Positions 1-64,000 of a stretch of DNA of 64,000 bases are shown in pieces. The stretch comes from Vallicoccus soli (GTDB lineage: Bacteria > Actinomycetota > Actinomycetes > Motilibacterales > Motilibacteraceae): positions 434,001-498,000 of the forward strand of contig NZ_QZEZ01000002.1 of assembly GCF_003594885.1 (NCBI RefSeq), written 5' to 3'. A model generated the notes under the pieces. The model ran no database searches. It was not told the DNA's origin and was given only the letters and a program-made list of their open reading frames with translations. The position numbers and the translations under genes were made by a program. How positions within the stretch are numbered: position 1 is the stretch's first letter; the number at the start of each line of letters is the position of its first letter.

Positions 1-265
1 CGACGGCGAGGAAGCGCAGGGTCGGCGCGAGCTGGACGATGCTCGAGCGGCGCCCGCCGCGCGACTCGGCCAGGCCGGCGCCGACGACGAGCCCGAGCTC
101 GACGAGGCGGTCGAGCTCGAGCGCGACCTTGGTCTTGGAGAGCGCCACGGCGTCGCCGAGCTCGGCGCGCGAGCGCGGGCCGTCGTCGCGGAGCAGCTTG
201 AGGAGGCGCGCCTGGTGCACGTTCTCCGGTCGCATGGGACGCCGCACCTGTGCCCTCCTCGGCAT
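1..265 (-). CDS. ROK-family transcriptional regulator, N-terminal part (runs off the window)
   Basis: Only the first 88 or so codons are inside the window. They encode a winged-helix DNA-binding domain, with the stretch ARLLKLLRDDGPRSRAELG followed by LSKTKVALELDRLVELGLV and a wing with SRGGRR. That arrangement is typical of XylR/NagC-type ROK repressors, whose C-terminal half is a sugar-kinase fold outside this window. It lies about 80 bases downstream of the xylulokinase gene on the same strand, so a role in sugar-responsive control is a reasonable inference. Two in-frame ATG starts are possible, at 265 and 235; neither has a well-spaced ribosome binding site. I cannot see the effector domain, so a plain MarR-like or ArsR-like protein is not fully excluded. 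Confidence 0.72.
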   Translation of the reverse strand, partial: MPRRAQVRRPMRPENVHQARLLKLLRDDGPRSRAELGDAVALSKTKVALELDRLVELGLVVGAGLAESRGGRRSSIVQLAPTLRFLAV

Positions 266-346
266 GGGCGGGGCCTCGCTGCCCGCCCGGGTCACCGGGA
301 CACTAGACCGGTACGGCGTCCTTGGGAAGCGTTTCGGCCGAACTTC

Positions 347-1774
347 TCACACTGAGTGGACGAAGTGGCGCGCCTCGGCGTACCGGGAGCGGACCCCGGC
401 GCCCGTCGCCGGGTCCTCCAGGGGGCGCACGACCGCGCCCCGGGGCTCCCAGACGGGCGGCTCGGGGGCGCCGCCCTCCTGCGCGGCGAGCGCCCAGGCG
501 GCCTGGCGGGCGGCGCCCAGGGCGACGTACTCCCCGGGCGGCGGCACGGTCACCGGCGCGCCGAGCACCTGCGGCGCGACCGCCTGGACCGCCGCGGAGC
601 GCGCGGCACCACCGACGAGCAGCACGCGGCGCGGCTGGACGCCCAGCGCCCGCAGCGCCTCGAGGCCGTCGGCGAGGCCGCACAGCATCCCCTCGACGGC
701 GGCGCGCGCGACGTTCGCCGGCTGCATGTTCGCGCGGGTCATGCCGGTGAGGGTGCCCGTGGCGTCGGGCAGCACCGGCGTGCGCTCGCCGTCGAGGTAG
801 GGCAGCAGGACCAGCCCGCCGGCGCCGGGCGGCGCGGCGAGGGCCAGCTCGGAGAGCCCGTCGAGGTCGGTGCCCAGCATCGCCGCGGTCGCGGTGAGGA
901 CCCGCGCGGCGTTGAGCGTGCAGACGAGCGGCAGGAAGCGGCCCGTGGCGTCCGCGAAGCCGGCGACGAGCCCGGCGGCGTCGGCGGTGGGGGCGTCGTG
1001 CACGGCGCTCACCACCCCGCTCGTGCCGAGGCTCACGACCACGTCGCCGGGCTCCGCGCCCAGGCCGAGGGCGGCGGCCATGTTGTCGCCGGTGCCCGCG
1101 CCCACGAGCACCCCGTCGGGCGTGCGGCCCGCGGCCTCGGCCGGGCCCAGGACGCGGGGCAGGGCCGTGCGGCGCCCGAGGGCGCGCTCGAGGAGGTCCT
1201 CGCGGTACTCCCCGGTCGCCGGGGACCAGTAGCCGGTGCCCGAGGCGTCGCCGCGGTCGGTCGCCAGCCGCCCGAGGTCGACGCGACCGCCGCCGAGCAG
1301 CCGCGCCGTGAGGTGGTCGTGGGGCAGCACGACGGCCTCGACCCGCCGCGCCCGCTCGGGCTCGTGCTCGGCGAGCCAGCGCAGCTTGGTGACGGTGAAG
1401 CTCGCGACGGGCACCGACCCGACCGCCGAGGCCCAGGCGCCGGGCCCGCCGAGCTCGTCGACGAGCTCCTCGGCCGCGCCCGCGGAGCGCCCGTCGTTCC
1501 ACAGCAGCGCGTCGCGCACCACGGCGCCGTCGCCGTCGAGGGCGACCATGCCGTGCTGCTGCCCGCCGACCGCGAGGGCGGAGACCCCCTCGAGGAGGCC
1601 ACCGCCGGAGGCCTCCTGCAGCGCGGTCCACCAGGCGTCCGGGTGGACCTCGGAGCCGTCGGGGTGCGCCGCCCTCCCCTCGCGGACGACGCGGCCCGTA
1701 CGGGCCTCGCAGACGACGACCTTGCAGGACTGGGTCGAGCTGTCGACCCCGGCGACGAGCGCATCGGTGGGCAC
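347..1774 (-). CDS. xylB: Xylulokinase (FGGY family)
   Basis: Cytoplasmic sugar kinase, 475 aa, the usual XylB length. It phosphorylates D-xylulose with ATP to xylulose 5-phosphate, feeding the pentose phosphate pathway. The N-terminus carries the FGGY nucleotide-binding phosphate loop ([12 protein letters not shown]), followed by HPDAWW and [11 protein letters not shown], which are xylulokinase signatures. The C-terminal FGGY domain has [15 protein letters not shown] and a final [12 protein letters not shown]. The GTG start at 1774 has no ribosome binding site, but CATCAT lies six bases upstream, so the mRNA may be leaderless. No xylose isomerase is visible; it may lie outside the window. 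Other FGGY kinases (glycerol, ribulose) are less likely from the motif set. Confidence 0.9.
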
Positions 1775-1841
1775 GCGGCGATGATGCCGCAGCCGCTCCG
1801 GGCGCGGGAGGGCGGGCGGGGAGCGGTGCGACGGCGCCGCG

Positions 1842-3065
1842 TCAGGCGAGGTAGTCGCGCAGCTGCCCCGCGTACTGCGGGTGGCGCAGCTTGGCGAGCG
1901 TCTTGGCCTCGATCTGGCGCACCCGCTCGCGGGTCACCCCGAACACCCGCCCCACCTCCTCGAGGGTGTGCGGCTCGCCGTCGGTGAGCCCGTAGCGCAG
2001 GCGCACGACGTCGCGCTCGCGCTCGCCGAGGTGGTGCAGCACCCGCTCGAGGTGGTGCTGCAGCAGCAGGTACGACGCCGACTCCAGCGGCGCCTGCGCC
2101 TCGCCGTCCTCGATGAGGTCGCCGAGCTCGGAGCCGTCGTCCTCGCCGACCGGCAGGTGCAGCGACACCGGCTCGACGGCGATGCGCCGGATCTCCGCGA
2201 CGCGCTCCGGCGGCAGGTCCACCCGCGCGCCGAGCTCCTCGGCCGTGGGCTCGCGCCCGAGCTCCTGGACCATCTGGCGCTGCGTGCGCAGCAGCCGGTT
2301 GATCGTCTCGACCATGTGCACCGGGACCCGGATCGTGCGGGCCTGGTCGGCGATGGCGCGGGAGATGGCCTGGCGGATCCACCAGCTCGCGTAGGTCGAG
2401 AACTTGAAGCCGCGGGTGTAGTCGAACTTCTCCACCGCGCGGATCAGCCCGAGGTTGCCCTCCTGGACCAGGTCGAGGAACGGCAGCCCGCGCCCGGCGT
2501 ACCGCTTGGCGATGGACACGACCAGGCGCAGGTTGGCCTCGACGAGCTGGGCCTTGGCCAGGGCGCCGTCGTCGGCCACCCGGCGCAGGTCGCGGCGCAG
2601 GGCCGGGTCGGCCACCGCGGTGGACTCGAGCTTCTCCGCCGCGAAGAGCCCGGCCTCGATCCGCCGGGCCAGGTCGACCTCCTGCGCCGCGGTCAGCAGG
2701 GCGACCCGGCCGATCTCGCGCAGGTAGACCCGGACGAGGTCGGTGGTGCTGCGCCCTCCGTCGTCGAGGGAGGGCGCGAGGTCGGGCTCCTCCGGCTCGA
2801 CGGCCACCTCCGCGGCGGCGGCGGCGAGCGCGGCCTCGTCGGGCTCCTCCTCCCCGCCCGGGGCGGGCACGGCCCGCAGGCCGGGTGGTGCGGCGGGGGC
2901 GGCCGGGGCGGAGGGGGCGGGCACGGCCGTCGCGGTCACGACCGGGTGGCCCTGGGCGAGGGCCGGCACGGCGTCGCGGACCGCCCGCGGGGCGGGCAGG
3001 GCGACGGGCAGGGCTTGCATCGGCGCTGCTGCGCCCGCGTCATCGCGCGCTACGGCCTTCGGCAC
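1842..3065 (-). CDS. RNA polymerase sigma-70 factor, group 1/2 (RpoD/HrdB-like)
   Basis: Primary-type sigma factor that directs core RNA polymerase to -35/-10 promoters. After an Ala/Pro-rich N-terminal segment and a region 1.2 ([13 protein letters not shown]) comes a complete region 2 ([33 protein letters not shown]), region 3 ([12 protein letters not shown]), the sequence [20 protein letters not shown] and a region 4.2 helix-turn-helix ([20 protein letters not shown]). The N-terminal extension is much shorter than in Streptomyces HrdB, so it could be the principal factor or a group 2 paralogue such as HrdA. It follows dgt and dnaG on the same strand. The start is uncertain: GTG 3065 has CACACT six bases upstream (leaderless), ATG 3020 lies further in, and an ATG at 3164 is also open. 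Confidence 0.9.
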
Positions 3066-3183
3066 GGGACCAGTGTGCCCCGCGTCACCCCCCGTGCCGC
3101 CAGGTTTTCGCCCGGCGGGGGGCAACGCCTTGGTCTCCCACGACCGGCCCGACGTGCCGTGCACGTGCGGGCACGCAGCGTGC

Positions 3184-5106
3184 CTAGCGGTCGGCGTGCT
3201 CCCCCGCGCCGATGCCGCGCTCGCGCAGCCGCCGCCGGTGCCCCTCGAGCGCGAACAGCTCGCCCGCCAGGCGGTTGTACGCCTCCGGCTCCTCCACCGG
3301 GTTGACCCGCTGCAGCCGCGCCTTGACCTCCACGAGCCGCCGCGTCGCGGCCATCTCCTCGAGCCGGGCGACCAGCTCGGCGGCGTAGCGCGCGCTCCAC
3401 GCCCGGTCCCGCGGCGCCTCGACGGCGAGCTCGGTCGCGAGCGCGCGCACCCCGTCGTCCGCGGCCGCGTCGGACACCCGCGCGGGCCAGGCCGGCCCCT
3501 CCTGCGCCCCCGCGCAGCCGCCGGCCCCGACCACCGCGGCGTGCACGGCGGCGTAGGCCGGGGCGGTGAAGCAGGACGCCTCGAGCAGGTCGTACCCCTC
3601 CCCCGCCAGCCGGGGCGCCTGCAGGGCGAGCTTGAGCGCCTCGCGCTCGACGAAGAGCACGGGGTCGCCCGGGTCGGGCCGGGCCGGGCCGCCGGCCCGG
3701 GCCGGCACCTCGGGGCGCGCCGGGGCGCGGCGCGCGCCCGCCACCTCCTCGCGACCGCCCTCGCCGGCGGCGCGGCGCACCGCGCCCGCCACCGCCTCGA
3801 CCTCCAGCCCGAGCCAGCCGGCGACGGTGCGCACGTACTCCGGGCGCAGGGAGCGGTCGCGGATGCGCCCCAGCACCGGCGCGGCGGCGCGCAGCGCGGA
3901 CACCCGCCCCTCGGCGGTGCCCAGGTCGTAGCGCCCGACCGTGCTCCGCAGCGCGAACTCGAAGAGCGGGACCCGGCGGGCGACGAGCTCGCGCACCGCC
4001 TCGTCGCCCGCGTGCTGGCGCAGCTCGCACGGGTCCATCCCCGACGGCTCCACCGCGACGAAGGTCTGCGTGACGAAGCGCTGGTCGGTGTCGAACGCCT
4101 TGAGCGCGGCCTTCTGCCCGGCCGCGTCGCCGTCGAAGGTGAAGACGACCTCGCCGCGCAGCTCGTCCTGGTCCATGAGCAGCTGGCGCAGGATCTTGAC
4201 GTGCTCGTCGCCGAAGGCGGTGCCGCAGGTGGCGACCGCGGTCGTCACGCCCGCGAGGTGGCAGGCCATGACGTCGGTGTAGCCCTCCACGACGACCGCC
4301 TGCATGCGCTGCGGGATCGAGCGCTTGGCCAGGTCGACGCCGTAGAGCACCTGCGACTTCTTGAAGACCGGCGTCTCGGAGGTGTTGAGGTACTTCGCCT
4401 CGATCCGGTCGTCGTCGTGCAGGCGGCGCGCGCCGAACCCGACCACGTCGCCGGAGCGGTCGCGGATGGGCCACATGAGCCGGCCGACGAAGCGGTCGAT
4501 GACCCCCGAGCCGTCGTTGCGGCGGCGGCCCAGCCCGCCCTCGACGATCTCCTCGTCGCGGAAGCCCTTGCTGCGCAGGTGCTGCACCAGCGCGTCCCAG
4601 GTGCGCGGCGAGTAGCCCACCCCGAAGTGCCGGGCGTCGTCCTGGGTGAACCCGCGCTCGGCGAGGAACCGCCGCCCGGCGACCGCGTCGGGCAGGGTCG
4701 CGAGCTGGGCCTGGTAGAACTCCGCGGCCGCGGCGTGCGCCTGGGTCAGCCGGGTCCTCACGCCGGTGCGGCGGACCGGGGCCCCGCTCGCCGGGCCGTC
4801 GTCGTCGTAGCGCAGGCGCACCCCGAAGCGGTCGGCGAGCCGCTCGACCGCCTCGGTGAAGTCGAGGTGGTCGACCTTGCGCACGAACGAGATGACGTCG
4901 CCGCCCTCGCCGCAGCCGAAGCAGTGCCAGACCCCGCGGTCGGGGCGCACGTTGAACGACGGGGTCTTCTCGTCGTGGAAGGGGCACAGGCCCTTGAGGC
5001 TGCCGCCGCCGGCGCTGCGCAGGGTCAGGCGGTCGCCGACGACCTGCGCGAGGTCGGCCCGCTCCTTGACCAGCGCCACGTCCTCGTCCCTGATGCGCCC
5101 GGCCAC
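3184..5106 (-). CDS. dnaG: DNA primase DnaG
   Basis: Synthesises the RNA primers used at the replication fork, working with DnaB helicase. At 640 aa it has the full three-domain layout. An N-terminal CHC2 zinc ribbon (residues about 40-65; [11 protein letters not shown] then CFGCGEGGD) is followed by a TOPRIM catalytic core with the acidic motif [11 protein letters not shown] and the metal-binding FDGDAAG, then a helical C-terminal helicase-interaction domain. The GTG start is preceded by TAGGAT seven bases upstream and no Shine-Dalgarno, which fits a leaderless transcript. Upstream is dgt (10 bases away) and downstream a sigma factor, reminiscent of the primase-sigma macromolecular synthesis operon of other bacteria. 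Confidence 0.95.
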
Positions 5107-5113
5107 GCGCCGG

Positions 5114-5119
5114 ATCCTA
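5114..5119 (-). promoter_or_regulatory. -10 element TAGGAT of a leaderless dnaG promoter
   Basis: TAGGAT ends seven bases before the dnaG GTG, so transcription would start on the start codon. Its first three bases are the stop codon of dgt. No -35 match was obvious. Confidence 0.5.
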
Positions 5120-6376
5120 CGTCGGGCCGGGGACCCCGGGCCCCGCGGTGAGGGCCCTGTGGAGGGCGACCGCGCTGGGGTCGGTGAGGCTCGCCACCTG
5201 GTCCACCACGACCCGCCGCCGGGCCGCGTCGTCGCCGGCCGCGGCCCAGTCGGCGCGGAACACCGGGGCCAGCGCCGCGGGGGCGCCGGCCTCGAGCCGC
5301 TCGACGAGCTCGGCCAGCAGCGCGCGCTGCCCGGCCAGGACCGCGAGGTGGCGCTCGGCGCGCATCACCCAGTGCGCGGCCACCCCCTTGAGCACCGCCA
5401 CCTCGAGCCGCGCGGCGGGCGGCACGACGAGGTCGGCCGCGTAGCGGGTGAGCGGCCCGCCGCCGTGCGTCGCGCGGGTGGCGGCCTCCGCCGCGCCGGT
5501 GAAGCGCCCGACGAGCCGGCTCGTGAGCTCCTTGAGGCCGGCCAGCGCGCGGCGGCTGCCGTCGTACGGCCCCGGCCACCAAGGCAGGGCGAGCAGCCGG
5601 TCGAGCGCGGCGAGCAGGTCCTCCGGCGCGGCGTCGGGCGCGTAGGCGTCGCGCGCGACGCGGGCGAGGACCGCCCGCTCGGCGGGGTCGCGCAGCGCGC
5701 GCAGGTCCACCGCGCCGGACTGCACGGCGTCCTCGACGTCGTGCACCGAGTAGGCGACGTCGTCGGCCCAGTCCATGACCTGCGCCTCGACGCACCGCCG
5801 CCCGTCGGGCGCCCCCGCGCGCAGCCAGGCGAAGACCTCGCGGTCCTCGGCGAAGACGCCGTACTTGCGCCGGTCGCGCTCGCGGCCCCACGGGTACTTC
5901 GTGGCCGCGTCGAGGCTGGCGCGGGTGAGGTTGAGCCCGGTGCTGCGCCCGCCGGGCCCGGTGGTCTTGGCCTCGAGCCGGGTGAGCAGGCGCAGCGTGT
6001 GCGCGTTGCCCTCGAAGCCGCCGCACGGGGCCGCCGCCTCGTCGAGGGCCACCTCGCCGTTGTGCCCGAACGGCGGGTGGCCCAGGTCGTGGGCCAGGCA
6101 GGCGGTCTCGACGACGTCGGGGTCGCAGCCGAGGGCCGCCCCGAGGTCGCGCCCGACCTGCGCCACCTCGAGGGTGTGCGTGAGGCGGTTGCGCACGAAG
6201 TCGTCGGAGGTCGGGCCGACGACCTGGGTCTTGCCGGCCAGGCGGCGCAGCGCGCTGGAGTGCACCACGCGCGCCCGGTCCCGGGCGAAGTCGCCGCGCG
6301 CGGACTGCTTCGGCGGCTCCGGCGCCCAGCGGGCGCGGGCGTGCCCGTCGTAGGGCGCGGCGGGGCTGTGCGGCAC
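5117..6376 (-). CDS. dgt: Deoxyguanosinetriphosphate triphosphohydrolase-like protein
   Basis: HD-domain dNTPase, 419 aa, that hydrolyses dGTP or related dNTPs to the nucleoside plus triphosphate. The HD metal site is visible as [13 protein letters not shown], the paired [15 protein letters not shown], and the distal [17 protein letters not shown]. The start [10 protein letters not shown] motif is characteristic of the Dgt family. I take GTG 6376 as the start (a longer open frame runs upstream through ppdK), because the protein then begins with the family's usual short lead and TAGGGT lies seven bases upstream. Adjacent dnaG suggests a link to replication and dNTP pool control. Confidence 0.92.
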
Positions 6377-6383
6377 GGGCGCG

Positions 6384-6389
6384 ACCCTA
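6384..6389 (-). promoter_or_regulatory. -10 element TAGGGT of a leaderless dgt promoter
   Basis: TAGGGT is seven bases upstream of the dgt GTG at 6376, in the short gap after ppdK. It supports GTG 6376 as the start, since no Shine-Dalgarno is present there. Confidence 0.45.
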
Positions 6390-6402
6390 CGGCCCGGCAC
6401 CG

Positions 6403-9114
6403 TCAGCGGCTGTCGCTGCCGCCCCCCTCCGCCAGGGCGGCGCGGCCCGCCTCGAGGCGTGCGACCGGCACCCGGAACGGCGAGCAGGAGACGTAGTCCA
6501 GGCCGACCCGGTGGAAGAAGTGCACCGAGGCCGGGTCGCCGCCGTGCTCGCCGCAGACCCCCAGCTTGAGGTCGGGGCGGGCCGCCCGCCCCTCGCGGAC
6601 CGCGATCTCGACGAGCCGGCCGACGCCGTCGACGTCGAGCGACTCGAACGGCGAGACCCCGAAGACCCCCCGCTCCAGGTACGCGGGGAAGAACGCTGCC
6701 TCGACGTCGTCGCGGCTGAAGCCCCACGTCATCTGCGTCAGGTCGTTCGTGCCGAAGGAGAAGAACTGCGCGGCCCCGGCGATCTGGCCGGCGGTGAGCG
6801 CGGCCCGCGGCAGCTCGACCATCGTGCCGATGAGCGCGGCCAGCTCCACCCCCGTGGCGCGCTCGACCTCGCGCAGCACCTCCTCGGACCGCTCGCGCAC
6901 CAGCTCGAGCTCCTGCACGCTGCCGACGAGCGGGATCATCACCTCCACCCGCGGGCGGCCCCCCTCCTGCGTGCGCGCCGCCGCGGCCTCGGCGAGGGCC
7001 CGCACCTGCATGGTGAACAGGCCCGGGACGACGAGCCCGAGGCGCACCCCGCGCAGGCCGAGCATCGGGTTCTGCTCGTGGAGGCGGTGCACGGCCTGCA
7101 GCATCCGCTCGTCGGCCTCGTCGGCCCCGCCGCGCGCCTGCGCCACGGCGACCCGCACCGACAGCTCGGTGAGGTCCGGCAGGAACTCGTGCAGCGGCGG
7201 GTCGAGCAGGCGCACCGTGACCGGCAGCCCGTCCATCGCGGCGAGGAGCCGCTCGAAGTCGCCGCGCTGCAGGGGCAGCAGCGCGGCGAGCGCCTCCTCC
7301 TGCTCGTCCTCGTCGTCGGCGAGGATCAGGCGCTCCACGGAGCGCCGGCGCTCGCCGAGGAACATGTGCTCGGTGCGGCACAGGCCGACGCCCTCCGCCC
7401 CGAAGCGCCGCGCCCGCGCCGCGTCCTCGCCGTTGTCCGCGTTCGCGCGGACCCGCAGCCGGCGCGCCGCGTCGGCCCGGGACATGAGCCGGTGCACCGC
7501 CCGGACGAGGTCGTCGGCCTCCTCGCCCCCCGGGTCGAGCCGGCCCTCGAAGTACTCGACGACCGGGCTGTCGACGACGGGCACCTCGCCCAGGAACACG
7601 TCCCCAGAGGAGCCGTCGATGCTGATGACCTCGCCCTCGTCCACGACGAGCGGGGCGGCGCCGGGGCGTCGCACGACCATCCGCCGCGCCGCGGCGTCGA
7701 CGTCCAGCGCGTCGGCGCCGCAGACGCACGTCCTGCCCATGCCGCGGGCGACGACCGCGGCGTGCGAGGTCTTGCCGCCGCGCGAGGTAAGGACGCCGCG
7801 CGCCGCGATCATGCCGTCGAGGTCGTCGGGGTTGGTCTCGCGCCGCACCAGGACCACGTCCTCCCCGGCGCGGGACCGTGCGACGGCCGCGGCGGAGTCG
7901 AAGACGGCCCTGCCGACCGCGGCGCCCGGCGAGGCGCCCATCCCGCGGGCGACCCGCTCGGCCGAGGTGCCCGTCGCGAACCGCGGGAACATCAGCTGGG
8001 CGAGCTGCTCGCCCGAGACGCGCCGCACCGCCTCGTCCTCGTCGATGAGGCCCTGGTCGACGAGCTGGCACGCGATCCGGAACGCGGCGGCGGCCGTGCG
8101 CTTGCCGACGCGGGTCTGCAGCAGCCACAGCGTGCCGCGCTCGACGGTGAACTCGATGTCGCACAGGTCGCGGTAGTGGCCCTCGAGGACCTCCATGGTG
8201 CGCAGCAGCTCCGCGTACGACCGGGCGTCGATCCGCTCCATCTCCGCGAGGGGCAGCGTGTTGCGGGTGCCCGCGACGACGTCCTCGCCCTGGGCGTTCT
8301 GCAGGTAGTCGCCGTAGACGCCCTGCTGGCCGGTCGCGGGGTCGCGGGTGAAGGCCACACCGGTGCCGGAGCCCGTTCCGAGGTTGCCGAACACCATGGC
8401 CACGACGTTCACCGCCGTGCCGAGGTCGCCGGGGATCCGCTCCTGGCGGCGGTAGAGCACGGCGCGCTCGGCGTTCCACGAGTCGAAGACCGCGCGCACC
8501 GCGAGGTCGAGCTGCTCGCGGGGGTCCTGCGGGAACTCCCGCCCGGCGTGCTCGCGGACCAGCCCCTTGTACGCGTCGACGACCTCCCGCCACTCCGGCG
8601 CGCCGAGGTCGAGGTCGCAGGGCGCCTGGTGCAGCGACGCCACCTCGCCCAGCGCGTCGTGGAAGTGCTCCGCCGCGATCCCCAGGACGGTCGTGCCGAA
8701 CATCTGCAGGAGCCGGCGGTACGAGTCCCAGGCGAACCGCTCGTCGCCGGACCGCTCGGCCAGGCCCCGCACGCTCTCGTCGTTGAGCCCGACGTCGAGG
8801 ACCGTCTCCATCATCCCGGGCATGGAGAACTTCGCCCCGGAGCGCACGCTGACCAGCAGCGGGTCGTCCGGCTGCCCGAGGCGCCGGCCCATGCGCGCCT
8901 CGAGCCCCGCCAGGTGCTCGTCGACCTGCGCGCGCAGGCCCTCCGGCTCCTGCCCGGTGGCCAGCCAGGCGCGGCACGCCTCGGTGGTGATGGTGAACCC
9001 GGGCGGGACCGGGAGCCCGAGGCGGGTCATCTCGGCGAGGTTGGCCCCCTTGCCGCCGAGCAGGTCCCGCTGGTCCATGCCGCCCTGGGTGAAGTCGTAG
9101 ACGTAGGTGGGCAC
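6403..9114 (-). CDS. ppdK: Pyruvate, phosphate dikinase
   Basis: Cytosolic enzyme, 903 aa, that interconverts pyruvate, ATP and phosphate with phosphoenolpyruvate, AMP and diphosphate. An N-terminal ATP-grasp domain ([36 protein letters not shown]) is followed by the phosphohistidine swivel domain with [15 protein letters not shown], where the His carries phosphate, and a C-terminal TIM-barrel PEP/pyruvate domain ([19 protein letters not shown], and CGEHGGDP with the catalytic Cys). Length matches the family. The GTG at 9114 has a very strong ribosome binding site, AGGAGGACC, immediately upstream. This PPDK type, rather than PEP synthase, is shown by the TSHAA and GMMETVLD signatures. Confidence 0.96.
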
Positions 9115-9222
9115 AGGTCCTCCTGACGACGCAGCCGACCCCCGCGGGTGCGACGGACGGTACCCGCGGGGACGGCCGCTCGACAGGGGTTTCCTCACAT
9201 CCGACCAGCGAAGGTGACGTTC

Positions 9223-10218
9223 GTGCAGACGTTCCTGACCCATCCGGACTTCCGGCGCAGCGCCGCGTCGCTCGACGACCGGCGGCTCGGCAAGCAGCGG
9301 GTCGAGACCCTGCAGATCCTGCGCGCGCTGACCTGGACCACCTACGGCTGGCGCAACCACCCGGCCGTGCGCATGTGGCGCGGCTTCGTGCCCGCCCTCG
9401 TCGCGTACGGCGTCGCGACCGTCGACGAGTGGGAGTCGCGGGGGCGGGCCGACGCCACCCGCACCGCGCTGGCGGACTTCGCCGAGCTGCCGCCGCCGTC
9501 GCTGCAGGAGCTGCACGACCGGGGCCAGCTGCCGCCGTGGCTCGGGCTCGACGCCCTGCACGTCAGCCACCGCTCCGCGCTGGTGCGCAAGGACCCGGAC
9601 TTCTACCGCCCGCTCTTCCCCGACGTGCCCGACGACCTGCCGTACCTCTGGCCGAAGGCCGCGTTCCCCCGCTGGCCGCTGCGCCGCGGGCACGAGCGGG
9701 CGCTGGACCTCTACTCCGCGCTGGCGCTGCTCGGGCACGACGAGCCGACCCCCGAGCAGCGGGCCGCCCTCGACGCGGTGCGCGACGGGGACTCGTACCG
9801 CCTGGAGCTGGCCCCCGGCGCGGGCGCGACGACCGCGGGGCTGCTCGCCGGGCTCTGCACGCCCGGCACGACGCTCTGGGTGGCCCCGGGCCCGGCGCTC
9901 GGGGACTGGGCGCCGCACCCGGGGCCGGCACCGGCCGACGCGCCGCCCGGCAAGCTGTCCACGTCGATCGCCCGACCGCCGACCCCGGAGGACAGCGCGG
10001 CGATGGCGGCGGAGGTGACGTCCGCGCCGGAGTTCCGCTTCCTGCGCCCGGGCCAGCCGGCCGGGCCGCTGCGGGAGGGGGCGGGCCTCGTCGTGCTCGA
10101 CGACGGGGTCGAGGAGCCCCCGCCGGACGCGGCCGACCTGCCCGTGCTGCGGCTCTCCACGACGGTCGCGCTCGAACAGGTGGTCGACCTGCGCGTGGAG
10201 GCGGGGGTCGAGGGGTAG
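9223..10218 (+). CDS. MSMEG_6728-family protein: Pyr_excise-like domain with a P-loop-like tail
   Basis: 331 aa. Residues 1-about 170 ([48 protein letters not shown]) match the pyrimidine-dimer DNA glycosylase-like family that includes T4 endonuclease V relatives and mycobacterial MSMEG_6728. The C-terminal half is unusual: [11 protein letters not shown] followed by [16 protein letters not shown] looks like a helicase Q motif and a Walker A loop that has lost its Lys, and [10 protein letters not shown] later resembles Walker B. I infer a DNA-repair-like or nucleic-acid-binding role, with the second half probably not an ATPase. GTG 9223 was chosen because it directly precedes the conserved QTFLTHPDF and has GAAGGTGA upstream; a longer frame opens at 9148. 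It is divergent from ppdK. Confidence 0.75.
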
Positions 10219-10227
10219 GTCCGGCAC

Positions 10228-10434
10228 ATGGCAGACAAGGACTCCCTGAGCAGCGGCGCCGAGAAGGACCCGAAGGACTGGACGACCGGCGACGAGCCCA
10301 TGACCGGACCGCAGAAGAGCTACCTGGAGACGCTGGCCCGCGAGGCCGGCGAGGAGGCGCCCGACGACCTCACCAAGGCCGAGGCGTCGGAGCAGATCGA
10401 CCGGCTGCAGCAGGAGTCCGGCCGGGGGCAGTAG
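10228..10434 (+). CDS. DUF3072 domain-containing protein
   Basis: Small acidic protein of 68 aa. The core DEPMTGPQKSYLETLAREAG followed by LTKAEASEQIDRLQ matches DUF3072, a short helical actinobacterial family without known function; the second helix resembles an SAP-like or DUF3072 helix-turn-helix fold. It starts 9 bases after the Pyr_excise gene on the same strand and may be co-transcribed. No catalytic residues or export signal are visible. Confidence 0.8.
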   Translation: MADKDSLSSGAEKDPKDWTTGDEPMTGPQKSYLETLAREAGEEAPDDLTKAEASEQIDRLQQESGRGQ

Positions 10435-10456
10435 CCCCGCCGGACCCGGCCCTGCG

Positions 10457-10726
10457 TCAGCCGGTGAGGCGCCCGGCGAGCCGCTCGAGGCTCTCGCGGT
10501 GCCACGCCACGGACTGGCGCAGGGCCCGCAGGTCGGCCAGGCCGGCCGCCTCGGCGGCGCGCCCGGCCCGCGCGGCGTCGAGCGCCCGCTGCAGGTCGGC
10601 CTCGCGGGCCGCGAGCGCCGCGCGCTGCGTGGTGAGCTCGGCGGCGAGGACGGCCCGGCGGGCCTGCACCGCCCGCTCGGCGTTGCGGGGCTGGGGCAGC
10701 TGCGCGGCGGCGGTGCGACGCATCAT
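10457..10726 (-). CDS. Small coiled-coil hypothetical protein
   Basis: 89 aa, not recognised. It is almost entirely Ala/Arg/Leu/Glu-rich with heptad-like spacing (AERAVQARRAVLAAELTTQR, then READLQRALDAARAG), so it should form a long helix or coiled coil. The double ATG at 10726/10723 has a GGGAG ribosome binding site, which supports it as a real gene. It sits downstream of the tRNA-dihydrouridine synthase gene on the same strand, 102 bases away, and faces the DUF3072 gene tail to tail. Compositional bias makes homology hard to judge. Confidence 0.55.
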   Translation of the reverse strand: MMRRTAAAQLPQPRNAERAVQARRAVLAAELTTQRAALAAREADLQRALDAARAGRAAEAAGLADLRALRQSVAWHRESLERLAGRLTG

Positions 10727-10828
10727 GGCGGGCTCCCGAGGAGGGTCGGTGCGGTGACGTCCACCACACCTCTCGGCAGGAGAGCGCCGGAGGTGGAGCG
10801 GTGATGCACCGACGTCGTCGGCGGCGCC

Positions 10829-11974
10829 TCAACCCCCGCTGGTGACGAGCTCGGCGCCCGCGGGGACGGCGGCATCGTACGGGTCGTCGAGCCACCCCTC
10901 GGGCAGGGCCACCCGCTTCTGCGCGGTCGTCCGCCCGCGGGGCGCGTCGAGCACCGCGACCGGGTAGGGCTGGTCCAGGTCGAGCCGGTCGAGCAGCGCC
11001 CGCAGCTCGTCGAGGTCGCGCACCATGGCGAGCGCCCGGCGCAGGTCCGAGCCGACCGCGAAGCCCTTGAGGTACCACGCCACGTGCTTGCGCAGGTCGC
11101 GCACGCCCTTGTCCTCGCCGAGCTCCTCGGTGAGCAGCTCGGCGTGGCGCACCATGACCGCGGCGACGCCGCGCAGGTCCGGGTCGGCCGGCAGCGGCTC
11201 GCCCCGGAACGCGGTGGCGAGCTGGGCGAACAGCCACGGCCGGCCCAGGCACCCGCGGCCCACGACCACGCCGTCGCACCCGGTGCGCGCGGTCATCCGC
11301 AGGGCGTCCGCGGCGCTCCAGACGTCGCCGTTGCCGAGCACCGGGACGTCGAGCTCGCGCTTGAGCACGGCGATCGCGTCCCAGTCGGCCTGCCCGCTGT
11401 AGTGCTGCACGGCGGTGCGCCCGTGCAGCGCCACCCAGGCCACGCCCTCCTCCTGCGCGATCGCGCCGGCGTCGAGGTACGTCAGGTGCTCGTCGTCGAT
11501 GCCCTTGCGCATCTTCACCGTCACCGGCACGCCGTCCGCCGCCGCGACCGCCTCGCGCAGGATCGCGCGCAGCAGCGGCCGCTTGTACGGCAGCGCCGAC
11601 CCCCCGCCCTTGCGGGTCACCTTGGGCACCGGGCAGCCGAAGTTCAGGTCGACGTGGTCCGCGCGCCCCTCCCCCACGACGATCCGCACGGCCTCGCCGA
11701 CGGTCCGCGGGTCCACGCCGTAGAGCTGCACCGAGCGCACCATCCCCGGGCGCGACTCCTCCGGGTGGAACGTCACCATCCGCAGCGTCTCCGCATCGCG
11801 CTCGACGAGCGCGCGGGACGTGACCATCTCGCTGACGTACAGCCCGCCGCTGGTGCCGCTCAGCTCGCGGCACAGCCGCCGGAACGCCGACCCCGTGATG
11901 CCCGCCATCGGCGCCAGCACGACGGGCGGGTCGACGCGGTGGGGTCCGAGGTGGAGCGGGCTCGCGGGCAGCAC
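10829..11974 (-). CDS. dusB: tRNA-dihydrouridine synthase (DusB-type)
   Basis: FMN-dependent enzyme, 381 aa, that reduces uridine to dihydrouridine in the D-loop of tRNA using NADPH. The TIM barrel carries VVLAPMAGITGSAFRRLCRE (flavin site), VDLNFGCPVPKVTRKGGGSA with the catalytic Cys, KMRKGIDD, ALHGRTAVQHYSG and LGNGDVWSA, then the C-terminal tRNA-binding helical domain (DLRKHVAWYLKGF). GTG 11974 is preferred over the upstream ATG 12028 because TACCGT lies exactly six bases upstream, giving a leaderless mRNA, and because the conserved protein begins there. Confidence 0.93.
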   Translation of the reverse strand: MLPASPLHLGPHRVDPPVVLAPMAGITGSAFRRLCRELSGTSGGLYVSEMVTSRALVERDAETLRMVTFHPEESRPGMVRSVQLYGVDPRTVGEAVRIVVGEGRADHVDLNFGCPVPKVTRKGGGSALPYKRPLLRAILREAVAAADGVPVTVKMRKGIDDEHLTYLDAGAIAQEEGVAWVALHGRTAVQHYSGQADWDAIAVLKRELDVPVLGNGDVWSAADALRMTARTGCDGVVVGRGCLGRPWLFAQLATAFRGEPLPADPDLRGVAAVMVRHAELLTEELGEDKGVRDLRKHVAWYLKGFAVGSDLRRALAMVRDLDELRALLDRLDLDQPYPVAVLDAPRGRTTAQKRVALPEGWLDDPYDAAVPAGAELVTSGG

Positions 11975-11980
11975 CGGACC

Positions 11981-11986
11981 ACGGTA
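11981..11986 (-). promoter_or_regulatory. -10 element TACCGT of a leaderless dusB promoter
   Basis: TACCGT is separated by six bases from GTG 11974. It decides the start choice for dusB. Confidence 0.45.
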
Positions 11987-12046
11987 CGCGCCCGTGCCCG
12001 CACCCCTCGGCGCACGCCCTCGCTGCACGGACGCCGACGGTTCCCC

Positions 12047-12109
12047 GGGAACCGCAGAAGGCGCCCTTCTAGCGATCTAGCCACCACAAGGGCACCTTCT
12101 GCGGTTCCC
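12047..12109. repeat. Palindromic element, copy 1 (GCAGAAGGCGCC family)
   Basis: Two 22-base arms (12047-12068 and 12088-12109) are inverted copies with one mismatch, around a 19-base loop containing CTAGCGATCTAG. The arm core GCAGAAGGCGCCC is shared with copies at 13187 and 50707. It lies just past the stop of the orphan endonuclease gene, between it and the dusB start. Confidence 0.85.
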
Positions 12110-12117
12110 GACCGCGG

Positions 12118-13089
12118 CTACGAGGCCCGCGTCCCGGACGACACGCGTACCGCCGGCGCAGGGCGTCCGGCACCCACGGCGAGCGCGGACCGCAGCTGCT
12201 CCACGACGCTCGCGGCGTCGTCACGGAGCTGCTGCGGCGTGACCGGGAGGACGAGCACCCCGAGGCTCGCCAGCGCCCGTCGTCGGCGCTGGTCGGCCTG
12301 CCACCGCGCCGGTGACAGGTGCCACTCCCGCGAGTCCACCTCGAGCGCGACGCCGCACTGGGGCCAGTACGCGTCCGGTCGCGCGACGAAGCGCCCGGCC
12401 TCGTCGACGAGGTCGACGTTCCAGGACGCGGCCGGCAGCTGCGCGGCGAGGAGCAGACGGCGCGCCCTGGCCTCCGCCACGCTGCGCACCCCGGCCGCCA
12501 CCTCGGCGAGCGCCGCTCGTGGCCGCAGCGTGCCGCGCCGTTGCGCTTGGCGGAGCTCGCGGGCCAGCTGCGCCTCGTCGCACCGGGACCGCTGGACCGC
12601 TTCGGAGACGATCTGGCGCACCAGGTCGAGGTCGTCCAGCCGCCTGCACCGGTCGATGACGGCGCGAGCGACCGGGGCGACCGGCACGCCGTCGACCTCA
12701 CGGGCGCGCGGCAGGCGCACGGTCCTCTCCACGACCACGAAGCCGACGCTCTTGCGCCTCCTCGCGTGCGGCACCAGCAGCTCGACCTCCGGCGCACCCG
12801 CGGCGGCGCGCAGCCCCGACCGGCGCAGCGCCTCCGCGCCCGTGAGGACGGACCCCGCTCCCCCGTAGAGCACGGCGGCCCTCGCGCGCTGCGTCGACGT
12901 CGGCGTCCCCCCGTGCGCGAGCACGACACCGGGGAGCAGTCGCTGCCACGGACCGCCCGGCCGCGTGCGGTGACCCCAGGTGCCCGACGCCATGCCCACC
13001 TCCCGCAGCTGGCGGTGCGTCACGACGGCGTCCTGGGCCCGCAGCAGGGCCTCGAGCGCGGGCACGTCGTACTCGGCACGGCGGGGCAC
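12118..13089 (-). CDS. AbiEi-antitoxin-like / DUF559 endonuclease-fold protein (orphan)
   Basis: 323 aa. The N-terminus (LEALLRAQDAVVTHRQLREV) is a winged-helix segment as in AbiEi type IV antitoxins. The C-terminal 100 residues resemble the Vsr/DUF559 nuclease fold: VARPDAYWPQCGVALEVDS supplies the D and E-x-D of a PD-(D/E)XK site, followed by REWHLSPARWQADQRRRRAL and VLVLPVTPQQL. Such proteins are abundant and highly variable in actinobacteria and their function is unknown. No toxin partner (AbiEii) is adjacent. The gene is bracketed by two palindromic elements (12047-12109 and 13187-13248), which hints at unit-wise acquisition. GTG start at 13089; the ribosome binding site is weak. Confidence 0.72.
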   Translation of the reverse strand: MPRRAEYDVPALEALLRAQDAVVTHRQLREVGMASGTWGHRTRPGGPWQRLLPGVVLAHGGTPTSTQRARAAVLYGGAGSVLTGAEALRRSGLRAAAGAPEVELLVPHARRRKSVGFVVVERTVRLPRAREVDGVPVAPVARAVIDRCRRLDDLDLVRQIVSEAVQRSRCDEAQLARELRQAQRRGTLRPRAALAEVAAGVRSVAEARARRLLLAAQLPAASWNVDLVDEAGRFVARPDAYWPQCGVALEVDSREWHLSPARWQADQRRRRALASLGVLVLPVTPQQLRDDAASVVEQLRSALAVGAGRPAPAVRVSSGTRAS

Positions 13090-13186
13090 CGGTCGACGAT
13101 GACGGCGCGCCGGCTCCGCGCGCTGCGTCCGCTGCGCGCACCTGGGGACGATCCGCGGTCCGTGCGCCTGTGGACAGCGCCACCCT

Positions 13187-13248
13187 GGAACCGCAGAAGG
13201 CGCCCTCGTGGCGATCTAGCCGCCAGAGGGGCGCCTTCTGCGGATCCG
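13187..13248. repeat. Palindromic element, copy 2 (GCAGAAGGCGCC family)
   Basis: Inverted repeat with arms starting GGAACCGCAGAAGGCGCCC on the left and the complementary GGCGCCTTCTGCGGATCC on the right, with several mismatches nearer the loop. The centre, GCGATCTAGCCGCC, closely matches the loop of copy 1 (AGCGATCTAGCCACC). It lies about 40 bases past the glycyl-tRNA synthetase gene and upstream of the endonuclease gene. Confidence 0.82.
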
Positions 13249-13286
13249 GGGGATCCGGAGCAGCGGTGCGCGCGGCGGAGCGGGCC

Positions 13287-14675
<1,389 letters not shown>

Positions 14676-14718
14676 GAGGGGTGTGCTCCATCCGGCTGGG
14701 TGTCGGCGAGCGGCCAGG

Positions 14719-15129
14719 CTACCGCCCCGCGGACGGCGTCCCGCCCGCCCCGTCGAGGTCGGTCGGGACGTGCGGCGCGCTGGCCCGGCCGACGCCGACC
14801 GTGCCGGCGTCCGCGGCCCGCGCCGTCGTGCCGGCGGCCGGCTCGGGGCGGCGGTCCAGGACCTCGTACGCCGTCGGCTCGTCGAGCGCGCGGGACAGCA
14901 GCGGCACGGCGCGCACCCGCACGTCGTACGCCGACAGCGCCCGCCGGTACGCCCCCACCCCCGCCCAGCGGGTGGCCAGCGTCCACAGGCCCGGGTCGTC
15001 GGTGGCGCGCCCGACCTCGCCGCCCTCGCACCCCGCCTGCGCGGCGAGGACGTCGAGGACCTCGCGCGCCTCGGCGAGGAAGGCGGCGGCACCCTCGGGC
15101 GCGACGGCGTAGCGGGTCACCACGAGCAC
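14719..15129 (-). CDS. Antibiotic biosynthesis monooxygenase (ABM) domain protein
   Basis: 136 aa. The first 95 residues form a single ABM ferredoxin-like domain ([40 protein letters not shown]), followed by a low-complexity tail. Family members include quinol or polyketide oxygenases and haem-degrading enzymes; the substrate cannot be told here. The GTG start is exactly six bases downstream of TAGGCT (15136-15141), so the transcript is probably leaderless. It lies between glyQS and the divergent znuA promoter. Confidence 0.72.
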
Positions 15130-15135
15130 GGCGCG

Positions 15136-15141
15136 AGCCTA
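15136..15141 (-). promoter_or_regulatory. -10 element TAGGCT of the leaderless ABM gene
   Basis: TAGGCT ends six bases before the GTG at 15129. Confidence 0.45.
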
Positions 15142-15160
15142 GGCGCCCCGGCCGACCGCT

Positions 15161-15198
15161 TTGACAGGCCCGCCGTGCGCCACCGACAATCGTTGCCA
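15161..15198 (+). promoter_or_regulatory. znuA promoter with overlapping Zur-box-like sequence
   Basis: A perfect -35 TTGACA (15161-15166), an 18-base spacer and GACAAT (15185-15190) precede the ATG by seven bases. The 15-mer CGACAATCGTTGCCA (15184-15198) resembles actinobacterial Zur boxes of the TGA-N-AAT-N-RTT-N-TCA type and would cover the -10 and the start codon. The palindrome is imperfect (4 of 7 pairs), so the operator call is tentative; the promoter call is firmer. Confidence 0.55.
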
Positions 15199-16289
15199 TG
15201 TTCAAGCTCCGCCCCGCCGCCGGCGCCACCGCCCTCGCCCTGCTCGCCACCAGCGCCCTCGCGGCCTGCGGCGACGACGCCGGCGGGTCGGCGAGCGCGG
15301 GGTCCGGGGACGGCGGGCTCGCGGTGGTCGCGAGCTTCTACCCGCTGGAGTACGTCGCGGGGCGCGTCGGCGGCGACGCCGTCGAGGTGCGCGGGCTCAC
15401 GGCCCCGGGCGCCGAGCCGCACGACCTCGAGCTCACCGCCCGCGAGGTCGGGGCGCTGTCCGAGGCCGACCTCGTCGTCTACCTGCACGGCTTCCAGCCC
15501 TCGGTCGACGAGGCGGTCCAGGAGCAGGCCGCGGACTCCTCGCTCGACGTGGAGGGGGCCGCGCGCCTGGACCTCGCCGCGTCGGAGGAGGAGCACGACC
15601 ACGCCCACGAGGGCGAGGAGCACGCCGACGAGCACGCCCACGACGCCGAGGAGCACGCGGCCGAGGAGCACGCGGCCGAGGAGCACGCGGCCGAGGAGCA
15701 CGCGGCCGAGGAGCACGCGACCGGGGGCGAGGAGCCCGCCGAGGAGCACGCCGGGCACGAGCACGAGGGCGCCGACCCGCACTTCTGGCTCGACCCGACG
15801 CGCCTCGCCGACGTCGGCGACGCGCTCGCCGAGCGCCTGGCGCAGGAGGACCCCGACGGCGCCGCGGGCTACGAGGAGCGGGCGGCGGCGCTGCGCGCGG
15901 ACCTCGAGGAGCTCGACGCGCAGATGCGCGAGGGCCTCGCCGACTGCCGCGTGGACACCCTGGTCACGAGCCACACCGCCTTCGGCTACCTCGCGGACCG
16001 CTACGGCTTCGAGCAGGTCGGCCTCACCGGCGTCAGCCCGGAGGCCGAGCCGACCGCGGCCGGGATCGCCGAGCTCGTCGACCTCGTGCGGGAGCGCGGC
16101 GTGACGACGGTCTACTCCGAGGTCCTCGTGAGCCCGCAGACCGCCGAGACGGTCGCGCGCGAGGCGGGCGTCGAGACCGCGGTGCTCGACCCGCTCGAGG
16201 GCATCACCGACGACAGCGCCGGCGAGGACTACCTTGCCGTCATGCGCGCCAACCTCGAGGCCCTGCGCTCCGGGCAGTCCTGCGCATGA
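15198..16289 (+). CDS. znuA: Zinc ABC transporter substrate-binding lipoprotein (ZnuA-like)
   Basis: 363 aa cluster A-I metal-binding lipoprotein that captures Zn2+ (or Mn2+) outside the cell and hands it to ZnuB. A signal peptide ends in a lipobox-like LAAC. Metal ligands are visible at GAEPHDLELTAREV, DPHFWLDP, TSHTAFGYL and the acidic VYSEVLVSPQT. Between the first two lies a long His/Glu/Asp-rich loop (about residues 130-195), the hallmark of zinc-specific members, part of it made of five tandem EEHA(A/T) units. The start ATG appears leaderless. It overlaps znuC by the ATGA arrangement, so the products are translationally coupled. Confidence 0.93.
   Translation: MFKLRPAAGATALALLATSALAACGDDAGGSASAGSGDGGLAVVASFYPLEYVAGRVGGDAVEVRGLTAPGAEPHDLELTAREVGALSEADLVVYLHGFQPSVDEAVQEQAADSSLDVEGAARLDLAASEEEHDHAHEGEEHADEHAHDAEEHAAEEHAAEEHAAEEHAAEEHATGGEEPAEEHAGHEHEGADPHFWLDPTRLADVGDALAERLAQEDPDGAAGYEERAAALRADLEELDAQMREGLADCRVDTLVTSHTAFGYLADRYGFEQVGLTGVSPEAEPTAAGIAELVDLVRERGVTTVYSEVLVSPQTAETVAREAGVETAVLDPLEGITDDSAGEDYLAVMRANLEALRSGQSCA
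15648..15722 (+). repeat. Five tandem 15-bp repeats inside znuA
   Basis: Unit GAGGAGCACGCGGCC is repeated five times without spacers; only the last differs, by one base. It encodes EEHAA repeats in the His-rich zinc loop. Confidence 0.95.
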
Positions 16290-17074
16290 GCGCCGCGCGC
16301 CCGGCGGAGCCGGTGGTCCGGCTGGCGGGCGCGGTGGCGGGGTACGAGGGCCGCCCGGTGCTGCGGGGCGTCGACTTCGCGCTGCGCCGCGGGGAGGTCG
16401 TGGCGCTGCTCGGGCCCAACGGCTCGGGCAAGTCCACCCTCGTGCGGGTGGTGCTCGGCCTCGTGCCGCTGTCCGGCGGCGCCCTCGAGCTCTTCGGCGT
16501 CCCGGCGCAGCGCTTCCGCGAGCGCGCCCGGATCGGGTACGTCCCCCAGCGCCACACCGTGACCAGCGGCGTCCCGTCGACCGTCCGCGAGGTCGTCGCG
16601 TCGGGCCGCCTGGCCCGCAAGCGCCCGTTCTCGCTGACCACCGCGCGCGACCGCGAGGTCGTCGAGGCGGCGCTGCGCACGGTCCACCTGCTCGAGAAGC
16701 AGCACGAGGACGTCGCGCACCTGTCGGGGGGCCAGCAGCGGCGCACGCTCATCGCCCGGGCGCTGGCCTCGGAGCCGGAGGTGCTCGTCATGGACGAGCC
16801 CACGGCGGGCGTCGACGCGGCCAACCAGGAGATCCTCGCCGACACCATGGCCCGCCTCGTCGCCGGCGGCACGACGATCCTGCTCGTGGCCCACGAGCTC
16901 GGCCCGCTGGAGCCGGTCGTCACCCGGGTCGTGGCGCTGCGGGACGGGCGCGCGACGTACGACGGGCCGGTCGCCGCCTGGTTCGGCGGGGACCCGCACC
17001 ACGCCCACGGCGCGGCACCGGCCGAGCGCGGCACCGGCCTGGGCGCCGTCAGACTGGACCGCCCCGCGGGCTGA
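16286..17074 (+). CDS. znuC: Zinc ABC transporter ATP-binding protein (ZnuC-like)
   Basis: 262 aa ATPase subunit of the importer. Walker A (LLGPNGSGKSTLVRVVLGL), Q-loop (YVPQRH), the ABC signature LSGGQQRRTLIARAL, Walker B VLVMDEPTAGVD and the switch His (LLVAHELGPLEP) are all intact. The ATG overlaps the znuA stop codon. The His-containing C-terminus (GGDPHHAHGAAP) may also bind metal. It sits on the cytoplasmic face and powers transport through ZnuB, encoded 33 bases downstream. Confidence 0.95.
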   Translation: MSAARPAEPVVRLAGAVAGYEGRPVLRGVDFALRRGEVVALLGPNGSGKSTLVRVVLGLVPLSGGALELFGVPAQRFRERARIGYVPQRHTVTSGVPSTVREVVASGRLARKRPFSLTTARDREVVEAALRTVHLLEKQHEDVAHLSGGQQRRTLIARALASEPEVLVMDEPTAGVDAANQEILADTMARLVAGGTTILLVAHELGPLEPVVTRVVALRDGRATYDGPVAAWFGGDPHHAHGAAPAERGTGLGAVRLDRPAG

Positions 17075-17107
17075 CCCCCGACCCCTGACGACCCGCCGGA
17101 GCCCTGC

Positions 17108-18070
17108 GTGGACCTGTCCTTCCTCGACTACGACTTCATGCGCCGCGCGCTCGTGGCCGCCCTGCTCGTGGGGCTCGCGGCGCCGACCGTCGGGGTCTAC
17201 CTGGTGCAGCGCCGGCTCTCCCTCATCGGCGACGGGCTCGGGCACGTGGCGCTGACCGGCGTCGCGCTCGGGCTGCTCACGAGCACCGAGCCCGTGCTCA
17301 CGGCGCTCGTCGTGGCCGCGCTCGGCGCGACGGCCATCGAGCTCGTGCGGGCCCGCGGGCGCACGAGCGGCGACGTCGCCCTCGCGGTGATGTTCTACGG
17401 CGGCCTGGCGGGCGGCGTGGTCATCGTCAGCCGCGCGCCCGGGGGCACCCCGACCAACTTCGACGCGTACCTCTTCGGCGCGATCACCACGACGAGCGGG
17501 CGCGACCTCGTCGTCTTCGCCGCGCTCGCCGTCGCCGTGCTCGTGGTGACCCTCGGCCTGGCGCCGCGGCTCTTCGCCGTGAGCAACGACGAGGAGTACG
17601 CCCGCGCCGCCGGCCTGCCGGTCCTCGCGCTCAACGTGCTCCTCGCGGTGACGACCGCCCTCACGGTGGTGGTGTCGATGCGGGTGGTGGGCCTGCTCCT
17701 CATCAGCGCCCTCATGGTGCTGCCGGTCGCCACGGCGCAGCTGCTGCAGGGCAGCTTCCGGGGCACCCTCGCGCTCGCGGTGCTCGTGGGGGTGGTGGTG
17801 AGCACCGGCGGCGTCGTGGTCTCCTACCAGGCGGACACGCCGTCGGGTGGCACCATCGTCCTGCTGGCCATCGCCCTCTTCGCGCTCGCCGCGGCGTGGG
17901 CGGGGCTGCGCGACCGGCGCCGCGCGGGCGGGCACGAGGAGGCGGAGGACCACCTCCACCGCCACGGGCCCGGCTGCGGTCACGAGGAGGTCGTCCACGA
18001 CGACCACCTCGACTACGTCCACGACGGGCACCGGCACGCCGCCCACGGCGGGCACTACGACGAGCACTGA
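17108..18070 (+). CDS. znuB: Zinc ABC transporter permease (ZnuB-like)
   Basis: 320 aa ABC-3 family membrane protein with about eight hydrophobic helices. It has the family segment GVYLVQRRLSLIGDGLGHVA near the N-terminus and ALMVLPVATAQLL in the middle. The last 45 residues form a cytosolic-type His-rich tail (HEEAEDHLHRHGPGCGHEEV, then HDGHRHAAHGGHYDEH) that is not part of the basic permease fold and probably binds zinc. GTG start at 17108. It is followed after 28 bases by zur, completing a transporter-regulator operon. Confidence 0.94.
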   Translation: MDLSFLDYDFMRRALVAALLVGLAAPTVGVYLVQRRLSLIGDGLGHVALTGVALGLLTSTEPVLTALVVAALGATAIELVRARGRTSGDVALAVMFYGGLAGGVVIVSRAPGGTPTNFDAYLFGAITTTSGRDLVVFAALAVAVLVVTLGLAPRLFAVSNDEEYARAAGLPVLALNVLLAVTTALTVVVSMRVVGLLLISALMVLPVATAQLLQGSFRGTLALAVLVGVVVSTGGVVVSYQADTPSGGTIVLLAIALFALAAAWAGLRDRRRAGGHEEAEDHLHRHGPGCGHEEVVHDDHLDYVHDGHRHAAHGGHYDEH

Positions 18071-18098
18071 GCAGCACGACGAGCAGCGGGGAGCGGAC

Positions 18099-18530
18099 GT
18101 GACGGACCAGCGGGTGCCCGCGGCGGGGACGCGCTCGACGCGCCAGCGGACGGCGGTGCGCGCGGCCCTGGCGGACGTCGACGAGTTCCGCAGCGCCCAG
18201 GAGCTGCACGACCTGCTCAAGCAGCGCGGCGAGGCGGTGGGCCTCACGACCGTCTACCGCACCCTGCAGGCGCTGGCGGACGCGCAGGAGGTCGACGTCC
18301 TGCGCAACCCCGACGGCGAGTCGGTCTACCGCCGCTGCAGCCGCGGGCACCACCACCACCTCGTCTGCCGCTCGTGCGGTCGCACCGTCGAGGTCGAGGG
18401 GCCGGCGGTCGAGCGCTGGGCCAGCGCCGTGGCCGCCGAGCACGGCTTCACCGAGGTGAGCCACACGGTCGAGGTCTTCGGCCTGTGCGCGGAGTGCACC
18501 GCGCGCCGCGCCGCGGGCGACGACGCCTGA
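18099..18530 (+). CDS. zur: Zinc uptake regulator, Fur family
   Basis: 143 aa. The N-terminal winged helix (STRQRTAVRAALADVDEFRS, VGLTTVYRTLQAL) and the C-terminal metal-binding dimer domain (YRRCSRGHHHHLVCRSCGRT, FGLCAECTARRA with two CxxC motifs) match Fur-family repressors. Placement as the last gene of znuACB makes Zur the best assignment; with bound zinc it would repress uptake genes. I use GTG 18099, which has GGGGAG at good spacing; a longer frame open from 17847 overlaps znuB and is rejected. Confidence 0.92.
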   Translation: MTDQRVPAAGTRSTRQRTAVRAALADVDEFRSAQELHDLLKQRGEAVGLTTVYRTLQALADAQEVDVLRNPDGESVYRRCSRGHHHHLVCRSCGRTVEVEGPAVERWASAVAAEHGFTEVSHTVEVFGLCAECTARRAAGDDA

Positions 18531-18637
18531 GGGACCGCTCCGCGGACGGTCGTTGACCTGGGACGGGTGCTTCTGCGAAGTTCAGGCCCTCGTCCGGGTC
18601 CACGGGGGCCCGGCCCCTCACGTACGGAGATCGATCG

Positions 18638-19462
18638 ATGAGGATCCGTCCCCTGCTCGCGCTCGCCGCTGCGGCGGCCTGCGTGGGCGTCGGCGTCGCC
18701 GCACCCGCCACCGGCGAGGCGAAGCCCCAGCAGGAGAAGGCGCGCGTGCTCGTCTTCTCGAAGACCGCGGCCTTCCGGCACGACTCGATCCCCGCCGGCG
18801 TCCGCGCGATCGAGCGCCTCGGCCGGCCCGCCGGCATCGCGGTCGACACGACCGAGGACGCCGGCGCCTTCACCGACCGGAACCTGCGCAAGTACGACGC
18901 CGTGGTCTTCATGTCGACCACCGGCGACGTGCTCGACGAGCCGCAGGAGCGCGCCTTCGAGCGCTACATCCAGCGCGGCGGCGGCTACCTCGGCGTGCAC
19001 GCCGCCTCCGACACCGAGTACGACTGGCCCTGGTACGGCGGCCTCGTCGGCGCCTACTTCCTCGACCACCCGGGCGCGGTCAACGAGCAGTTCCAGGAGG
19101 CGACGGTCGTCGTCGAGGGGCCGCGCACCAAGGCCACCTCGGCGCTGCCGCGCTTCTGGGAGCGCACCGAGGAGTGGTACAACTTCCGCACCAACCCGCG
19201 CCCGTACGTGCGCGTCCTCGCCACCGTCGACGAGGACACGTACGACCCGCGCGGCTACACCGGGTCCGAGGGCATGGGCGACGACCACCCGATCACCTGG
19301 TGCCAGCGCTACGACGGCGGCCGCTCGGTCTACACCGGCATGGGCCACCAGGTGGAGGCGTACAGCGAGCCGATGTTCCTGCGGCACCTGTCCGGCGCGC
19401 TGAAGATGGCGTCCGGCCTCGCCTCGACCAAGCACTGCAAGGTCAGCGAGCCGCGCGGCTGA
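18638..19462 (+). CDS. Secreted ThuA-domain protein
   Basis: 274 aa, beginning with a Sec signal peptide (RIRPLLALAAAAACVGVGVA). The mature part is a ThuA-like flavodoxin-fold domain: RVLVFSKTAAFRHDSIPAGV, YDAVVFMSTTGDVLDEPQER, GGGYLGVHAASDTEYDWPWY and a late GDDHPITWCQRYDGGRSVYT. ThuA domains occur in carbohydrate catabolism and often in secreted glycosidase-like proteins, but no enzymatic activity is established for this class. The start has GGAG about 8 bases upstream. It stands alone between zur and the convergent TIGR03943 gene. Confidence 0.88.
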   Translation: MRIRPLLALAAAAACVGVGVAAPATGEAKPQQEKARVLVFSKTAAFRHDSIPAGVRAIERLGRPAGIAVDTTEDAGAFTDRNLRKYDAVVFMSTTGDVLDEPQERAFERYIQRGGGYLGVHAASDTEYDWPWYGGLVGAYFLDHPGAVNEQFQEATVVVEGPRTKATSALPRFWERTEEWYNFRTNPRPYVRVLATVDEDTYDPRGYTGSEGMGDDHPITWCQRYDGGRSVYTGMGHQVEAYSEPMFLRHLSGALKMASGLASTKHCKVSEPRG

Positions 19463-19490
19463 CCTGCCGGCGTCGCCGGGCCGGCGGGCC

Positions 19491-20306
19491 CTACCCCTCG
19501 TACGGGTCCGCCGGCTCCGGCACGGGCTCCACCGCCCGCGCCGCGACGTGCGGCACCGCGGTGTCGGACATCGTCCCGCCGCCGGGGACCCACTCCCCCG
19601 TCACGCGCACCCACGCGCCCCGCTCGGGGGCGGGCGCGTCGCGCACCAGCACCTTGACCGGGCGCCCGTCGGCCGCGCAGCAGGACAGCGCGATGCGGGT
19701 GACGAACCACCCGCCGTCCTGCGCCGGCGTCGCGAACCCGGTGAGGGCGACCTCCCGCCCGCGCAGCGAGCGCCCCTCGTCCCAGACCGCCCGGGTCGCG
19801 TAGTCGCCCAGCGCCAGCTCCACCGTGCGGCCCTCGGGCAGCGGGTCGAAGCCGGGCTCGGGCGGCGCGGCCACCCGCGCGGTCCCCCGCTCCGCCGCCC
19901 AGGCGCCCAAGGCCGGCGGCGCCACGAGCAGCAGGGCCAGCACCGGCGCGAGCAGCGCCCAGGCGACGCGCGGGCCGCCGTCGCCGTGCCCGTGCCCGTC
20001 GTCGACGAGCGCGCCCTCCGCGGGGTGCGGGCCGCGGCCCTGCGCCTGGTCGGCCTCATGCCCCTCGTGCCCCTCGTGCCCCTCGTGCCCGCCGTGCCCC
20101 CCGTCGCCGCCCCGCCCGCCCCGCACCGCGAGCAGCCCGTCGCGCCACGCGCCCACGAGGCCGAGCGCCAGCAGCACCGCGCCCGAGGCGGCCAGCGGCC
20201 ACTGCATCTGCTCCTTGACGTACCGCAGGTACGTGCCGTCGAGGCTCAGGCGCAGCACGACCCCGCCGAGGAGCACGAGCAGGACGGCCTGGACGTCGCG
20301 CCTCAC
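19491..20306 (-). CDS. TIGR03943-family membrane protein (partner of the upstream permease)
   Basis: 271 aa with two N-terminal transmembrane helices (VQAVLLVLLGGVVLRLSL; PLAASGAVLLALGLVGAW), a His/Gly/Glu-rich loop (GGHGGHEGHEGHEGHEADQ) and a third helix (VAWALLAPVLALLLVAPPAL), followed by a soluble domain with VALTGFATPAQDGGWFVTRI and SCCAADGR. TIGR03943 proteins are regularly encoded with PF03773 permeases in actinobacteria and often belong to zinc-responsive regulons. The GTG overlaps the stop of the permease gene (GTGA), so translation is coupled. A metal or metallophore role is inferred from the His-rich loop and the nearby znu genes. Confidence 0.85.
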   Translation of the reverse strand: MRRDVQAVLLVLLGGVVLRLSLDGTYLRYVKEQMQWPLAASGAVLLALGLVGAWRDGLLAVRGGRGGDGGHGGHEGHEGHEGHEADQAQGRGPHPAEGALVDDGHGHGDGGPRVAWALLAPVLALLLVAPPALGAWAAERGTARVAAPPEPGFDPLPEGRTVELALGDYATRAVWDEGRSLRGREVALTGFATPAQDGGWFVTRIALSCCAADGRPVKVLVRDAPAPERGAWVRVTGEWVPGGGTMSDTAVPHVAARAVEPVPEPADPYEG

Positions 20307-21313
20307 AGCAGCCACCACCCGACGAGCGCGCTGGACAGGACCGCGACCCCGAAGGTCGCCGGGGCGAAGCGCGCCGCGAACGCGCCGCCGAAGGTGCCGG
20401 ACTGCATGGCGATCAGCTTCACGTCCACGGCGGGGCCCACCACCATGAAGGCGAGCTGCGCCGTCGGCGAGACCGAGCTGAACGACGCCGCCACGAAGGC
20501 GTCGGCCTCCGAGCAGATCGCCACGGCCACCGCGAGCAGGGCGAGCGCGAGCACGGCGAGCACCGGCTGCTCGGCCAGCGCGTCGACCACCGAGGTGGGG
20601 AGCGCCACGCCGAAGGTCGCGGCGACCGCGCCGCCGACGACGAGGAACCCGCCGGCGTGCAGGACGTCGTGCTGCATCGCCGCGCGGAAGACCGCGCCGC
20701 GGGGGGAACCCTCGGGCAGGTGCGGGCTGCGCAGGCGCAGCAGGTCGGTGCGCCCGAGGCGCAGCCAGGCCCAGCCCAGGGCGACCGCCGTGGCGAAGGA
20801 GGCGAGGAAGCGCGCCAGGACGACCTCGGGCTGACCGGGGAAGGCCACCGCCGTCGACACCAGCACGATCGGGTTCACCGCCGGCGCGGCGAGCAGGAAG
20901 GTCAGCGCCGCGGCGGGGGCGACGCCGCGGCGCACGAGGCTGCCCGCCACCGGCACCGACGCGCACTCGCAGCCGGGCAGCAGCATCCCCGCGCCGCCGG
21001 CGACGGGGACCGCCAGCGCCGGGCGGCGCGGGAGGGCCCGGGCGAGCGCCTGCGGGGGGACGTACGCCGTGAGCACGGCCGAGAGCAGCACCCCGCTCAC
21101 GAGGAACGGCAGCGCCTGCACGGTGACGGAGACGAACACCGTCGACCAGGTCTGCACGGCCGGGTGGTCGACGAGCCCCGCGACCTGCCCCCGCAGCAGC
21201 ACGAGCAGCACGAGGACCGCGGTGAGCACCTCGAGGCTGCCCGGGCGCGGCAGCCGGCGCCGGTCCGGCGGGGCGGGGGCGCGCTGCTCGGTGCTGGCCG
21301 TCACCCGCCGCAT
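20303..21313 (-). CDS. PF03773-family permease
   Basis: 336 aa integral membrane protein with about eight helices. The family signature GCECASVPVAGSLVRRGV and the matching second half (LAVAVAICSEADAFVAASFS, FMVVGPAVDVKLIAM) are present. Relatives include ArsP-like and zinc-regulon permeases; the transported species is unknown. It is translationally coupled to the TIGR03943 gene downstream. The first ATG is 21313; a GTG at 21301 is an alternative. No ribosome binding site or Zur-box-like sequence is obvious upstream. Confidence 0.86.
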   Translation of the reverse strand: MRRVTASTEQRAPAPPDRRRLPRPGSLEVLTAVLVLLVLLRGQVAGLVDHPAVQTWSTVFVSVTVQALPFLVSGVLLSAVLTAYVPPQALARALPRRPALAVPVAGGAGMLLPGCECASVPVAGSLVRRGVAPAAALTFLLAAPAVNPIVLVSTAVAFPGQPEVVLARFLASFATAVALGWAWLRLGRTDLLRLRSPHLPEGSPRGAVFRAAMQHDVLHAGGFLVVGGAVAATFGVALPTSVVDALAEQPVLAVLALALLAVAVAICSEADAFVAASFSSVSPTAQLAFMVVGPAVDVKLIAMQSGTFGGAFAARFAPATFGVAVLSSALVGWWLL

Positions 21314-21371
21314 CGTGCCAGGCCGGCGGCGCCGGGGGAACCGCGGCGCGCACGGGCTGTGGACGACGGGC

Positions 21372-22205
21372 TCAGCCGGGCGGCGGGGGCGGCGACCCCA
21401 CCGGCGACGACGGCGGGGCGCCGCCGTAGCGGCGGTCGCGCGCGGCGTACACCTCGAGGGCGTGCCAGAGGGTCCGCCGGTCGACGTCGGGCCACAGGGT
21501 GTCGAGGAAGACGAGCTCGGCGTAGGCCGACTGCCAGAGCAGGAAGTTCGAGATGCGCTGCTCGCCGGAGGAGCGCAGGAACAGGTCCACGTCGGGCACG
21601 TCCGGCTCGTCGAGGTGCCGCGCGAGCACCTTCTCGTCGACCTTCGCCGGGTCGAGCCGCCCGGCGGCCACCTCGCGGGCGACGGCCGCCGCGGCGTCGG
21701 CGATCTCGGCCCGCCCGCCGTAGTTGACGCAGAACTGCAGCGTCAGCACGTCGTTGCCGCGGGTGAGCTCCTCGGCCTCCTCGAGCTCGGCGATGACGCT
21801 CTTCCACAGCCGCCCGCGCCGCCCGGCCCAGCGCACCCGCACGCCCATCGCGTGCATCTCGTCGCGCCGGCGGCGGATGACGTCGCGGTTGAAGCCCATG
21901 AGGAAGCGGACCTCCTCGGGCGAGCGGCGCCAGTTCTCGGTCGAGAAGGCGTACGCCGACAGGTGCCGCACCCCCGCCTCGATCGCCCCGCAGACGACGT
22001 CGAAGAGCGCGCCCTCACCGGCCTCGTGGCCCTTGGTGCGCGCCAGGCCGCGCTGCTGGGCCCAGCGGCCGTTGCCGTCCATGACGACGGCCACGTGCGC
22101 GGGCACGAGCGCCGGGGGCAGCTGCGGCGGCCGGGCGCCGCTCGGGTGCGGCGGCGGGGGGACCACGTCGCGGCGCCGCGCGCCCCTCCTCAGCCGGTCG
22201 ACCAC
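21372..22205 (-). CDS. uppS: Isoprenyl transferase (undecaprenyl diphosphate synthase-like)
   Basis: 277 aa cis-prenyltransferase that extends farnesyl or related diphosphate with isopentenyl diphosphate, supplying the lipid carrier for cell-wall synthesis. The catalytic [16 protein letters not shown], the [14 protein letters not shown] motif, [11 protein letters not shown], and [20 protein letters not shown] are intact. The GTG at 22205 is seven bases from TAGCGT (22213-22218), so the mRNA is probably leaderless. The neighbouring recO-uppS order is common in actinobacteria. The Pro-rich C-terminal tail is not conserved. Confidence 0.95.
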
Positions 22206-22212
22206 CCGGCGG

Positions 22213-22218
22213 ACGCTA
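22213..22218 (-). promoter_or_regulatory. -10 element TAGCGT of a leaderless uppS promoter
   Basis: TAGCGT ends seven bases before the uppS GTG, in the 34-base gap after recO. Confidence 0.45.
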
Positions 22219-22239
22219 CCAGCGGGCCCGCGGGCGGGA

Positions 22240-22983
22240 TCACACCCGCTCGACGTGCGGGAGCGAGCGCAGCCCGCGCTCGAGGTGCCACTGCAGGTAC
22301 GCCGCGACGAGCCCGCTCGCCTCCCGGCGGTGCCGGTCGTCGCTGGCGTCGGCGGTGGCCCAGTCGCCGGAGAGCAGGGCCGAGAGCAGCTCCATGGTGG
22401 GCCCGGCCGGCGACGCGCTGCCGGGCGGGCGGCAGTCGGCGCACGCGGCGCCGCCGTTCGCCACGGCGAACCAGCCGTGCGGGCGGCCGGGGTCGGGCTC
22501 GAGGCCGCACCCGGCGCAGGCCGAGAACGAGGGGGCGTACCCGGCGACGGCGAGCGAGCGCACGAGGAAGGCGTCGAGCACGAGCCCGGGGGCGTGGGCG
22601 CCGGTGGAGAGGGCGCGCAGCCCGCCGACGAGCAGGAGGAAGTGCTGCACCGCGGGCTCGCGCTCCTCGCCGGTGAGCCGCTCGGCGGTCTCGAGCATGG
22701 CGGTGCCGGCGGTCCAGCGCGCGTAGTCGGCCGTGAGGGGGCCCCCGAAGGGCGTCAGCGTCTCGGCCTGGGTGACGGTGTCGAGCGAGCGGCCCTCGTA
22801 CAGCTGCAGGTCGACGTGCATGAACGGCTCGAGCCGGGCGCCGAAGCGCGAGCGGGTGCGGCGCACGCCCTTGGCGACCGCGCGCACCCGCCCGTGCTCG
22901 CGGGTGAGCAGGGAGACGATGCGGTCGGCCTCGCCGAGCTTCTGGGTGCGCAGGACGACGCCCTCGTCGCGGTACAGGGCCAC
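22240..22983 (-). CDS. recO: DNA repair protein RecO
   Basis: 247 aa recombination mediator that loads RecA with RecR at single-strand gaps. The N-terminal OB fold ([37 protein letters not shown]) and the C-terminal zinc finger (CAGCGLEP and CADCRPPG) are visible. GTG 22983 is chosen because it directly precedes the conserved [10 protein letters not shown]; a longer frame extends over the divergent M4 protease gene and is spurious. CATCAT lies six bases upstream, possibly a -10 for a leaderless transcript. Confidence 0.94.
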
Positions 22984-23076
22984 GCCACCATGATGACCCC
23001 GCTCGCGGCGCCGGGCCGCCGGGAGTCCGCGCCGCGCCGTCGCGGACTGTCGGAGGCTCCTGGCAGGGTCCCGCCC

Positions 23077-24138
23077 ATGCGCAGCAGCGACGCCCCCGCC
23101 ACGCCCCGCACCGCCCGCCGGTGCCCGGGCGTCGTCCCGCCGTTCCTCCTGGACCGCCTCGCGCGGGCCGGCGACGCCGCGCTCGCCGAGCCGGCGCAGC
23201 GCACCCTGACCGTGGACCGGGCGGTCCGGGCCGTCCGGCTGACCCGGCGGCCGACGCGCCCGGGCGAGCCCGGGCCGAGCCGGCGCGTCTTCGACGCCCA
23301 GGGCCGCACGGCGCTGCCCGGGGTGGTCGTGCGCGAGGAGGGCGCGCCGTCCCGCGGCGACGACGACGTCGACGAGGCGTACGACGGGCTGGGCGCCACC
23401 TGGACGCTGCTCATGGACGTCTACGGCCGCGACTCGCTCGACGGCGCCGGCAGCGGGCTCGACGCGACGGTGCACTACGGGCAGCGCTACGACAACGCGT
23501 TCTGGGACGGCGAGCGCATGGTGTTCGGCGACGGCGACGGCATCGTCTTCCGGGGGTTCACCGACGTGCCGAGCGTCATCGGCCACGAGCTCGCCCACGG
23601 CCTGGTCCAGGAGACCGCCGACCTCGTCTACCGCGGCCAGCCCGGGGCGCTCAACGAGTCGGTGTCCGACGTGGTGGGCGCGCTGGTCGAGCAGCGCCTG
23701 CGCGGGCAGGACGCGGCGTCGGCGAGCTGGCTCATCGGCGAGGGGCTCTTCCTGCCCGGCGTGCAGGGCCGGGCCCTGCGCGACATGGCGGCCCCCGGCA
23801 CGGCGTACGACGACCCGCGCCTCGGGCGCGACCCGCAGCCGGGGCACATGGACGACTACGTCGAGACCGACGAGGACGACGGCGGCGTCCACATCAACTC
23901 CGGCATCCCGAACCGGGCGTTCCACCTCACCGCGACCGCGCTCGGCGGCTCCGCCTGGGAGCGGGCGGGCCAGGTGTGGTACGACACCCTCACGGGCGGG
24001 TCCCTCGCCCGCGACGCGGACTTCGCGGCCTTCGCGGCGGCGACCGCGGCCGCGGCCGGGGCGCGGTACGGCGCCGGCTCGCCCGAGCAGGAGGCCGTCC
24101 GCGCCGGCTGGGCGGGGGTGGGCCTCGAGGTGCGGTGA
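23077..24138 (+). CDS. Protealysin-like M4 metalloprotease
   Basis: 353 aa thermolysin-family zinc protease. A short protealysin-type propeptide ([18 protein letters not shown]) precedes the catalytic domain, which has the zinc site [16 protein letters not shown], the third ligand in [17 protein letters not shown], and the active-site His in [15 protein letters not shown]. There is no Sec signal peptide, as in protealysins, so the protein may act inside the cell or leave by another route. The next gene, 41 bases downstream, encodes an emfourin-like protein, the known inhibitor partner of protealysins. Confidence 0.93.
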
Positions 24139-24179
24139 GCGGTGGGCCCGCGCGGCGCGCCGCGGTCGGGAGGTGTGCG

Positions 24180-24458
24180 GTGCGGATCGCGGTGAGCCGC
24201 AGCGGCGGGTTCGCGGGGCTGGTCCGGCGCGGGGTGCTCGACGTGGACCCTGGTAGCGACGGCGGCGCCTGGCAGCCGCTGGCCGAGCTCGCCGCCGCCG
24301 GGCCGGCGGAGCCTGCCGACCCGGCGCTGCGCGACGCCTACGTCTGGACCATCGAGGTCGGCGACGCCCGCACCGTGGTGCCCGACGCCGCCCTCGACGA
24401 GCGCACCCGCCAGCTCGCCCAGCGCACCCTCGACGAGGGCGCGCCCGACCCGCGCTGA
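24180..24458 (+). CDS. Emfourin-like protealysin inhibitor
   Basis: 92 aa. The N-terminal [20 protein letters not shown] and the later [19 protein letters not shown] match the emfourin family, small cytoplasmic proteins that inhibit the cognate M4 protease, typically encoded beside it. GTG 24180 has GGGAGG seven bases upstream. The long frame reaching back to 23121 is a shadow of the protease gene. Identification rests on sequence pattern and on position immediately after the protease gene. Confidence 0.85.
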
Positions 24459-24519
24459 CGGGCTCCCGGCCCCAGGTCCCGGCGGCGGCGCACCTGGCCG
24501 CGGACGGGACCGGAGGGGG

Positions 24520-28127
<3,608 letters not shown>

Positions 28128-28128
<1 letters not shown>

Positions 28129-28175
28129 TAGGGGGTCCCGCCGCGGCGACCGAGGAGGAGTCGCACGCCCGTCAT
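28128..28175 (-). CDS. leuL: leuA leader peptide
   Basis: A 15-codon frame encodes MTGVRLLLGRRGGTP, with three consecutive leucine codons (CTC CTC CTC), ending about 70 bases before leuA. Actinobacterial leuA genes are known to be controlled by such leaders: when charged tRNA-Leu is scarce the ribosome stalls on the leucine run and changes folding downstream. The ATG is eight bases from TACGCT (28184-28189), so the message probably starts at or next to it. Too short to be a protein gene in its own right. Confidence 0.82.
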
Positions 28176-28183
28176 CGCGGGCC

Positions 28184-28189
28184 AGCGTA
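28184..28189 (-). promoter_or_regulatory. -10 element TACGCT for the leuL-leuA transcript
   Basis: TACGCT ends eight bases before the leuL ATG, in the gap after the era stop codon (28225). It places the transcription start within one or two bases of the leader start codon. Confidence 0.5.
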
Positions 28190-28224
28190 CGACGCCCCCG
28201 CGCCACCCCGCGACGACGGCCCCC

Positions 28225-29151
28225 TCAGAAGCCGAGCCGGCGCAGCTGCTTGGGGTCGCGCTGCCAGTCCTTGGCGACGCGCACGTGCAGGTCGAGGTGG
28301 ACCTGGGTGCCGAGGAGCGCCTCGATCTGGCGCCGGGCCCGGGTGCCGACGTCGCGCAGCCGGGTGCCGCCCTTGCCGATGACGATGGCCTTCTGGCTGG
28401 GCCGCTCGACGTACACGTCCGCGCGCACGTCGAGCAGCGGGCGGTCCTCGGGCCGGTCCTCGCGCGGGAGCATCTCCTCGACCAGCACGGCCAGCGAGTG
28501 CGGCAGCTCGTCGCGCACGCCCTCCAGGGCCGCCTCGCGGATGAGCTCGGCGACCATGACGGCCTCGGGCTCGTCGGTGAGCTCGCCCTCCGGGTAGAGC
28601 GCCGGCCCCTCCGGCATGCGGGCGAGCAGCAGGTCGGCGAGCAGGTCCACCTGCTCCCCGCGCGCCGCCGAGACCGGCACGACCTCGTCCCACGGGGTGC
28701 CGGACTCCTCGCCGAGCCGGGCGACGGCCACGAGCTGCTCGGCGAGCCGGTCGCGGGGCACCAGGTCGGTCTTGGTGACGACCGCCAGGCGCGGGGTGCG
28801 CCCCAGGGACGCGAGCTCGCCGGCGATGAACCGGTCGCCCGGGCCCACCGGCTGGTCGGCCGGGATGCACAGCGCGACGGCGTCGACCTCGGCCCAGGTG
28901 GTGCGCACAACGTCGTTGAGCCGCTCGCCGAGCAGGGTGCGCGGGCGGTGCAGCCCGGGGGTGTCGACGAGCACGAGCTGGCCGTCGGCGCGGTGCAGGA
29001 TGCCCCGCACGCTGTGCCGGGTCGTCTGCGGCCGCGAGGAGGTGATCGCGACCTTCTCCCCGACGAGCGCGTTGGTCAGCGTCGACTTGCCGGCGTTGGG
29101 CCGCCCGACGAAGCAGGCGAAGCCGCTGCGGAACCCGCCGCCCGCGCTCAC
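28225..29151 (-). CDS. era: GTPase Era
   Basis: 308 aa GTPase required for 30S ribosome assembly; it binds the 3' end of 16S rRNA. The G domain has G1 (CFVGRPNAGKSTLTNALVGE), G3 (VLVDTPGLHRPRTLLG) and G4 (TKTD). The C-terminal KH domain has VIGKGGTRLRDVGTRARRQI. It overlaps the cytidine-deaminase-like gene upstream by 4 bases (GTGA/ATGA type), in the usual actinobacterial order phoH-ybeY-CBS protein-deaminase-era. Confidence 0.96.
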   Translation of the reverse strand: MSAGGGFRSGFACFVGRPNAGKSTLTNALVGEKVAITSSRPQTTRHSVRGILHRADGQLVLVDTPGLHRPRTLLGERLNDVVRTTWAEVDAVALCIPADQPVGPGDRFIAGELASLGRTPRLAVVTKTDLVPRDRLAEQLVAVARLGEESGTPWDEVVPVSAARGEQVDLLADLLLARMPEGPALYPEGELTDEPEAVMVAELIREAALEGVRDELPHSLAVLVEEMLPREDRPEDRPLLDVRADVYVERPSQKAIVIGKGGTRLRDVGTRARRQIEALLGTQVHLDLHVRVAKDWQRDPKQLRRLGF

Positions 29152-29537
29152 GCCCGGCCCGCCGGGCCGGCGGGGAGGACCCGCAGGACGGCGCCGTCCG
29201 GTCCCGCGAGCACGACGGCCGCGCCGTCGACCGCGAGCTCGGACACGGCGGCGACCCCCGCGGGCGCCTGCTCCGCGCCCGCGGCGCCGACCACCGCGGC
29301 CCCCTCGAGGGCGTCGGCGCCGCTGGACACCGCGGCCGCGACGGCGGCCTCGAGCGCGGACAGCCGCAGCGCGGCCAGCGCGACGGTGCCGGCGACGTAC
29401 GTGCGGCCGGTGCCGTCGCGCACGGCCGCGCCGTCCGGCACCCCGAGCCGCGCGCGGGCCGCGCGCGCGAGGGTGACGAGCTTCTGGTCCTCGGCCGCCA
29501 GGCCCTCGGCCCCGCTCGCCGGCTGCTGCTCAGGCAT
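29148..29537 (-). CDS. Cytidine-deaminase-like protein lacking catalytic residues
   Basis: 129 aa. Position between the CBS-domain gene and era, and general pattern (LVTLARAARARLGVPDGAAV, GRTYVAGTVALAALRLSALE), match the cytidine-deaminase-like gene commonly annotated here in actinobacteria. A working deaminase needs a C/H-A-E motif and PCxxC zinc ligands; neither is present, and the protein contains no Cys at all. It is probably not an enzyme, and could have a structural or nucleotide-binding role. Short overlaps with era and the CBS gene suggest one operon. Confidence 0.68.
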   Translation of the reverse strand: MPEQQPASGAEGLAAEDQKLVTLARAARARLGVPDGAAVRDGTGRTYVAGTVALAALRLSALEAAVAAAVSSGADALEGAAVVGAAGAEQAPAGVAAVSELAVDGAAVVLAGPDGAVLRVLPAGPAGRA

Positions 29538-30843
29538 CCACGCGCTCCCCGCTGTCCGCGCGCTCGCCGAGCGCCTCCTCGGCGCGGCGCACGACGAGCG
29601 TGCCCACGCGGTTGCGCCGGCCCGTCGCGGCCTCGGCGGTGAGCTCCAGGCCCTCGACGACCGTGCGCGAGCCCGGGATCGGCACCATGCCGAGGTGCTT
29701 GGCGAGCAGGCCGCCGACCGTGTCGACGTCGTCGTCCTCGAGGTCGACCCCGAAGAGCTCGCCGAGCTCGTCCACGTGCAGGCGGGTCGAGACCCGCACG
29801 CCGCCGTCGGCGAGCTGCTCGACCTGGGGGGCCTCGCGGTCGTACTCGTCGGCGATGTCGCCCACGATCTCCTCGAGGACGTCCTCGATGGTGACGATGC
29901 CGGCGGTGCCGCCGTACTCGTCGACGACGACCGCGATGTGCGTCTGGTCCTGCTGCATCTCGCGCAGCAGCGCGTCGACCGGCTTGCTCTCCGGCACGAA
30001 GCTCGCCTCGCGCATGACGCTGTCGACGCGCTCGGTCGTCTCGCCCTCGCGGTACTCGTGGGTGCGCCGCACGAGGTCCTTGACGTAGACCATGCCGACG
30101 ACGTCGTCCAGGCCGCCGTCGCCGACCACGGGGATGCGCGAGAACCCGCTGCGCAGCGCGAGGCTCAGCGCCTGGCGCAGGGTCTTGTGCCGCTCGAGGT
30201 AGACGATGTCGGTGCGCGGGACCATGACCTCGCGCACGATCGTGTCGCCGAGCTCGAAGACGGAGTGGATCATGGCCCGCTCCTCGTCCTCGATGAGCCG
30301 GCTCTCCTGCGCCTGGTCGACGAGGTCGCGCAGCTCGGCCTCGGAGGCGAAGGGGCCGTCGCGGAAGCCGCGACCGGGGGTGAGCGCGTTGCCGAGCAGG
30401 ATGAGCAGCTGCGGCACCGGGCCGAGCACGCGGGCGGTGCCCCGCACGAGCCCGGCGGTGGCCAGCGCCAGCCCGTCGGCGTGCTGGAGCCCGACGGTGC
30501 GCGGCGAGACGCCGACGGCGATGTAGGACACGACCACCATGACGGCGGCGGCCACGAGGACCGCCTGCCAGCGCTCGGGCAGCACGGCGAGGCACACGGC
30601 GGCCACGAGCACGGTCGCGACGAGCTCGCAGGCGACCCGCAGCAGGGTGAGGACGTTGAGGTAGCGCGCGGGGTCGGAGATGACGTCCTTGAGGACGTCC
30701 GCCCGCCTGCGCCCCTCGCGCAGCAGCTCGTCGACCCGGACGCGGGAGACCCGCGACAGCGCGGACTCGACGGAGGCGAAGCCCGCCGCGAGGACGACGA
30801 GCACGCCGGCCAGGACGGCGAGCCAGGTGTCGGTGGTGCTCAC
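29530..30843 (-). CDS. CNNM/HlyC-CorC family membrane protein with CBS domains
   Basis: 437 aa. The N-terminal DUF21 domain has about four membrane helices ([20 protein letters not shown] start, [20 protein letters not shown]). Then come two CBS domains ([20 protein letters not shown] and [20 protein letters not shown]) and a C-terminal CorC/HlyC transporter-associated domain ([20 protein letters not shown] type). Such proteins act in Mg2+ or cobalt homeostasis, though many are still called hemolysin-like. It overlaps ybeY upstream and the deaminase-like gene downstream. Confidence 0.9.
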
Positions 30844-31297
30844 CGGCGCGTCCCGCCCCCCGCGTACGAGGTCAGCAGCTCGCGCTGGAGGCCGAACATC
30901 TCGCGCTCCTCGTCGGGCTCGGCGTGGTCGTAGCCGAGCAGGTGCAGGATCCCGTGCGTCAGCAGGAGGTTGAGCTCGTCCTGCGTCGAGTGCCCCGCCG
31001 TGCGCGCCTGCGCCGCGGCGACCGCCGGGCAGAGCACGACGTCGCCGAGCAGGCCGGGCACGGGCTCCTTGTCCTCGCTGCCGGGGCGCAGCTCGTCCAT
31101 GGGGAAGGACAGGACGTCGGTCGGGCCCGGCTCGTCCATGTACTGCACGTGCAGGCGCTCCATCGTGCCCTCGTCGACGACGAGGACCGAGAGCTCGGCC
31201 AGCGGGTGGATGCGCAGGCGCTCGAGCACGTGCCGGGCGAGGTCGACGAGGACGTCCTCGTCGACCGGCGTCCCCGACTCGTTGTTGACGTCGACGC

Positions 31298-31301
<4 letters not shown>
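30840..31301 (-). CDS. ybeY: Endoribonuclease YbeY
   Basis: 153 aa single-domain metal-dependent endoribonuclease for 16S rRNA 3' maturation and ribosome quality control. The zinc motif [16 protein letters not shown] carries the three His ligands, and [15 protein letters not shown] is the conserved preceding strand. It overlaps phoH by 4 bases and the CBS gene by 4 bases, typical of the phoH-ybeY arrangement. Confidence 0.96.
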
Positions 31302-32338
<1,037 letters not shown>

Positions 32339-32455
32339 GGCTCGGCCTCGCGGCCTGATCGCCCTCCGGGGTCGGGTGTCGTGACGCTCCATGCTAACGG
32401 CGCCGTCCCCCGCGACCTTCCCCGCAGCGCGCGGGTCACCCCCGCCCGGGCGCGC

Positions 32456-33745
32456 TCAGGGGAGCCCCCGCGGGTCCTCCGGGTCCCGCACGAGCAGCCA
32501 GGTCGCCAGGTCGAGCACCGCCGGGCGGCCGTCGTCCCCGCGCCGGACCCGCAGCGGCTCGCCGCCCTGCCAGGCGTCCAGGCCGCGGAACAGGTCGGGG
32601 CCCGCGGGCTCGAAGCGCTCCCGGCGCCGCCCGCTGTCGAGCACGAGCAGCCCCTCGCGGCACACGAGCCGCACCGGCGCGCCCCGGTAGTACCACTCCC
32701 CCAGCAGCTCGCGCACGGCGTCGGGGACCGGCGACGGCGCCCAGGCCCGGGGCCGGCGCGGCGCGCGCCCCGCCTCGTCGAGGACGGCGTCGACGCACAG
32801 CCCGACCGGGTCGGCGACCTGCCAGGCGTTCGCGCACGCCGCGGCCACGAGGCCCTCGCCGGGCAGCACGACCAGCCCGGCGAGGAAGCCGGGCATCGAC
32901 CCGCCGTGCCCGGCGAGCACCCGCTCGCCGCGCCGCACGAGCTGGAGCCCCAGGCCGTGCGCCTGGGTCCAGGCGTCGTCGACGACCACGACCGGGCGGC
33001 GCATCTGCGCGGCGGTGGCCGGGGCCAGCAGCGCCGGGTCGGGGTCGAGCAGGAAGGCGCCCCAGCGGCACAGGTCGCGCGGGGTGCTCCAGAGCTGGCC
33101 GGCCGCGCCCATGGCGGCGGTGTCGGCGTGCGGCTCCGGCTCCACGAGGTCGGCGAAGGGGTGCAGGCGCCAGCCCTGGGCGTGCGGCGGCTCCGGGAGC
33201 CACGAGGTGCGCTCCAGGCCCAGCGGCCCGAGCAGCCGCTCCCGGAGCACCGTCGGCAGGTCGGCGCCGCGCAGCTCCTCGACGAGGCGGCCGAGGAGGG
33301 CGTACGCGAGGTTGGAGTAGTGCCAGCGCGAGCCCGCCGGCAGGACCCGGGCCGGGTCGGGCAGCAGGCCGAGCAGGCCCTGCGCGTCGGGGCCGGGCAC
33401 GGCCTCCCAGAAGTCGCCCCCCGGCTCGCGGGCCAGCCCGGACACGTGGGCGAGCAGGTCGCCGGCGCGGGCGTCGGCGACCGCAGCCGGCAGGCCCGGC
33501 AGGTGCCGGCCGAGGGGGTCCTCCAGCGCCAGCCGGCCCTCGTCGCGCAGCTGGAGCACCAGCACCGCCGTGAAGGTCTTGGTGATGGAGCCGATGCGGA
33601 ACTGCACGTCCGGCGCCGGCTCGGGCACGCCGGCGGCGGCCTCGGCGACGACCTCGCCGTCGCGGGCCAGGGCGGCGGTGAGCTGGGGCAGGCGGGCGCT
33701 GCGCTGCAGCGCGGCGACCCGGGCGCCGAGCGGGTGCCCGCTCAC
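32456..33745 (-). CDS. Beta-lactamase-class-C-like serine hydrolase
   Basis: 429 aa. The penicillin-binding fold is shown by the catalytic SxxK (RIGSITKTFTAVLVLQLRDE), the YxN motif (WHYSNLAYALLGRL) and the HGG triad equivalent (LAGHGGSMPGFLAGLVVLPG). No signal peptide is visible, so it is likely cytoplasmic. Class C members include esterases and D-amino-acid peptidases; true beta-lactamase action cannot be assumed. The GTG at 33745 overlaps the stop of the HIT gene (GTGA), implying translational coupling. Confidence 0.87.
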   Translation of the reverse strand: MSGHPLGARVAALQRSARLPQLTAALARDGEVVAEAAAGVPEPAPDVQFRIGSITKTFTAVLVLQLRDEGRLALEDPLGRHLPGLPAAVADARAGDLLAHVSGLAREPGGDFWEAVPGPDAQGLLGLLPDPARVLPAGSRWHYSNLAYALLGRLVEELRGADLPTVLRERLLGPLGLERTSWLPEPPHAQGWRLHPFADLVEPEPHADTAAMGAAGQLWSTPRDLCRWGAFLLDPDPALLAPATAAQMRRPVVVVDDAWTQAHGLGLQLVRRGERVLAGHGGSMPGFLAGLVVLPGEGLVAAACANAWQVADPVGLCVDAVLDEAGRAPRRPRAWAPSPVPDAVRELLGEWYYRGAPVRLVCREGLLVLDSGRRRERFEPAGPDLFRGLDAWQGGEPLRVRRGDDGRPAVLDLATWLLVRDPEDPRGLP

Positions 33746-34119
33746 CCGGGCGGCCAGGCCAGGCGCCGCCCGCCGAGGACGTGCGCGTGGACGTGGAACA
33801 CCGACTGCCCGGCGCCGGGCCCGGTGTTGAAGACCAGCCGGTGGTCGGTGAGCCCGTCGACCGCCGCCGCCTCGCCCGCGGTCCGCACGACCTCCGCGAG
33901 CAGGTCGGCGTCGACCGCCGCGAGCGCGCCCACGTCGGCGTGGTGCTCGCGCGGGACCACGAGCACGTGGGTCGGCGCCTGCGGGTCGATGTCGCGGAAG
34001 GCCAGGGTGCGCCCGCCCTCGACGACGACGTCGGCGGGCACCTCCCCGGCGACGAGCCGGCAGAAGAGGCAGTCCGGCGGCGTGGCGGTGGTGTCCTCGG
34101 GCGCGCGGGCGTCGGCCAT
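33742..34119 (-). CDS. HIT-family nucleotide hydrolase/transferase
   Basis: 125 aa histidine triad protein. It has the short Cys motif near the start (CLFCRLVAGEVPADVVVEGG), the middle segment THVLVVPREHH, and the catalytic triad SVFHVHAHVLGGRRL. HIT proteins hydrolyse nucleoside phosphoramidates and adenylates. ATG 34119 matches the usual length; the frame open to 34422 overlaps the divergent ilvA promoter region. Coupled to the following serine hydrolase gene. Confidence 0.93.
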   Translation of the reverse strand: MADARAPEDTTATPPDCLFCRLVAGEVPADVVVEGGRTLAFRDIDPQAPTHVLVVPREHHADVGALAAVDADLLAEVVRTAGEAAAVDGLTDHRLVFNTGPGAGQSVFHVHAHVLGGRRLAWPPG

Positions 34120-34231
34120 GGCGGGCACCGTACCCCCGGTCCCCGCCCGTCCACCTGACGGACGGAGCGTCCCGAGGGGCGGATGCGGTGCGAGCATGGG
34201 ACCCGTGCGGGAGGCAGCGCGAGGAGGGCCG

Positions 34232-35545
34232 GTGGGCGGCAGCGGCGGGACCCTGGCCGGGGCACGCGCCGGGGCGCGCGCCGGGCAGCGGGTCGACGCG
34301 CGGGCGGTCGACGCGGGGGCGGTCGACGAGGCCGCGGCGCGCCTCGCCGGCGTCGTGCGCCGCACCCCCCTGGAGCCGAGCGAGCGGCTCGGCGACCTCG
34401 TGGGCGGCGAGGTGCACCTCAAGCGCGAGGACCTGCAGGCCGTCCGCTCCTACAAGCTGCGCGGTGCGTACAACCTCGTGGTGCAGGAGCGCTCGCGCGC
34501 GGCGCAGGCGGGCGTGGTCGCGGCGAGCGCCGGCAACCACGCCCAGGGCGTCGCCTTCGCCTGCCGGGCCCTCGGCCTGCGCGGGCGCATCTACGTCCCC
34601 GGCACGACCCCCCGCCAGAAGCGCGAGCGGATCGCCGCCGTCGGCGGCCCGCTCGTCGAGACCGTGGTGGTCGGCGAGACGTACGACGAGGCGCAGGAGC
34701 GCGCGCTGCTCGACGCCGCGACGAGCGGCGCGCTCATGGTGCCGGCCTTCGACGACCCGCGGACCGTCGCGGGCCAGGGCACGGTCGCGGTCGAGCTGGT
34801 CGACCAGCTGGGCCGGGCCCCCGACCTCGTCGTCGTCCCCGTCGGCGGCGGCGGCCTCGCGGCCGGCGTGGCCACCTGGCTCGCCGAGCGGCACCCGTCG
34901 ACCCGCGTGGTGGGCGTCGAGCCGGCCGGCGCCGCGTCGATGGCGGCGGCGCTGGAGGCGGGCGCCCCGGTGCCGCTGGCCGCCCTCGACGGGTTCGTCG
35001 ACGGCGCCGCGGTGCGCACCGCGGGCAGCGTGACCTACCCCCTCGTGCGCGACCACGTCGACGCCGTCGTGAGCGTCGACGAGGGCCGGGTGTGCAGCGA
35101 GATGCTCCGGCTCTACCAGTCCGACGGGATCATCGCCGAGCCGGCCGGCGCCCTCGCCGCCGCGGCCCTCGGCGACGCCGTGCGGCCCGAGCCCGGCACG
35201 ACCACCGTCGTCGTGCTCTCCGGCGGCAACAACGACGTGAGCCGCTACGCGGAGATCGTCGAGCGCTCGCTCGTGCACGAGGGGCTCAAGCACTACTTCC
35301 TCGTCGAGTTCCCCCAGGAGCCCGGCGCGCTGCGCCGCTTCCTCGACGAGGTGCTCGGCCCCGACGACGACATCACCCTGTTCGAGTACACCAAGCGCAA
35401 CAACCGCGAGTTCGGCCCGGCGCTGGTCGGCGTCGAGCTCGCGACGGCGGCCGACCTCGACCCGCTGCTGCGGCGCATGGGGTCCTCCCCGCTCACCGCG
35501 CGGCGCATCGAGCCGGACGACCCGCTCTTCCGCTTCGTGCTCTGA
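34232..35545 (+). CDS. ilvA: Threonine ammonia-lyase
   Basis: Pyridoxal-phosphate enzyme, 437 aa from this start, converting threonine to 2-oxobutanoate and ammonia for isoleucine synthesis. The PLP Lys lies in RSYKLRGAYNLVV, the phosphate loop in VPVGGGGLAAGVATW and the conserved SAGNHAQGVAFACRALGLRG precedes. A C-terminal ACT-like domain (LKHYFLVEFPQEPGALRRFL) gives allosteric control. GTG 34232 has a GAGGAGGG ribosome binding site four bases upstream; ATG 34196 and GTG 34205 are alternatives without one. It is divergent from the HIT gene. Confidence 0.94.
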   Translation: MGGSGGTLAGARAGARAGQRVDARAVDAGAVDEAAARLAGVVRRTPLEPSERLGDLVGGEVHLKREDLQAVRSYKLRGAYNLVVQERSRAAQAGVVAASAGNHAQGVAFACRALGLRGRIYVPGTTPRQKRERIAAVGGPLVETVVVGETYDEAQERALLDAATSGALMVPAFDDPRTVAGQGTVAVELVDQLGRAPDLVVVPVGGGGLAAGVATWLAERHPSTRVVGVEPAGAASMAAALEAGAPVPLAALDGFVDGAAVRTAGSVTYPLVRDHVDAVVSVDEGRVCSEMLRLYQSDGIIAEPAGALAAAALGDAVRPEPGTTTVVVLSGGNNDVSRYAEIVERSLVHEGLKHYFLVEFPQEPGALRRFLDEVLGPDDDITLFEYTKRNNREFGPALVGVELATAADLDPLLRRMGSSPLTARRIEPDDPLFRFVL

Positions 35546-35564
35546 GCGGGCCGCCCGCCCACGG

Positions 35565-37232
35565 TCACACCAGCCGGCGGTCCCCCGGGCGGACCACGCG
35601 CAGCCAGCGGTAGCCGTAGCCCTCCAGCCGCAGCTCGACCGCCCCGCCCGCGCCCACCGGGGTCTCGCCGGGCTGCAGCAGGTCGACGAGCACCGCGTCC
35701 TCGCCGCAGCCGGCCAGCTGCAGCGGGACCGTCCGCGGCTCCGGCGCGAGGTTGTGCAGCGCGACGAGCGACGCCTCGGCCCAGGTGGCCCGGTGGGCCA
35801 GGACGCTCGCGTGCGGCTGCTCCAGGGGCTCGTACGACGCCCACCCCAGCTCGGGGCACTCCCGGTAGCGCTGCGCGAGCAGGGTGACGAACGCGAGCAG
35901 CGAGCCCGGGTCGCGGCGCTGGTCCTGCACGTTGACGTGCTCCGGGGCGAAGCCGCCGGTGACGACCGGGCCGGGCAGCGCCGACGGGTCGGCCGTGGAG
36001 AAGCCGCCGTTGCGCCCGCCCGTCCACTGCATCGGGGTGCGTACCGCCAGCCGGCCGGGCGCGTCGAGGTCCTCGCCCATCCCGATCTCCTCGCCGTAGA
36101 ACAGCACCGGCGTGCCGGGCAGCGAGAACAGCAGGCTGTAGACCATGCGGACCCGCCGCGGGTCCCCGTCGAGCATCGGCGGGAGCCGGCGGCGCAGGCC
36201 GCGGCCGTACACCTGCATCTCCTCCTCGGGCCCGAAGGCGGCGAAGACCTCGGCGCGCTCGTCCTCGGTGAGCTTGTCGAGGGTGAGCTCGTCGTGGTTG
36301 CGCACGAAGGTGGCCCACTGCGAGTCCGGCGACACGGCGGGGCGGGCGGCGAGCGCCGCGGACAGCGGGCGCGCGTCCTGCCGGGCCAGGGACAGGTAGA
36401 GCTGCTGCATCCCGACGAAGTCGAAGAGCATCGTCAGCTCGTCGCCGTCCTCCCCGCCGAAGAAGCGCACCTGCTCCTCGTACGGCAGGTTCACCTCGCC
36501 GAGGAGCACGCCGTCGCCGGTGCGCCGGCCGAGGAGCTGGCGCAGCGCGCGCAGGTACCGGTGCGGGTCGGGGAAGTCCTCGCTCCCGGCCTGCACCTCG
36601 AGGAAGAACGGCACCGCGTCGACCCGGAACCCGCTGATCCCGAGCTGCAGCCAGAAGCACATGACCTTCGCGACCTCGTCGCGGACCCGCGGGTTCTCGA
36701 CGTCGAGGTCGGGCTGGTGCTTGTAGAACCGGTGCAGGTACCACTCCCCCGTCGGCTCGCTGTACTCCCACAGCGAGTCCTCCTGGTCGGGGAAGACCAC
36801 CTGGTCGCTGGTGTCCGGCGGCGGGTCCGAGCGCCACACGTAGAAGTCCCGGTACGGCGAGTCCTTGCTCGCGACCGCGCTGCGGAACCAGGGGTGCTGG
36901 TCGGAGGTGTGGTTGACGACGAGGTCGACGATGACCCGGATGCCGCGGTCGCGGGCGGTGCGGACGAGCTCGACGAGGTCGCCGTGCGTGCCCAGGCGCG
37001 GGTCGACGCCGTAGAAGTCCGTGATGTCGTAGCCGTCGTCGCGGTCCGGGGTCGGGTAGAACGGCATGAGCCACAGGCAGGTCACGCCCAGCTCGGCCAG
37101 GTGGTCGACGCGCTCGCTGACCCCGACGAGGTCGCCGGTGCCGTCCCCGTCGGTGTCGAGGTACGTCTCGACGTCGAGGCAGTAGACGACGGCGGTCTTC
37201 CACCACAGGTCGCTGGTGTCGGTGATCCTCAC
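35565..37232 (-). CDS. GH13 alpha-amylase-family protein (trehalose-synthase-like)
   Basis: 555 aa. The GH13 barrel carries region I (VIVDLVVNHTSDQHPWFR), region II with the nucleophile Asp (GISGFRVDAVPFFLE), region III with the acid/base Glu (GVLLGEVNLPYEEQ) and region IV (FVRNHDELTLDKL). The N-terminal WKTAVVYCLDVETYLDTDGD resembles trehalose synthase (maltose alpha-D-glucosyltransferase), but the sequence departs enough that another transglucosylase is possible. Start is GTG 37232. It converges with ilvA, 19 bases away. No maltokinase is nearby. It is likely cytoplasmic, as no signal peptide is present. Confidence 0.85.
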   Translation of the reverse strand: MRITDTSDLWWKTAVVYCLDVETYLDTDGDGTGDLVGVSERVDHLAELGVTCLWLMPFYPTPDRDDGYDITDFYGVDPRLGTHGDLVELVRTARDRGIRVIVDLVVNHTSDQHPWFRSAVASKDSPYRDFYVWRSDPPPDTSDQVVFPDQEDSLWEYSEPTGEWYLHRFYKHQPDLDVENPRVRDEVAKVMCFWLQLGISGFRVDAVPFFLEVQAGSEDFPDPHRYLRALRQLLGRRTGDGVLLGEVNLPYEEQVRFFGGEDGDELTMLFDFVGMQQLYLSLARQDARPLSAALAARPAVSPDSQWATFVRNHDELTLDKLTEDERAEVFAAFGPEEEMQVYGRGLRRRLPPMLDGDPRRVRMVYSLLFSLPGTPVLFYGEEIGMGEDLDAPGRLAVRTPMQWTGGRNGGFSTADPSALPGPVVTGGFAPEHVNVQDQRRDPGSLLAFVTLLAQRYRECPELGWASYEPLEQPHASVLAHRATWAEASLVALHNLAPEPRTVPLQLAGCGEDAVLVDLLQPGETPVGAGGAVELRLEGYGYRWLRVVRPGDRRLV

Positions 37233-37263
37233 AGGGCGGGGGCCTACCCCCGGCCCCCGCTGA

Positions 37264-38160
37264 TCACCCCGGGAACGTGCCCGCGCGCGGCAGCAGCGCC
37301 GGTACGGGGTGCCCCAGCCGGTCGGCGAGGAAGGCCGCGGTGGGGAGCAGGGCCGGCAGGTCGAGGCCGGTGCGGTGGCCCATCCGCTCCAGCAGGTACG
37401 CGAGGTCCTCGGTCGCGACGTTCCCCGTGGCCGCCGGCGCGAAGGGGCAGCCGCCGATGCCGCCGGCGCTCGCGTCGAGCACCGTCGAGCCGGTGCCCAG
37501 GGCCGCCACCGCGTTGGCGTAGCCGGTGTTGCGGGTGTTGTGGAAGTGCCAGCGCAGCGGCAGCGCGTCGCCGACCCGCCCGCGCACGGCGTCGGCCAGG
37601 TCGCGCACCTGCGTCGGCACCCCGACCCCGATGGTGTCGCCGAGGCACAGCTCGTCGGCGCCCTCCGCGGCGCGGGCGGCGACGTCGGCCACCCGGTCCG
37701 GGTGCACCTCGCCCTCGAAGGGGCAGCCGAAGGCGGTCGCCAGGGTGACGGTCGTGCGCAGCCCCGCCGACCGCGCCGCCGCGACGACCTCGGCGGCGAC
37801 CCGTACGGCCTCCTCGGTGCCCGTGCCCTGGTTGCGGCGGCTGAACGCGTCGCTCACCGCGACCACCGCGTTGACCTCGTCGACCCCCGCGTCGAGGGCC
37901 CGGTCCAGGCCGCGCCGGTTGAGCACCAGCCCGATGTACGAGACCCCGTCCCGCCGCGGCGCGGCGGCCATGACCGCCTCGGCGTCCGCCATCGCCGGCA
38001 CCACCCGCGGGTGCGCGAACGACACCGCCTCCACCCGCCGGGCGCCGGCCTCGACGAGCCGGGTGACGAGCTCGACCTTGTCGGCGGTGCTCAGGTGCAC
38101 GGCCTCGTTCTGGAGCCCGTCGCGCGGGCTGACCTCGACGATCGTGACGTCGCTGGGCAC
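37264..38160 (-). CDS. Hydroxymethylglutaryl-CoA lyase-like enzyme
   Basis: 298 aa TIM-barrel HMGL-like protein. It has VEVSPRDGLQNEAVHLSTAD (metal Asp, catalytic Arg), AVSFAHPRVVPAMADAEAV, LRWHFHNTRNTGYANAVAAL (metal His pair), and GGCPFAPAATGNVATEDLAY with the active-site Cys. The reaction is cleavage of HMG-CoA to acetyl-CoA and acetoacetate in leucine or mevalonate-type catabolism. The GTG start at 38160 has AGGAGGACC immediately upstream, rejecting the longer frame from 38193. It sits between rsmE and the GH13 gene on the same strand. Confidence 0.9.
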   Translation of the reverse strand: MPSDVTIVEVSPRDGLQNEAVHLSTADKVELVTRLVEAGARRVEAVSFAHPRVVPAMADAEAVMAAAPRRDGVSYIGLVLNRRGLDRALDAGVDEVNAVVAVSDAFSRRNQGTGTEEAVRVAAEVVAAARSAGLRTTVTLATAFGCPFEGEVHPDRVADVAARAAEGADELCLGDTIGVGVPTQVRDLADAVRGRVGDALPLRWHFHNTRNTGYANAVAALGTGSTVLDASAGGIGGCPFAPAATGNVATEDLAYLLERMGHRTGLDLPALLPTAAFLADRLGHPVPALLPRAGTFPG

Positions 38161-38220
38161 CGGTCCTCCTCGACCTCGCTGCTGCCCCGCCATCCTGCCG
38201 CAGCCGCGCCGGGCGGGTGC

Positions 38221-38955
38221 TCAGCCCCAGCGGCCGGTGCGCACCTGCAGGACCGCGAGGGCGGCGGTACCGGCGGTGGAGGTGCGCAGCACCTCGGCGC
38301 CGAGCCGCACCGGGCGGGCCCCGGCGGCCGCGAGGGCGTCGAGCTCGTCGGGCGCGACCCCGCCCTCGGGGCCGACGACGAGCACGAGGTCGCCGCCGTC
38401 GGGGAGCGGCGCCGTGGCGAGGGGCTCCTCGGCCTCCTCGTGGAGCACGTACGCCGTCCCGGCCCCCGCCAGCGCCGCCACCTCGGCGGTGGTCGCGAGC
38501 GGGAGGACCTCGGGGACGCGTGCGCGGCGGGACTGCTTGGCGGCCTCGCGGGCGGTCGCCCGCCACTTGCCGAGCGCCCGGGCACCGCGGTCGCCGCGCC
38601 ACTGCACGACGGAGCGGGCGGCGGCCCACGGCACGACGGCGTCGACGCCGACCTCGGTCATCGTCTCGACGGCGGTCTCGCCCCGGTCGCCCTTGGCCAG
38701 CGCCTGCACGACGACGAGCCGGGGGCTCGGCGCCGGCAGCGCCCGCCGCGCGACGACCTCGAGCTCCAGGGAGTCGCGGTGCGCGACCGCGACGACGCAG
38801 TCCGCCACCTCGCCCGCGCCGTCGGCGAGCACGAGCGCCTCGCCGGGCTGCAGGCGCCGCACCGCGGCGGCGTGCCGGCCCTCGGCGCCGTCGAGCACGA
38901 GCCGCCCCCTCGGGGGCAGCGTCCCGGGCTCGACGAGGAAGACGGGCGGGGTCAC
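38221..38955 (-). CDS. rsmE: 16S rRNA (uracil-1498-N3)-methyltransferase RsmE
   Basis: 244 aa SPOUT-class enzyme that methylates U1498 of 16S rRNA. The N-terminal PUA-like part (PVFLVEPGTLPPRGRLVLDG) is followed by the knotted catalytic domain with LVLVVGPEGGVAPDELDALA and GAEVLRTSTAGTAALAV. The usual order dnaJ-rsmE is seen, 16 bases downstream of dnaJ. The remaining genes downstream (HMG-CoA-lyase-like and GH13) continue on the same strand. Confidence 0.95.
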   Translation of the reverse strand: MTPPVFLVEPGTLPPRGRLVLDGAEGRHAAAVRRLQPGEALVLADGAGEVADCVVAVAHRDSLELEVVARRALPAPSPRLVVVQALAKGDRGETAVETMTEVGVDAVVPWAAARSVVQWRGDRGARALGKWRATAREAAKQSRRARVPEVLPLATTAEVAALAGAGTAYVLHEEAEEPLATAPLPDGGDLVLVVGPEGGVAPDELDALAAAGARPVRLGAEVLRTSTAGTAALAVLQVRTGRWG

Positions 38956-38971
38956 GCGCGAGGGCCGGCGC

Positions 38972-40099
38972 TCAGCGGAACGCGTCGCGCAGGCGCGAGA
39001 AGAACCCGTGCTCGCCCTCGCGGCCGAACTGCCCGGAGGGGGTCTCCTCGCCGCGCAGCTGGGCGAGCCGGCGCAGCAGCTGCTCCTGCTCGTCGTCGAG
39101 GCGGGTCGGGGTCTGCACGTCGACGTGCACGTGCAGGTCGCCGCGCCCGGGCGCGCGCAGGTGCTGCACGCCGCGCTCGTGGAGGGTGACGACCTGCCCG
39201 GACTGGGTGCCCGAGCGCACCTCGACGTCCTCGGTGCCGTCGAGGGTGTCGAGCGTCAGCGTCGTGCCGAGCGCCGCCGCCGTCATGGGGAGCTTGACGG
39301 TGCAGTGCAGGTCGTCGCCGCGGCGGGTGAAGACCGGGTGCGGGCGCTCGGACACCTCGATGTAGAGGTCGCCGGGCGGGCCGCCGCCGGGGCCGACCTC
39401 GCCCTCGCCGGCGAGCTGGATGCGGGTGCCGGTGTCGACGCCGGCCGGGATCTTGACGGTGAGGTCGCGCCGGGTGCGCACGCGCCCGTCGCCGCCGCAC
39501 TCCCCGCAGGGGTTGGGGACGACCGTGCCGTACCCCTGGCAGTTCGGGCACGGCCTGGAGGTCATGACCTGCCCCAGGAACGAGCGCGCGACCTGCTGCA
39601 CCTCGCCGCGGCCCTTGCAGATGTCGCAGGTGCGCGGCGACGTCCCGGGCGCGGCACCTCCGCCGTGGCAGGTGGGGCAGGTGACCGCGGTGTCGACCTT
39701 GAGGTCGCGGGTCGCGCCGAACGCGGCCTCGGCGAGGTCGACCTCGAGGCGGATGAGCGCGTCCTGGCCGCGGCGCGAGCGGGGGCGCGGGCCGCGCCCG
39801 CCGCCGGCCGCGCCGCCGAAGAACGCGTCCATGATGTCGTTGAACCCGAAGCCGGCGCCGCCGGGGAAGCCGCCGGCGGAGGGGTCGCCGCCGAGGTCGT
39901 ACATCTCGCGCTTCTGCGGGTCGGCGAGCACCTCGTAGGCGGCCGTGACCTGCTTGAACCGCTCCTGCGTCTCCGGGTCGGGGTTGACGTCCGGGTGCAG
40001 CTCGCGGGCGAGGCGGCGGTACGCCTTCTTGATCTGGTCCGGCGACGCGTCGCGCGCCACGCCCAGGGTGGCGTAGTGGTCCGTGTTCTGCGTGGGCAC
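38972..40099 (-). CDS. dnaJ: Chaperone DnaJ
   Basis: 375 aa co-chaperone that delivers substrates to DnaK and stimulates its ATPase. The J domain has HPDVNPDPE, followed by a Gly/Phe-rich linker (GFPGGAGFGFNDIMDAFFGG) and four zinc repeats (CPTCHGGGA, CDICKGRGE, CPNCQGYGT, CGECGGDGR). The GTG overlaps the hrcA stop by one base (TAGTG). This is the DnaJ2-type of actinobacteria that lies with hrcA. The C-terminal substrate-binding domain is complete. Confidence 0.96.
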   Translation of the reverse strand: MPTQNTDHYATLGVARDASPDQIKKAYRRLARELHPDVNPDPETQERFKQVTAAYEVLADPQKREMYDLGGDPSAGGFPGGAGFGFNDIMDAFFGGAAGGGRGPRPRSRRGQDALIRLEVDLAEAAFGATRDLKVDTAVTCPTCHGGGAAPGTSPRTCDICKGRGEVQQVARSFLGQVMTSRPCPNCQGYGTVVPNPCGECGGDGRVRTRRDLTVKIPAGVDTGTRIQLAGEGEVGPGGGPPGDLYIEVSERPHPVFTRRGDDLHCTVKLPMTAAALGTTLTLDTLDGTEDVEVRSGTQSGQVVTLHERGVQHLRAPGRGDLHVHVDVQTPTRLDDEQEQLLRRLAQLRGEETPSGQFGREGEHGFFSRLRDAFR

Positions 40100-41118
40100 T
40101 AGCTCTCCGCGAGGATCTGTCCGACGTAACGGGCCACCGCGCGCACCGCACCCATCGTCGACGGGTAGTCCATGCGCGTCGGTCCGAGCACTCCGAGCTT
40201 CGCGACCGCCTCGGCGCCCGAACCGTAGCCGGTGGACACCAGCGAGGTGCTCGAGAGCCCCTCGTGCTGGATCTCCGAGCCGATGCGCACGGTGAGGGTC
40301 GAGGGGTCGCTGGCCTCGCCGAGCAGGCGCAGGAGCACGACGTGCTCCTCCAGCGCCTCGAGGACGGGCCGGATGGTGAGGGGGAAGTCCTGCCCGAAGC
40401 GGGCCAGGTTGGCGGTGCCCGCGAGCACCACCCGCTCCTCGCTCTGCTCGAGCAGGGCCTCGAGCAGCACCGCGAGGAGGGTGTCGACGACGGGCCGCTC
40501 GGCGGGCTCGAAGCGGTCGGCGAGGTCGGCGACGAGGTCGGGGACGTCGGTGAGGCGCCGGCCGTCGACGGCCGCGTTGAGCCGGGACCGCAGGTCGGCG
40601 AGCAGCTGCTCCCCGGGGACCTGCCGGCACTCGACGACCCGCTGCTCGACCCGGCCGGTGTCGGTGATGAGCACGAGCATGACGCGGGTCCCGCCCAGCG
40701 GGACCACCTCGACGTGGCGCACCGTCGAGCGGGTCAGCGAGGGGTACTGCACGACGGCGACCTGGCGCGTCAGCTGCGCGAGCAGGCGCACCGTGCGCAG
40801 GACGACGTCGTCGAGGTCGACGGCGCAGTCCAGGAAGCTCTGGATGGCGCGGCGCTCGGCCGCCGTGAGCGGCTTGACGGTGGAGAGCCGGTCGACGAAG
40901 AGCCGGTAGCCCTTGTCGGTCGGCACCCGGCCGGCGCTGGTGTGGGGCTGGGCGATGTAGCCCTCCTCCTCCAGCGCGGCCATGTCGTTGCGGATGGTCG
41001 CCGGGGAGACCCCGAGGTTGTGCCGCTCCACGAGCGACTTCGAGCCGACGGGCTCCTCGGTCGACACGTAGTCCTCGACGATGGCGCGCAGGACGGCCAG
41101 CCGACGGTCCTCGACCAC
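40099..41118 (-). CDS. hrcA: Heat-inducible transcription repressor HrcA
   Basis: 339 aa repressor that binds CIRCE operators and controls chaperone genes. The N-terminal winged helix ([40 protein letters not shown]) and the GAF-like C-terminal dimer domain ([20 protein letters not shown]) are both present. A CIRCE element lies about 50 bases upstream, so the gene is probably autoregulated. Start is GTG 41118 with GGAGGGG upstream. dnaJ follows directly. Confidence 0.95.
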
Positions 41119-41170
41119 TGCACCCCTCCCTCGTCGCCGGCCCGCCCGCGCGGGCCCCCTCCCGGCGCGC

Positions 41171-41197
41171 CTGGCACTCCGCGCGTCGGAGTGCCAA
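41171..41197. promoter_or_regulatory. CIRCE operator (HrcA binding site)
   Basis: CTGGCACTC, exactly nine bases, then GAGTGCCAA. This matches the CIRCE consensus TTAGCACTC-N9-GAGTGCTAA closely and lies directly upstream of hrcA. Confidence 0.95.
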
Positions 41198-41202
41198 GTG
41201 TA
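41197..41202 (-). promoter_or_regulatory. -10 element TACACT of the hrcA-dnaJ promoter
   Basis: TACACT reads toward hrcA and abuts CIRCE by one base, so the predicted start of transcription falls inside the operator, a direct-blocking arrangement. Confidence 0.5.
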
Positions 41203-41236
41203 CGGCGGCGACCCCCCTCCTGCCCCTCCCCGCGGC

Positions 41237-41242
41237 TAGGCT
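41237..41242 (+). promoter_or_regulatory. -10 element TAGGCT of a leaderless thiolase promoter
   Basis: TAGGCT is followed by six bases and the GTG at 41249, in the divergent region shared with hrcA. Confidence 0.5.
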
Positions 41243-41248
41243 CGCCGG

Positions 41249-42412
41249 GTGGAGGAGGCCGTCGTCGTGGACGCGGTCCGCACCCCCTCGGGGCGCGGGC
41301 GGCCCGGCGGCGCGCTGTCCGGGGTCCACCCCGTCGACCTGCTCGCCGGCACCCTGCGCGCGCTCCTCGAGCGCACCGGCCTCGACCCCGCCCTCGTCGA
41401 CGACGTGGTCGGCGGCTGCGTCTCCCAGGTCGGCGAGCAGGCGTCCAACGTGGTGCGCTCGGCCGTGCTCGCCGCCGGCCTGCCCGCGTCCGTGCCGGCC
41501 GTCACCGTCGACCGGCAGTGCGGCTCGGGCCAGCAGGCGGTGCACTTCGCGGCCCAGGGCATCGCCGCGGGCGCGTACGACGTCGCCGTCGCCTGCGGCG
41601 TCGAGTCGATGTCGCGGGTGCCGCTGGGCTCCTCGGTCGCCGGCGCCGACCCGTACGGCCCCCTCCTGCGCGCCCGCTACCCGGGGCTGGTCCACCAGGG
41701 CGTCGCCGCCGAGCTCGTCGCGGCGCGCTGGGGGCTCGGGCGCGAGGAGCTCGACGCGTACGCCGCCCGCTCCCACCGCCTCGCGGCCGCCACGGCCGCC
41801 GCGGGGGGCTTCGACGCCGAGCTGGTGCCCGCCGGCGGGCTCGTCGCCGACGAGACCGTGCGCCCGGGCACCACCGTCGGGGCGCTGGCCGCCCTGCCGC
41901 CGGCGTTCCGCACGGACGAGCTGGCCGCGGCGCACCCGGAGGCGGGCTGGCACGTGACGGCCGGCAGCTCCTCGCCCCTCACGGACGGCGCCGCGGCGGC
42001 GCTGCTCGTCGGCGCCCGTACGGCCGAGCGGCTCGGCCTGCGCCCCCGGGCGCGCGTCGCCGCGTGCGCCGTCGCCGCGGACGACCCGGTGCTCATGCTG
42101 ACCGGCGTGCTGCCGGCGACGCGCAGGCTCCTCGCCCGCGCGGGGCGCACCCTCGACGAGGTCGACCGCTACGAGGTCAACGAGGCGTTCGCACCGGTCC
42201 CCCTCGCCTGGGCGCGCGACCTCGGCGCCGACCCGCAGCGGCTCAACCCCTGCGGCGGCGCGATCGCCCTGGGCCACCCGCTCGGGGCGACCGGCGTGCG
42301 CCTGCTCGCGACGCTGGTGCACGGGCTCGAGGCGTCCGGCGGGCGCTGGGGGCTGCAGGCGGTCTGCGAGGGCGGCGGCACGGCCAACGCGATGCTCGTG
42401 GAGCGGCTCTGA
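41249..42412 (+). CDS. Acetyl-CoA acetyltransferase-family thiolase
   Basis: 387 aa thiolase, acting in beta-oxidation or acetoacetyl-CoA formation. The nucleophilic Cys is in VDRQCGSGQQAVHFAAQGIA, the conserved His in GGAIALGHPLGATGVRLL, and the second Cys in CEGGGTANAMLVE; VNEAFAPVPLAWARDL is the usual NEAF motif. Start GTG 41249 follows TAGGCT by six bases (leaderless). The next gene, a METTL20-like methyltransferase, begins within three bases of its stop. Acyl-CoA dehydrogenase and an SDR nearby support a lipid-oxidation role. Confidence 0.92.
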   Translation: MEEAVVVDAVRTPSGRGRPGGALSGVHPVDLLAGTLRALLERTGLDPALVDDVVGGCVSQVGEQASNVVRSAVLAAGLPASVPAVTVDRQCGSGQQAVHFAAQGIAAGAYDVAVACGVESMSRVPLGSSVAGADPYGPLLRARYPGLVHQGVAAELVAARWGLGREELDAYAARSHRLAAATAAAGGFDAELVPAGGLVADETVRPGTTVGALAALPPAFRTDELAAAHPEAGWHVTAGSSSPLTDGAAAALLVGARTAERLGLRPRARVAACAVAADDPVLMLTGVLPATRRLLARAGRTLDEVDRYEVNEAFAPVPLAWARDLGADPQRLNPCGGAIALGHPLGATGVRLLATLVHGLEASGGRWGLQAVCEGGGTANAMLVERL

Positions 42413-43056
42413 GCGCGGGGGCCGCGCGCGACCTCGTCCTCGCGGCCACGAGCGTCCAGGTGCCGCGCTACGTCCCCGAGGTGCGCCTGCACCTCGCCGA
42501 CGACATGACGCTGCTGTGGCAGCGCATGGAGCGCGAGACGGGGGCCACCGGCACCGAGCCGCCGTACTGGGCCGCCGCCTGGGCGGGCGGGCAGGCCGTC
42601 GCCCGGCACGTGCTGGACGCCCCGGAGGTGGTGCGGGGCCGCACGGTGCTCGACCTCGCCACCGGGTCCGGGCTCTGCGCGGTCGCCGCGGCGCTGGCCG
42701 GGGCGCGGCACGTCACGGGCGTCGACGTCGACCCGTGGGCGGTCGCGGCGCTGCGGGAGAACTGCCTCCTCAACGGCGTCTCGGTGGAGCCGGTCCTCGC
42801 CGACCTGCTCGACGGGCCGCCCGCGACGGCCGACGTGGTGCTGGCCGGGGACGTGAGCTACGAGCGGGGCATGGCCTCGCGGATGTACGCGTGGCTGCGG
42901 CGCTGCCACGACGCCGGGTGCGACGTGCTGGTCGGCGACCCCGGGCGCGCGTTCCTGCCGCCGGGGCTCGTCGAGGTGGCGCGATACGACATCGTCGGCG
43001 ACCCGGTCCTGGAGAACGCCGGGGTGCGCCGGGCGGCGGTGTACCGGCTGGGGTGA
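42409..43056 (+). CDS. METTL20-like class I methyltransferase (candidate ETF-beta Lys methyltransferase)
   Basis: About 215 aa. SAM-binding VVRGRTVLDLATGSGLCAVA and VDVDPWAVAALRENCLLNGV are followed by VVLAGDVSYERGMASRMYAW and VLVGDPGRAFLPPGL. PPYWAAAWAGGQAVARHVLD plus the GDPGRxxLP segment are typical of METTL20/EtfB-lysine methyltransferases, which modify electron transfer flavoprotein. The conserved region begins well before the first in-frame GTG (42460). The only start covering it is CTG 42409, which overlaps the thiolase stop as CTGA. If GTG 42460 is used the protein loses about 17 residues. The substrate is inferred from family and neighbours. Confidence 0.75.
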   Translation: MSAGAARDLVLAATSVQVPRYVPEVRLHLADDMTLLWQRMERETGATGTEPPYWAAAWAGGQAVARHVLDAPEVVRGRTVLDLATGSGLCAVAAALAGARHVTGVDVDPWAVAALRENCLLNGVSVEPVLADLLDGPPATADVVLAGDVSYERGMASRMYAWLRRCHDAGCDVLVGDPGRAFLPPGLVEVARYDIVGDPVLENAGVRRAAVYRLG

Positions 43057-43149
43057 CGCGGCCCGCGCCCGGACCGACCCGCCGGGGGCACGGGTAGCCT
43101 CGGCGGAGGTGGCGCCGGGTCGGCCGGGCCGGGACCCGCGGGGGCGTGC

Positions 43150-43350
43150 GTGGTGGCGGAGCAGCAGGACGGCGGGTCCGGGCGGCCGCGCCGCGGGGGC
43201 CTGCGCGGGCTCGTCGACCGCGCGCTGCTCACCGTCTGGGGCCCGCCCGACCTCGACCCCTCGGTGCGCCGCCGCAGCCCCCTCGAGGGCACCGAGTGGG
43301 ACCCGCAGGTGCGCAAGGCGCGCCGCGCCGAGCGGCGCCGCCGGGGCTGA
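43150..43350 (+). CDS. Small basic hypothetical protein
   Basis: 66 aa, not recognised. Basic ends (RRGGLRGLVDRALL, then WDPQVRKARRAERRRRG) flank WGPPDLDPSVRRRSPLEGTE, which has the look of a conserved actinobacterial short protein. A possible -10 TAGCCT is at 43095-43100. No membrane segment. Start could be GTG 43150 or GTG 43153. A real gene is likely because the downstream intergenic region is non-coding and the frame has an intact stop, but coding support is limited. Confidence 0.5.
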   Translation: MVAEQQDGGSGRPRRGGLRGLVDRALLTVWGPPDLDPSVRRRSPLEGTEWDPQVRKARRAERRRRG

Positions 43351-43405
43351 CCCCCCGAGACGCCGTGGCGCGGCGGCCCTCGGCGCGGACGTCGCACCCC
43401 TCCCC

Positions 43406-43501
43406 GCCGTGATCATGCGCGGAGGGCGCACCCCCGCGCCGCACGGGCCGCCGGCCGAGGACGGCACCGGCACCGCCGCGCCATCCGCGCATGACCACGG
43501 C
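43406..43501. repeat. 18-bp inverted repeat in the gap before the acyl-CoA dehydrogenase 3' end
   Basis: GCCGTGATCATGCGCGGA (43406-43423) and its inverted copy TCCGCGCATGACCACGGC (43484-43501) differ at one position. They are separated by 60 bases. The 197-base gap around them (43351-43547) shows no other feature. Confidence 0.8.
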
Positions 43502-43547
43502 AGGACTGAGGACGGACCGGCCGCCGCCGGCGTCTCGGGGCGGGCGC

Positions 43548-44693
43548 CTACCCCCGCGCGAGGTGCCGGGCGATGACCATGCGCTGGATCTGGTTCGTGC
43601 CCTCGAAGATCTGCATGACCTTGGCCTCGCGCATGTACCGCTCGACGGGGAAGTCCCGCGTGTAGCCGGCACCGCCGAGCACCTGCACCGCGTCGGTGGT
43701 CACCCGCATCGCCGCGTCGGTGGCGACGAGCTTGGCGATGCTGGCCTGCCGCGAGTACGGCTTCCCCGCGTCCTTGCGCCGGGCCGCGTCGAGCACCGTG
43801 GCGCGCGCGGACTCGACGGCCGCGGCCATGTCCGCGAGCAGGAAGCCGAGGCCCTGGTGGTCGATGATCGCCTTGCCGAACGCCTGGCGCTCCTTCGCGT
43901 ACGCCACCGCGTCGTCGAGCGCGCCCTGCGCCAGCCCGACGGCGACCGCCGCGATCCCGAGCCGGCCCGAGTCGAGCGCGGAGAGCGCGATGGGCAGCCC
44001 CTGCCCCTCCTCGCCGAGGCGCCGGTCCGCGTCGACGCGGACGCCGTCGAACCACATCGTCGCGGTCGTCGACCCGGTGAGGCCCATCTTCTGCTCCGGC
44101 GGCGCCGCGCTCAGCCCCGCGGCGTCGCCCGGCACGAGGAAGCACGAGACCCCGCGGGACCGGTCGTCGGAGGTCCGCAGGAACGCCGTGTAGGAGTCGG
44201 CGTGCCCGCCGTGGGTGACCCACGCCTTGGCGCCGTCCAGGACGTACGCGTCGCCGTCGCGCCGCGCGGTCGCCCGCATCGCCGCCGGGTCCGAGCCCGC
44301 GTGGCTCTCCGACAGGCAGTACGCCCCCAGCAGGTCGCCCGCGAGCAGGTCCGGCAGCCACCGCTCCTGCTGCTCCGGCGTCCCGGCCGTGGCGAGCGGG
44401 AAGCAGGTCAGCCCGTGGACGCTGACGCCCACCGCCACGCTCGCCCAGACGGCGCCGAGCTCCTCGAGCACCTGCAGGTAGACCTCGTACGGCTGCCCCG
44501 CACCGCCCTGCTCCTCGGGGTACGGCAGCCCGAGCAGGCCGCTCTTGCCCAGCAGGGCGAAGACGTCGCGGGGGAAGCGCTCGTCCCGCTCGTCCTGGGC
44601 GACCCGCGGCGCCAGCTCGTCGCGGGCGATCTCGCGCACGAGGTCGAGGAGCTCGGCGGCCTCCTCGGTGGGGAGCAGGCGCTCGACGGGCAC
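43548..44693 (-). CDS. Acyl-CoA dehydrogenase
   Basis: 381 aa flavoprotein that oxidises acyl-CoA and passes electrons to ETF. Signatures: AYCLSESHAGSDPAAMRATA, KAWVTHGG, the family GRLGIAAVAVGLAQGALDDA, RQAFGKAIIDHQGLGFLLAD, and QVLGGAGYTRDFPVERYMRE with the usual final VMQIFEGTNQIQRMVIARH. The GTG start at 44693 has AGGAGGACCCC upstream, rejecting the longer frame. It is divergent from the SDR gene. Substrate chain length cannot be read from sequence. Confidence 0.94.
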   Translation of the reverse strand: MPVERLLPTEEAAELLDLVREIARDELAPRVAQDERDERFPRDVFALLGKSGLLGLPYPEEQGGAGQPYEVYLQVLEELGAVWASVAVGVSVHGLTCFPLATAGTPEQQERWLPDLLAGDLLGAYCLSESHAGSDPAAMRATARRDGDAYVLDGAKAWVTHGGHADSYTAFLRTSDDRSRGVSCFLVPGDAAGLSAAPPEQKMGLTGSTTATMWFDGVRVDADRRLGEEGQGLPIALSALDSGRLGIAAVAVGLAQGALDDAVAYAKERQAFGKAIIDHQGLGFLLADMAAAVESARATVLDAARRKDAGKPYSRQASIAKLVATDAAMRVTTDAVQVLGGAGYTRDFPVERYMREAKVMQIFEGTNQIQRMVIARHLARG

Positions 44694-44743
44694 GGGGTCC
44701 TCCTGCGGCGTCCGCGGCCGCTCCGGTGCGGCCGCTCCGCGGC

Positions 44744-44749
44744 TACGGT
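44744..44749 (+). promoter_or_regulatory. -10 element TACGGT of a leaderless SDR promoter
   Basis: TACGGT is seven bases before the GTG at 44757 and no Shine-Dalgarno exists between them. Confidence 0.45.
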
Positions 44750-44756
44750 ACGGCCC

Positions 44757-45731
44757 GTGAGCGCCGCCGCCGAGCCAGAGCCCGCCCACGAGCCCACCGA
44801 CCGTCCGGTCGACCAGCCCCGCGACCAGCCCCGCGACCAGCCCCGCGACCAGCCCCGCGACCAGCCCGTCGACCGGACGGGCCACGTCATGGTCCTGTCC
44901 GGCGGGAGCCGCGGCATCGGCCTGGCGATCGCGGTGCGCTGGGCCCGCGGCGGCGGCGACGTCGTCCTGCTCGCCAAGACGGCGGCGCCGCACCCCCGGC
45001 TCGAGGGCACGCTCGCCACGGCGGCCGCCGCGGTGGAGGAGGCCGGCGGGCGGGCCCTGCCGGTCACCGGCGACGTGCGGTCCGACGAGGACGTGGCGCG
45101 CGCGGTGGCCGCGGCCGTGCAGCGGTTCGGCGGCGTCGACGTCGTCGTCAACAACGCCAGCGCGATCGACCTGTCCGGCGTCCGCGACCTGCCCATGAAG
45201 CGCTACGACCTGCTGCAGGACGTCGACGCGCGGGGGACGTACCTGCTGACGGCCACCTGCGTGCCGCACCTCGAGGAGAGCGCGCGGGCCGGGCGCCGCC
45301 CGCACGTGCTCACGCTCTCGCCGCCGATCGACCTGGACCCGCGCTGGTTCGACCCGATGACGGCGTACGCCATGGCGAAGTACGGGATGAGCATGTGCAC
45401 GATCGGCTTCGCCCGCCAGCTCGCCGGCGCGGGGGTCGCCGTGGACTCGCTGTGGCCGCGCACGACGATCGCGACCGCGGCGGTCGCGAACCTGCTCGGC
45501 GGGGAGGCCGCCCTGCGCCGCAGCCGGACCCCGGAGGTGGTCGCCGACGCCGCCTGGGAGCTGCTCACCCGCCCCGGCTGGTCCACGGGCGGCTTCCACG
45601 TCGACGAGGACGTGCTGCGCGCGGCCGGGACGAGCGACCTGTCGCGCTACCTCGCGCCCGGTGCGCGCGAGGAGGACCTGGCGACGGACTTCTTCCTGCC
45701 CGGCGGGGAGGTGCCGCCCCGCACCCCTTGA
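44757..45731 (+). CDS. Short-chain dehydrogenase (HSDL2-like) with DQPR-repeat N-terminus
   Basis: 324 aa. The Rossmann fold is intact: VMVLSGGSRGIGLAIAVRWA, VVVNNASAIDLSGVRDLPMK and the catalytic YAMAKYG. RPHVLTLSPPIDLDPRWFDP and VDSLWPRTTIATAAVANLLG are typical of hydroxysteroid dehydrogenase-like 2 (HSDL2)/SDR proteins associated with fatty-acid metabolism. Before it is a non-conserved 40-residue leader made of DQPR repeats, coded by a 12-bp tandem repeat. It is divergent from an acyl-CoA dehydrogenase, which supports a lipid role. Confidence 0.86.
   Translation: MSAAAEPEPAHEPTDRPVDQPRDQPRDQPRDQPRDQPVDRTGHVMVLSGGSRGIGLAIAVRWARGGGDVVLLAKTAAPHPRLEGTLATAAAAVEEAGGRALPVTGDVRSDEDVARAVAAAVQRFGGVDVVVNNASAIDLSGVRDLPMKRYDLLQDVDARGTYLLTATCVPHLEESARAGRRPHVLTLSPPIDLDPRWFDPMTAYAMAKYGMSMCTIGFARQLAGAGVAVDSLWPRTTIATAAVANLLGGEAALRRSRTPEVVADAAWELLTRPGWSTGGFHVDEDVLRAAGTSDLSRYLAPGAREEDLATDFFLPGGEVPPRTP
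44811..44870 (+). repeat. 12-bp tandem repeat encoding DQPR units
   Basis: GACCAGCCCCGC occurs four times exactly and a fifth time as GACCAGCCCGTC, all in frame, in the N-terminal leader of the SDR gene. Confidence 0.93.
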
Positions 45732-45734
45732 CGG

Positions 45735-45787
45735 CGGACCTCCCGCGGCAGTTGCCTGTGCTTCCCAACACAGCACGTGGAGGTCCG
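45735..45787 (+). promoter_or_regulatory. Structured leader that would mask the carboxypeptidase ribosome binding site
   Basis: CGGACCTCC (45735-45743) is an exact inverted copy of GGAGGTCCG (45779-45787), which contains the Shine-Dalgarno and abuts the ATG. A second small hairpin, CTGTG/CACAG (45756-45773), lies between. The RNA could thus hide the ribosome binding site. Confidence 0.55.
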
Positions 45788-47947
45788 ATGACGCACCGCC
45801 GCAGATGGGCAGCAGCCGGGACAGGGACCCTGCTCGCCGCCGCCCTCGCCGTCACCACCCCGGGCGCGACCGCCGCGGGCCCGGCGAGCAGCGGCGTCGC
45901 CGCGGTCGTCGCGTCCGGCGAGCGGCTCGCCCCCGGCGAGACCGCGCTCGTCCGCCTGGCGGTGCCGGACCGCGCCGCGGCCGACCGCCTGGTCGCCTCC
46001 GGGGCCGACGTGGCGGCAGGCCCCAGCCGGCGCGGCGGCGTCGTGACCGTCGACGTGGTCCTCACCGGGCGCGAGCTGGCCGCGCAGCAGCGCGCCGGTG
46101 CCCGCCTGGTGCAGGTGGTGCAGCGCGAGGGGCAGGGCACCGCCCGGTACGCCGCCTCCGCCCGCGCCGCCGCCGCGGCAGCGCGGGGGCCGCAGCGGAC
46201 CGCCGCGGCCCGCGCGGGCGCCGCCGACGTCGCGAACCCCGACGTCCTGGCCTTCGGCCAGGCGTACTGGTGGACGTCGAAGGGCCAGACCTTCGCGCAG
46301 GTGCAGGTGGGCACCTCCGCGACCGACGACCCGGACCTGGAGGTCGAGGTCACCTGGAGGACGGCGGACGGGCGGAGCGGCACGTTCCCGCTCGTGCGCT
46401 TCGTCGACGCGGGCGAGTACCAGTTCCACTACGCGCTGCCCGTGCCGGTGCCGGGGCAGCCCGTCGCGCTCACCGCCGCGTCGAGCCTCGGCGGCACGAA
46501 GACCGCGCGCCCGAGCGCCTGGCCCGGCACGACGCCGCCGGACCTGCCCGAGGGCTACCAGAGCGACTTCATCGACGCGTACATGGCGCCCACCGAGGTC
46601 AAGGCCCGCATCGCCCGGCTTGGGCGCCAGTACCGCGACCTCGTGACCGTCGTCGACCTGCCGCACCGGACGCAGGGCTACCGGCGGACGGCGACGGCGT
46701 ACCTGGGCGACCCGGCGACCGCGGCCGTGGTCGTGGAGTCGGTCAAGTTCGGCGACCAGGGCATGAACGGCGTCGTCGTCCAGGCCGTGGACCCGGGCCG
46801 GCGGAACCGTCCGCTCACCGCCCGCTACCGCGACCGGGTCCTCACCGTGCAGCTGGCCACCGGCGCGGACGGAGCCGTCTACAGCACGGCGGACGACGTG
46901 GCCGAGCTCGTGAGCAAGCGCTTCCCGAACGTGTTCCGGGCCTTCGCCCGGGCCGGGCAGGGCGCCGGCGTCGTGCAGCCCTCGGCGGCCGCACGGCTCG
47001 ACGACGGGCTCGACGCGCCCGCCGGCGTGAGCCGCCGCCCGTGGACCGTGCAGGCGCTGCGCATCGGCTACCACCGCGACGGGTCGCGGCCGGGCGTGCT
47101 CGCGTACTCGCAGGAGCACGCGCGCGAGTGGGCCACCCCGCTCGTCACGCTCGAGTTCGCCGAGCGGCTGCTGGCCAACGCCCGTACGGACGAGGGGACG
47201 CGCGAGCTCCTCGAGGAGACCGAGGTCTTCGTCATCCCGACCGTCAACCCGGACGGCGCCAACTACTCGTTCTACGACGAGAACTTCCAGCGCAAGAACC
47301 TCGACGACTGGTGCGAGGGCGCCCAGCGCGACCCCGCGAACGCCTCCCGGATCGGCGTCGACATCAACCGGAACTACGCGACGGGGTCGGTGTACGACGG
47401 CTACGCGGGCGGCAGCCTGGACTGCCTGTCCGGGACCGCCGCGGGCCCGGCGGAGCTGTCGGAGCCGGAGAGCCGCAACGTCATCGACCTGGCCCGGGCC
47501 AACCCGAGCATCCGCTACGCGCTCAACGTCCACAGCTACGGCGGCTACTTCATGTGGTCCCCGGGGGCGTACAAGGCCGAGGGTCGCGTGACGCTCCCCC
47601 GCCCGTCGATCGAGACCGCCGCGTCGTTCCTCTCCGACGCCAAGCGCATCGTCGGCGCGATCGCCCGCCACCGCGGCACCGTGACCTGGCCGTCGAACAC
47701 CGGCCCGGTCGTCGACGTCCTCTACTCCGCGGCCGGCAACTCCGCGGACCAGCTCTACTACGACCTGGACATCACCGCCTGGGACTTCGAGGTCGGCAAC
47801 GACCTCTGGGACCCGGAGGAGCAGGAGTGGCAGGCCGTCGGCTTCCAGCCGCCGTACGAGGAGGCGCACGAGGAGGCCATGGAGTACGCCGAGGGCCTCG
47901 TCGAGCTCGTGCGCATCGCCCGCGACGACGCGCAGGACGGCCGCTGA
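45788..47947 (+). CDS. Secreted M14 zinc carboxypeptidase
   Basis: 719 aa. A signal peptide (RRRWAAAGTGTLLAAALAVT) precedes an N-terminal region of unknown fold and then an M14 catalytic domain. It has the zinc motif YSQEHAREWATPLVTLEFAE (HxxE), NPDGANYSFYDENFQRKN, the substrate-binding GVDINRNYATGSVYDGYAGG, the third zinc ligand NVHSYGGYFMWSPG, and the catalytic Glu in DITAWDFEVGNDLWDPEEQE. It resembles secreted actinobacterial peptidases of the zinc carboxypeptidase group. ATG 45788 has GGAGG five bases upstream, inside a possible hairpin. Confidence 0.93.
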   Translation: MTHRRRWAAAGTGTLLAAALAVTTPGATAAGPASSGVAAVVASGERLAPGETALVRLAVPDRAAADRLVASGADVAAGPSRRGGVVTVDVVLTGRELAAQQRAGARLVQVVQREGQGTARYAASARAAAAAARGPQRTAAARAGAADVANPDVLAFGQAYWWTSKGQTFAQVQVGTSATDDPDLEVEVTWRTADGRSGTFPLVRFVDAGEYQFHYALPVPVPGQPVALTAASSLGGTKTARPSAWPGTTPPDLPEGYQSDFIDAYMAPTEVKARIARLGRQYRDLVTVVDLPHRTQGYRRTATAYLGDPATAAVVVESVKFGDQGMNGVVVQAVDPGRRNRPLTARYRDRVLTVQLATGADGAVYSTADDVAELVSKRFPNVFRAFARAGQGAGVVQPSAAARLDDGLDAPAGVSRRPWTVQALRIGYHRDGSRPGVLAYSQEHAREWATPLVTLEFAERLLANARTDEGTRELLEETEVFVIPTVNPDGANYSFYDENFQRKNLDDWCEGAQRDPANASRIGVDINRNYATGSVYDGYAGGSLDCLSGTAAGPAELSEPESRNVIDLARANPSIRYALNVHSYGGYFMWSPGAYKAEGRVTLPRPSIETAASFLSDAKRIVGAIARHRGTVTWPSNTGPVVDVLYSAAGNSADQLYYDLDITAWDFEVGNDLWDPEEQEWQAVGFQPPYEEAHEEAMEYAEGLVELVRIARDDAQDGR

Positions 47948-47970
47948 CGCAGGGGTCCGCTGCACCCGCG

Positions 47971-48004
47971 CCGGCCGCGCCGCCCTCCCGGGCGGCGCGG
48001 CCGG
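47971..48004. terminator. Bidirectional terminator between carboxypeptidase and oxidoreductase
   Basis: A perfect 15-bp GC-only stem (47971-47985 with 47990-48004) closes a 4-base TCCC loop, in the gap between two convergent genes. No U-run, as usual for actinobacteria. Confidence 0.8.
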
Positions 48005-48018
48005 TGCCGTACGGGCCG

Positions 48019-48891
<873 letters not shown>

Positions 48892-49191
48892 GGGTCCTCC
48901 GGGTGGGCGGGGCGGTTTGCGCAGGGGGAACCCCGCGGCGGCACGGGCTGTTCCGGGGCCGGCGAGCCGTCCACGCCCGCGCCCGGGGTGCCGACGCTCA
49001 CACCCGGGAACCCCGCCGGGCGGCGGGCCGGCGGGTAGCCTGGACGGGTTCCCGGGCGGCACCACGTCGCCCCTCCCGCGGGCGGACCGCCCGCCAGGTC
49101 GCAGGCGCGACGCGCATCCCGACACCAGGGCCGTACCCCGGCCCGCACCGGGCTGCCCTGCCGACGCGGCCTCAGCACGCATCGGAGCTCC
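48892..49191 (+). promoter_or_regulatory. Divergent promoter region and long 5' leader of the DEAD-box helicase
   Basis: A -10-like TAGCCT at 49036-49041 is about 150 bases before the helicase ATG at 49192, giving a long untranslated leader, as is common for RNA helicase mRNAs. The rest is GC-rich and shows no ORF with coding support, repeat family or recognisable riboswitch. Confidence 0.45.
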
Positions 49192-50694
49192 ATGCCCCAC
49201 GGCACCACCAGCACGTCCGGCACGACCCGCCCCACCCCCCGCAGCACCGCCCGGCCGCAGCACCGCCCGGCCGCAGCGCGGACCACGTACGGCCGGCGCC
49301 CCGCGCCCCGCCCGACCGGTCCGGACCCGCTCGAGCAGCTGTTCACCGCGTCGGCCGAGGCCTTCGACGCGACCGCGGAGCTGCCCTCGTTCCACGACCT
49401 CGGCCTGCCGCAGCCGCTCGTCACCGCGCTGGAGCGGCGCGGCATGCACGCGCCGTTCGCCATCCAGGCCCGCGTCATGCCCGACGCGCTCGCCGGGCGG
49501 GACGTCCTCGGCCGCGCCCAGACCGGCTCCGGCAAGACGCTCGGCTTCGGCCTGCCGATGCTGACCCGCCTGGCCGGCGGCACCCGCGAGAGCCGCCGCC
49601 CGCGGGGCCTCGTCCTCGTCCCGACCCGCGAGCTGGCCAACCAGGTCCGCGACGCGCTCGGCCCGCTGGGGCACGCGCTCGACCTGCGCCTCGGCGTCGT
49701 CGTCGGCGGCGCCCCGTACAGCCGGCAGATCGAGCAGCTGCGCCGCGGCGTCGACGTGCTCGTCGCCACCCCGGGCCGGCTCATCGACCTGCTCGACCGC
49801 GGCGAGGTGCGCCTCGACGCCGTCGAGGTCACCGTGCTCGACGAGGCCGACTACATGGCGGACCTGGGCTTCCTGCCCGCGGTCACGCAGATCCTCGACC
49901 TCACCCCCGCGGGCACGCAGCGCCTGCTCTTCTCGGCCACGCTGGACAGCGGCGTGCGCCGGCTCGTCACCGCGTACCTGCGCGACCCGGCGGCTCACGC
50001 GGTCGCCGACGCCACGTCGCACGTCGAGAACATGGAGCACCGGGCGTACGTCGTGCGCCCGCACGAGAAGCTCGCCGTCCTCGCCGAGATCGCCCAGCGC
50101 CCGGCGCGCACGCTGTTCTTCGCGCGGACCAAGCAGGGCGCCCAGCGCCTCGCCGACCAGCTCGTCGAGGCGGGCGTGCCGGCGACGGCGATCCACGGCG
50201 ACCTGCCGCAGGGCGCGCGCCAGCGCGCGCTCGGCGCCTTCGCCGCGGGCCGCAGCCGCGTGCTCGTCGCCACGGACGTCGCCGCGCGCGGCATCCACGT
50301 CGACGAGCTCGACCTCGTCGTGCACGTGGACCCGCCGGCGGACCACAAGGACTACCTGCACCGCTCCGGCCGCACGGCGCGCGCGGGCACCGCGGGCGTC
50401 GTCCTGTCGATCCTGCTGCCGGGGCAGCGCCGCACCGCCGCCCAGCTGTTCGACCGGGCCGGCGTCGAGGCCGACATGCGGTACGTCGCCCCCGGCGACG
50501 AGCTCGTCCGCGAGCTCGCCGAGTCCGGCGAGCCGGTCGTCGTCAAGGAGGAGCCGCGCCGGTCCTCCGGCCCGCGCCGCTCCGGCCCCCGCCGCCCGGG
50601 CGGGCGCTACCGGGGCGAGCGCAGCGACCGCGGCGAGCGGGGCGAGCGCAGCGAGCACCGGGGTCCGCGCCGACCGCGGGCCGACGCCGCCTGA
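49192..50694 (+). CDS. DEAD-box RNA helicase
   Basis: 500 aa. Helicase motifs in order: Q motif (FHDLGLPQPLVTALERRGMH), Walker A AQTGSGKT, PTRELA, TPGR, DEADYMAD, SAT, and in domain 2 GDLPQGARQRALGAFAAG, ATDVAARGIHVDELDLVVH and HRSGRTARAG. The C-terminal 50 residues are Arg/Gly/Ser-rich (RRSSGPRRSGPRRPGGRYR), a likely RNA-binding tail. It probably helps ribosome assembly or mRNA turnover, especially in the cold. ATG 49192 follows a long leader. Confidence 0.93.
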   Translation: MPHGTTSTSGTTRPTPRSTARPQHRPAAARTTYGRRPAPRPTGPDPLEQLFTASAEAFDATAELPSFHDLGLPQPLVTALERRGMHAPFAIQARVMPDALAGRDVLGRAQTGSGKTLGFGLPMLTRLAGGTRESRRPRGLVLVPTRELANQVRDALGPLGHALDLRLGVVVGGAPYSRQIEQLRRGVDVLVATPGRLIDLLDRGEVRLDAVEVTVLDEADYMADLGFLPAVTQILDLTPAGTQRLLFSATLDSGVRRLVTAYLRDPAAHAVADATSHVENMEHRAYVVRPHEKLAVLAEIAQRPARTLFFARTKQGAQRLADQLVEAGVPATAIHGDLPQGARQRALGAFAAGRSRVLVATDVAARGIHVDELDLVVHVDPPADHKDYLHRSGRTARAGTAGVVLSILLPGQRRTAAQLFDRAGVEADMRYVAPGDELVRELAESGEPVVVKEEPRRSSGPRRSGPRRPGGRYRGERSDRGERGERSEHRGPRRPRADAA

Positions 50695-50706
50695 TCGCCC
50701 ACCACG

Positions 50707-50767
50707 GGTAGCGCAGAAGGCGCCCCTGTCGCGCTAGGTCCGCGACAAGGGCGCCTTCTGCGCTACC
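50707..50767. repeat. Palindromic element, copy 3 (GCAGAAGGCGCC family)
   Basis: Two 27-base arms (50707-50733 and 50741-50767) are inverted copies with one mismatch around the 7-base loop CTAGGTC. The arm core GCAGAAGGCGCCC is identical to copies 1 and 2; this copy starts GGTAGCG in place of GGAACCG. It lies at the junction of the helicase gene and a methyltransferase pseudogene. Confidence 0.9.
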
Positions 50768-50770
50768 GGG

Positions 50771-51450
50771 CCGGGGGGGCGTCGCCCAGCCCATCGACGA
50801 CACGGCCGTGCTGCGCGTGCGGCCGAAGTCCAGCCGGCGGGCGAGCTCGCCGTACGTGGTCCGGCCGCGGCGGGCGCGCACGACGTCCGCGACCAAGCGG
50901 AGCGCGCCGCAGCACGGGCCCGGCCCGACCACCTCGCGCACCTCGACGCCGTGCTCCCGGAGCAGGCGCCGCGCGACTCGTCCGGCGTGATGGACATCGA
51001 CCAGCCGTGCAGGGCGTCCTCGGACACCCGCGTCTAGGACCACTCCTGCACGACCTCGACCCCCCGGCAGCCGGCTGGTGCGGGTGCGGTCGACCGTGTC
51101 GAAGAGGTACGTGCCCCCGCGCGCCGGGACGCGCGCCGTCTCCGCCACCACCCGGGGCAGGTCGTCGACGTGCTCCAGGACGTCGCAGCAGTACACGACG
51201 TCGAAGCCGCGTTCCTCCACCGGCAGCGACTCCCCCGCGCCCACCCGGTCGTCGATCGCGAGCCCCGACGCCTCCGCGTGCCGGCGCGCCGTCGCGACCG
51301 ACACCGCCGACGGGTCGACGCCGGTCACCCGGAGGCCGAGGCGGGCGAACTCCTCGGCGAGGAAGCCGCAGCCGATGTCGAGCGCGCGCAGCCCGTGCAC
51401 CCCCGCGCCGTAGCGCTGCTCCAGCACGGTGCTCCTGCTGCCGCCCGGCC
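50771..51450 (-). pseudogene. Remnant of a UbiG-like class I methyltransferase
   Basis: In the minus frame the fragments ALDIGCG, LAEEFARLGLRVTGVDPSAV, FDVVYCCDVLEHVDDLPRVV and, after a break, RRLLREHGVEVREVVGPGP and TTYGELARRLDFGRTRSTAV are clearly from a UbiG-type SAM-dependent methyltransferase. Damage is visible: the glycine motif is shortened, and between the YLFDTV fragment (around 51080) and the RRLLREHG fragment (around 50965) the best-matching residues lie in another frame, with an in-frame TAG at 51034-51036 that sits at the position of a Trp in this family. At least two frameshifts are needed to link the pieces. The N-terminus is not recognisable before 51450 and the 3' end is cut by palindromic copy 3. 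It is therefore an inactive gene. Confidence 0.8.
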
Positions 51451-51502
51451 GCCAGGGGCAGCAGTCGGGCACGGGACGGGCTCGGAGGAGGACACTGCGC
51501 CC

Positions 51503-51862
51503 ATGATCGGACGGCTCGAGAAGACGGTGCTCGACTGCCCCGACCCGCGGGCGCTGGCGGCGTTCTACGCCGAGGTGCTCGGGATGCGGGTCACCGAGGA
51601 CTCCCCGGACTGGGTGGTGCTCGGGCGCCGCCCCGGCGACCGCGACCTGGCGTTCCAGCGGGCGGAGCCGTACGACCCGCCGGACTGGCCCCACCCCGGG
51701 CACCCGCAGCAGGAGCACCTCGACGTCCGGGTCGACGACGTGGACGCGGCGGAGCGCTCGGTGCTCGCGCTCGGTGCGCGGCGACTGCCCGCCGAGCGCG
51801 AGGAGGGCTTCCGGGTGTTCGCCGACCCGGCGGGGCACCCGTTCTGCCTCCTCTTCGGCTGA
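51503..51862 (+). CDS. VOC-family (glyoxalase-like) protein
   Basis: 119 aa. A single vicinal-oxygen-chelate fold: LEKTVLDCPDPRALAAFYAE, WVVLGRRPGDRDLAFQRAEP, HLDVRVDDVDAAERSVLALG and FRVFADPAGHPFCLLFG. Conserved metal residues are partly visible (HLDV, HPF), but the reaction cannot be told. ATG 51503 has GGAGGAGGAC upstream, and GACACT six bases before the ATG could give a leaderless message instead. It faces away from the methyltransferase pseudogene. Confidence 0.86.
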   Translation: MIGRLEKTVLDCPDPRALAAFYAEVLGMRVTEDSPDWVVLGRRPGDRDLAFQRAEPYDPPDWPHPGHPQQEHLDVRVDDVDAAERSVLALGARRLPAEREEGFRVFADPAGHPFCLLFG

Positions 51863-51982
51863 GCGGCCCGGGACAGGACGCGACGGCTTCACCCGTACGG
51901 CCCACGCGACCACGGCGACCGGCCTACGGTCTGCGGCAAGGCGGCGTCGTCCGCGCCGCCTCGCCGCAGCGAGGAGGCTGCC

Positions 51983-53680
51983 ATGCCCCGACGCGTCGTC
52001 CGCACCGTCCTGCTGCTGGCCCTGCTGGCCCTGGTGACTGCCGGGGTCGCCGCACCGCCGGCGGTGGCCGTGGAGCCCGTTCCCACCCGCGTGACCGCCG
52101 TCGCGACCCCCACCACGGTGCAGGAGGGCGGGGAGGTCCGGGTCACCGCCACGGTGACGACGGAGGCGGGGGAGGCCGTCACGAGCGGTCGGGTCTGGTT
52201 CCTGGTCGGCGATGACGCCCTGTCGTGCCACGGTGAGCTCCGGCCCGTCGACGGGTCCGGCCGGGCGACCGCCAGCGTGAGCATGGTGACGTTCGAGGAC
52301 CGCAAGGTGCACGTGCGCTTCGAGGGGACGGAGACGTACCAGCCGTCCGGTGCGGACGTCCCGATCCGGATGCTGCCCGTCCTGCTCCCGACGCAACTGA
52401 CGCTCGACGTGCAGCCGGACCTGTGGTTCGGCACTGCGGTGCTCGTCGGTGACGCGGACGGCGGCCGGCACTGGAGCTGCGGCTACTACGACGACGTCCA
52501 CAACGGCGGCGTCAGGTTCTACGAAGGCGGGGTCCTCCTCGGCGAGGGCGTGTCCGACGACTGGCTCGACGATCCCGCTCTGGTGGGGGCCATCCTGGCA
52601 CCGGGGCGGCACCAGGTCCGCGCGGAGGTGCCGCCCAGCGACAGCTACATGGGGCGGGACATGGGCCCTGGGTGGGGCCCCAGCTCAGCTACCTCCACGA
52701 TCACCGTCACCGCCGAGGGGGCCACGGCGAGCCGTGAGCTGGTGCTGAACCCGTCCTTCGAGCGCGACCTCGTGGGCTGGCGCACCACCGGCGCCTCGAT
52801 GGCACAGGTGCGGCACGCGGGCGCCCGCGACGGCGAGCAGGTGGCGCGCGTCGCTCGCACCGCAGGCGCCGCGTACGGGTTCGCGGGCAGCGCGCCCACG
52901 GTGGTGGCGACCAACGGCGGCGCCACCTACGTCGCCTCCGCGCGGGTGGCCGCCGCAGCGGCCAGCAGCGCCGGCGCTCGACTGGGGCTGATGCTGACGG
53001 AGCGCGCGCCGGGCGGCGCGGTGCTGCGTGAGACGCGCCGTGACGTCGCTCTCACGACGGGGTGGCGCCGGGTGGCGGTGGCGGCCGTGGCGTCGCGGGG
53101 CGGCAGCTCGCTGAGCCTCCGCCTCGAGCAGTCGGGTGCCGTTGCCGGTCATGCCTTCCTCGTCGACGCCGTCAGCCTGAGGGAGGCGTCGCGCAAGCCC
53201 GGCATCCCCGGGACGCTCACGACGTACAGCGCCGGGACGGACTGGACGCCGCTGACGGCCGAGGCGAAGCGCGCAAGCCGGCGCACGACCGGGGAGCCGC
53301 TCGAGCTGGCCGCGCTGTCGGCGTACCTCGACGGCCGGGGCGCCCGCGCGGGGCGGCAGGTGCTGCGCGGCGTCGTCTACCGCGACGCGGGCGGCGAGCC
53401 CGGCACGCTCGTGGGCACGACGAACCCGGTCGCGGTGGGAGCGGGTGCGCCGGCGGGGTGGCGGGCCCTGCGGTTCGACGTCCCGGTCGAGCTGCCCGCC
53501 GGCGCGTACTGGTTCGGCCTGCTCTCCGGCGGCACGGGCGGCGTCGCCCGCTACCTCGCCCAGGACTCCCCCGGCGCCCTGCGCACCGGCGGCGACCGCT
53601 GGTCCGACGGACCCACCAGGCTCTTCGGGCCGTCCCGCACGGACGCGAAGGACATGCTCCTGCACGGGGTCGGCGGCTGA
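51983..53680 (+). CDS. Secreted protein with Ig-like and carbohydrate-binding-like domains
   Basis: 565 aa. A signal peptide (VVRTVLLLALLALVTAGVAA) is followed by a bacterial Ig-like domain (VTAVATPTTVQEGGEVRVTA and VSMVTFEDRKVHVRFEGTET), a second Ig-like segment with FYEGGVLLGEG, and NPSFERDLVGWRTTGASMAQ, which resembles the start of a CBM4/9-like carbohydrate-binding domain. The last 150 residues (TLTTYSAGTDWTPLTAEAKR, YLAQDSPGALRTGGDRWSDG) are unassigned. No catalytic motif is evident. Promoter -10 TACGGT at 51925-51930 and GAGGAGG before the ATG are good. The codon use is slightly less GC-extreme than that of the neighbours. Confidence 0.75.
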   Translation: MPRRVVRTVLLLALLALVTAGVAAPPAVAVEPVPTRVTAVATPTTVQEGGEVRVTATVTTEAGEAVTSGRVWFLVGDDALSCHGELRPVDGSGRATASVSMVTFEDRKVHVRFEGTETYQPSGADVPIRMLPVLLPTQLTLDVQPDLWFGTAVLVGDADGGRHWSCGYYDDVHNGGVRFYEGGVLLGEGVSDDWLDDPALVGAILAPGRHQVRAEVPPSDSYMGRDMGPGWGPSSATSTITVTAEGATASRELVLNPSFERDLVGWRTTGASMAQVRHAGARDGEQVARVARTAGAAYGFAGSAPTVVATNGGATYVASARVAAAAASSAGARLGLMLTERAPGGAVLRETRRDVALTTGWRRVAVAAVASRGGSSLSLRLEQSGAVAGHAFLVDAVSLREASRKPGIPGTLTTYSAGTDWTPLTAEAKRASRRTTGEPLELAALSAYLDGRGARAGRQVLRGVVYRDAGGEPGTLVGTTNPVAVGAGAPAGWRALRFDVPVELPAGAYWFGLLSGGTGGVARYLAQDSPGALRTGGDRWSDGPTRLFGPSRTDAKDMLLHGVGG

Positions 53681-53747
53681 CCGCCCCCCTCGTGCATGAT
53701 CGCGCCCGGGTGGGGCGTGCCTCCCCCGGCAGCGCCCGGGCGCGGGC

Positions 53748-53753
53748 TAGCGT
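53748..53753 (+). promoter_or_regulatory. -10 element TAGCGT of the leaderless DUF3097 gene
   Basis: TAGCGT, six bases, then the GTG at 53760. There is no ribosome binding site. Confidence 0.5.
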
Positions 53754-53759
53754 CCTGCG

Positions 53760-54611
53760 GTGACCTACGGCCCCACCTCCCTCAGCGACCTCACCGCGGC
53801 CCGCCGCAAGCCCCCGGCGCCGGAGGTGCAGGCCGAGCACGGGCTGGTGGTGGAGGACGTCGAGACCGGGTTCTGCGGCGCGGTCGTGCGGGTGGAGAAG
53901 GTGCCGCTCGGGATGACGGTGACGCTGGAGGACCGGCGGGGGAAGGTGCGCAGCTTCCCGCTCGGGCCGGGGTTCCTGCTCGACGGCCGCCCGGTGGTCC
54001 TCGTCCGGCCCCGCCCGCAGCAGCAGGCGCCCGCCGCGCCGGCGCGCACCGCCTCGGGCTCGGTGGCGGTGGCCGGGGTGCGGGCGCGGGTGGCGCGCGA
54101 GAGCCGGATCTACGTCGAGGGCAAGCACGACGCCGAGCTCGTGGAGCGGGTGTGGGGCGACGACCTGCGCATCGAGGGCGTCGTTGTGGAGCACCTCGGC
54201 GGCGTCGACGACCTGCCCGCGGTGGTGCGCGACTTCCGGCCGGGCCCCGGCCGGCGCCTCGGGGTGCTCGTGGACCACCTCGTGCCCGGCTCGAAGGAGC
54301 AGCGGATCGCCGACGAGGTGGCCCGCGGGCGGCACGGCGGCGACGTCCTCGTCGTGGGGCACCCCTTCGTCGACGTCTGGCAGGCGGTGAAGCCGTCCTC
54401 GCTCGGGATCGCCGCGTGGCCGCAGGTGCCGCGCGGCACCGACTGGAAGGAGGGCGTCGTCGCGGCCCTGGGCTGGGGCGTGCCGACGTGGGAGGCGTGG
54501 AAGCGGGTCCTCGCCGCCGTCGACTCGTACGCCGACCTCGAGCCCGCCCTGCTCGGCCGGGTCGAGGAGCTCATCGACTTCGTCACCGCGCCGGGGCCCG
54601 GCGGCGCCTAG
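53760..54611 (+). CDS. DUF3097-family protein
   Basis: 283 aa, an actinobacteria-specific family of unknown function. The N-terminus (TYGPTSLSDLTAARRKPPAP, and GLVVEDVETGFCGAVVRVEK) is the family signature. The central RIYVEGKHDAELVERVWGDD followed by RLGVLVDHLVPGSKEQRI looks like a TOPRIM-type acidic Glu plus distal acidic residues, as in primases and RNase M5, but this is inference. The gene seems to be leaderless. Its stop codon overlaps the -10 of the next gene. Confidence 0.85.
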   Translation: MTYGPTSLSDLTAARRKPPAPEVQAEHGLVVEDVETGFCGAVVRVEKVPLGMTVTLEDRRGKVRSFPLGPGFLLDGRPVVLVRPRPQQQAPAAPARTASGSVAVAGVRARVARESRIYVEGKHDAELVERVWGDDLRIEGVVVEHLGGVDDLPAVVRDFRPGPGRRLGVLVDHLVPGSKEQRIADEVARGRHGGDVLVVGHPFVDVWQAVKPSSLGIAAWPQVPRGTDWKEGVVAALGWGVPTWEAWKRVLAAVDSYADLEPALLGRVEELIDFVTAPGPGGA

Positions 54612-54614
54612 CCT
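54609..54614 (+). promoter_or_regulatory. -10 element TAGCCT for the first DUF4870 gene
   Basis: TAGCCT begins with the TAG stop codon of DUF3097; the predicted transcript has a 25-30 base leader with AGGAGG before the GTG at 54651. Confidence 0.4.
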
Positions 54615-54650
54615 GGCGGGGACCAGCGCCGCGCCGAGCAGGAGGCACCC

Positions 54651-55073
54651 GTGGGCCACCCGTACGGACCGTCGTCCCCCTACGGCCGCGAGCCGTCGCC
54701 GCTCGGGCAGGGCGCGATGCGCCCGGAGGACGAGCGCACCTGGGGCGCGGTCGCGCACCTGTCCGGGGTCCTCGCCGCCTGGCTCGCGCTGGGCTTCCTC
54801 GGCCCGCTCGTCGTGCTCGCGGTGCAGGGGGGCCGCTCGCCCTTCGTGCGCCGGCACGCGACGGAGGCGCTGAACTTCCAGCTCACCCTGCTCCTGCTCA
54901 CCGTCGTGGCGTCCGTGCTCGCCATCGTCACGCTCGGCGTCGGCCTGCTCGTCGTGCTGCCGATCGGCGTGGTCGTGCTGGTGTACGCGCTCGTCGCGAC
55001 GGTCCGCGCCACGGTGCGGGCGAGCAGCGGGCGCGACTACCGCTACGGCCTGTCCTGGCGCATCGTCCGCTGA
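54651..55073 (+). CDS. DUF4870-domain membrane protein
   Basis: 140 aa with three hydrophobic segments: LSGVLAAWLALGFLGPLVVL, LNFQLTLLLLTVVASVLAIV and VGLLVVLPIGVVVLVYALVA. The loop SPFVRRHATEALNFQ is the DUF4870/Tic20-like signature. Family members are small membrane proteins of unknown function. The N-terminal 25 residues are Pro/Gly/Ser-rich and likely cytosolic. The gene is followed 139 bases later by a clear paralogue. Confidence 0.85.
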   Translation: MGHPYGPSSPYGREPSPLGQGAMRPEDERTWGAVAHLSGVLAAWLALGFLGPLVVLAVQGGRSPFVRRHATEALNFQLTLLLLTVVASVLAIVTLGVGLLVVLPIGVVVLVYALVATVRATVRASSGRDYRYGLSWRIVR

Positions 55074-55212
55074 GCGGGGCCGCGACGCCCACGGCCGCGC
55101 GACCCTGACGCGCCGTCGGGGTCCGGGGTCAGGGGACGACCGGGGTGCGCACCCGATGCGCCCTGGGTGCCCGCGCGCCGAGCATGGGAGCACCGAGAGA
55201 GGAGCACACCCC

Positions 55213-55641
55213 ATGACCGGCACCGAGACCCCGTACCCGACCCACGACCTGCGCGCCCCGCTCGCGCGCCCCACCGAGGAGGACCGCACCTGGGCGGGGG
55301 CCGCGCACGGCGGCGCCCTCGCCGGCGTCCTCGCCGGCGGCCTGTTCGGCGTCGTCGCGCCGATCACCGTCCTGCTCGCCCGCGGGCAGGACTCCCCGTA
55401 CGTGCGCCGCCACGCGTCCGCCGCCCTCAACTTCCAGCTCACCGCGCTGCTCGTGGCCGTCGTCGGCGGGCTCGCCGGCATCGCCGTCACGGTCCTCACC
55501 CTGGGCCTGGCGCTCATCGTCGTGCTGCCCGCAGCGCTGGCGTACGTCGCCTTCGCCCTCGTGGTCATGGTCCTGGCCACCGTCCGGGCCGTGCAGGGCG
55601 AGGAGTACCGCTACCCGCTGAGCATCCCCTTCGTCCGCTGA
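55213..55641 (+). CDS. DUF4870-domain membrane protein, paralogue
   Basis: 142 aa. Same layout as the preceding gene: hydrophobic ALAGVLAGGLFGVVAPITVL, the loop SPYVRRHASAALNFQ, then LTALLVAVVGGLAGIAVTVL and LALIVVLPAALAYVAFALVV. The two proteins share the RRHA-ALNFQL signature, so they are probably a tandem duplication. Start ATG 55213 has GAGAGGAG upstream. Function unknown. Confidence 0.84.
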   Translation: MTGTETPYPTHDLRAPLARPTEEDRTWAGAAHGGALAGVLAGGLFGVVAPITVLLARGQDSPYVRRHASAALNFQLTALLVAVVGGLAGIAVTVLTLGLALIVVLPAALAYVAFALVVMVLATVRAVQGEEYRYPLSIPFVR

Positions 55642-55817
55642 CGCGCCCTTCGTCCCCGATGCCCTAAACCCACACGCAGGACGAAGACGGGTCGAGGTTC
55701 GGCAAAGCCCCTTCCGCTGCGGGTCGAAGTGCGGTTGACTCGCGCCTGTCGCGACGGGGCGTCCCTACGGTGCCGGTCACCCCCCCAGGCCGGAGCCGGG
55801 ACCGAACGTCGCGCCCG

Positions 55818-55862
55818 CGCGCGGGCGGGGCCCGACTCCCCCCTCCAGGCCCCGCCCGCGCG
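55818..55862. terminator. Bidirectional GC-rich terminator between DUF4870 and hemW
   Basis: A perfect 15-bp stem (55818-55832 with 55848-55862) with a 15-base loop, between convergent genes. The rest of the 243-base gap (55642-55884) shows nothing else I can name. Confidence 0.7.
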
Positions 55863-55884
55863 GCCAAGCCCCAGCGGCCCCGGG

Positions 55885-57108
55885 TCAGTCCACGAGGTCG
55901 CGCACCACCGCGTCGGCGAGCAGCCGGCCCCGCAGCGTGAGCACGGCGCGTCCCTCCCCGAGCGCCCGCCGGTCGAGCAGCCCGGCGTCCGCGTGCCGCT
56001 GGGCGGCGGCGCGGCCGGCGGCGCGCAGCACCTCGAGGGGCACGCCGCGCGCGAGGCGCAGCTCGAGGAGCACCCGCTCGACCCGCCGGTCCTCCCGGTC
56101 CAGCACCTCGCGCGCGTGCGCCGGGCTGGCGCCCTCGGCCATCCGCCGGCTGTACGCCGCCGGGTGCTTGACGTTCCACCAGCGCACCCCGCCGACGTGG
56201 CTGTGGGCGCCGGGGCCGACGCCCCACCAGCCCGCACCCTCCCAGTACGCGACGTTGTGCCGGCAGGCGTGCTCGGGGCCGCGGGCCCAGTTGCTCACCT
56301 CGTACCAGCCGTAGCCCGCGCCGCCGAGCGCCTCCTCGGCCTGCAGGTACTTGTCCGCGAGGTCGTCGTCGTCCGGCACGGGCAGCAGGCCGCGCCGCAC
56401 CTGGGCGGCGAGGCGGGTGCCCTCCTCCACGATGAGGGCGTACGCGGACACGTGGTCCGGCGCCGCCGCCAGCACCGCGTCGAGCGAGGCCTGCCAGTCC
56501 CGCGCGCTCTCCCCCGGCGTGCCGTAGATGAGGTCGAGGCTCACGTCGAGCCCGGCCGCGCGGGCCTGCTCGACGACGCGGGGCACCCGCTCGGGGTCGT
56601 GCGTGCGCTCCAGGACCCGCAGCACGTGCGGCACGGCGGACTGCATCCCGAAGGACACCCGGGTGTAGCCCGCCTCCGCCAGCCGCTGCAGGTAAGCGCT
56701 GTCCACACTGTCGGGGTTGGCCTCGGTCGTCACCTCGGCGCCGGCGTCGAGCCCCAGGGCGTCGCGCACGCCCGCCAGCAGGCGCGCCAGGTCCTCCGCC
56801 GGCAGCAGGGTGGGCGTACCGCCGCCGAGGAAGACGGTCGGCACCCCGGAGTGCCGCCCGTCGAGGACGCGCGCGGCGAGGCGCACCTCCTGCAGGGCCG
56901 CGTCCACGTACGACACCCGGCTCGCCCCGGGCAGCGGGCCGAGCTCCTCGGCCGTGTAGGTGTTGAAGTCGCAGTAGCCGCAGCGCGTCGTGCAGAACGG
57001 CACGTGCACGTACACCGACAGCGGGCGCTCGGCGAGCTCGTCCAGCGCGGCAGGCGGCAGCGACCCGTCGGCCGGAGCCGGGTCGCCGTCGGGGAGGGTC
57101 GACGGCAC
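55885..57108 (-). CDS. hemW: Radical SAM protein HemW-like
   Basis: 407 aa. The radical SAM cluster motif CTTRCGYCDF is intact, followed by VFLGGGTPTLLPAEDLARLL, TTEANPDSVDSAYLQRLAEA, YTRVSFGMQSAVPHVLRVLE and a C-terminal HemW-type region (HNVAYWEGAGWWGVGPGAHS). HemW binds haem and acts as a haem chaperone; the family is often mis-annotated as coproporphyrinogen dehydrogenase. The GTG at 57108 is 9 bases from the stop codon of the acyl-CoA ligase gene upstream, suggesting co-transcription. Confidence 0.9.
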   Translation of the reverse strand: MPSTLPDGDPAPADGSLPPAALDELAERPLSVYVHVPFCTTRCGYCDFNTYTAEELGPLPGASRVSYVDAALQEVRLAARVLDGRHSGVPTVFLGGGTPTLLPAEDLARLLAGVRDALGLDAGAEVTTEANPDSVDSAYLQRLAEAGYTRVSFGMQSAVPHVLRVLERTHDPERVPRVVEQARAAGLDVSLDLIYGTPGESARDWQASLDAVLAAAPDHVSAYALIVEEGTRLAAQVRRGLLPVPDDDDLADKYLQAEEALGGAGYGWYEVSNWARGPEHACRHNVAYWEGAGWWGVGPGAHSHVGGVRWWNVKHPAAYSRRMAEGASPAHAREVLDREDRRVERVLLELRLARGVPLEVLRAAGRAAAQRHADAGLLDRRALGEGRAVLTLRGRLLADAVVRDLVD

Positions 57109-57116
57109 GGGCGGGG

Positions 57117-58952
57117 TCAGGCGTCCTGGTAGAAGGCGTCGAGGGTGGGCCGGAACTCGCGCTCCACGAAGCGGCGCTTGACCTTCATGCTGGGCGTCAG
57201 CTCGCCGTGCTCCACGTCGAGGTCGCGCGGCAGCACCGCGAAGCGGCGGACCTGCTCGTGGCGGGCCACCGAGGCGTTGAGCTGGTCGACCGCCGCGGAC
57301 AGCATCGCCTGCACCTGCGGGTCGCGGGTGAGCTCCTCGTACGACGCGCCGTCCTTGCCGTTGGCCTTCGCCCAGCCGCGGATCTCGTCCGCGTCGAGGG
57401 TGAGCAGGGCCGAGCAGAACGTGCGCCCGTCCCCGTGGACGACGACCTGCGACAGGTAGGGGCACAGCGCCTTGAGCCGGATCTCGACGGCCTGCGGCGC
57501 GACGTACTTGCCGTTGCTCGTCTTGATGAGGTCCTTCTTGCGGTCGGTGATGCGCAGGAACCCGTCGGGGTCGAGCTCGGCGATGTCGCCGGTGCGCAGC
57601 CAGCCGTCGGCGTCGAGGACCTGCGCCGTCTCCTCCTCGCGGTGGTGGTAGCCGCGCATGACGGCCGGCCCGCGCACCTGCAGCTCGCCGTCCTCGCCGA
57701 GGCGCATCTCCATGCCGGGCAGCGGCCTGCCGACGGTGCCGAACCGGAACGCGCCCGGACGGTTGGCGAAGATGGCGGCGGAGGTCTCGGTGAGGCCGTA
57801 CCCCTCGAGGATGAGCACGCCCATGGCGTGGAAGAACTCCGCGACGTCCTGGCTCAGCGCGGCGCTGCCGGACACGAAGTACTTCATCCGCCCGCCGAAG
57901 CGCCCGCGGACCTTGGACAGCACGAGCCGGTCGGCCACCGCGTGCTGCGCGGCGAGCAGCGGGCCCGGCGCCCGGCCCTGCTGGCGGCGCTGCGACACCT
58001 CGCGGCCGGTCGCGAGCGCCCAGCGGAAGAGCTTCTCCTTCGCGCCGCCGGCCTGCGTCACCTGGCCCACGACCCGGTTGTGCACCTTCTCGAAGATGCG
58101 CGGGGCCGCGGCCATGAAGGTCGGGCGGACCGTCGCCAGGTCGTCGACGAGCGTGGTCACGTCCCCGTTCACCGCGGTGACGAAGCCGATGCGGAAGTGC
58201 GCGCAGGTGCAGATCTTGCCGAAGACGTGCGAGAGCGGGAGCCAGAGGTACTGCAGGTCGTCGACGTCGAACAGGCCCAGCGCCTCGATGGCCACGGCCT
58301 CGTACGTCCAGTTGTCGTGCACGAGGCGCACGCCCTTGGGGCGCCCGGTCGTGCCCGAGGTGTAGATGAGCGTCGCCAGGTCCTCGGGCCCGAGGGTGTC
58401 GACGACGTCGGTCACCGCTGACGGCTCGCGCTCGAGGCGCGCGCGGCCGCGGGCGCGCAGCTCGTCGAGCCCGACGACCCAGCCGTCGTCCCCGTGGTCG
58501 GCGCCCTCCTGCAGCGCGACGACGAGCTCCACGTGCGGCAGCGACGCGCGCTGCTCGCGCAGCTTCGCGACCTGGTCCTGGTCCGCGAGCACGACCCGGC
58601 AGCGCGCGTCGCCCAGGATGTACGCCACGTCGTCGGCCACGGTGGACGGGTAGACGGCCGTCGTCGCCGCACCGGCGCACAGGACCGCCGTGTCGACGAG
58701 CACCCACTCCACGCTGGTGGCGCCGATGACCGCGACGGAGTCGCCGCGCTGCACCCCGACCTCGAAGAGGCCGGCCGCGGTGGCCTCCACGAGCTCGCGC
58801 GCCTGGCGCCAGGTGAGCGACTGCCACTGCCCCGCGGCGTCCTTGCCGCGGAACGCCTCGCGCTCGGGCGTCGCCTCGACCCGGTCGAGGAACATCCGCG
58901 CCACCGACGGCGGGCGGGTCGGCAGGGTCTCCCGCGTCGTCACGGTCGTCAC
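57117..58952 (-). CDS. Long-chain fatty acyl-CoA synthetase (AMP-dependent)
   Basis: 611 aa ANL-superfamily ligase that activates fatty acids through an acyl-AMP. Motifs: P-loop LIYTSGTTGRPKGVRL, FVSGSAALSQDVAEFFHAMG, GYGLTETSAAIFANRPGAFR, DGWLRTGDIAELDPDGFLRI and the hinge KKDLIKTSNGKYVAPQAVE. The N-terminus is the usual VARMFLDRVEATPEREAFRG. Start GTG 58952 or 58943 (both within the first residues). It shares an operon with hemW; divergent from no gene, it follows the MOSC gene after a 56-base gap. Confidence 0.93.
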   Translation of the reverse strand: MTTVTTRETLPTRPPSVARMFLDRVEATPEREAFRGKDAAGQWQSLTWRQARELVEATAAGLFEVGVQRGDSVAVIGATSVEWVLVDTAVLCAGAATTAVYPSTVADDVAYILGDARCRVVLADQDQVAKLREQRASLPHVELVVALQEGADHGDDGWVVGLDELRARGRARLEREPSAVTDVVDTLGPEDLATLIYTSGTTGRPKGVRLVHDNWTYEAVAIEALGLFDVDDLQYLWLPLSHVFGKICTCAHFRIGFVTAVNGDVTTLVDDLATVRPTFMAAAPRIFEKVHNRVVGQVTQAGGAKEKLFRWALATGREVSQRRQQGRAPGPLLAAQHAVADRLVLSKVRGRFGGRMKYFVSGSAALSQDVAEFFHAMGVLILEGYGLTETSAAIFANRPGAFRFGTVGRPLPGMEMRLGEDGELQVRGPAVMRGYHHREEETAQVLDADGWLRTGDIAELDPDGFLRITDRKKDLIKTSNGKYVAPQAVEIRLKALCPYLSQVVVHGDGRTFCSALLTLDADEIRGWAKANGKDGASYEELTRDPQVQAMLSAAVDQLNASVARHEQVRRFAVLPRDLDVEHGELTPSMKVKRRFVEREFRPTLDAFYQDA

Positions 58953-59008
58953 GCCTCGATGGTGCCAGACCCGGGCACCCGGCGGCGGGCCCTCCCGCCC
59001 CCTGCTGC

Positions 59009-59694
59009 TCAGGACGGCACCGGCACGCGCTCGAGCACGCGTCGCAGCGACGGCGCGAGGCGGTCCTGCGCGAGCAGGAGACGTACGCGCGCCGGGTCGA
59101 CCGGCGCGGCGCCCGGCACGCCCGCCCGGGCGGCCTCGCCGACGGTGACCCCGTGCGCCGGCCGGTCGAGCACCTCGACCGCGTCCCCGGCGCGCACCTC
59201 GCCCTCGACGAGGACGCGCAGGTACGCCCCCGGCCACCCGCGCTCCGCGAAGCGGCGCACCCAGCCGGGCACCCCGAGGCGCCGCTGGAAGGTCACGCAG
59301 GGCGTGCGCGGCTGCGCGACCTCGAGGACGGCGAGCCCGACCCGCCAGCGCTCCCCGACCACCGCTCCCGTGACGTCGACACCGGCGGTGGTGAGGTTCT
59401 CGCCGAAGGCGCCCGGCGGCAGGTCGCGCCCCAGCTCCGCGGCCCACGCCGCGAGGTCCTCGGCGGCGTAGGCGTAGACCGCCTTGTCGGGCCCGCCGTG
59501 GTGCTTGGTGTTGACCACGTGGTCGCCCCCGGCGCCGAGGCGCGCGAGCACGACCGGGCCGTCCTGCGGCAGCTTCGCGATGCCGCTGGGGCGTCGCTGC
59601 GCCGGCAGCTGCACGGTCGTGCGGGCCACGTTGACCGAGACCACCCGCGCCGGCCCGGCGCCGCCCGCGGCGCGGGGGGCGGGGACCGTACGGC

Positions 59695-59698
<4 letters not shown>
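59009..59698 (-). CDS. MOSC-domain protein (YiiM-like)
   Basis: 229 aa. The MOSC domain has [20 protein letters not shown] (the conserved Cys near CVTFQ), [38 protein letters not shown] and [20 protein letters not shown]. YiiM-like proteins detoxify N-hydroxylated bases using molybdenum cofactor. It overlaps lepA by 4 bases (GTGA), so they are coupled, which is an unusual pairing. Confidence 0.88.
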
Positions 59699-61548
<1,850 letters not shown>

Positions 61549-61638
61549 TCAGGGTCCGTCTCGGGGTCTCGGCGGGTCGCGCCGGTGCGGGCTCACGGGC
61601 TGGCCCCAGTCTCCCACGCGCGCGGACGGGCCCGTGGT

Positions 61639-61668
61639 TTGGCCGGGGGGAGGACCGCCCGGTAGTCT
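61639..61668 (+). promoter_or_regulatory. rpsT promoter
   Basis: TTGGCC (61639-61644), an 18-base spacer, then TAGTCT (61663-61668). The predicted transcript has about an 80-base leader before the rpsT GTG. Confidence 0.5.
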
Positions 61669-61756
61669 GTGCGGCTGCGAGTGCTCCGCGTCCGGTCCCG
61701 GACCGTGCGGTGCCCCACCGAACGAGACCGACCGAAGCGACGAAGAAGGCTGCGAC

Positions 61757-62017
61757 GTGGCGAACATCAAGTCCCAGATCAAGCGCATCAGGACCAACGA
61801 GGCGGCGCGGCAGCGCAACAAGGCGGTCAAGAGCGAGCTCAAGACCCAGGTGCGCAAGTTCCGCGAGGCCGCCGAGGCCGGCAACACCGAGGCCGCGGCC
61901 GACCTGCTCCGCCTGGCGTCGAAGAAGCTCGACAAGGCCGTGAGCAAGGGCGTCATCCACAAGAACCAGGCGGCCAACCGCAAGTCGGCCCTGGCGAAGC
62001 GCTTCTCCGCGCTCTGA
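61757..62017 (+). CDS. rpsT: 30S ribosomal protein S20
   Basis: 86 aa basic protein of the small subunit. The sequence [39 protein letters not shown] and [19 protein letters not shown] is typical S20. The GTG start has GAAGG upstream. It is monocistronic: a strong hairpin terminator follows 38 bases after the stop. Confidence 0.97.
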
Positions 62018-62055
62018 GCCGACCGGCTCCGCCGCGCGGCCGCCGCGCAGACCAC

Positions 62056-62093
62056 CGGGAGCGCCGCACCCCTCGAGGGGTGCGGCGCTCCCG
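62056..62093. terminator. rpsT terminator (perfect 38-bp palindrome)
   Basis: CGGGAGCGCCGCACCCCTC is followed by its exact reverse complement (62056-62093), 38 bases after the rpsT stop codon and in front of the convergent holA 3' end. Confidence 0.9.
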
Positions 62094-62139
62094 TGCGTCG
62101 GAGGGCCGGTGGGCGCCGCTCAGCGGTGCGCGGCGCGGG

Positions 62140-63102
62140 TCAGCGCCGGTCGCGCGAGCCGGCCACCGTGACGACCATCCGCTGCAGGACGTGGAGCGGG
62201 TCGCCCCCGCCGCCGGACTTGAGGTCGAGGTCGGCCGCGGCCACCGCCGACAGGGCGCGGGTGATGCCGGCGCCGTCCCAGCCCTTGACCTGGCCGCGCA
62301 CCGTGCGCACCTTCCACGGCGGCATGCCGAGGTCGCGGGCGAGGTCGCCCTCGCGCAGCCCCCGCGGGGCGGTCGCGACCTTGACGATGCTGCGCAGCGC
62401 CATCGCCGTGGCGGCCACGACGAGCACCGGGTCGGTGCCCGAGGACACCGCGCGGCGCAGCGCGAGCAGCGCCTCGCCCACCCGGCCCTCGACGGCGCGG
62501 TCGGCGACGACGAAGCCGCTGACCTCGGCGTGGCCGCGGTAGTAGCGCTGCACGACCTCGGCGTCGATCGCGCCCTCGGTGTCGGAGCACAGCTGGTGGA
62601 CCGCGCCGGCCAGCGCCCGCAGGTCGCCGCCGACCGCCTCGAGCAGCGCCTCCACGGCGTCGCCGGCGGCGCGGCGCCGGTGCGCCTTGAACTCCCCCGC
62701 GACGAAGGCCAGCTTGTCGCTGCGCTTCTTCACCTCCGCGCAGGCGACCTCGGCGGCGCCGGCCGCCCGGGCCGCCTTGAGCAGGCCCGAGCCGCGGGGG
62801 CCGCCGCGGTGGGTGAGGACCAGCGACACCTCGTCGGGGACGGTGCCGACCTGCTGCTTGAGGCCCTCGACGAGGGTGTCCGCGGCCTCGTGCAGGCCGC
62901 GGACCACGATGACCTTGCGCTCGCCGAACAGCGACGGGCTCGACAGCTCCACGACGCGCCCGGGGTCCAGCCCGACGGCCGGCAGGTCGTGGACCTCGAC
63001 CTCGGGGTCCTGCTCGCGGGCGGCGAGCACCACGGCGCGCACCGCGCGGTCGACGAGCAGCTCCTCGGGCCCGACGACGAGCGTGACGGGGGCGGCGGGC
63101 AC
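62140..63102 (-). CDS. holA: DNA polymerase III subunit delta
   Basis: 320 aa clamp-loader subunit that opens the beta clamp. The N-terminal [60 protein letters not shown] and the C-terminal helical region (DLARDLGMPPWKVRTVRGQV) match HolA. The GTG 63102 is seven bases from TAGGGT (63110-63115), so the mRNA is likely leaderless. It lies downstream of comEC, as usual in actinobacteria, with an intervening gap of 74 bases. Confidence 0.93.
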   Translation of the reverse strand: MPAAPVTLVVGPEELLVDRAVRAVVLAAREQDPEVEVHDLPAVGLDPGRVVELSSPSLFGERKVIVVRGLHEAADTLVEGLKQQVGTVPDEVSLVLTHRGGPRGSGLLKAARAAGAAEVACAEVKKRSDKLAFVAGEFKAHRRRAAGDAVEALLEAVGGDLRALAGAVHQLCSDTEGAIDAEVVQRYYRGHAEVSGFVVADRAVEGRVGEALLALRRAVSSGTDPVLVVAATAMALRSIVKVATAPRGLREGDLARDLGMPPWKVRTVRGQVKGWDGAGITRALSAVAAADLDLKSGGGGDPLHVLQRMVVTVAGSRDRR

Positions 63103-63109
63103 GGGTCCG

Positions 63110-63115
63110 ACCCTA
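63110..63115 (-). promoter_or_regulatory. -10 element TAGGGT of a leaderless holA promoter
   Basis: TAGGGT is seven bases before GTG 63102; no Shine-Dalgarno is present. Confidence 0.45.
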
Positions 63116-63176
63116 ACCGGCCGGCCCGACCGGTACGACGCGCCGAGGCCCGACCTGGCCGCCCCGCTCACCGCGC

Positions 63177-64000
63177 CTACCGCCGGCCCTGCACGCGCAG
63201 CCGGTCCGCGGGGCCGAGCACGGCCACGTCGCCCCGCTCGTCGGTGCGCACGACGAGCGACCCCGTCGAGGCGGCCAGGCGCAGGGCGGAGGGCGCCGGG
63301 TGGCCGTACGGGTTCCCGGCGCCGGAGGACACCACGGCGAGCCGGGCCGCGACGACCGCGAAGAGCAGCGGCAGCTGGTCGGCGGAGCCGTGGTGCGGGA
63401 CCTTGAGGACGTCGTACGGCCCACCGTCCGCCGCGCCGTCGCCGTCGGCGTCGACCCGCCGCAGCAGGCGCAGCTGCCCGCCCGGCTCGACGTCGCCGGT
63501 GAGCAGCGCGCGCAGCCCGCCCGCGCGCACGTCGAGGACCAGGCTCGCGTCGTTGACCGGCGACGCCCCGTCGGGCGCGCCGTCCGGCCCGAGCACCGTC
63601 CAGGAGACCGCGCCGTGGGCGGTGCGCTGGCCGAGCACCGCGCGGCGCAGGGGGACGCCGGCGGCGTCGAGCGCCTCCCGCAGCCGGCGCACCGCGGCGG
63701 GGCTCGCCGCGGGCTCCTCGAGCGGTCCGACGACGACCTCCCCGACCGGGCGGCGCAGCACGCCCGCGAGGCCGTCGACGTGGTCGGCGTGCAGGTGGGT
63801 GAGGACCAGCGCCGCCACCCGCCGCACCCCGAGGTCGCGCAGGCAGCGGTCCACCGGCCCGGGGTCGGGGCCCGCGTCGACGACGACCGCGGTGCCGCGG
63901 CCGGCGGCGAGGACGAGCGCGTCGCCCTGACCGACGTCGCAGGCGACGAGCGCCCAGCCGGGGGGCGGCCACGGCGCCCGTCGGGCCGCCGAGGGCGCCA
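63177..64000 (-). CDS. comEC: ComEC competence protein, C-terminal part
   Basis: Runs off the window edge; about 274 codons are visible. They encode the cytosolic-facing metallo-beta-lactamase domain of ComEC, with WALVACDVGQGDALVLAAGR, AALVLTHLHADHVDGLAGVL (HxHxDH) and DVLKVPHHGSADQLPLLF. The N-terminal competence membrane channel lies outside the window. In actinobacteria comEC is normally followed by holA, as here. Confidence 0.92.
   Translation of the reverse strand, partial: APSAARRAPWPPPGWALVACDVGQGDALVLAAGRGTAVVVDAGPDPGPVDRCLRDLGVRRVAALVLTHLHADHVDGLAGVLRRPVGEVVVGPLEEPAASPAAVRRLREALDAAGVPLRRAVLGQRTAHGAVSWTVLGPDGAPDGASPVNDASLVLDVRAGGLRALLTGDVEPGGQLRLLRRVDADGDGAADGGPYDVLKVPHHGSADQLPLLFAVVAARLAVVSSGAGNPYGHPAPSALRLAASTGSLVVRTDERGDVAVLGPADRLRVQGRR

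What the first reader, a model, noticed from the sequence alone, without database searches (positions are those of the whole stretch)
12047..13248. Two related palindromes bracket the AbiEi/DUF559-like orphan endonuclease gene
Copies at 12047-12109 and 13187-13248 share the arm core GCAGAAGGCGCCC and a loop with GATCTAGCC. Exactly one gene, a nuclease-fold protein of a class that is highly variable and often horizontally distributed in actinobacteria, sits between them. Seen: the repeats and the gene. Inferred: the palindromes may be a mobilisable non-autonomous element, or recognition sites, or terminators marking an acquired unit. Family knowledge: REP/MITE-like palindromes in other bacteria are associated with dedicated nucleases, and such a link here would be new.
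Basis: partly seen in the sequence, partly recalled or inferred. Interest (0 to 1): 0.72.

Follow-up and report, generated by a model that had tools for sequence, protein, structure and literature searches.

The report
Nuclease gene bracketed by spreading palindromes
In many actinobacteria one family of DNA-cutting-enzyme genes sits between two copies of a palindromic DNA repeat; the repeat has a different sequence in nearly every lineage and, where checked, is usually scattered through that genome, which suggests a previously undescribed enzyme-and-repeat partnership like the REP/RAYT systems of other bacteria but built on an unrelated enzyme.

Summary
Two ~65-nt palindromes (12046-12110, 13183-13251; 86% identical) bracket one gene (12118-13089, -), an AbiEi-like winged-helix protein with a Vsr-like (MTES_1575) nuclease domain. 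The palindrome is a 55-nt family with 18 strong copies in this genome, none in four family relatives; copies lie just after stop codons.

The decisive result is family-wide. In 65 loci of this nuclease family across the class, 33 carry the same repeat on both sides, against 1 of 177 neighbouring control genes. Palindrome sequences differ in nearly every lineage. The second nuclease of this genome has its own private family (146 matches); a relative (G002) has about 20 copies of its own; an annotated Rhodococcus ruber record has six. About half of the bracketing palindromes carry CTA/TAG at the apex (23/50 against 5% background). The gene is ancestral next to glyS but inverted in the window, exactly between the two palindromes.

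Best reading: a REPtron-like pair, in which a dedicated nuclease recognises and propagates or maintains its cognate dispersed palindrome, with an enzyme unrelated to the HUH transposases of REP/RAYT. Association: near certain. Mechanism: inferred.

The parts
12046..12110 (.). Palindrome downstream (3') of the nuclease gene; hairpin, loop GATCTAGCC/GGCTAGATC
   Evidence: R1 match 7.8e-18 (by construction a model member)
13183..13251 (.). Palindrome upstream (5') of the nuclease gene and 3' of glyS; same family
   Evidence: R1 match 3.5e-18 (by construction a model member)
12038..12054 (.). Flanking mini-palindrome CGGTTCCCCGGGAACCG that overlaps the outer foot of the hairpin
   Evidence: sequence; similar mini-hairpins beside many other copies
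13241..13257 (.). Flanking mini-palindrome CGGATCCGGGGGATCCG on the glyS side
   Evidence: sequence
12118..13089 (-). Palindrome-associated nuclease gene: AbiEi-like wHTH region plus C-terminal Vsr-like REase (MTES_1575/DUF559 type), 323 aa
   Evidence: Pfam MTES_1575 E 8.3e-5, below curated cut-off; PADLOC AbiEi E 3e-11; E206, D239, E250, H257 conserved
12160..12492 (-). Nuclease domain (about residues 200-310)
12520..13038 (-). AbiEi-like DNA-binding region (about residues 18-190)
50707..50767 (.). Third copy of the same palindrome family in the window, 3' of an unrelated gene ending at 50694
13287..14675 (-). glyS, conserved neighbour used for synteny (context, not part of the system)
10829..11974 (-). 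dusB, conserved neighbour used for synteny (context, not part of the system)

Best explanation
The window holds a REPtron-like unit: a single-copy gene for an AbiEi-like winged-helix + Vsr-like nuclease, bracketed by two copies of its cognate ~55-nt palindrome, with non-autonomous copies of that palindrome dispersed in the genome. Most likely mechanism (inferred): the DNA-binding part recognises the conserved outer arms of the palindrome when it is extruded as a hairpin or cruciform (for instance at replication forks), the Vsr-like domain nicks it (the apex, often CTA/TAG, is a candidate site), and repair or template switching copies the palindrome into other intergenic spots, mainly 3' ends of genes where it does least harm and can also serve as a bidirectional terminator. 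Shown: bracketing, dispersal, private sequence per nuclease, lineage turnover, the gene's conserved position, its inversion between the palindromes in this genome, and conserved putative catalytic residues. Inferred: recognition, nicking, copying.
For: (1) Bracketing: a repeat shared by the 400-nt flanks scores >=20 in 33/65 nuclease loci vs 1/177 neighbouring control genes (Fisher p about 2e-21, loci not fully independent). In 375 further genes only 4 reach 20, one being this nuclease. (2) The repeats are mostly 45-60-nt palindromes, about 80-150 nt before the start and 5-80 nt after the stop, different in sequence in nearly every lineage. (3) Dispersal: family 1, 18 strong copies; own second nuclease's family, 146 matches vs 0 own-genome control and 0 in four relatives; G002 about 20 places, 0 in the same-genus G004; G003 and G004 extra clusters; G101 one extra; R. 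ruber six copies in 74 kb with 0 control. (4) Two nucleases in one genome each have a private family. (5) Outer arms constant, inner stem more variable, length 55 in three sequence-unrelated families; compensatory changes favour the long hairpin in family 1. (6) Apex CTA/TAG 23/50 vs 37/692 background. (7) E206 and D239 invariant in 64 members; H257 in all 34 bracketed ones. (8) Gene inverted between the palindromes only in this genome among those with the glyS synteny.
Against: No biochemical evidence that the nuclease touches the palindrome. No empty-versus-filled site pair within the window's genus was available, so recent movement is not shown. Covariation support is clear for family 1 but weak for G002. 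In sampled G108 contigs only the bracketing copies were found, so dispersal is not universal. 32 of 65 loci score below 20; 10 of these are one clade without palindromes, and 9 of those 10 lack H257, which is one evolutionary event, not an independent test. A genome-wide search for a RAYT-type transposase was not made.
Confidence: 0.6

Rival explanations
1. The palindromes are just sequence-related transcription terminators; the pair insulates a potentially toxic nuclease gene from read-through on both sides.
For: Copies of family 1 lie shortly after a stop codon, many between convergent genes, none in a divergent gap; G002 and R. ruber copies are mostly 3' too. Long hairpin with compensatory changes. 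Two copies in the window lie about 8 and 36 nt after stops.
Against: No T-run follows; other strong hairpins of the window are unrelated in sequence; 3 of 19 G002 copies lie in divergent gaps; terminators do not explain why each nuclease has its own private sequence family, nor 30-nt-period arrays. G-U versus A-C mismatches on the transcribed strand are 9 to 4, not significant.
Confidence: 0.15
2. The palindromes are operators: the AbiEi-like wHTH binds them to repress its own gene (and perhaps other genes), as AbiEi antitoxins bind inverted repeats at their own promoter (own knowledge).
For: AbiEi homology; upstream copy usually 80-150 nt before the start.
Against: The second copy lies after the gene, and dispersed copies lie at 3' ends rather than promoters; arrays and within-genus turnover are unexpected for operators.
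Confidence: 0.12
3. Another enzyme (e.g. a RAYT/IS200-type transposase) spreads the palindromes and the nuclease gene is a preferred landing site or a passenger.
For: REP-like behaviour of the repeats; IS200-type enzymes are the known mobilisers of REPs (PMC8266576). Genome-wide absence of such an enzyme was not tested.
Against: Bracketing is tied to the nuclease in many genera with unrelated palindromes, and to both nucleases in one genome. No GTAG/CGTC tag is constant at the foot.
Confidence: 0.08
4. Defensive or repair nuclease: the host keeps the nuclease to process cruciforms or mobile DNA, and the bracketing palindromes are decoys or scars.
For: Vertical, fixed position next to glyS; AbiEi matches in the defence library.
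Against: Does not explain private dispersed families; lacks the AbiEii partner (neighbours are dusB and glyS).
Confidence: 0.05

Closest known systems
REPtron: REP/REPIN palindromes with RAYT (TnpA_REP) (PMC3116915, PMC3733652, PMC8266576)
   Same: Single-copy enzyme gene flanked by palindromes that are dispersed in intergenic space, mostly near 3' ends of unidirectional or convergent genes; sequence specific to the enzyme lineage.
   Different: Enzyme is a winged-helix + Vsr-like nuclease, not an HUH Y1 transposase; palindromes ~55 nt without a constant GTAG/CGTC tag; found in actinobacteria, a phylum not among those listed for GTAG repeats in the passage of PMC3733652 read here.
Type IV toxin-antitoxin AbiEi antitoxins (AbiEi_1, AbiEi_4)
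   Same: N-terminal and middle part of the protein (PADLOC AbiEi; Pfam in relatives).
   Different: No AbiEii nucleotidyltransferase toxin beside it; fused to a nuclease domain; bracketed by palindromes.
Vsr-like REases: MTES_1575 (PF18741), DUF559 (PF04480), Vsr
   Same: C-terminal domain matches weakly; conserved E...D...E...H with the D-to-H spacing of 18 recalled from memory for Vsr D51/H69.
   Different: MTES_1575 was named in a large HEPN fusion protein (PMC3710099); no link to palindromes found in the papers searched.
CGTC REPs (PMC3733652)
   Same: Dispersed palindromes at 3' ends with no HUH partner.
   Different: CGTC REPs are described as lacking a dedicated enzyme; here one is proposed.
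Mobile GC clusters / double-hairpin elements of fungal mitochondria (own knowledge)
   Same: Dispersed hairpins thought to be mobile.
   Different: Organelle elements, no dedicated bracketed nuclease gene of this type.

Membership tests
REPtron (REP + RAYT) | HUH Y1 tyrosine transposase gene | tested here: not met
   Protein matches MTES_1575 and AbiEi families, no Y1 transposase match
REPtron (REP + RAYT) | Constant GTAG (or CGTC) tetranucleotide at one foot of the palindrome | tested here: not met
   Foot is mostly GnACC/CGG; GTAG in 2 of 17 aligned copies
REPtron (REP + RAYT) | Enzyme gene flanked by the palindromes | tested here: met
REPtron (REP + RAYT) | Palindromes dispersed, extragenic, biased to 3' ends | tested here: met
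REPtron (REP + RAYT) | Enzyme cleaves cognate single-stranded palindrome | not testable with these tools
   needs biochemistry
Intrinsic terminator | GC-rich hairpin followed by T-run | tested here: not met
   Hairpin yes, T-run no
Intrinsic terminator | Located only at gene 3' ends | tested here: inconclusive
   Family 1: no divergent gaps; G002: 3 of 19 divergent, 1 in a called gene
AbiE toxin-antitoxin system | Adjacent AbiEii toxin gene | tested here: not met
   Neighbours are dusB and glyS
MITE / insertion sequence | Terminal inverted repeats with target-site duplication | not tested
   No same-genus empty sites were available
Known RNA family (Rfam 15) | Match above gathering score | tested here: not met
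   Only sub-threshold microRNA-precursor matches
Vsr-like REase (MTES_1575/DUF559) | Profile match and conserved acidic/His residues | tested here: inconclusive
   Matches below the curated cut-off; E206, D239 invariant, E250 95%, H257 85%

The most novel reading that the evidence does not exclude
A second, independent class of enzyme-driven dispersed palindromes in bacteria: Vsr-like nucleases of actinobacteria, each recognising and spreading or maintaining its own private hairpin family, with recognition specificity and palindromes co-evolving, in a vertically inherited gene kept next to glyS in several families.
Probability: 0.55. Interest if true: 0.92.

Novelty: categorically new. Interest (0 to 1): 0.85.

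Why it matters
REP/RAYT has been the model for dispersed bacterial palindromes with a dedicated enzyme. An unrelated nuclease in actinobacteria with the same genomic arrangement would be convergent evolution of that partnership. It would give a candidate enzyme class for orphan palindromes (the CGTC REPs are described as lacking one) and a large set of natural nuclease-hairpin pairs with different specificities. It also assigns a likely role to a group of genes now annotated as hypothetical, AbiEi or DUF559.

Tried and rejected
Short nested hairpins instead of one long hairpin (poorer pairing, weaker covariation). RNA-versus-DNA test by G-U asymmetry: 9 to 4, p 0.27, inconclusive. Rfam: nothing above threshold. 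Solved structures by sequence: none. AlphaFold without alignment: pLDDT 38, unusable. Viral contigs and phage records: no relatives. Collection-wide pattern scan for the window's own palindrome: five isolated hits in scattered taxa (records of the window's own genome may be left out there), so the exact sequence is private. The idea that the gene was acquired as a unit: rejected by synteny. The idea that the window palindrome is a general terminator of this genome: rejected, about 18 copies only and other strong hairpins in the window are unrelated. H257 loss as independent support: rejected, one event.

Full report
WHAT IS THERE. The two palindromes are real: 12046-12110 and 13183-13251, 86% identical over 65 nt, both with arms GCAGAAGGCGCC and loop GATCTAGCC. 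Between them is one gene, 12118-13089 on the minus strand. Its 323-aa product matches AbiEi models over residues 18-190 and, weakly and below the curated cut-off, the Vsr-like REase MTES_1575 at the C-terminus. Neighbours on the same strand are glyS and dusB (names from my own reading of the sequences).

GENOME-WIDE DISTRIBUTION. A pattern of both arms with a free 25-nt middle finds 17 places per strand against 0 for the reversed control. A covariance model finds 18 strong and 2 weak copies; the strong ones lie in 16 separate places, two of them tandem pairs. The gene-context run covered all 20: each lies shortly after at least one stop codon and none is inside a gene or in a purely divergent gap. 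The hairpin is supported by compensatory changes (13 cells, none of 500 shuffles as high), and nested short hairpins are not. The same pattern is absent from 29 other genomes at two mismatches; at three mismatches one unrelated-looking site appears in G004.

RELATIVES KEEP THE GENE BUT WITH OTHER PALINDROMES. All four family relatives have the nuclease next to glyS. Reading the gaps shows palindromes of a different sequence around it: TTGGCACGATGTGACTTCTTGCCAA on both sides in G002; GAACAAGGGCACCCAGTG in G004; TTGGCAGAATGCCGCATTC arrays in G003, with decayed relatives of them on the other side and in G001. A paralogous nuclease in the window's own genome (48% identical) is flanked by TGAGGGTGCCCCTCA palindromes.

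FAMILY-WIDE TEST. A profile of five members searched in 148 genomes of the class found about 100 places. I fetched 60 and added the window, the paralog and the four relatives. In 65 loci with enough flank, the best local alignment between the 400-nt flanks reached 20 in 33, against 1 of 177 other genes of 400-2500 bp in the same loci. Among 375 further genes of 500-2000 bp from the window and two other genomes, 4 reached 20, one being the window nuclease and two lying beside a palindrome family that also flanks a nuclease of that genome on one side. Flanks of different genomes rarely match each other (31 of 4248 pairs reach 20; close relatives are the likely source). The shared repeats are mostly palindromes of 45-60 nt. 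The score-20 cut-off misses visible but diverged pairs (L090, L091). Bracketed members are spread over the tree with at least 13 changes of state on well-supported branches.

DISPERSAL. G002's palindrome occurs at about 20 places in G002 and nowhere in the four other genomes of the family, including same-genus G004. The own paralog's palindrome has 146 matches (up to one mismatch), 0 in relatives, 0 in the own-genome control. Samples of 400 kb show extra clusters in G004 (2), G003 (1) and G101 (1); sampled G108 contigs show only the bracketing copies. In the annotated Rhodococcus ruber record NZ_CP145323.1, six copies occur in 74 kb, two bracketing Rruber_RS29040; no other plasmid record holds that palindrome. 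Contexts in G002: 9 convergent, 6 tandem, 3 divergent, 1 in a called gene. One convergent gap holds unrelated palindromes in G002, G003 and G004.

ANATOMY. Three sequence-unrelated families (own, G002, R. ruber) share a 55-nt length, with constant outer arms and a more variable inner stem. About half of bracketing palindromes carry CTA or TAG at the apex, 23/50 against 37/692 background windows; the two copies of a locus are not independent. The nuclease keeps E206 and D239 in 64 of 64 members, E250 in 95% and H257 in 85%. H257 is kept in all 34 bracketed members; the nine without it belong to one clade of ten unbracketed members, a single event. From memory, Vsr has E25, D51 and H69, with the same D-to-H spacing of 18.

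INVERSION. In every other genome with this synteny, in several families, the nuclease is convergent with glyS; in the window it is tandem. The inverted segment is the one bounded by the two palindromes. This is a derived state by parsimony and the clearest sign of rearrangement at these repeats.

INTERPRETATION. The association is solid; the mechanism is inferred. The arrangement is that of REPtrons (PMC3733652, PMC8266576), but two defining features fail: the enzyme is not an HUH transposase and there is no constant GTAG/CGTC tag. I therefore describe it as working like a REPtron without being one. A terminator role of dispersed copies is compatible and likely secondary. Nine paper searches found no description of such a nuclease-palindrome link, but only open-access papers are held, so prior description elsewhere cannot be excluded.

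LIMITS.

Noticed in passing
G000:C2:22847-23133, C1:171589-171784, C12:5141-5306 (loci L215-L218, L238-L243): The second palindrome family of this genome forms arrays: half-units with a 30-nt period converge on a central 46-nt palindrome and continue inverted behind it. G003 shows a similar design with a 32-33-nt period.
   Followed up: partly
L210 (G002), L053 (G003), G004 C2 about 510970-511056: The same convergent intergenic slot holds unrelated palindromes in three genomes, as if slots are reused or overwritten.
   Followed up: partly
L176 (G058), flanks of the nuclease at about 3001-3894: This nuclease is flanked by 200-265-nt imperfect inverted repeats instead of a short palindrome, like a full transposon end.
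   Followed up: no
L126, L127, L128 (one genus): The nuclease is flanked by a 33-43-nt inverted pair (GGGCCATGTCACACCGGTTCGGTCATTTCGAAC) that is not itself palindromic.
   Followed up: no
window 47968-48007, 51931-51969, 55818-55862, 62056-62093: Strong hairpins without T-runs after other genes, unrelated in sequence to the palindrome family; ordinary terminator candidates.
   Followed up: no
NZ_CP145323.1 (L324, L325): Labelled a Rhodococcus ruber plasmid but carries serS, pks13 and arabinosyltransferase genes, so it looks like a piece of chromosome.
   Followed up: no
loci L142, L157-L160, L162-L164, L166: A vertically inherited clade of the nuclease without palindromes has lost His257 (R or L instead), so it may be a catalytically dead, repurposed protein.
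   Followed up: partly

Follow-up and report, generated by a model that had tools for sequence, protein, structure and literature searches.

A long palindrome lying between the stop codon of a helicase gene and the broken remains of a methyltransferase gene raises two questions: whether the element disrupted the methyltransferase, and whether it is kept for the structure that it forms. We examined both in what we call the window, i.e., the whole stretch of 64 kb that was analysed (C2:434001-498000, with 76% GC, from a genome of 4.04 Mb in 20 contigs), as well as in the rest of the genome and in related genomes. The palindrome, hereafter copy 3, occupies positions 50707 to 50767 without an assigned strand, and a hairpin scan agreed with an earlier note that had described it as having 27-base arms with a single mismatch: the arms (50707-50733 and 50741-50767; 27 nt, 96% complementary) enclose a 7-nt loop, CTAGGTC (50734-50740), which contains the CTAG typical of its family, and the 49-bp family core (21+7+21) runs from 50713 to 50761. 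Copy 3 is the top-scoring hairpin of the window, and its RNA folds lie far below those of shuffled sequences on both strands (z -7.0 and -10.1).

The two further copies announced for the window were also found, ranking second and fifth in the same scan and likewise unstranded: copy 1 at 12046-12110 (core 12054-12102), with a small hairpin abutting it on the left (12039-12053), and copy 2 at 13183-13251 (core 13193-13241), with one abutting it on the right (13242-13256). The arm motif matches the window nine times within three mismatches, compared to 1.26 matches expected and none of 100 shuffles reaching as many, and six of these nine matches are arms of the three palindromes. As the note had claimed, the outer arm of copy 3, GGTAGC, differs from the GGAACC that copies 1 and 2 share; the compensation that it saw on the opposite arm is present in copies 1 and 3 but only in part in copy 2, where GGAACC faces the mismatched GGATCC. 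CTAG is rare in the window at large (13 occurrences against a Markov estimate of 34.9), with four of the 13 inside the three palindromes. The window also contains strong hairpins at 26242-26287, 47971-48004 and 62056-62093, which are unrelated in sequence to the palindrome family.

Genome-wide, we count at least 18 copies, which occupy 16 gaps between genes. An exact pattern recovered 15 of them, BLAST added two (C2:131562 and C4:165580), and one more (C5:150748) came from a covariance model trained on those 17; the number is a minimum, since the covariance-model search scored 150 of its 7014 first-look candidates, and it excludes a weak match to the model at C1:938398 (28.8 bits). All 18 copies share the 49-bp frame without insertions or deletions, and the cores, once oriented, have a mean pairwise identity of 82% (59-98%). 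CTAG is present in 17 of the 18 loops, at either of two positions after orienting the copies, and the outer letters GCAGAAGG/CCTTCTGC are near-invariant. When the genome was searched with the single unit, 31 of the 33 matches fell on arms of the 18 palindromes and two elsewhere, at C1:938424 and C7:61059.

The fold of these copies covaries. Across the 21-bp stem of 17 copies, 93.8% of cells are paired and eight pairs show changes on both sides, and not one of 500 shuffles reaches either value; with the outer six pairs added, in all 18 copies, 91.4% of cells are paired and 12 of the 27 pairs show changes on both sides, counts that again none of 500 shuffles reaches. The proposal that the structure is maintained rather than simply decaying is thus supported. 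The outer six pairs taken alone are paired in 82.4% of cells, and for the two pairs in the middle of these six, pairing across the stem is seen in no more than 10 and 12 of the 18 copies, because at about half of the sides these letters instead form part of a small hairpin directly next to the core, such as GGTTCCCCGGGAACC. Such hairpins, with perfect stems of at least 5 bp, occur on eight of 18 left sides and nine of 18 right sides, as opposed to 3.9% of 20,000 control 30-mers; copy 3 has none, and there the outer letters of the two arms pair with each other. Hairpins formed within single arms, as in the clover form of REP units, are 91.7% paired, yet their covariation is no better than that of shuffles (68 of 500) and does not single them out as the conserved fold. 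Neither RNA nor a DNA cruciform is favoured as the selected form: on the transcribed strand of copies between tandem genes, G.U and A.C mismatches stand at 9:3 (p = 0.15), and by loop orientation at 12:10 (p = 0.83).

The placement of the copies is equally regular. Nine of the 16 occupied gaps are convergent (one of them with the methyltransferase relic as a partner), seven are tandem and none is divergent, and in all 16 the 3' end of a gene lies 15-57 bp from a core. For comparison, seven of 36 called gaps in the window are convergent and seven divergent, which corresponds to P = 0.001 for at least nine convergent gaps and 0.03 for zero divergent ones; these values are rough, as the open reading frames were called crudely by codon-position GC and then inspected by eye. 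The neighbours are ordinary genes, such as those for a dihydrouridine synthase, a gyrase-B type protein, a PEP-utilising enzyme, a dihydroxy-acid dehydratase and a GGDEF-EAL protein. Copy 2 follows the 3' end of a gene at 13287-15092 on the minus strand that we read as glyS, encoding a glycyl-tRNA synthetase type protein, judging by its Pfam anticodon-binding and class II core domains. Copy 3 begins just behind the helicase stop, as reported: the DEAD-box helicase gene (49192-50694, plus strand; Pfam DEAD and Helicase_C) ends 12 bp before it. A scan for terminators with a U-tract, confined to the copy 3 region (49000-52000), found no terminator-like site.

To place the family among related bacteria, we used the five genomes of the taxonomic family, i.e., the own genome (G000) and G001 to G004, which are also the five that an order-level search covers. 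The covariance model found copies of identical or almost identical geometry, written in other letters, in G003 and G004, as well as one weak match in G001 and no copy in G002; this recurrence lends further support to a maintained fold. G004 has a unit of its own, GTTGGCAGAATGCCGCATTCT, which within three mismatches matches 29 times in G004, twice in G003 and not at all in the other three of the five genomes, while a control pattern matched none of the five. Where inspected, the G004 units form direct arrays with a period of about 30-32 bp and an inverted last unit; two loci lying behind genes (L225 1366-1565 and L178 1400-1550) display such arrays of GAATGCCGCATTC-type units with one inverted end unit.

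The slots themselves are hardly shared. When the 3-kb flanks of 16 own loci were compared by tblastx with those of 10 G003 and 18 G004 loci, only one of the 16 own slots was common, that behind glyS, and the remaining matches were short and fell around the gene between copies 1 and 2. Behind glyS, a 21-7-21 element lies 22-63 bp from the gene end in the own genome, G003 and G004. The G004 copy in this slot is identical to another G004 copy at 46 of 49 positions, as opposed to 29 of 49 for the own copy in the same slot, which itself averages 41.8 of 49 against the other 17 own copies, and this points to lineage-specific expansion. A single common slot could be due to chance, the contrast in identity being the stronger point, or it could be an old fixed element that underwent concerted change. 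The core of copy 3 matches the own consensus at 39 of 49 positions and a G004 copy at 36 of 49, and its loop has TAGGT in common with the sister loop ATAGGTT; on these grounds copy 3 looks like an outlying subtype near the sister form rather than a decayed copy.

Between copies 1 and 2 lies a gene (12118-13089, minus strand; weak match to an MTES_1575 nuclease, below the cut-off) with positional relatives of 47-50% identity in G003 and G004 (L239 4831-5549 and L240 3633-4553, both on the plus strand), of which the G004 one has an AbiEi_1 match. These relatives also lie between a Dus-type gene and glyS, yet they point the other way. Since palindrome copies 1 and 2 flank the inverted gene, a local inversion near the palindromes is likely at 12118-13089.

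Which known elements does the family resemble? REPINs, which are doublets of REP sequences that form hairpins, are described as extragenic, as inverted doublets of a short palindromic unit that yield one long hairpin, and as occurring in lineage-specific types (PMC3116915), all of which applies here: the 18 copies are intergenic inverted doublets in a fixed frame, sitting in convergent and tandem gaps. The ordered clusters with tandem units described in the same paper recall the arrays of G004. Unlike REPINs, however, the present family has only 18 doublets, a conserved CTAG loop and small flanking hairpins, and its genome contains no RAYT-type Y1 transposase (PF01797: no match at E <= 1, with 10 of 14 control genomes positive), for which reason we rejected mobilisation by a RAYT. 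The copies found, a lower bound, also fall short of the number given for REPs, usually over 100 (PMC2817692). GTAG-tagged and CGTC-tagged REPs are likewise described as short palindromes that form dimers and lie mostly between convergent and unidirectional genes (PMC3733652), but a GTAG tag stands beside only three of the 36 arms and CGTC beside none, so that no tag is a feature of the family. The tag and the RAYT being two defining marks of REPs, we did not file the family as REP and call it REPIN-like; their absence also means that no agent of its spread is known. CGTC-tagged REPs are described as having no dedicated transposase (PMC3733652) and so provide a precedent for the missing enzyme.

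Such elements are placed mainly in Proteobacteria (PMC3733652, PMC3116915), with actinobacteria not among the phyla that the consulted part of one source names as carriers of tagged REPs (PMC3733652), and our literature search found no report of REPIN/RAYT-type elements in Actinobacteria or of this palindrome family. The 'I-shaped' mycobacterial terminators, described as GC-rich hairpins without a U-tract just behind the stop codon (PMC5335608), are similar in position and form, as here too a stable hairpin follows the stop codon closely; our elements, as terminators mere candidates, differ in being a repeated sequence family with a conserved loop. A hairpin of this U-less kind behind a gene is described as having been tested in Mycobacterium tuberculosis, alongside contradictory evidence on such hairpins (PMC5335608). 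Inverted DNA uptake sequences that serve as terminators are also repeated motifs in inverted pairs behind genes (PMC2267715, PMC2397512), but they are said to number hundreds or thousands of copies (PMC2346458), compared to 36 arms here, present only as pairs. Three other origins were rejected: a known RNA family, as none of the 13 Rfam 15 matches at six scanned loci (E-value limit 1) reached a gathering score; a phage, as no viral contig carried the strict pattern and no phage match was found; and a plasmid, as its matches were limited to a 30-base piece found in five Sphingobium records.

Turning to the methyltransferase, the earlier note had suggested that the element may have disrupted it, and the position of copy 3 at first seems to agree: the UbiG-like similarity (50771-51430, minus strand, convergent with the helicase gene) does end at the palindrome, only 4 bp away at 50771, and no stop interrupts the frame with the C-terminal similarity ahead of the palindrome. 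The breaks, however, lie elsewhere. An intact homologue of 279 residues, WP_109336264.1 from plasmid pRB29 of Rhodococcus oxybenzonivorans, matches the relic with 50% identity over residues 42-267, up to window position 50771; the middle stretch of the relic is in another frame and contains a stop, and its N-terminal part is missing, whereas the conserved C-terminal end adjoins copy 3 and includes the motif that reads YMGYA in Rhodococcus. Beyond this motif only a short tail remains, which differs in both length and letters between two Rhodococcus plasmids. With the breaks inside the gene and the similarity extending to the C-terminal motif, the element appears to sit behind the gene's natural end, just as the other copies sit behind theirs; it seems not to have truncated the gene, could at most have replaced the non-conserved tail, and insertion into the methyltransferase strikes us as very improbable. 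The comparison with an orthologue that the note had proposed came out half-way: the conserved part of the Rhodococcus homologue does end at this point, but no conserved palindrome could be demonstrated behind it. Overall, the note's interpretation is partly supported. Close relatives of the methyltransferase were found in one of 60 genomes (the own one) and in five of 393 (the own one included). On plasmid pRWAY03 of Rhodococcus sp. WAY2 (L201 1501-2150), a UbiG-like homologue matches in three pieces without an annotated gene and may be a relic as well.

Two further explanations bear on the family as a whole. The copies may be gene-specific two-way terminators with letters in common because this sequence, with an A-rich left foot and a T-rich right foot (AGAAGG...CCTTCT), terminates well, rather than because a repeat has spread; the gene end close to a core in every occupied gap and the strong fold on both strands speak for this, as do hairpins with the same feet and different stems in many other bacteria, actinobacteria included, among the matches listed, which were selected by that very pattern (the contig scan used a loose pattern, the matches listed are mostly unrelated hairpins, and they give no measure of the spread of the exact family). 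Nevertheless, a comparable hairpin is absent from most of the other called gaps in the window, including convergent ones, the common letters run through the arms right up to the loop, the scan around copy 3 gave no U-tract, and the sister copies differ in letters yet agree within their own genome, so that we regard this explanation as rather unlikely. A site acting in the DNA itself, bound or extruded as a cruciform for a chromosome protein such as gyrase where transcription converges, would suit the near-invariant outer letters, the retained CTAG loop, the convergent bias and the lack of a significant RNA-strand asymmetry, and gyrase binding is described for E. coli REPs (PMC3733652). Yet copies in convergent and tandem gaps lie alike close behind stop codons, the letters change between genera and no binding protein is known, which leaves this explanation improbable in our view.

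Our preferred reading, which we consider probable, is a REPIN-like, dispersed and lineage-specific palindrome family that acts as a two-way hairpin at 3' ends and did not cause the methyltransferase relic. Copy 3 would be one member, with two 21-nt units in inverted orientation on either side of a 7-nt loop that contains CTAG, and with small hairpins often flanking the core elsewhere in the family; the copies would have been spread or homogenised by a transposition-like or gene-conversion process, with different subtypes expanding in different lineages. When transcribed, the hairpin probably serves in either direction at the 3' end, in termination, pausing or protection of mRNA ends, as judged from its place and fold. 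Counting against this reading are the small number of copies, only 18, the lack of a known agent of spread, the common glyS slot with its possible old fixed element, and a role at 3' ends without a U-tract; nor did the comparison, made with other genera, reveal an empty site or a polymorphic copy. A bolder version, which we put forward as doubtful, makes this an actinobacterial REPIN-like element that is spread or homogenised without a RAYT by an agent recognising the inverted 21-nt units and the loop; each genus would amplify a different subtype within the conserved 21-7-21 frame, such as the CTAG loop with AGAAGGCGCC arms in the own genome and the TAGGT loop with GAATGCCGCATTC arms in G004, and the palindromes may promote rearrangement nearby, given that both sister genomes have the gene between copies 1 and 2 in the other orientation.

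Being small, strict in geometry and conserved in its loop, with no known transposase, the family offers a tractable case for studying how such palindromes spread, what makes every lineage hold to letters of its own, and whether repeats stand in for U-tract terminators where the GC content of a genome is very high.
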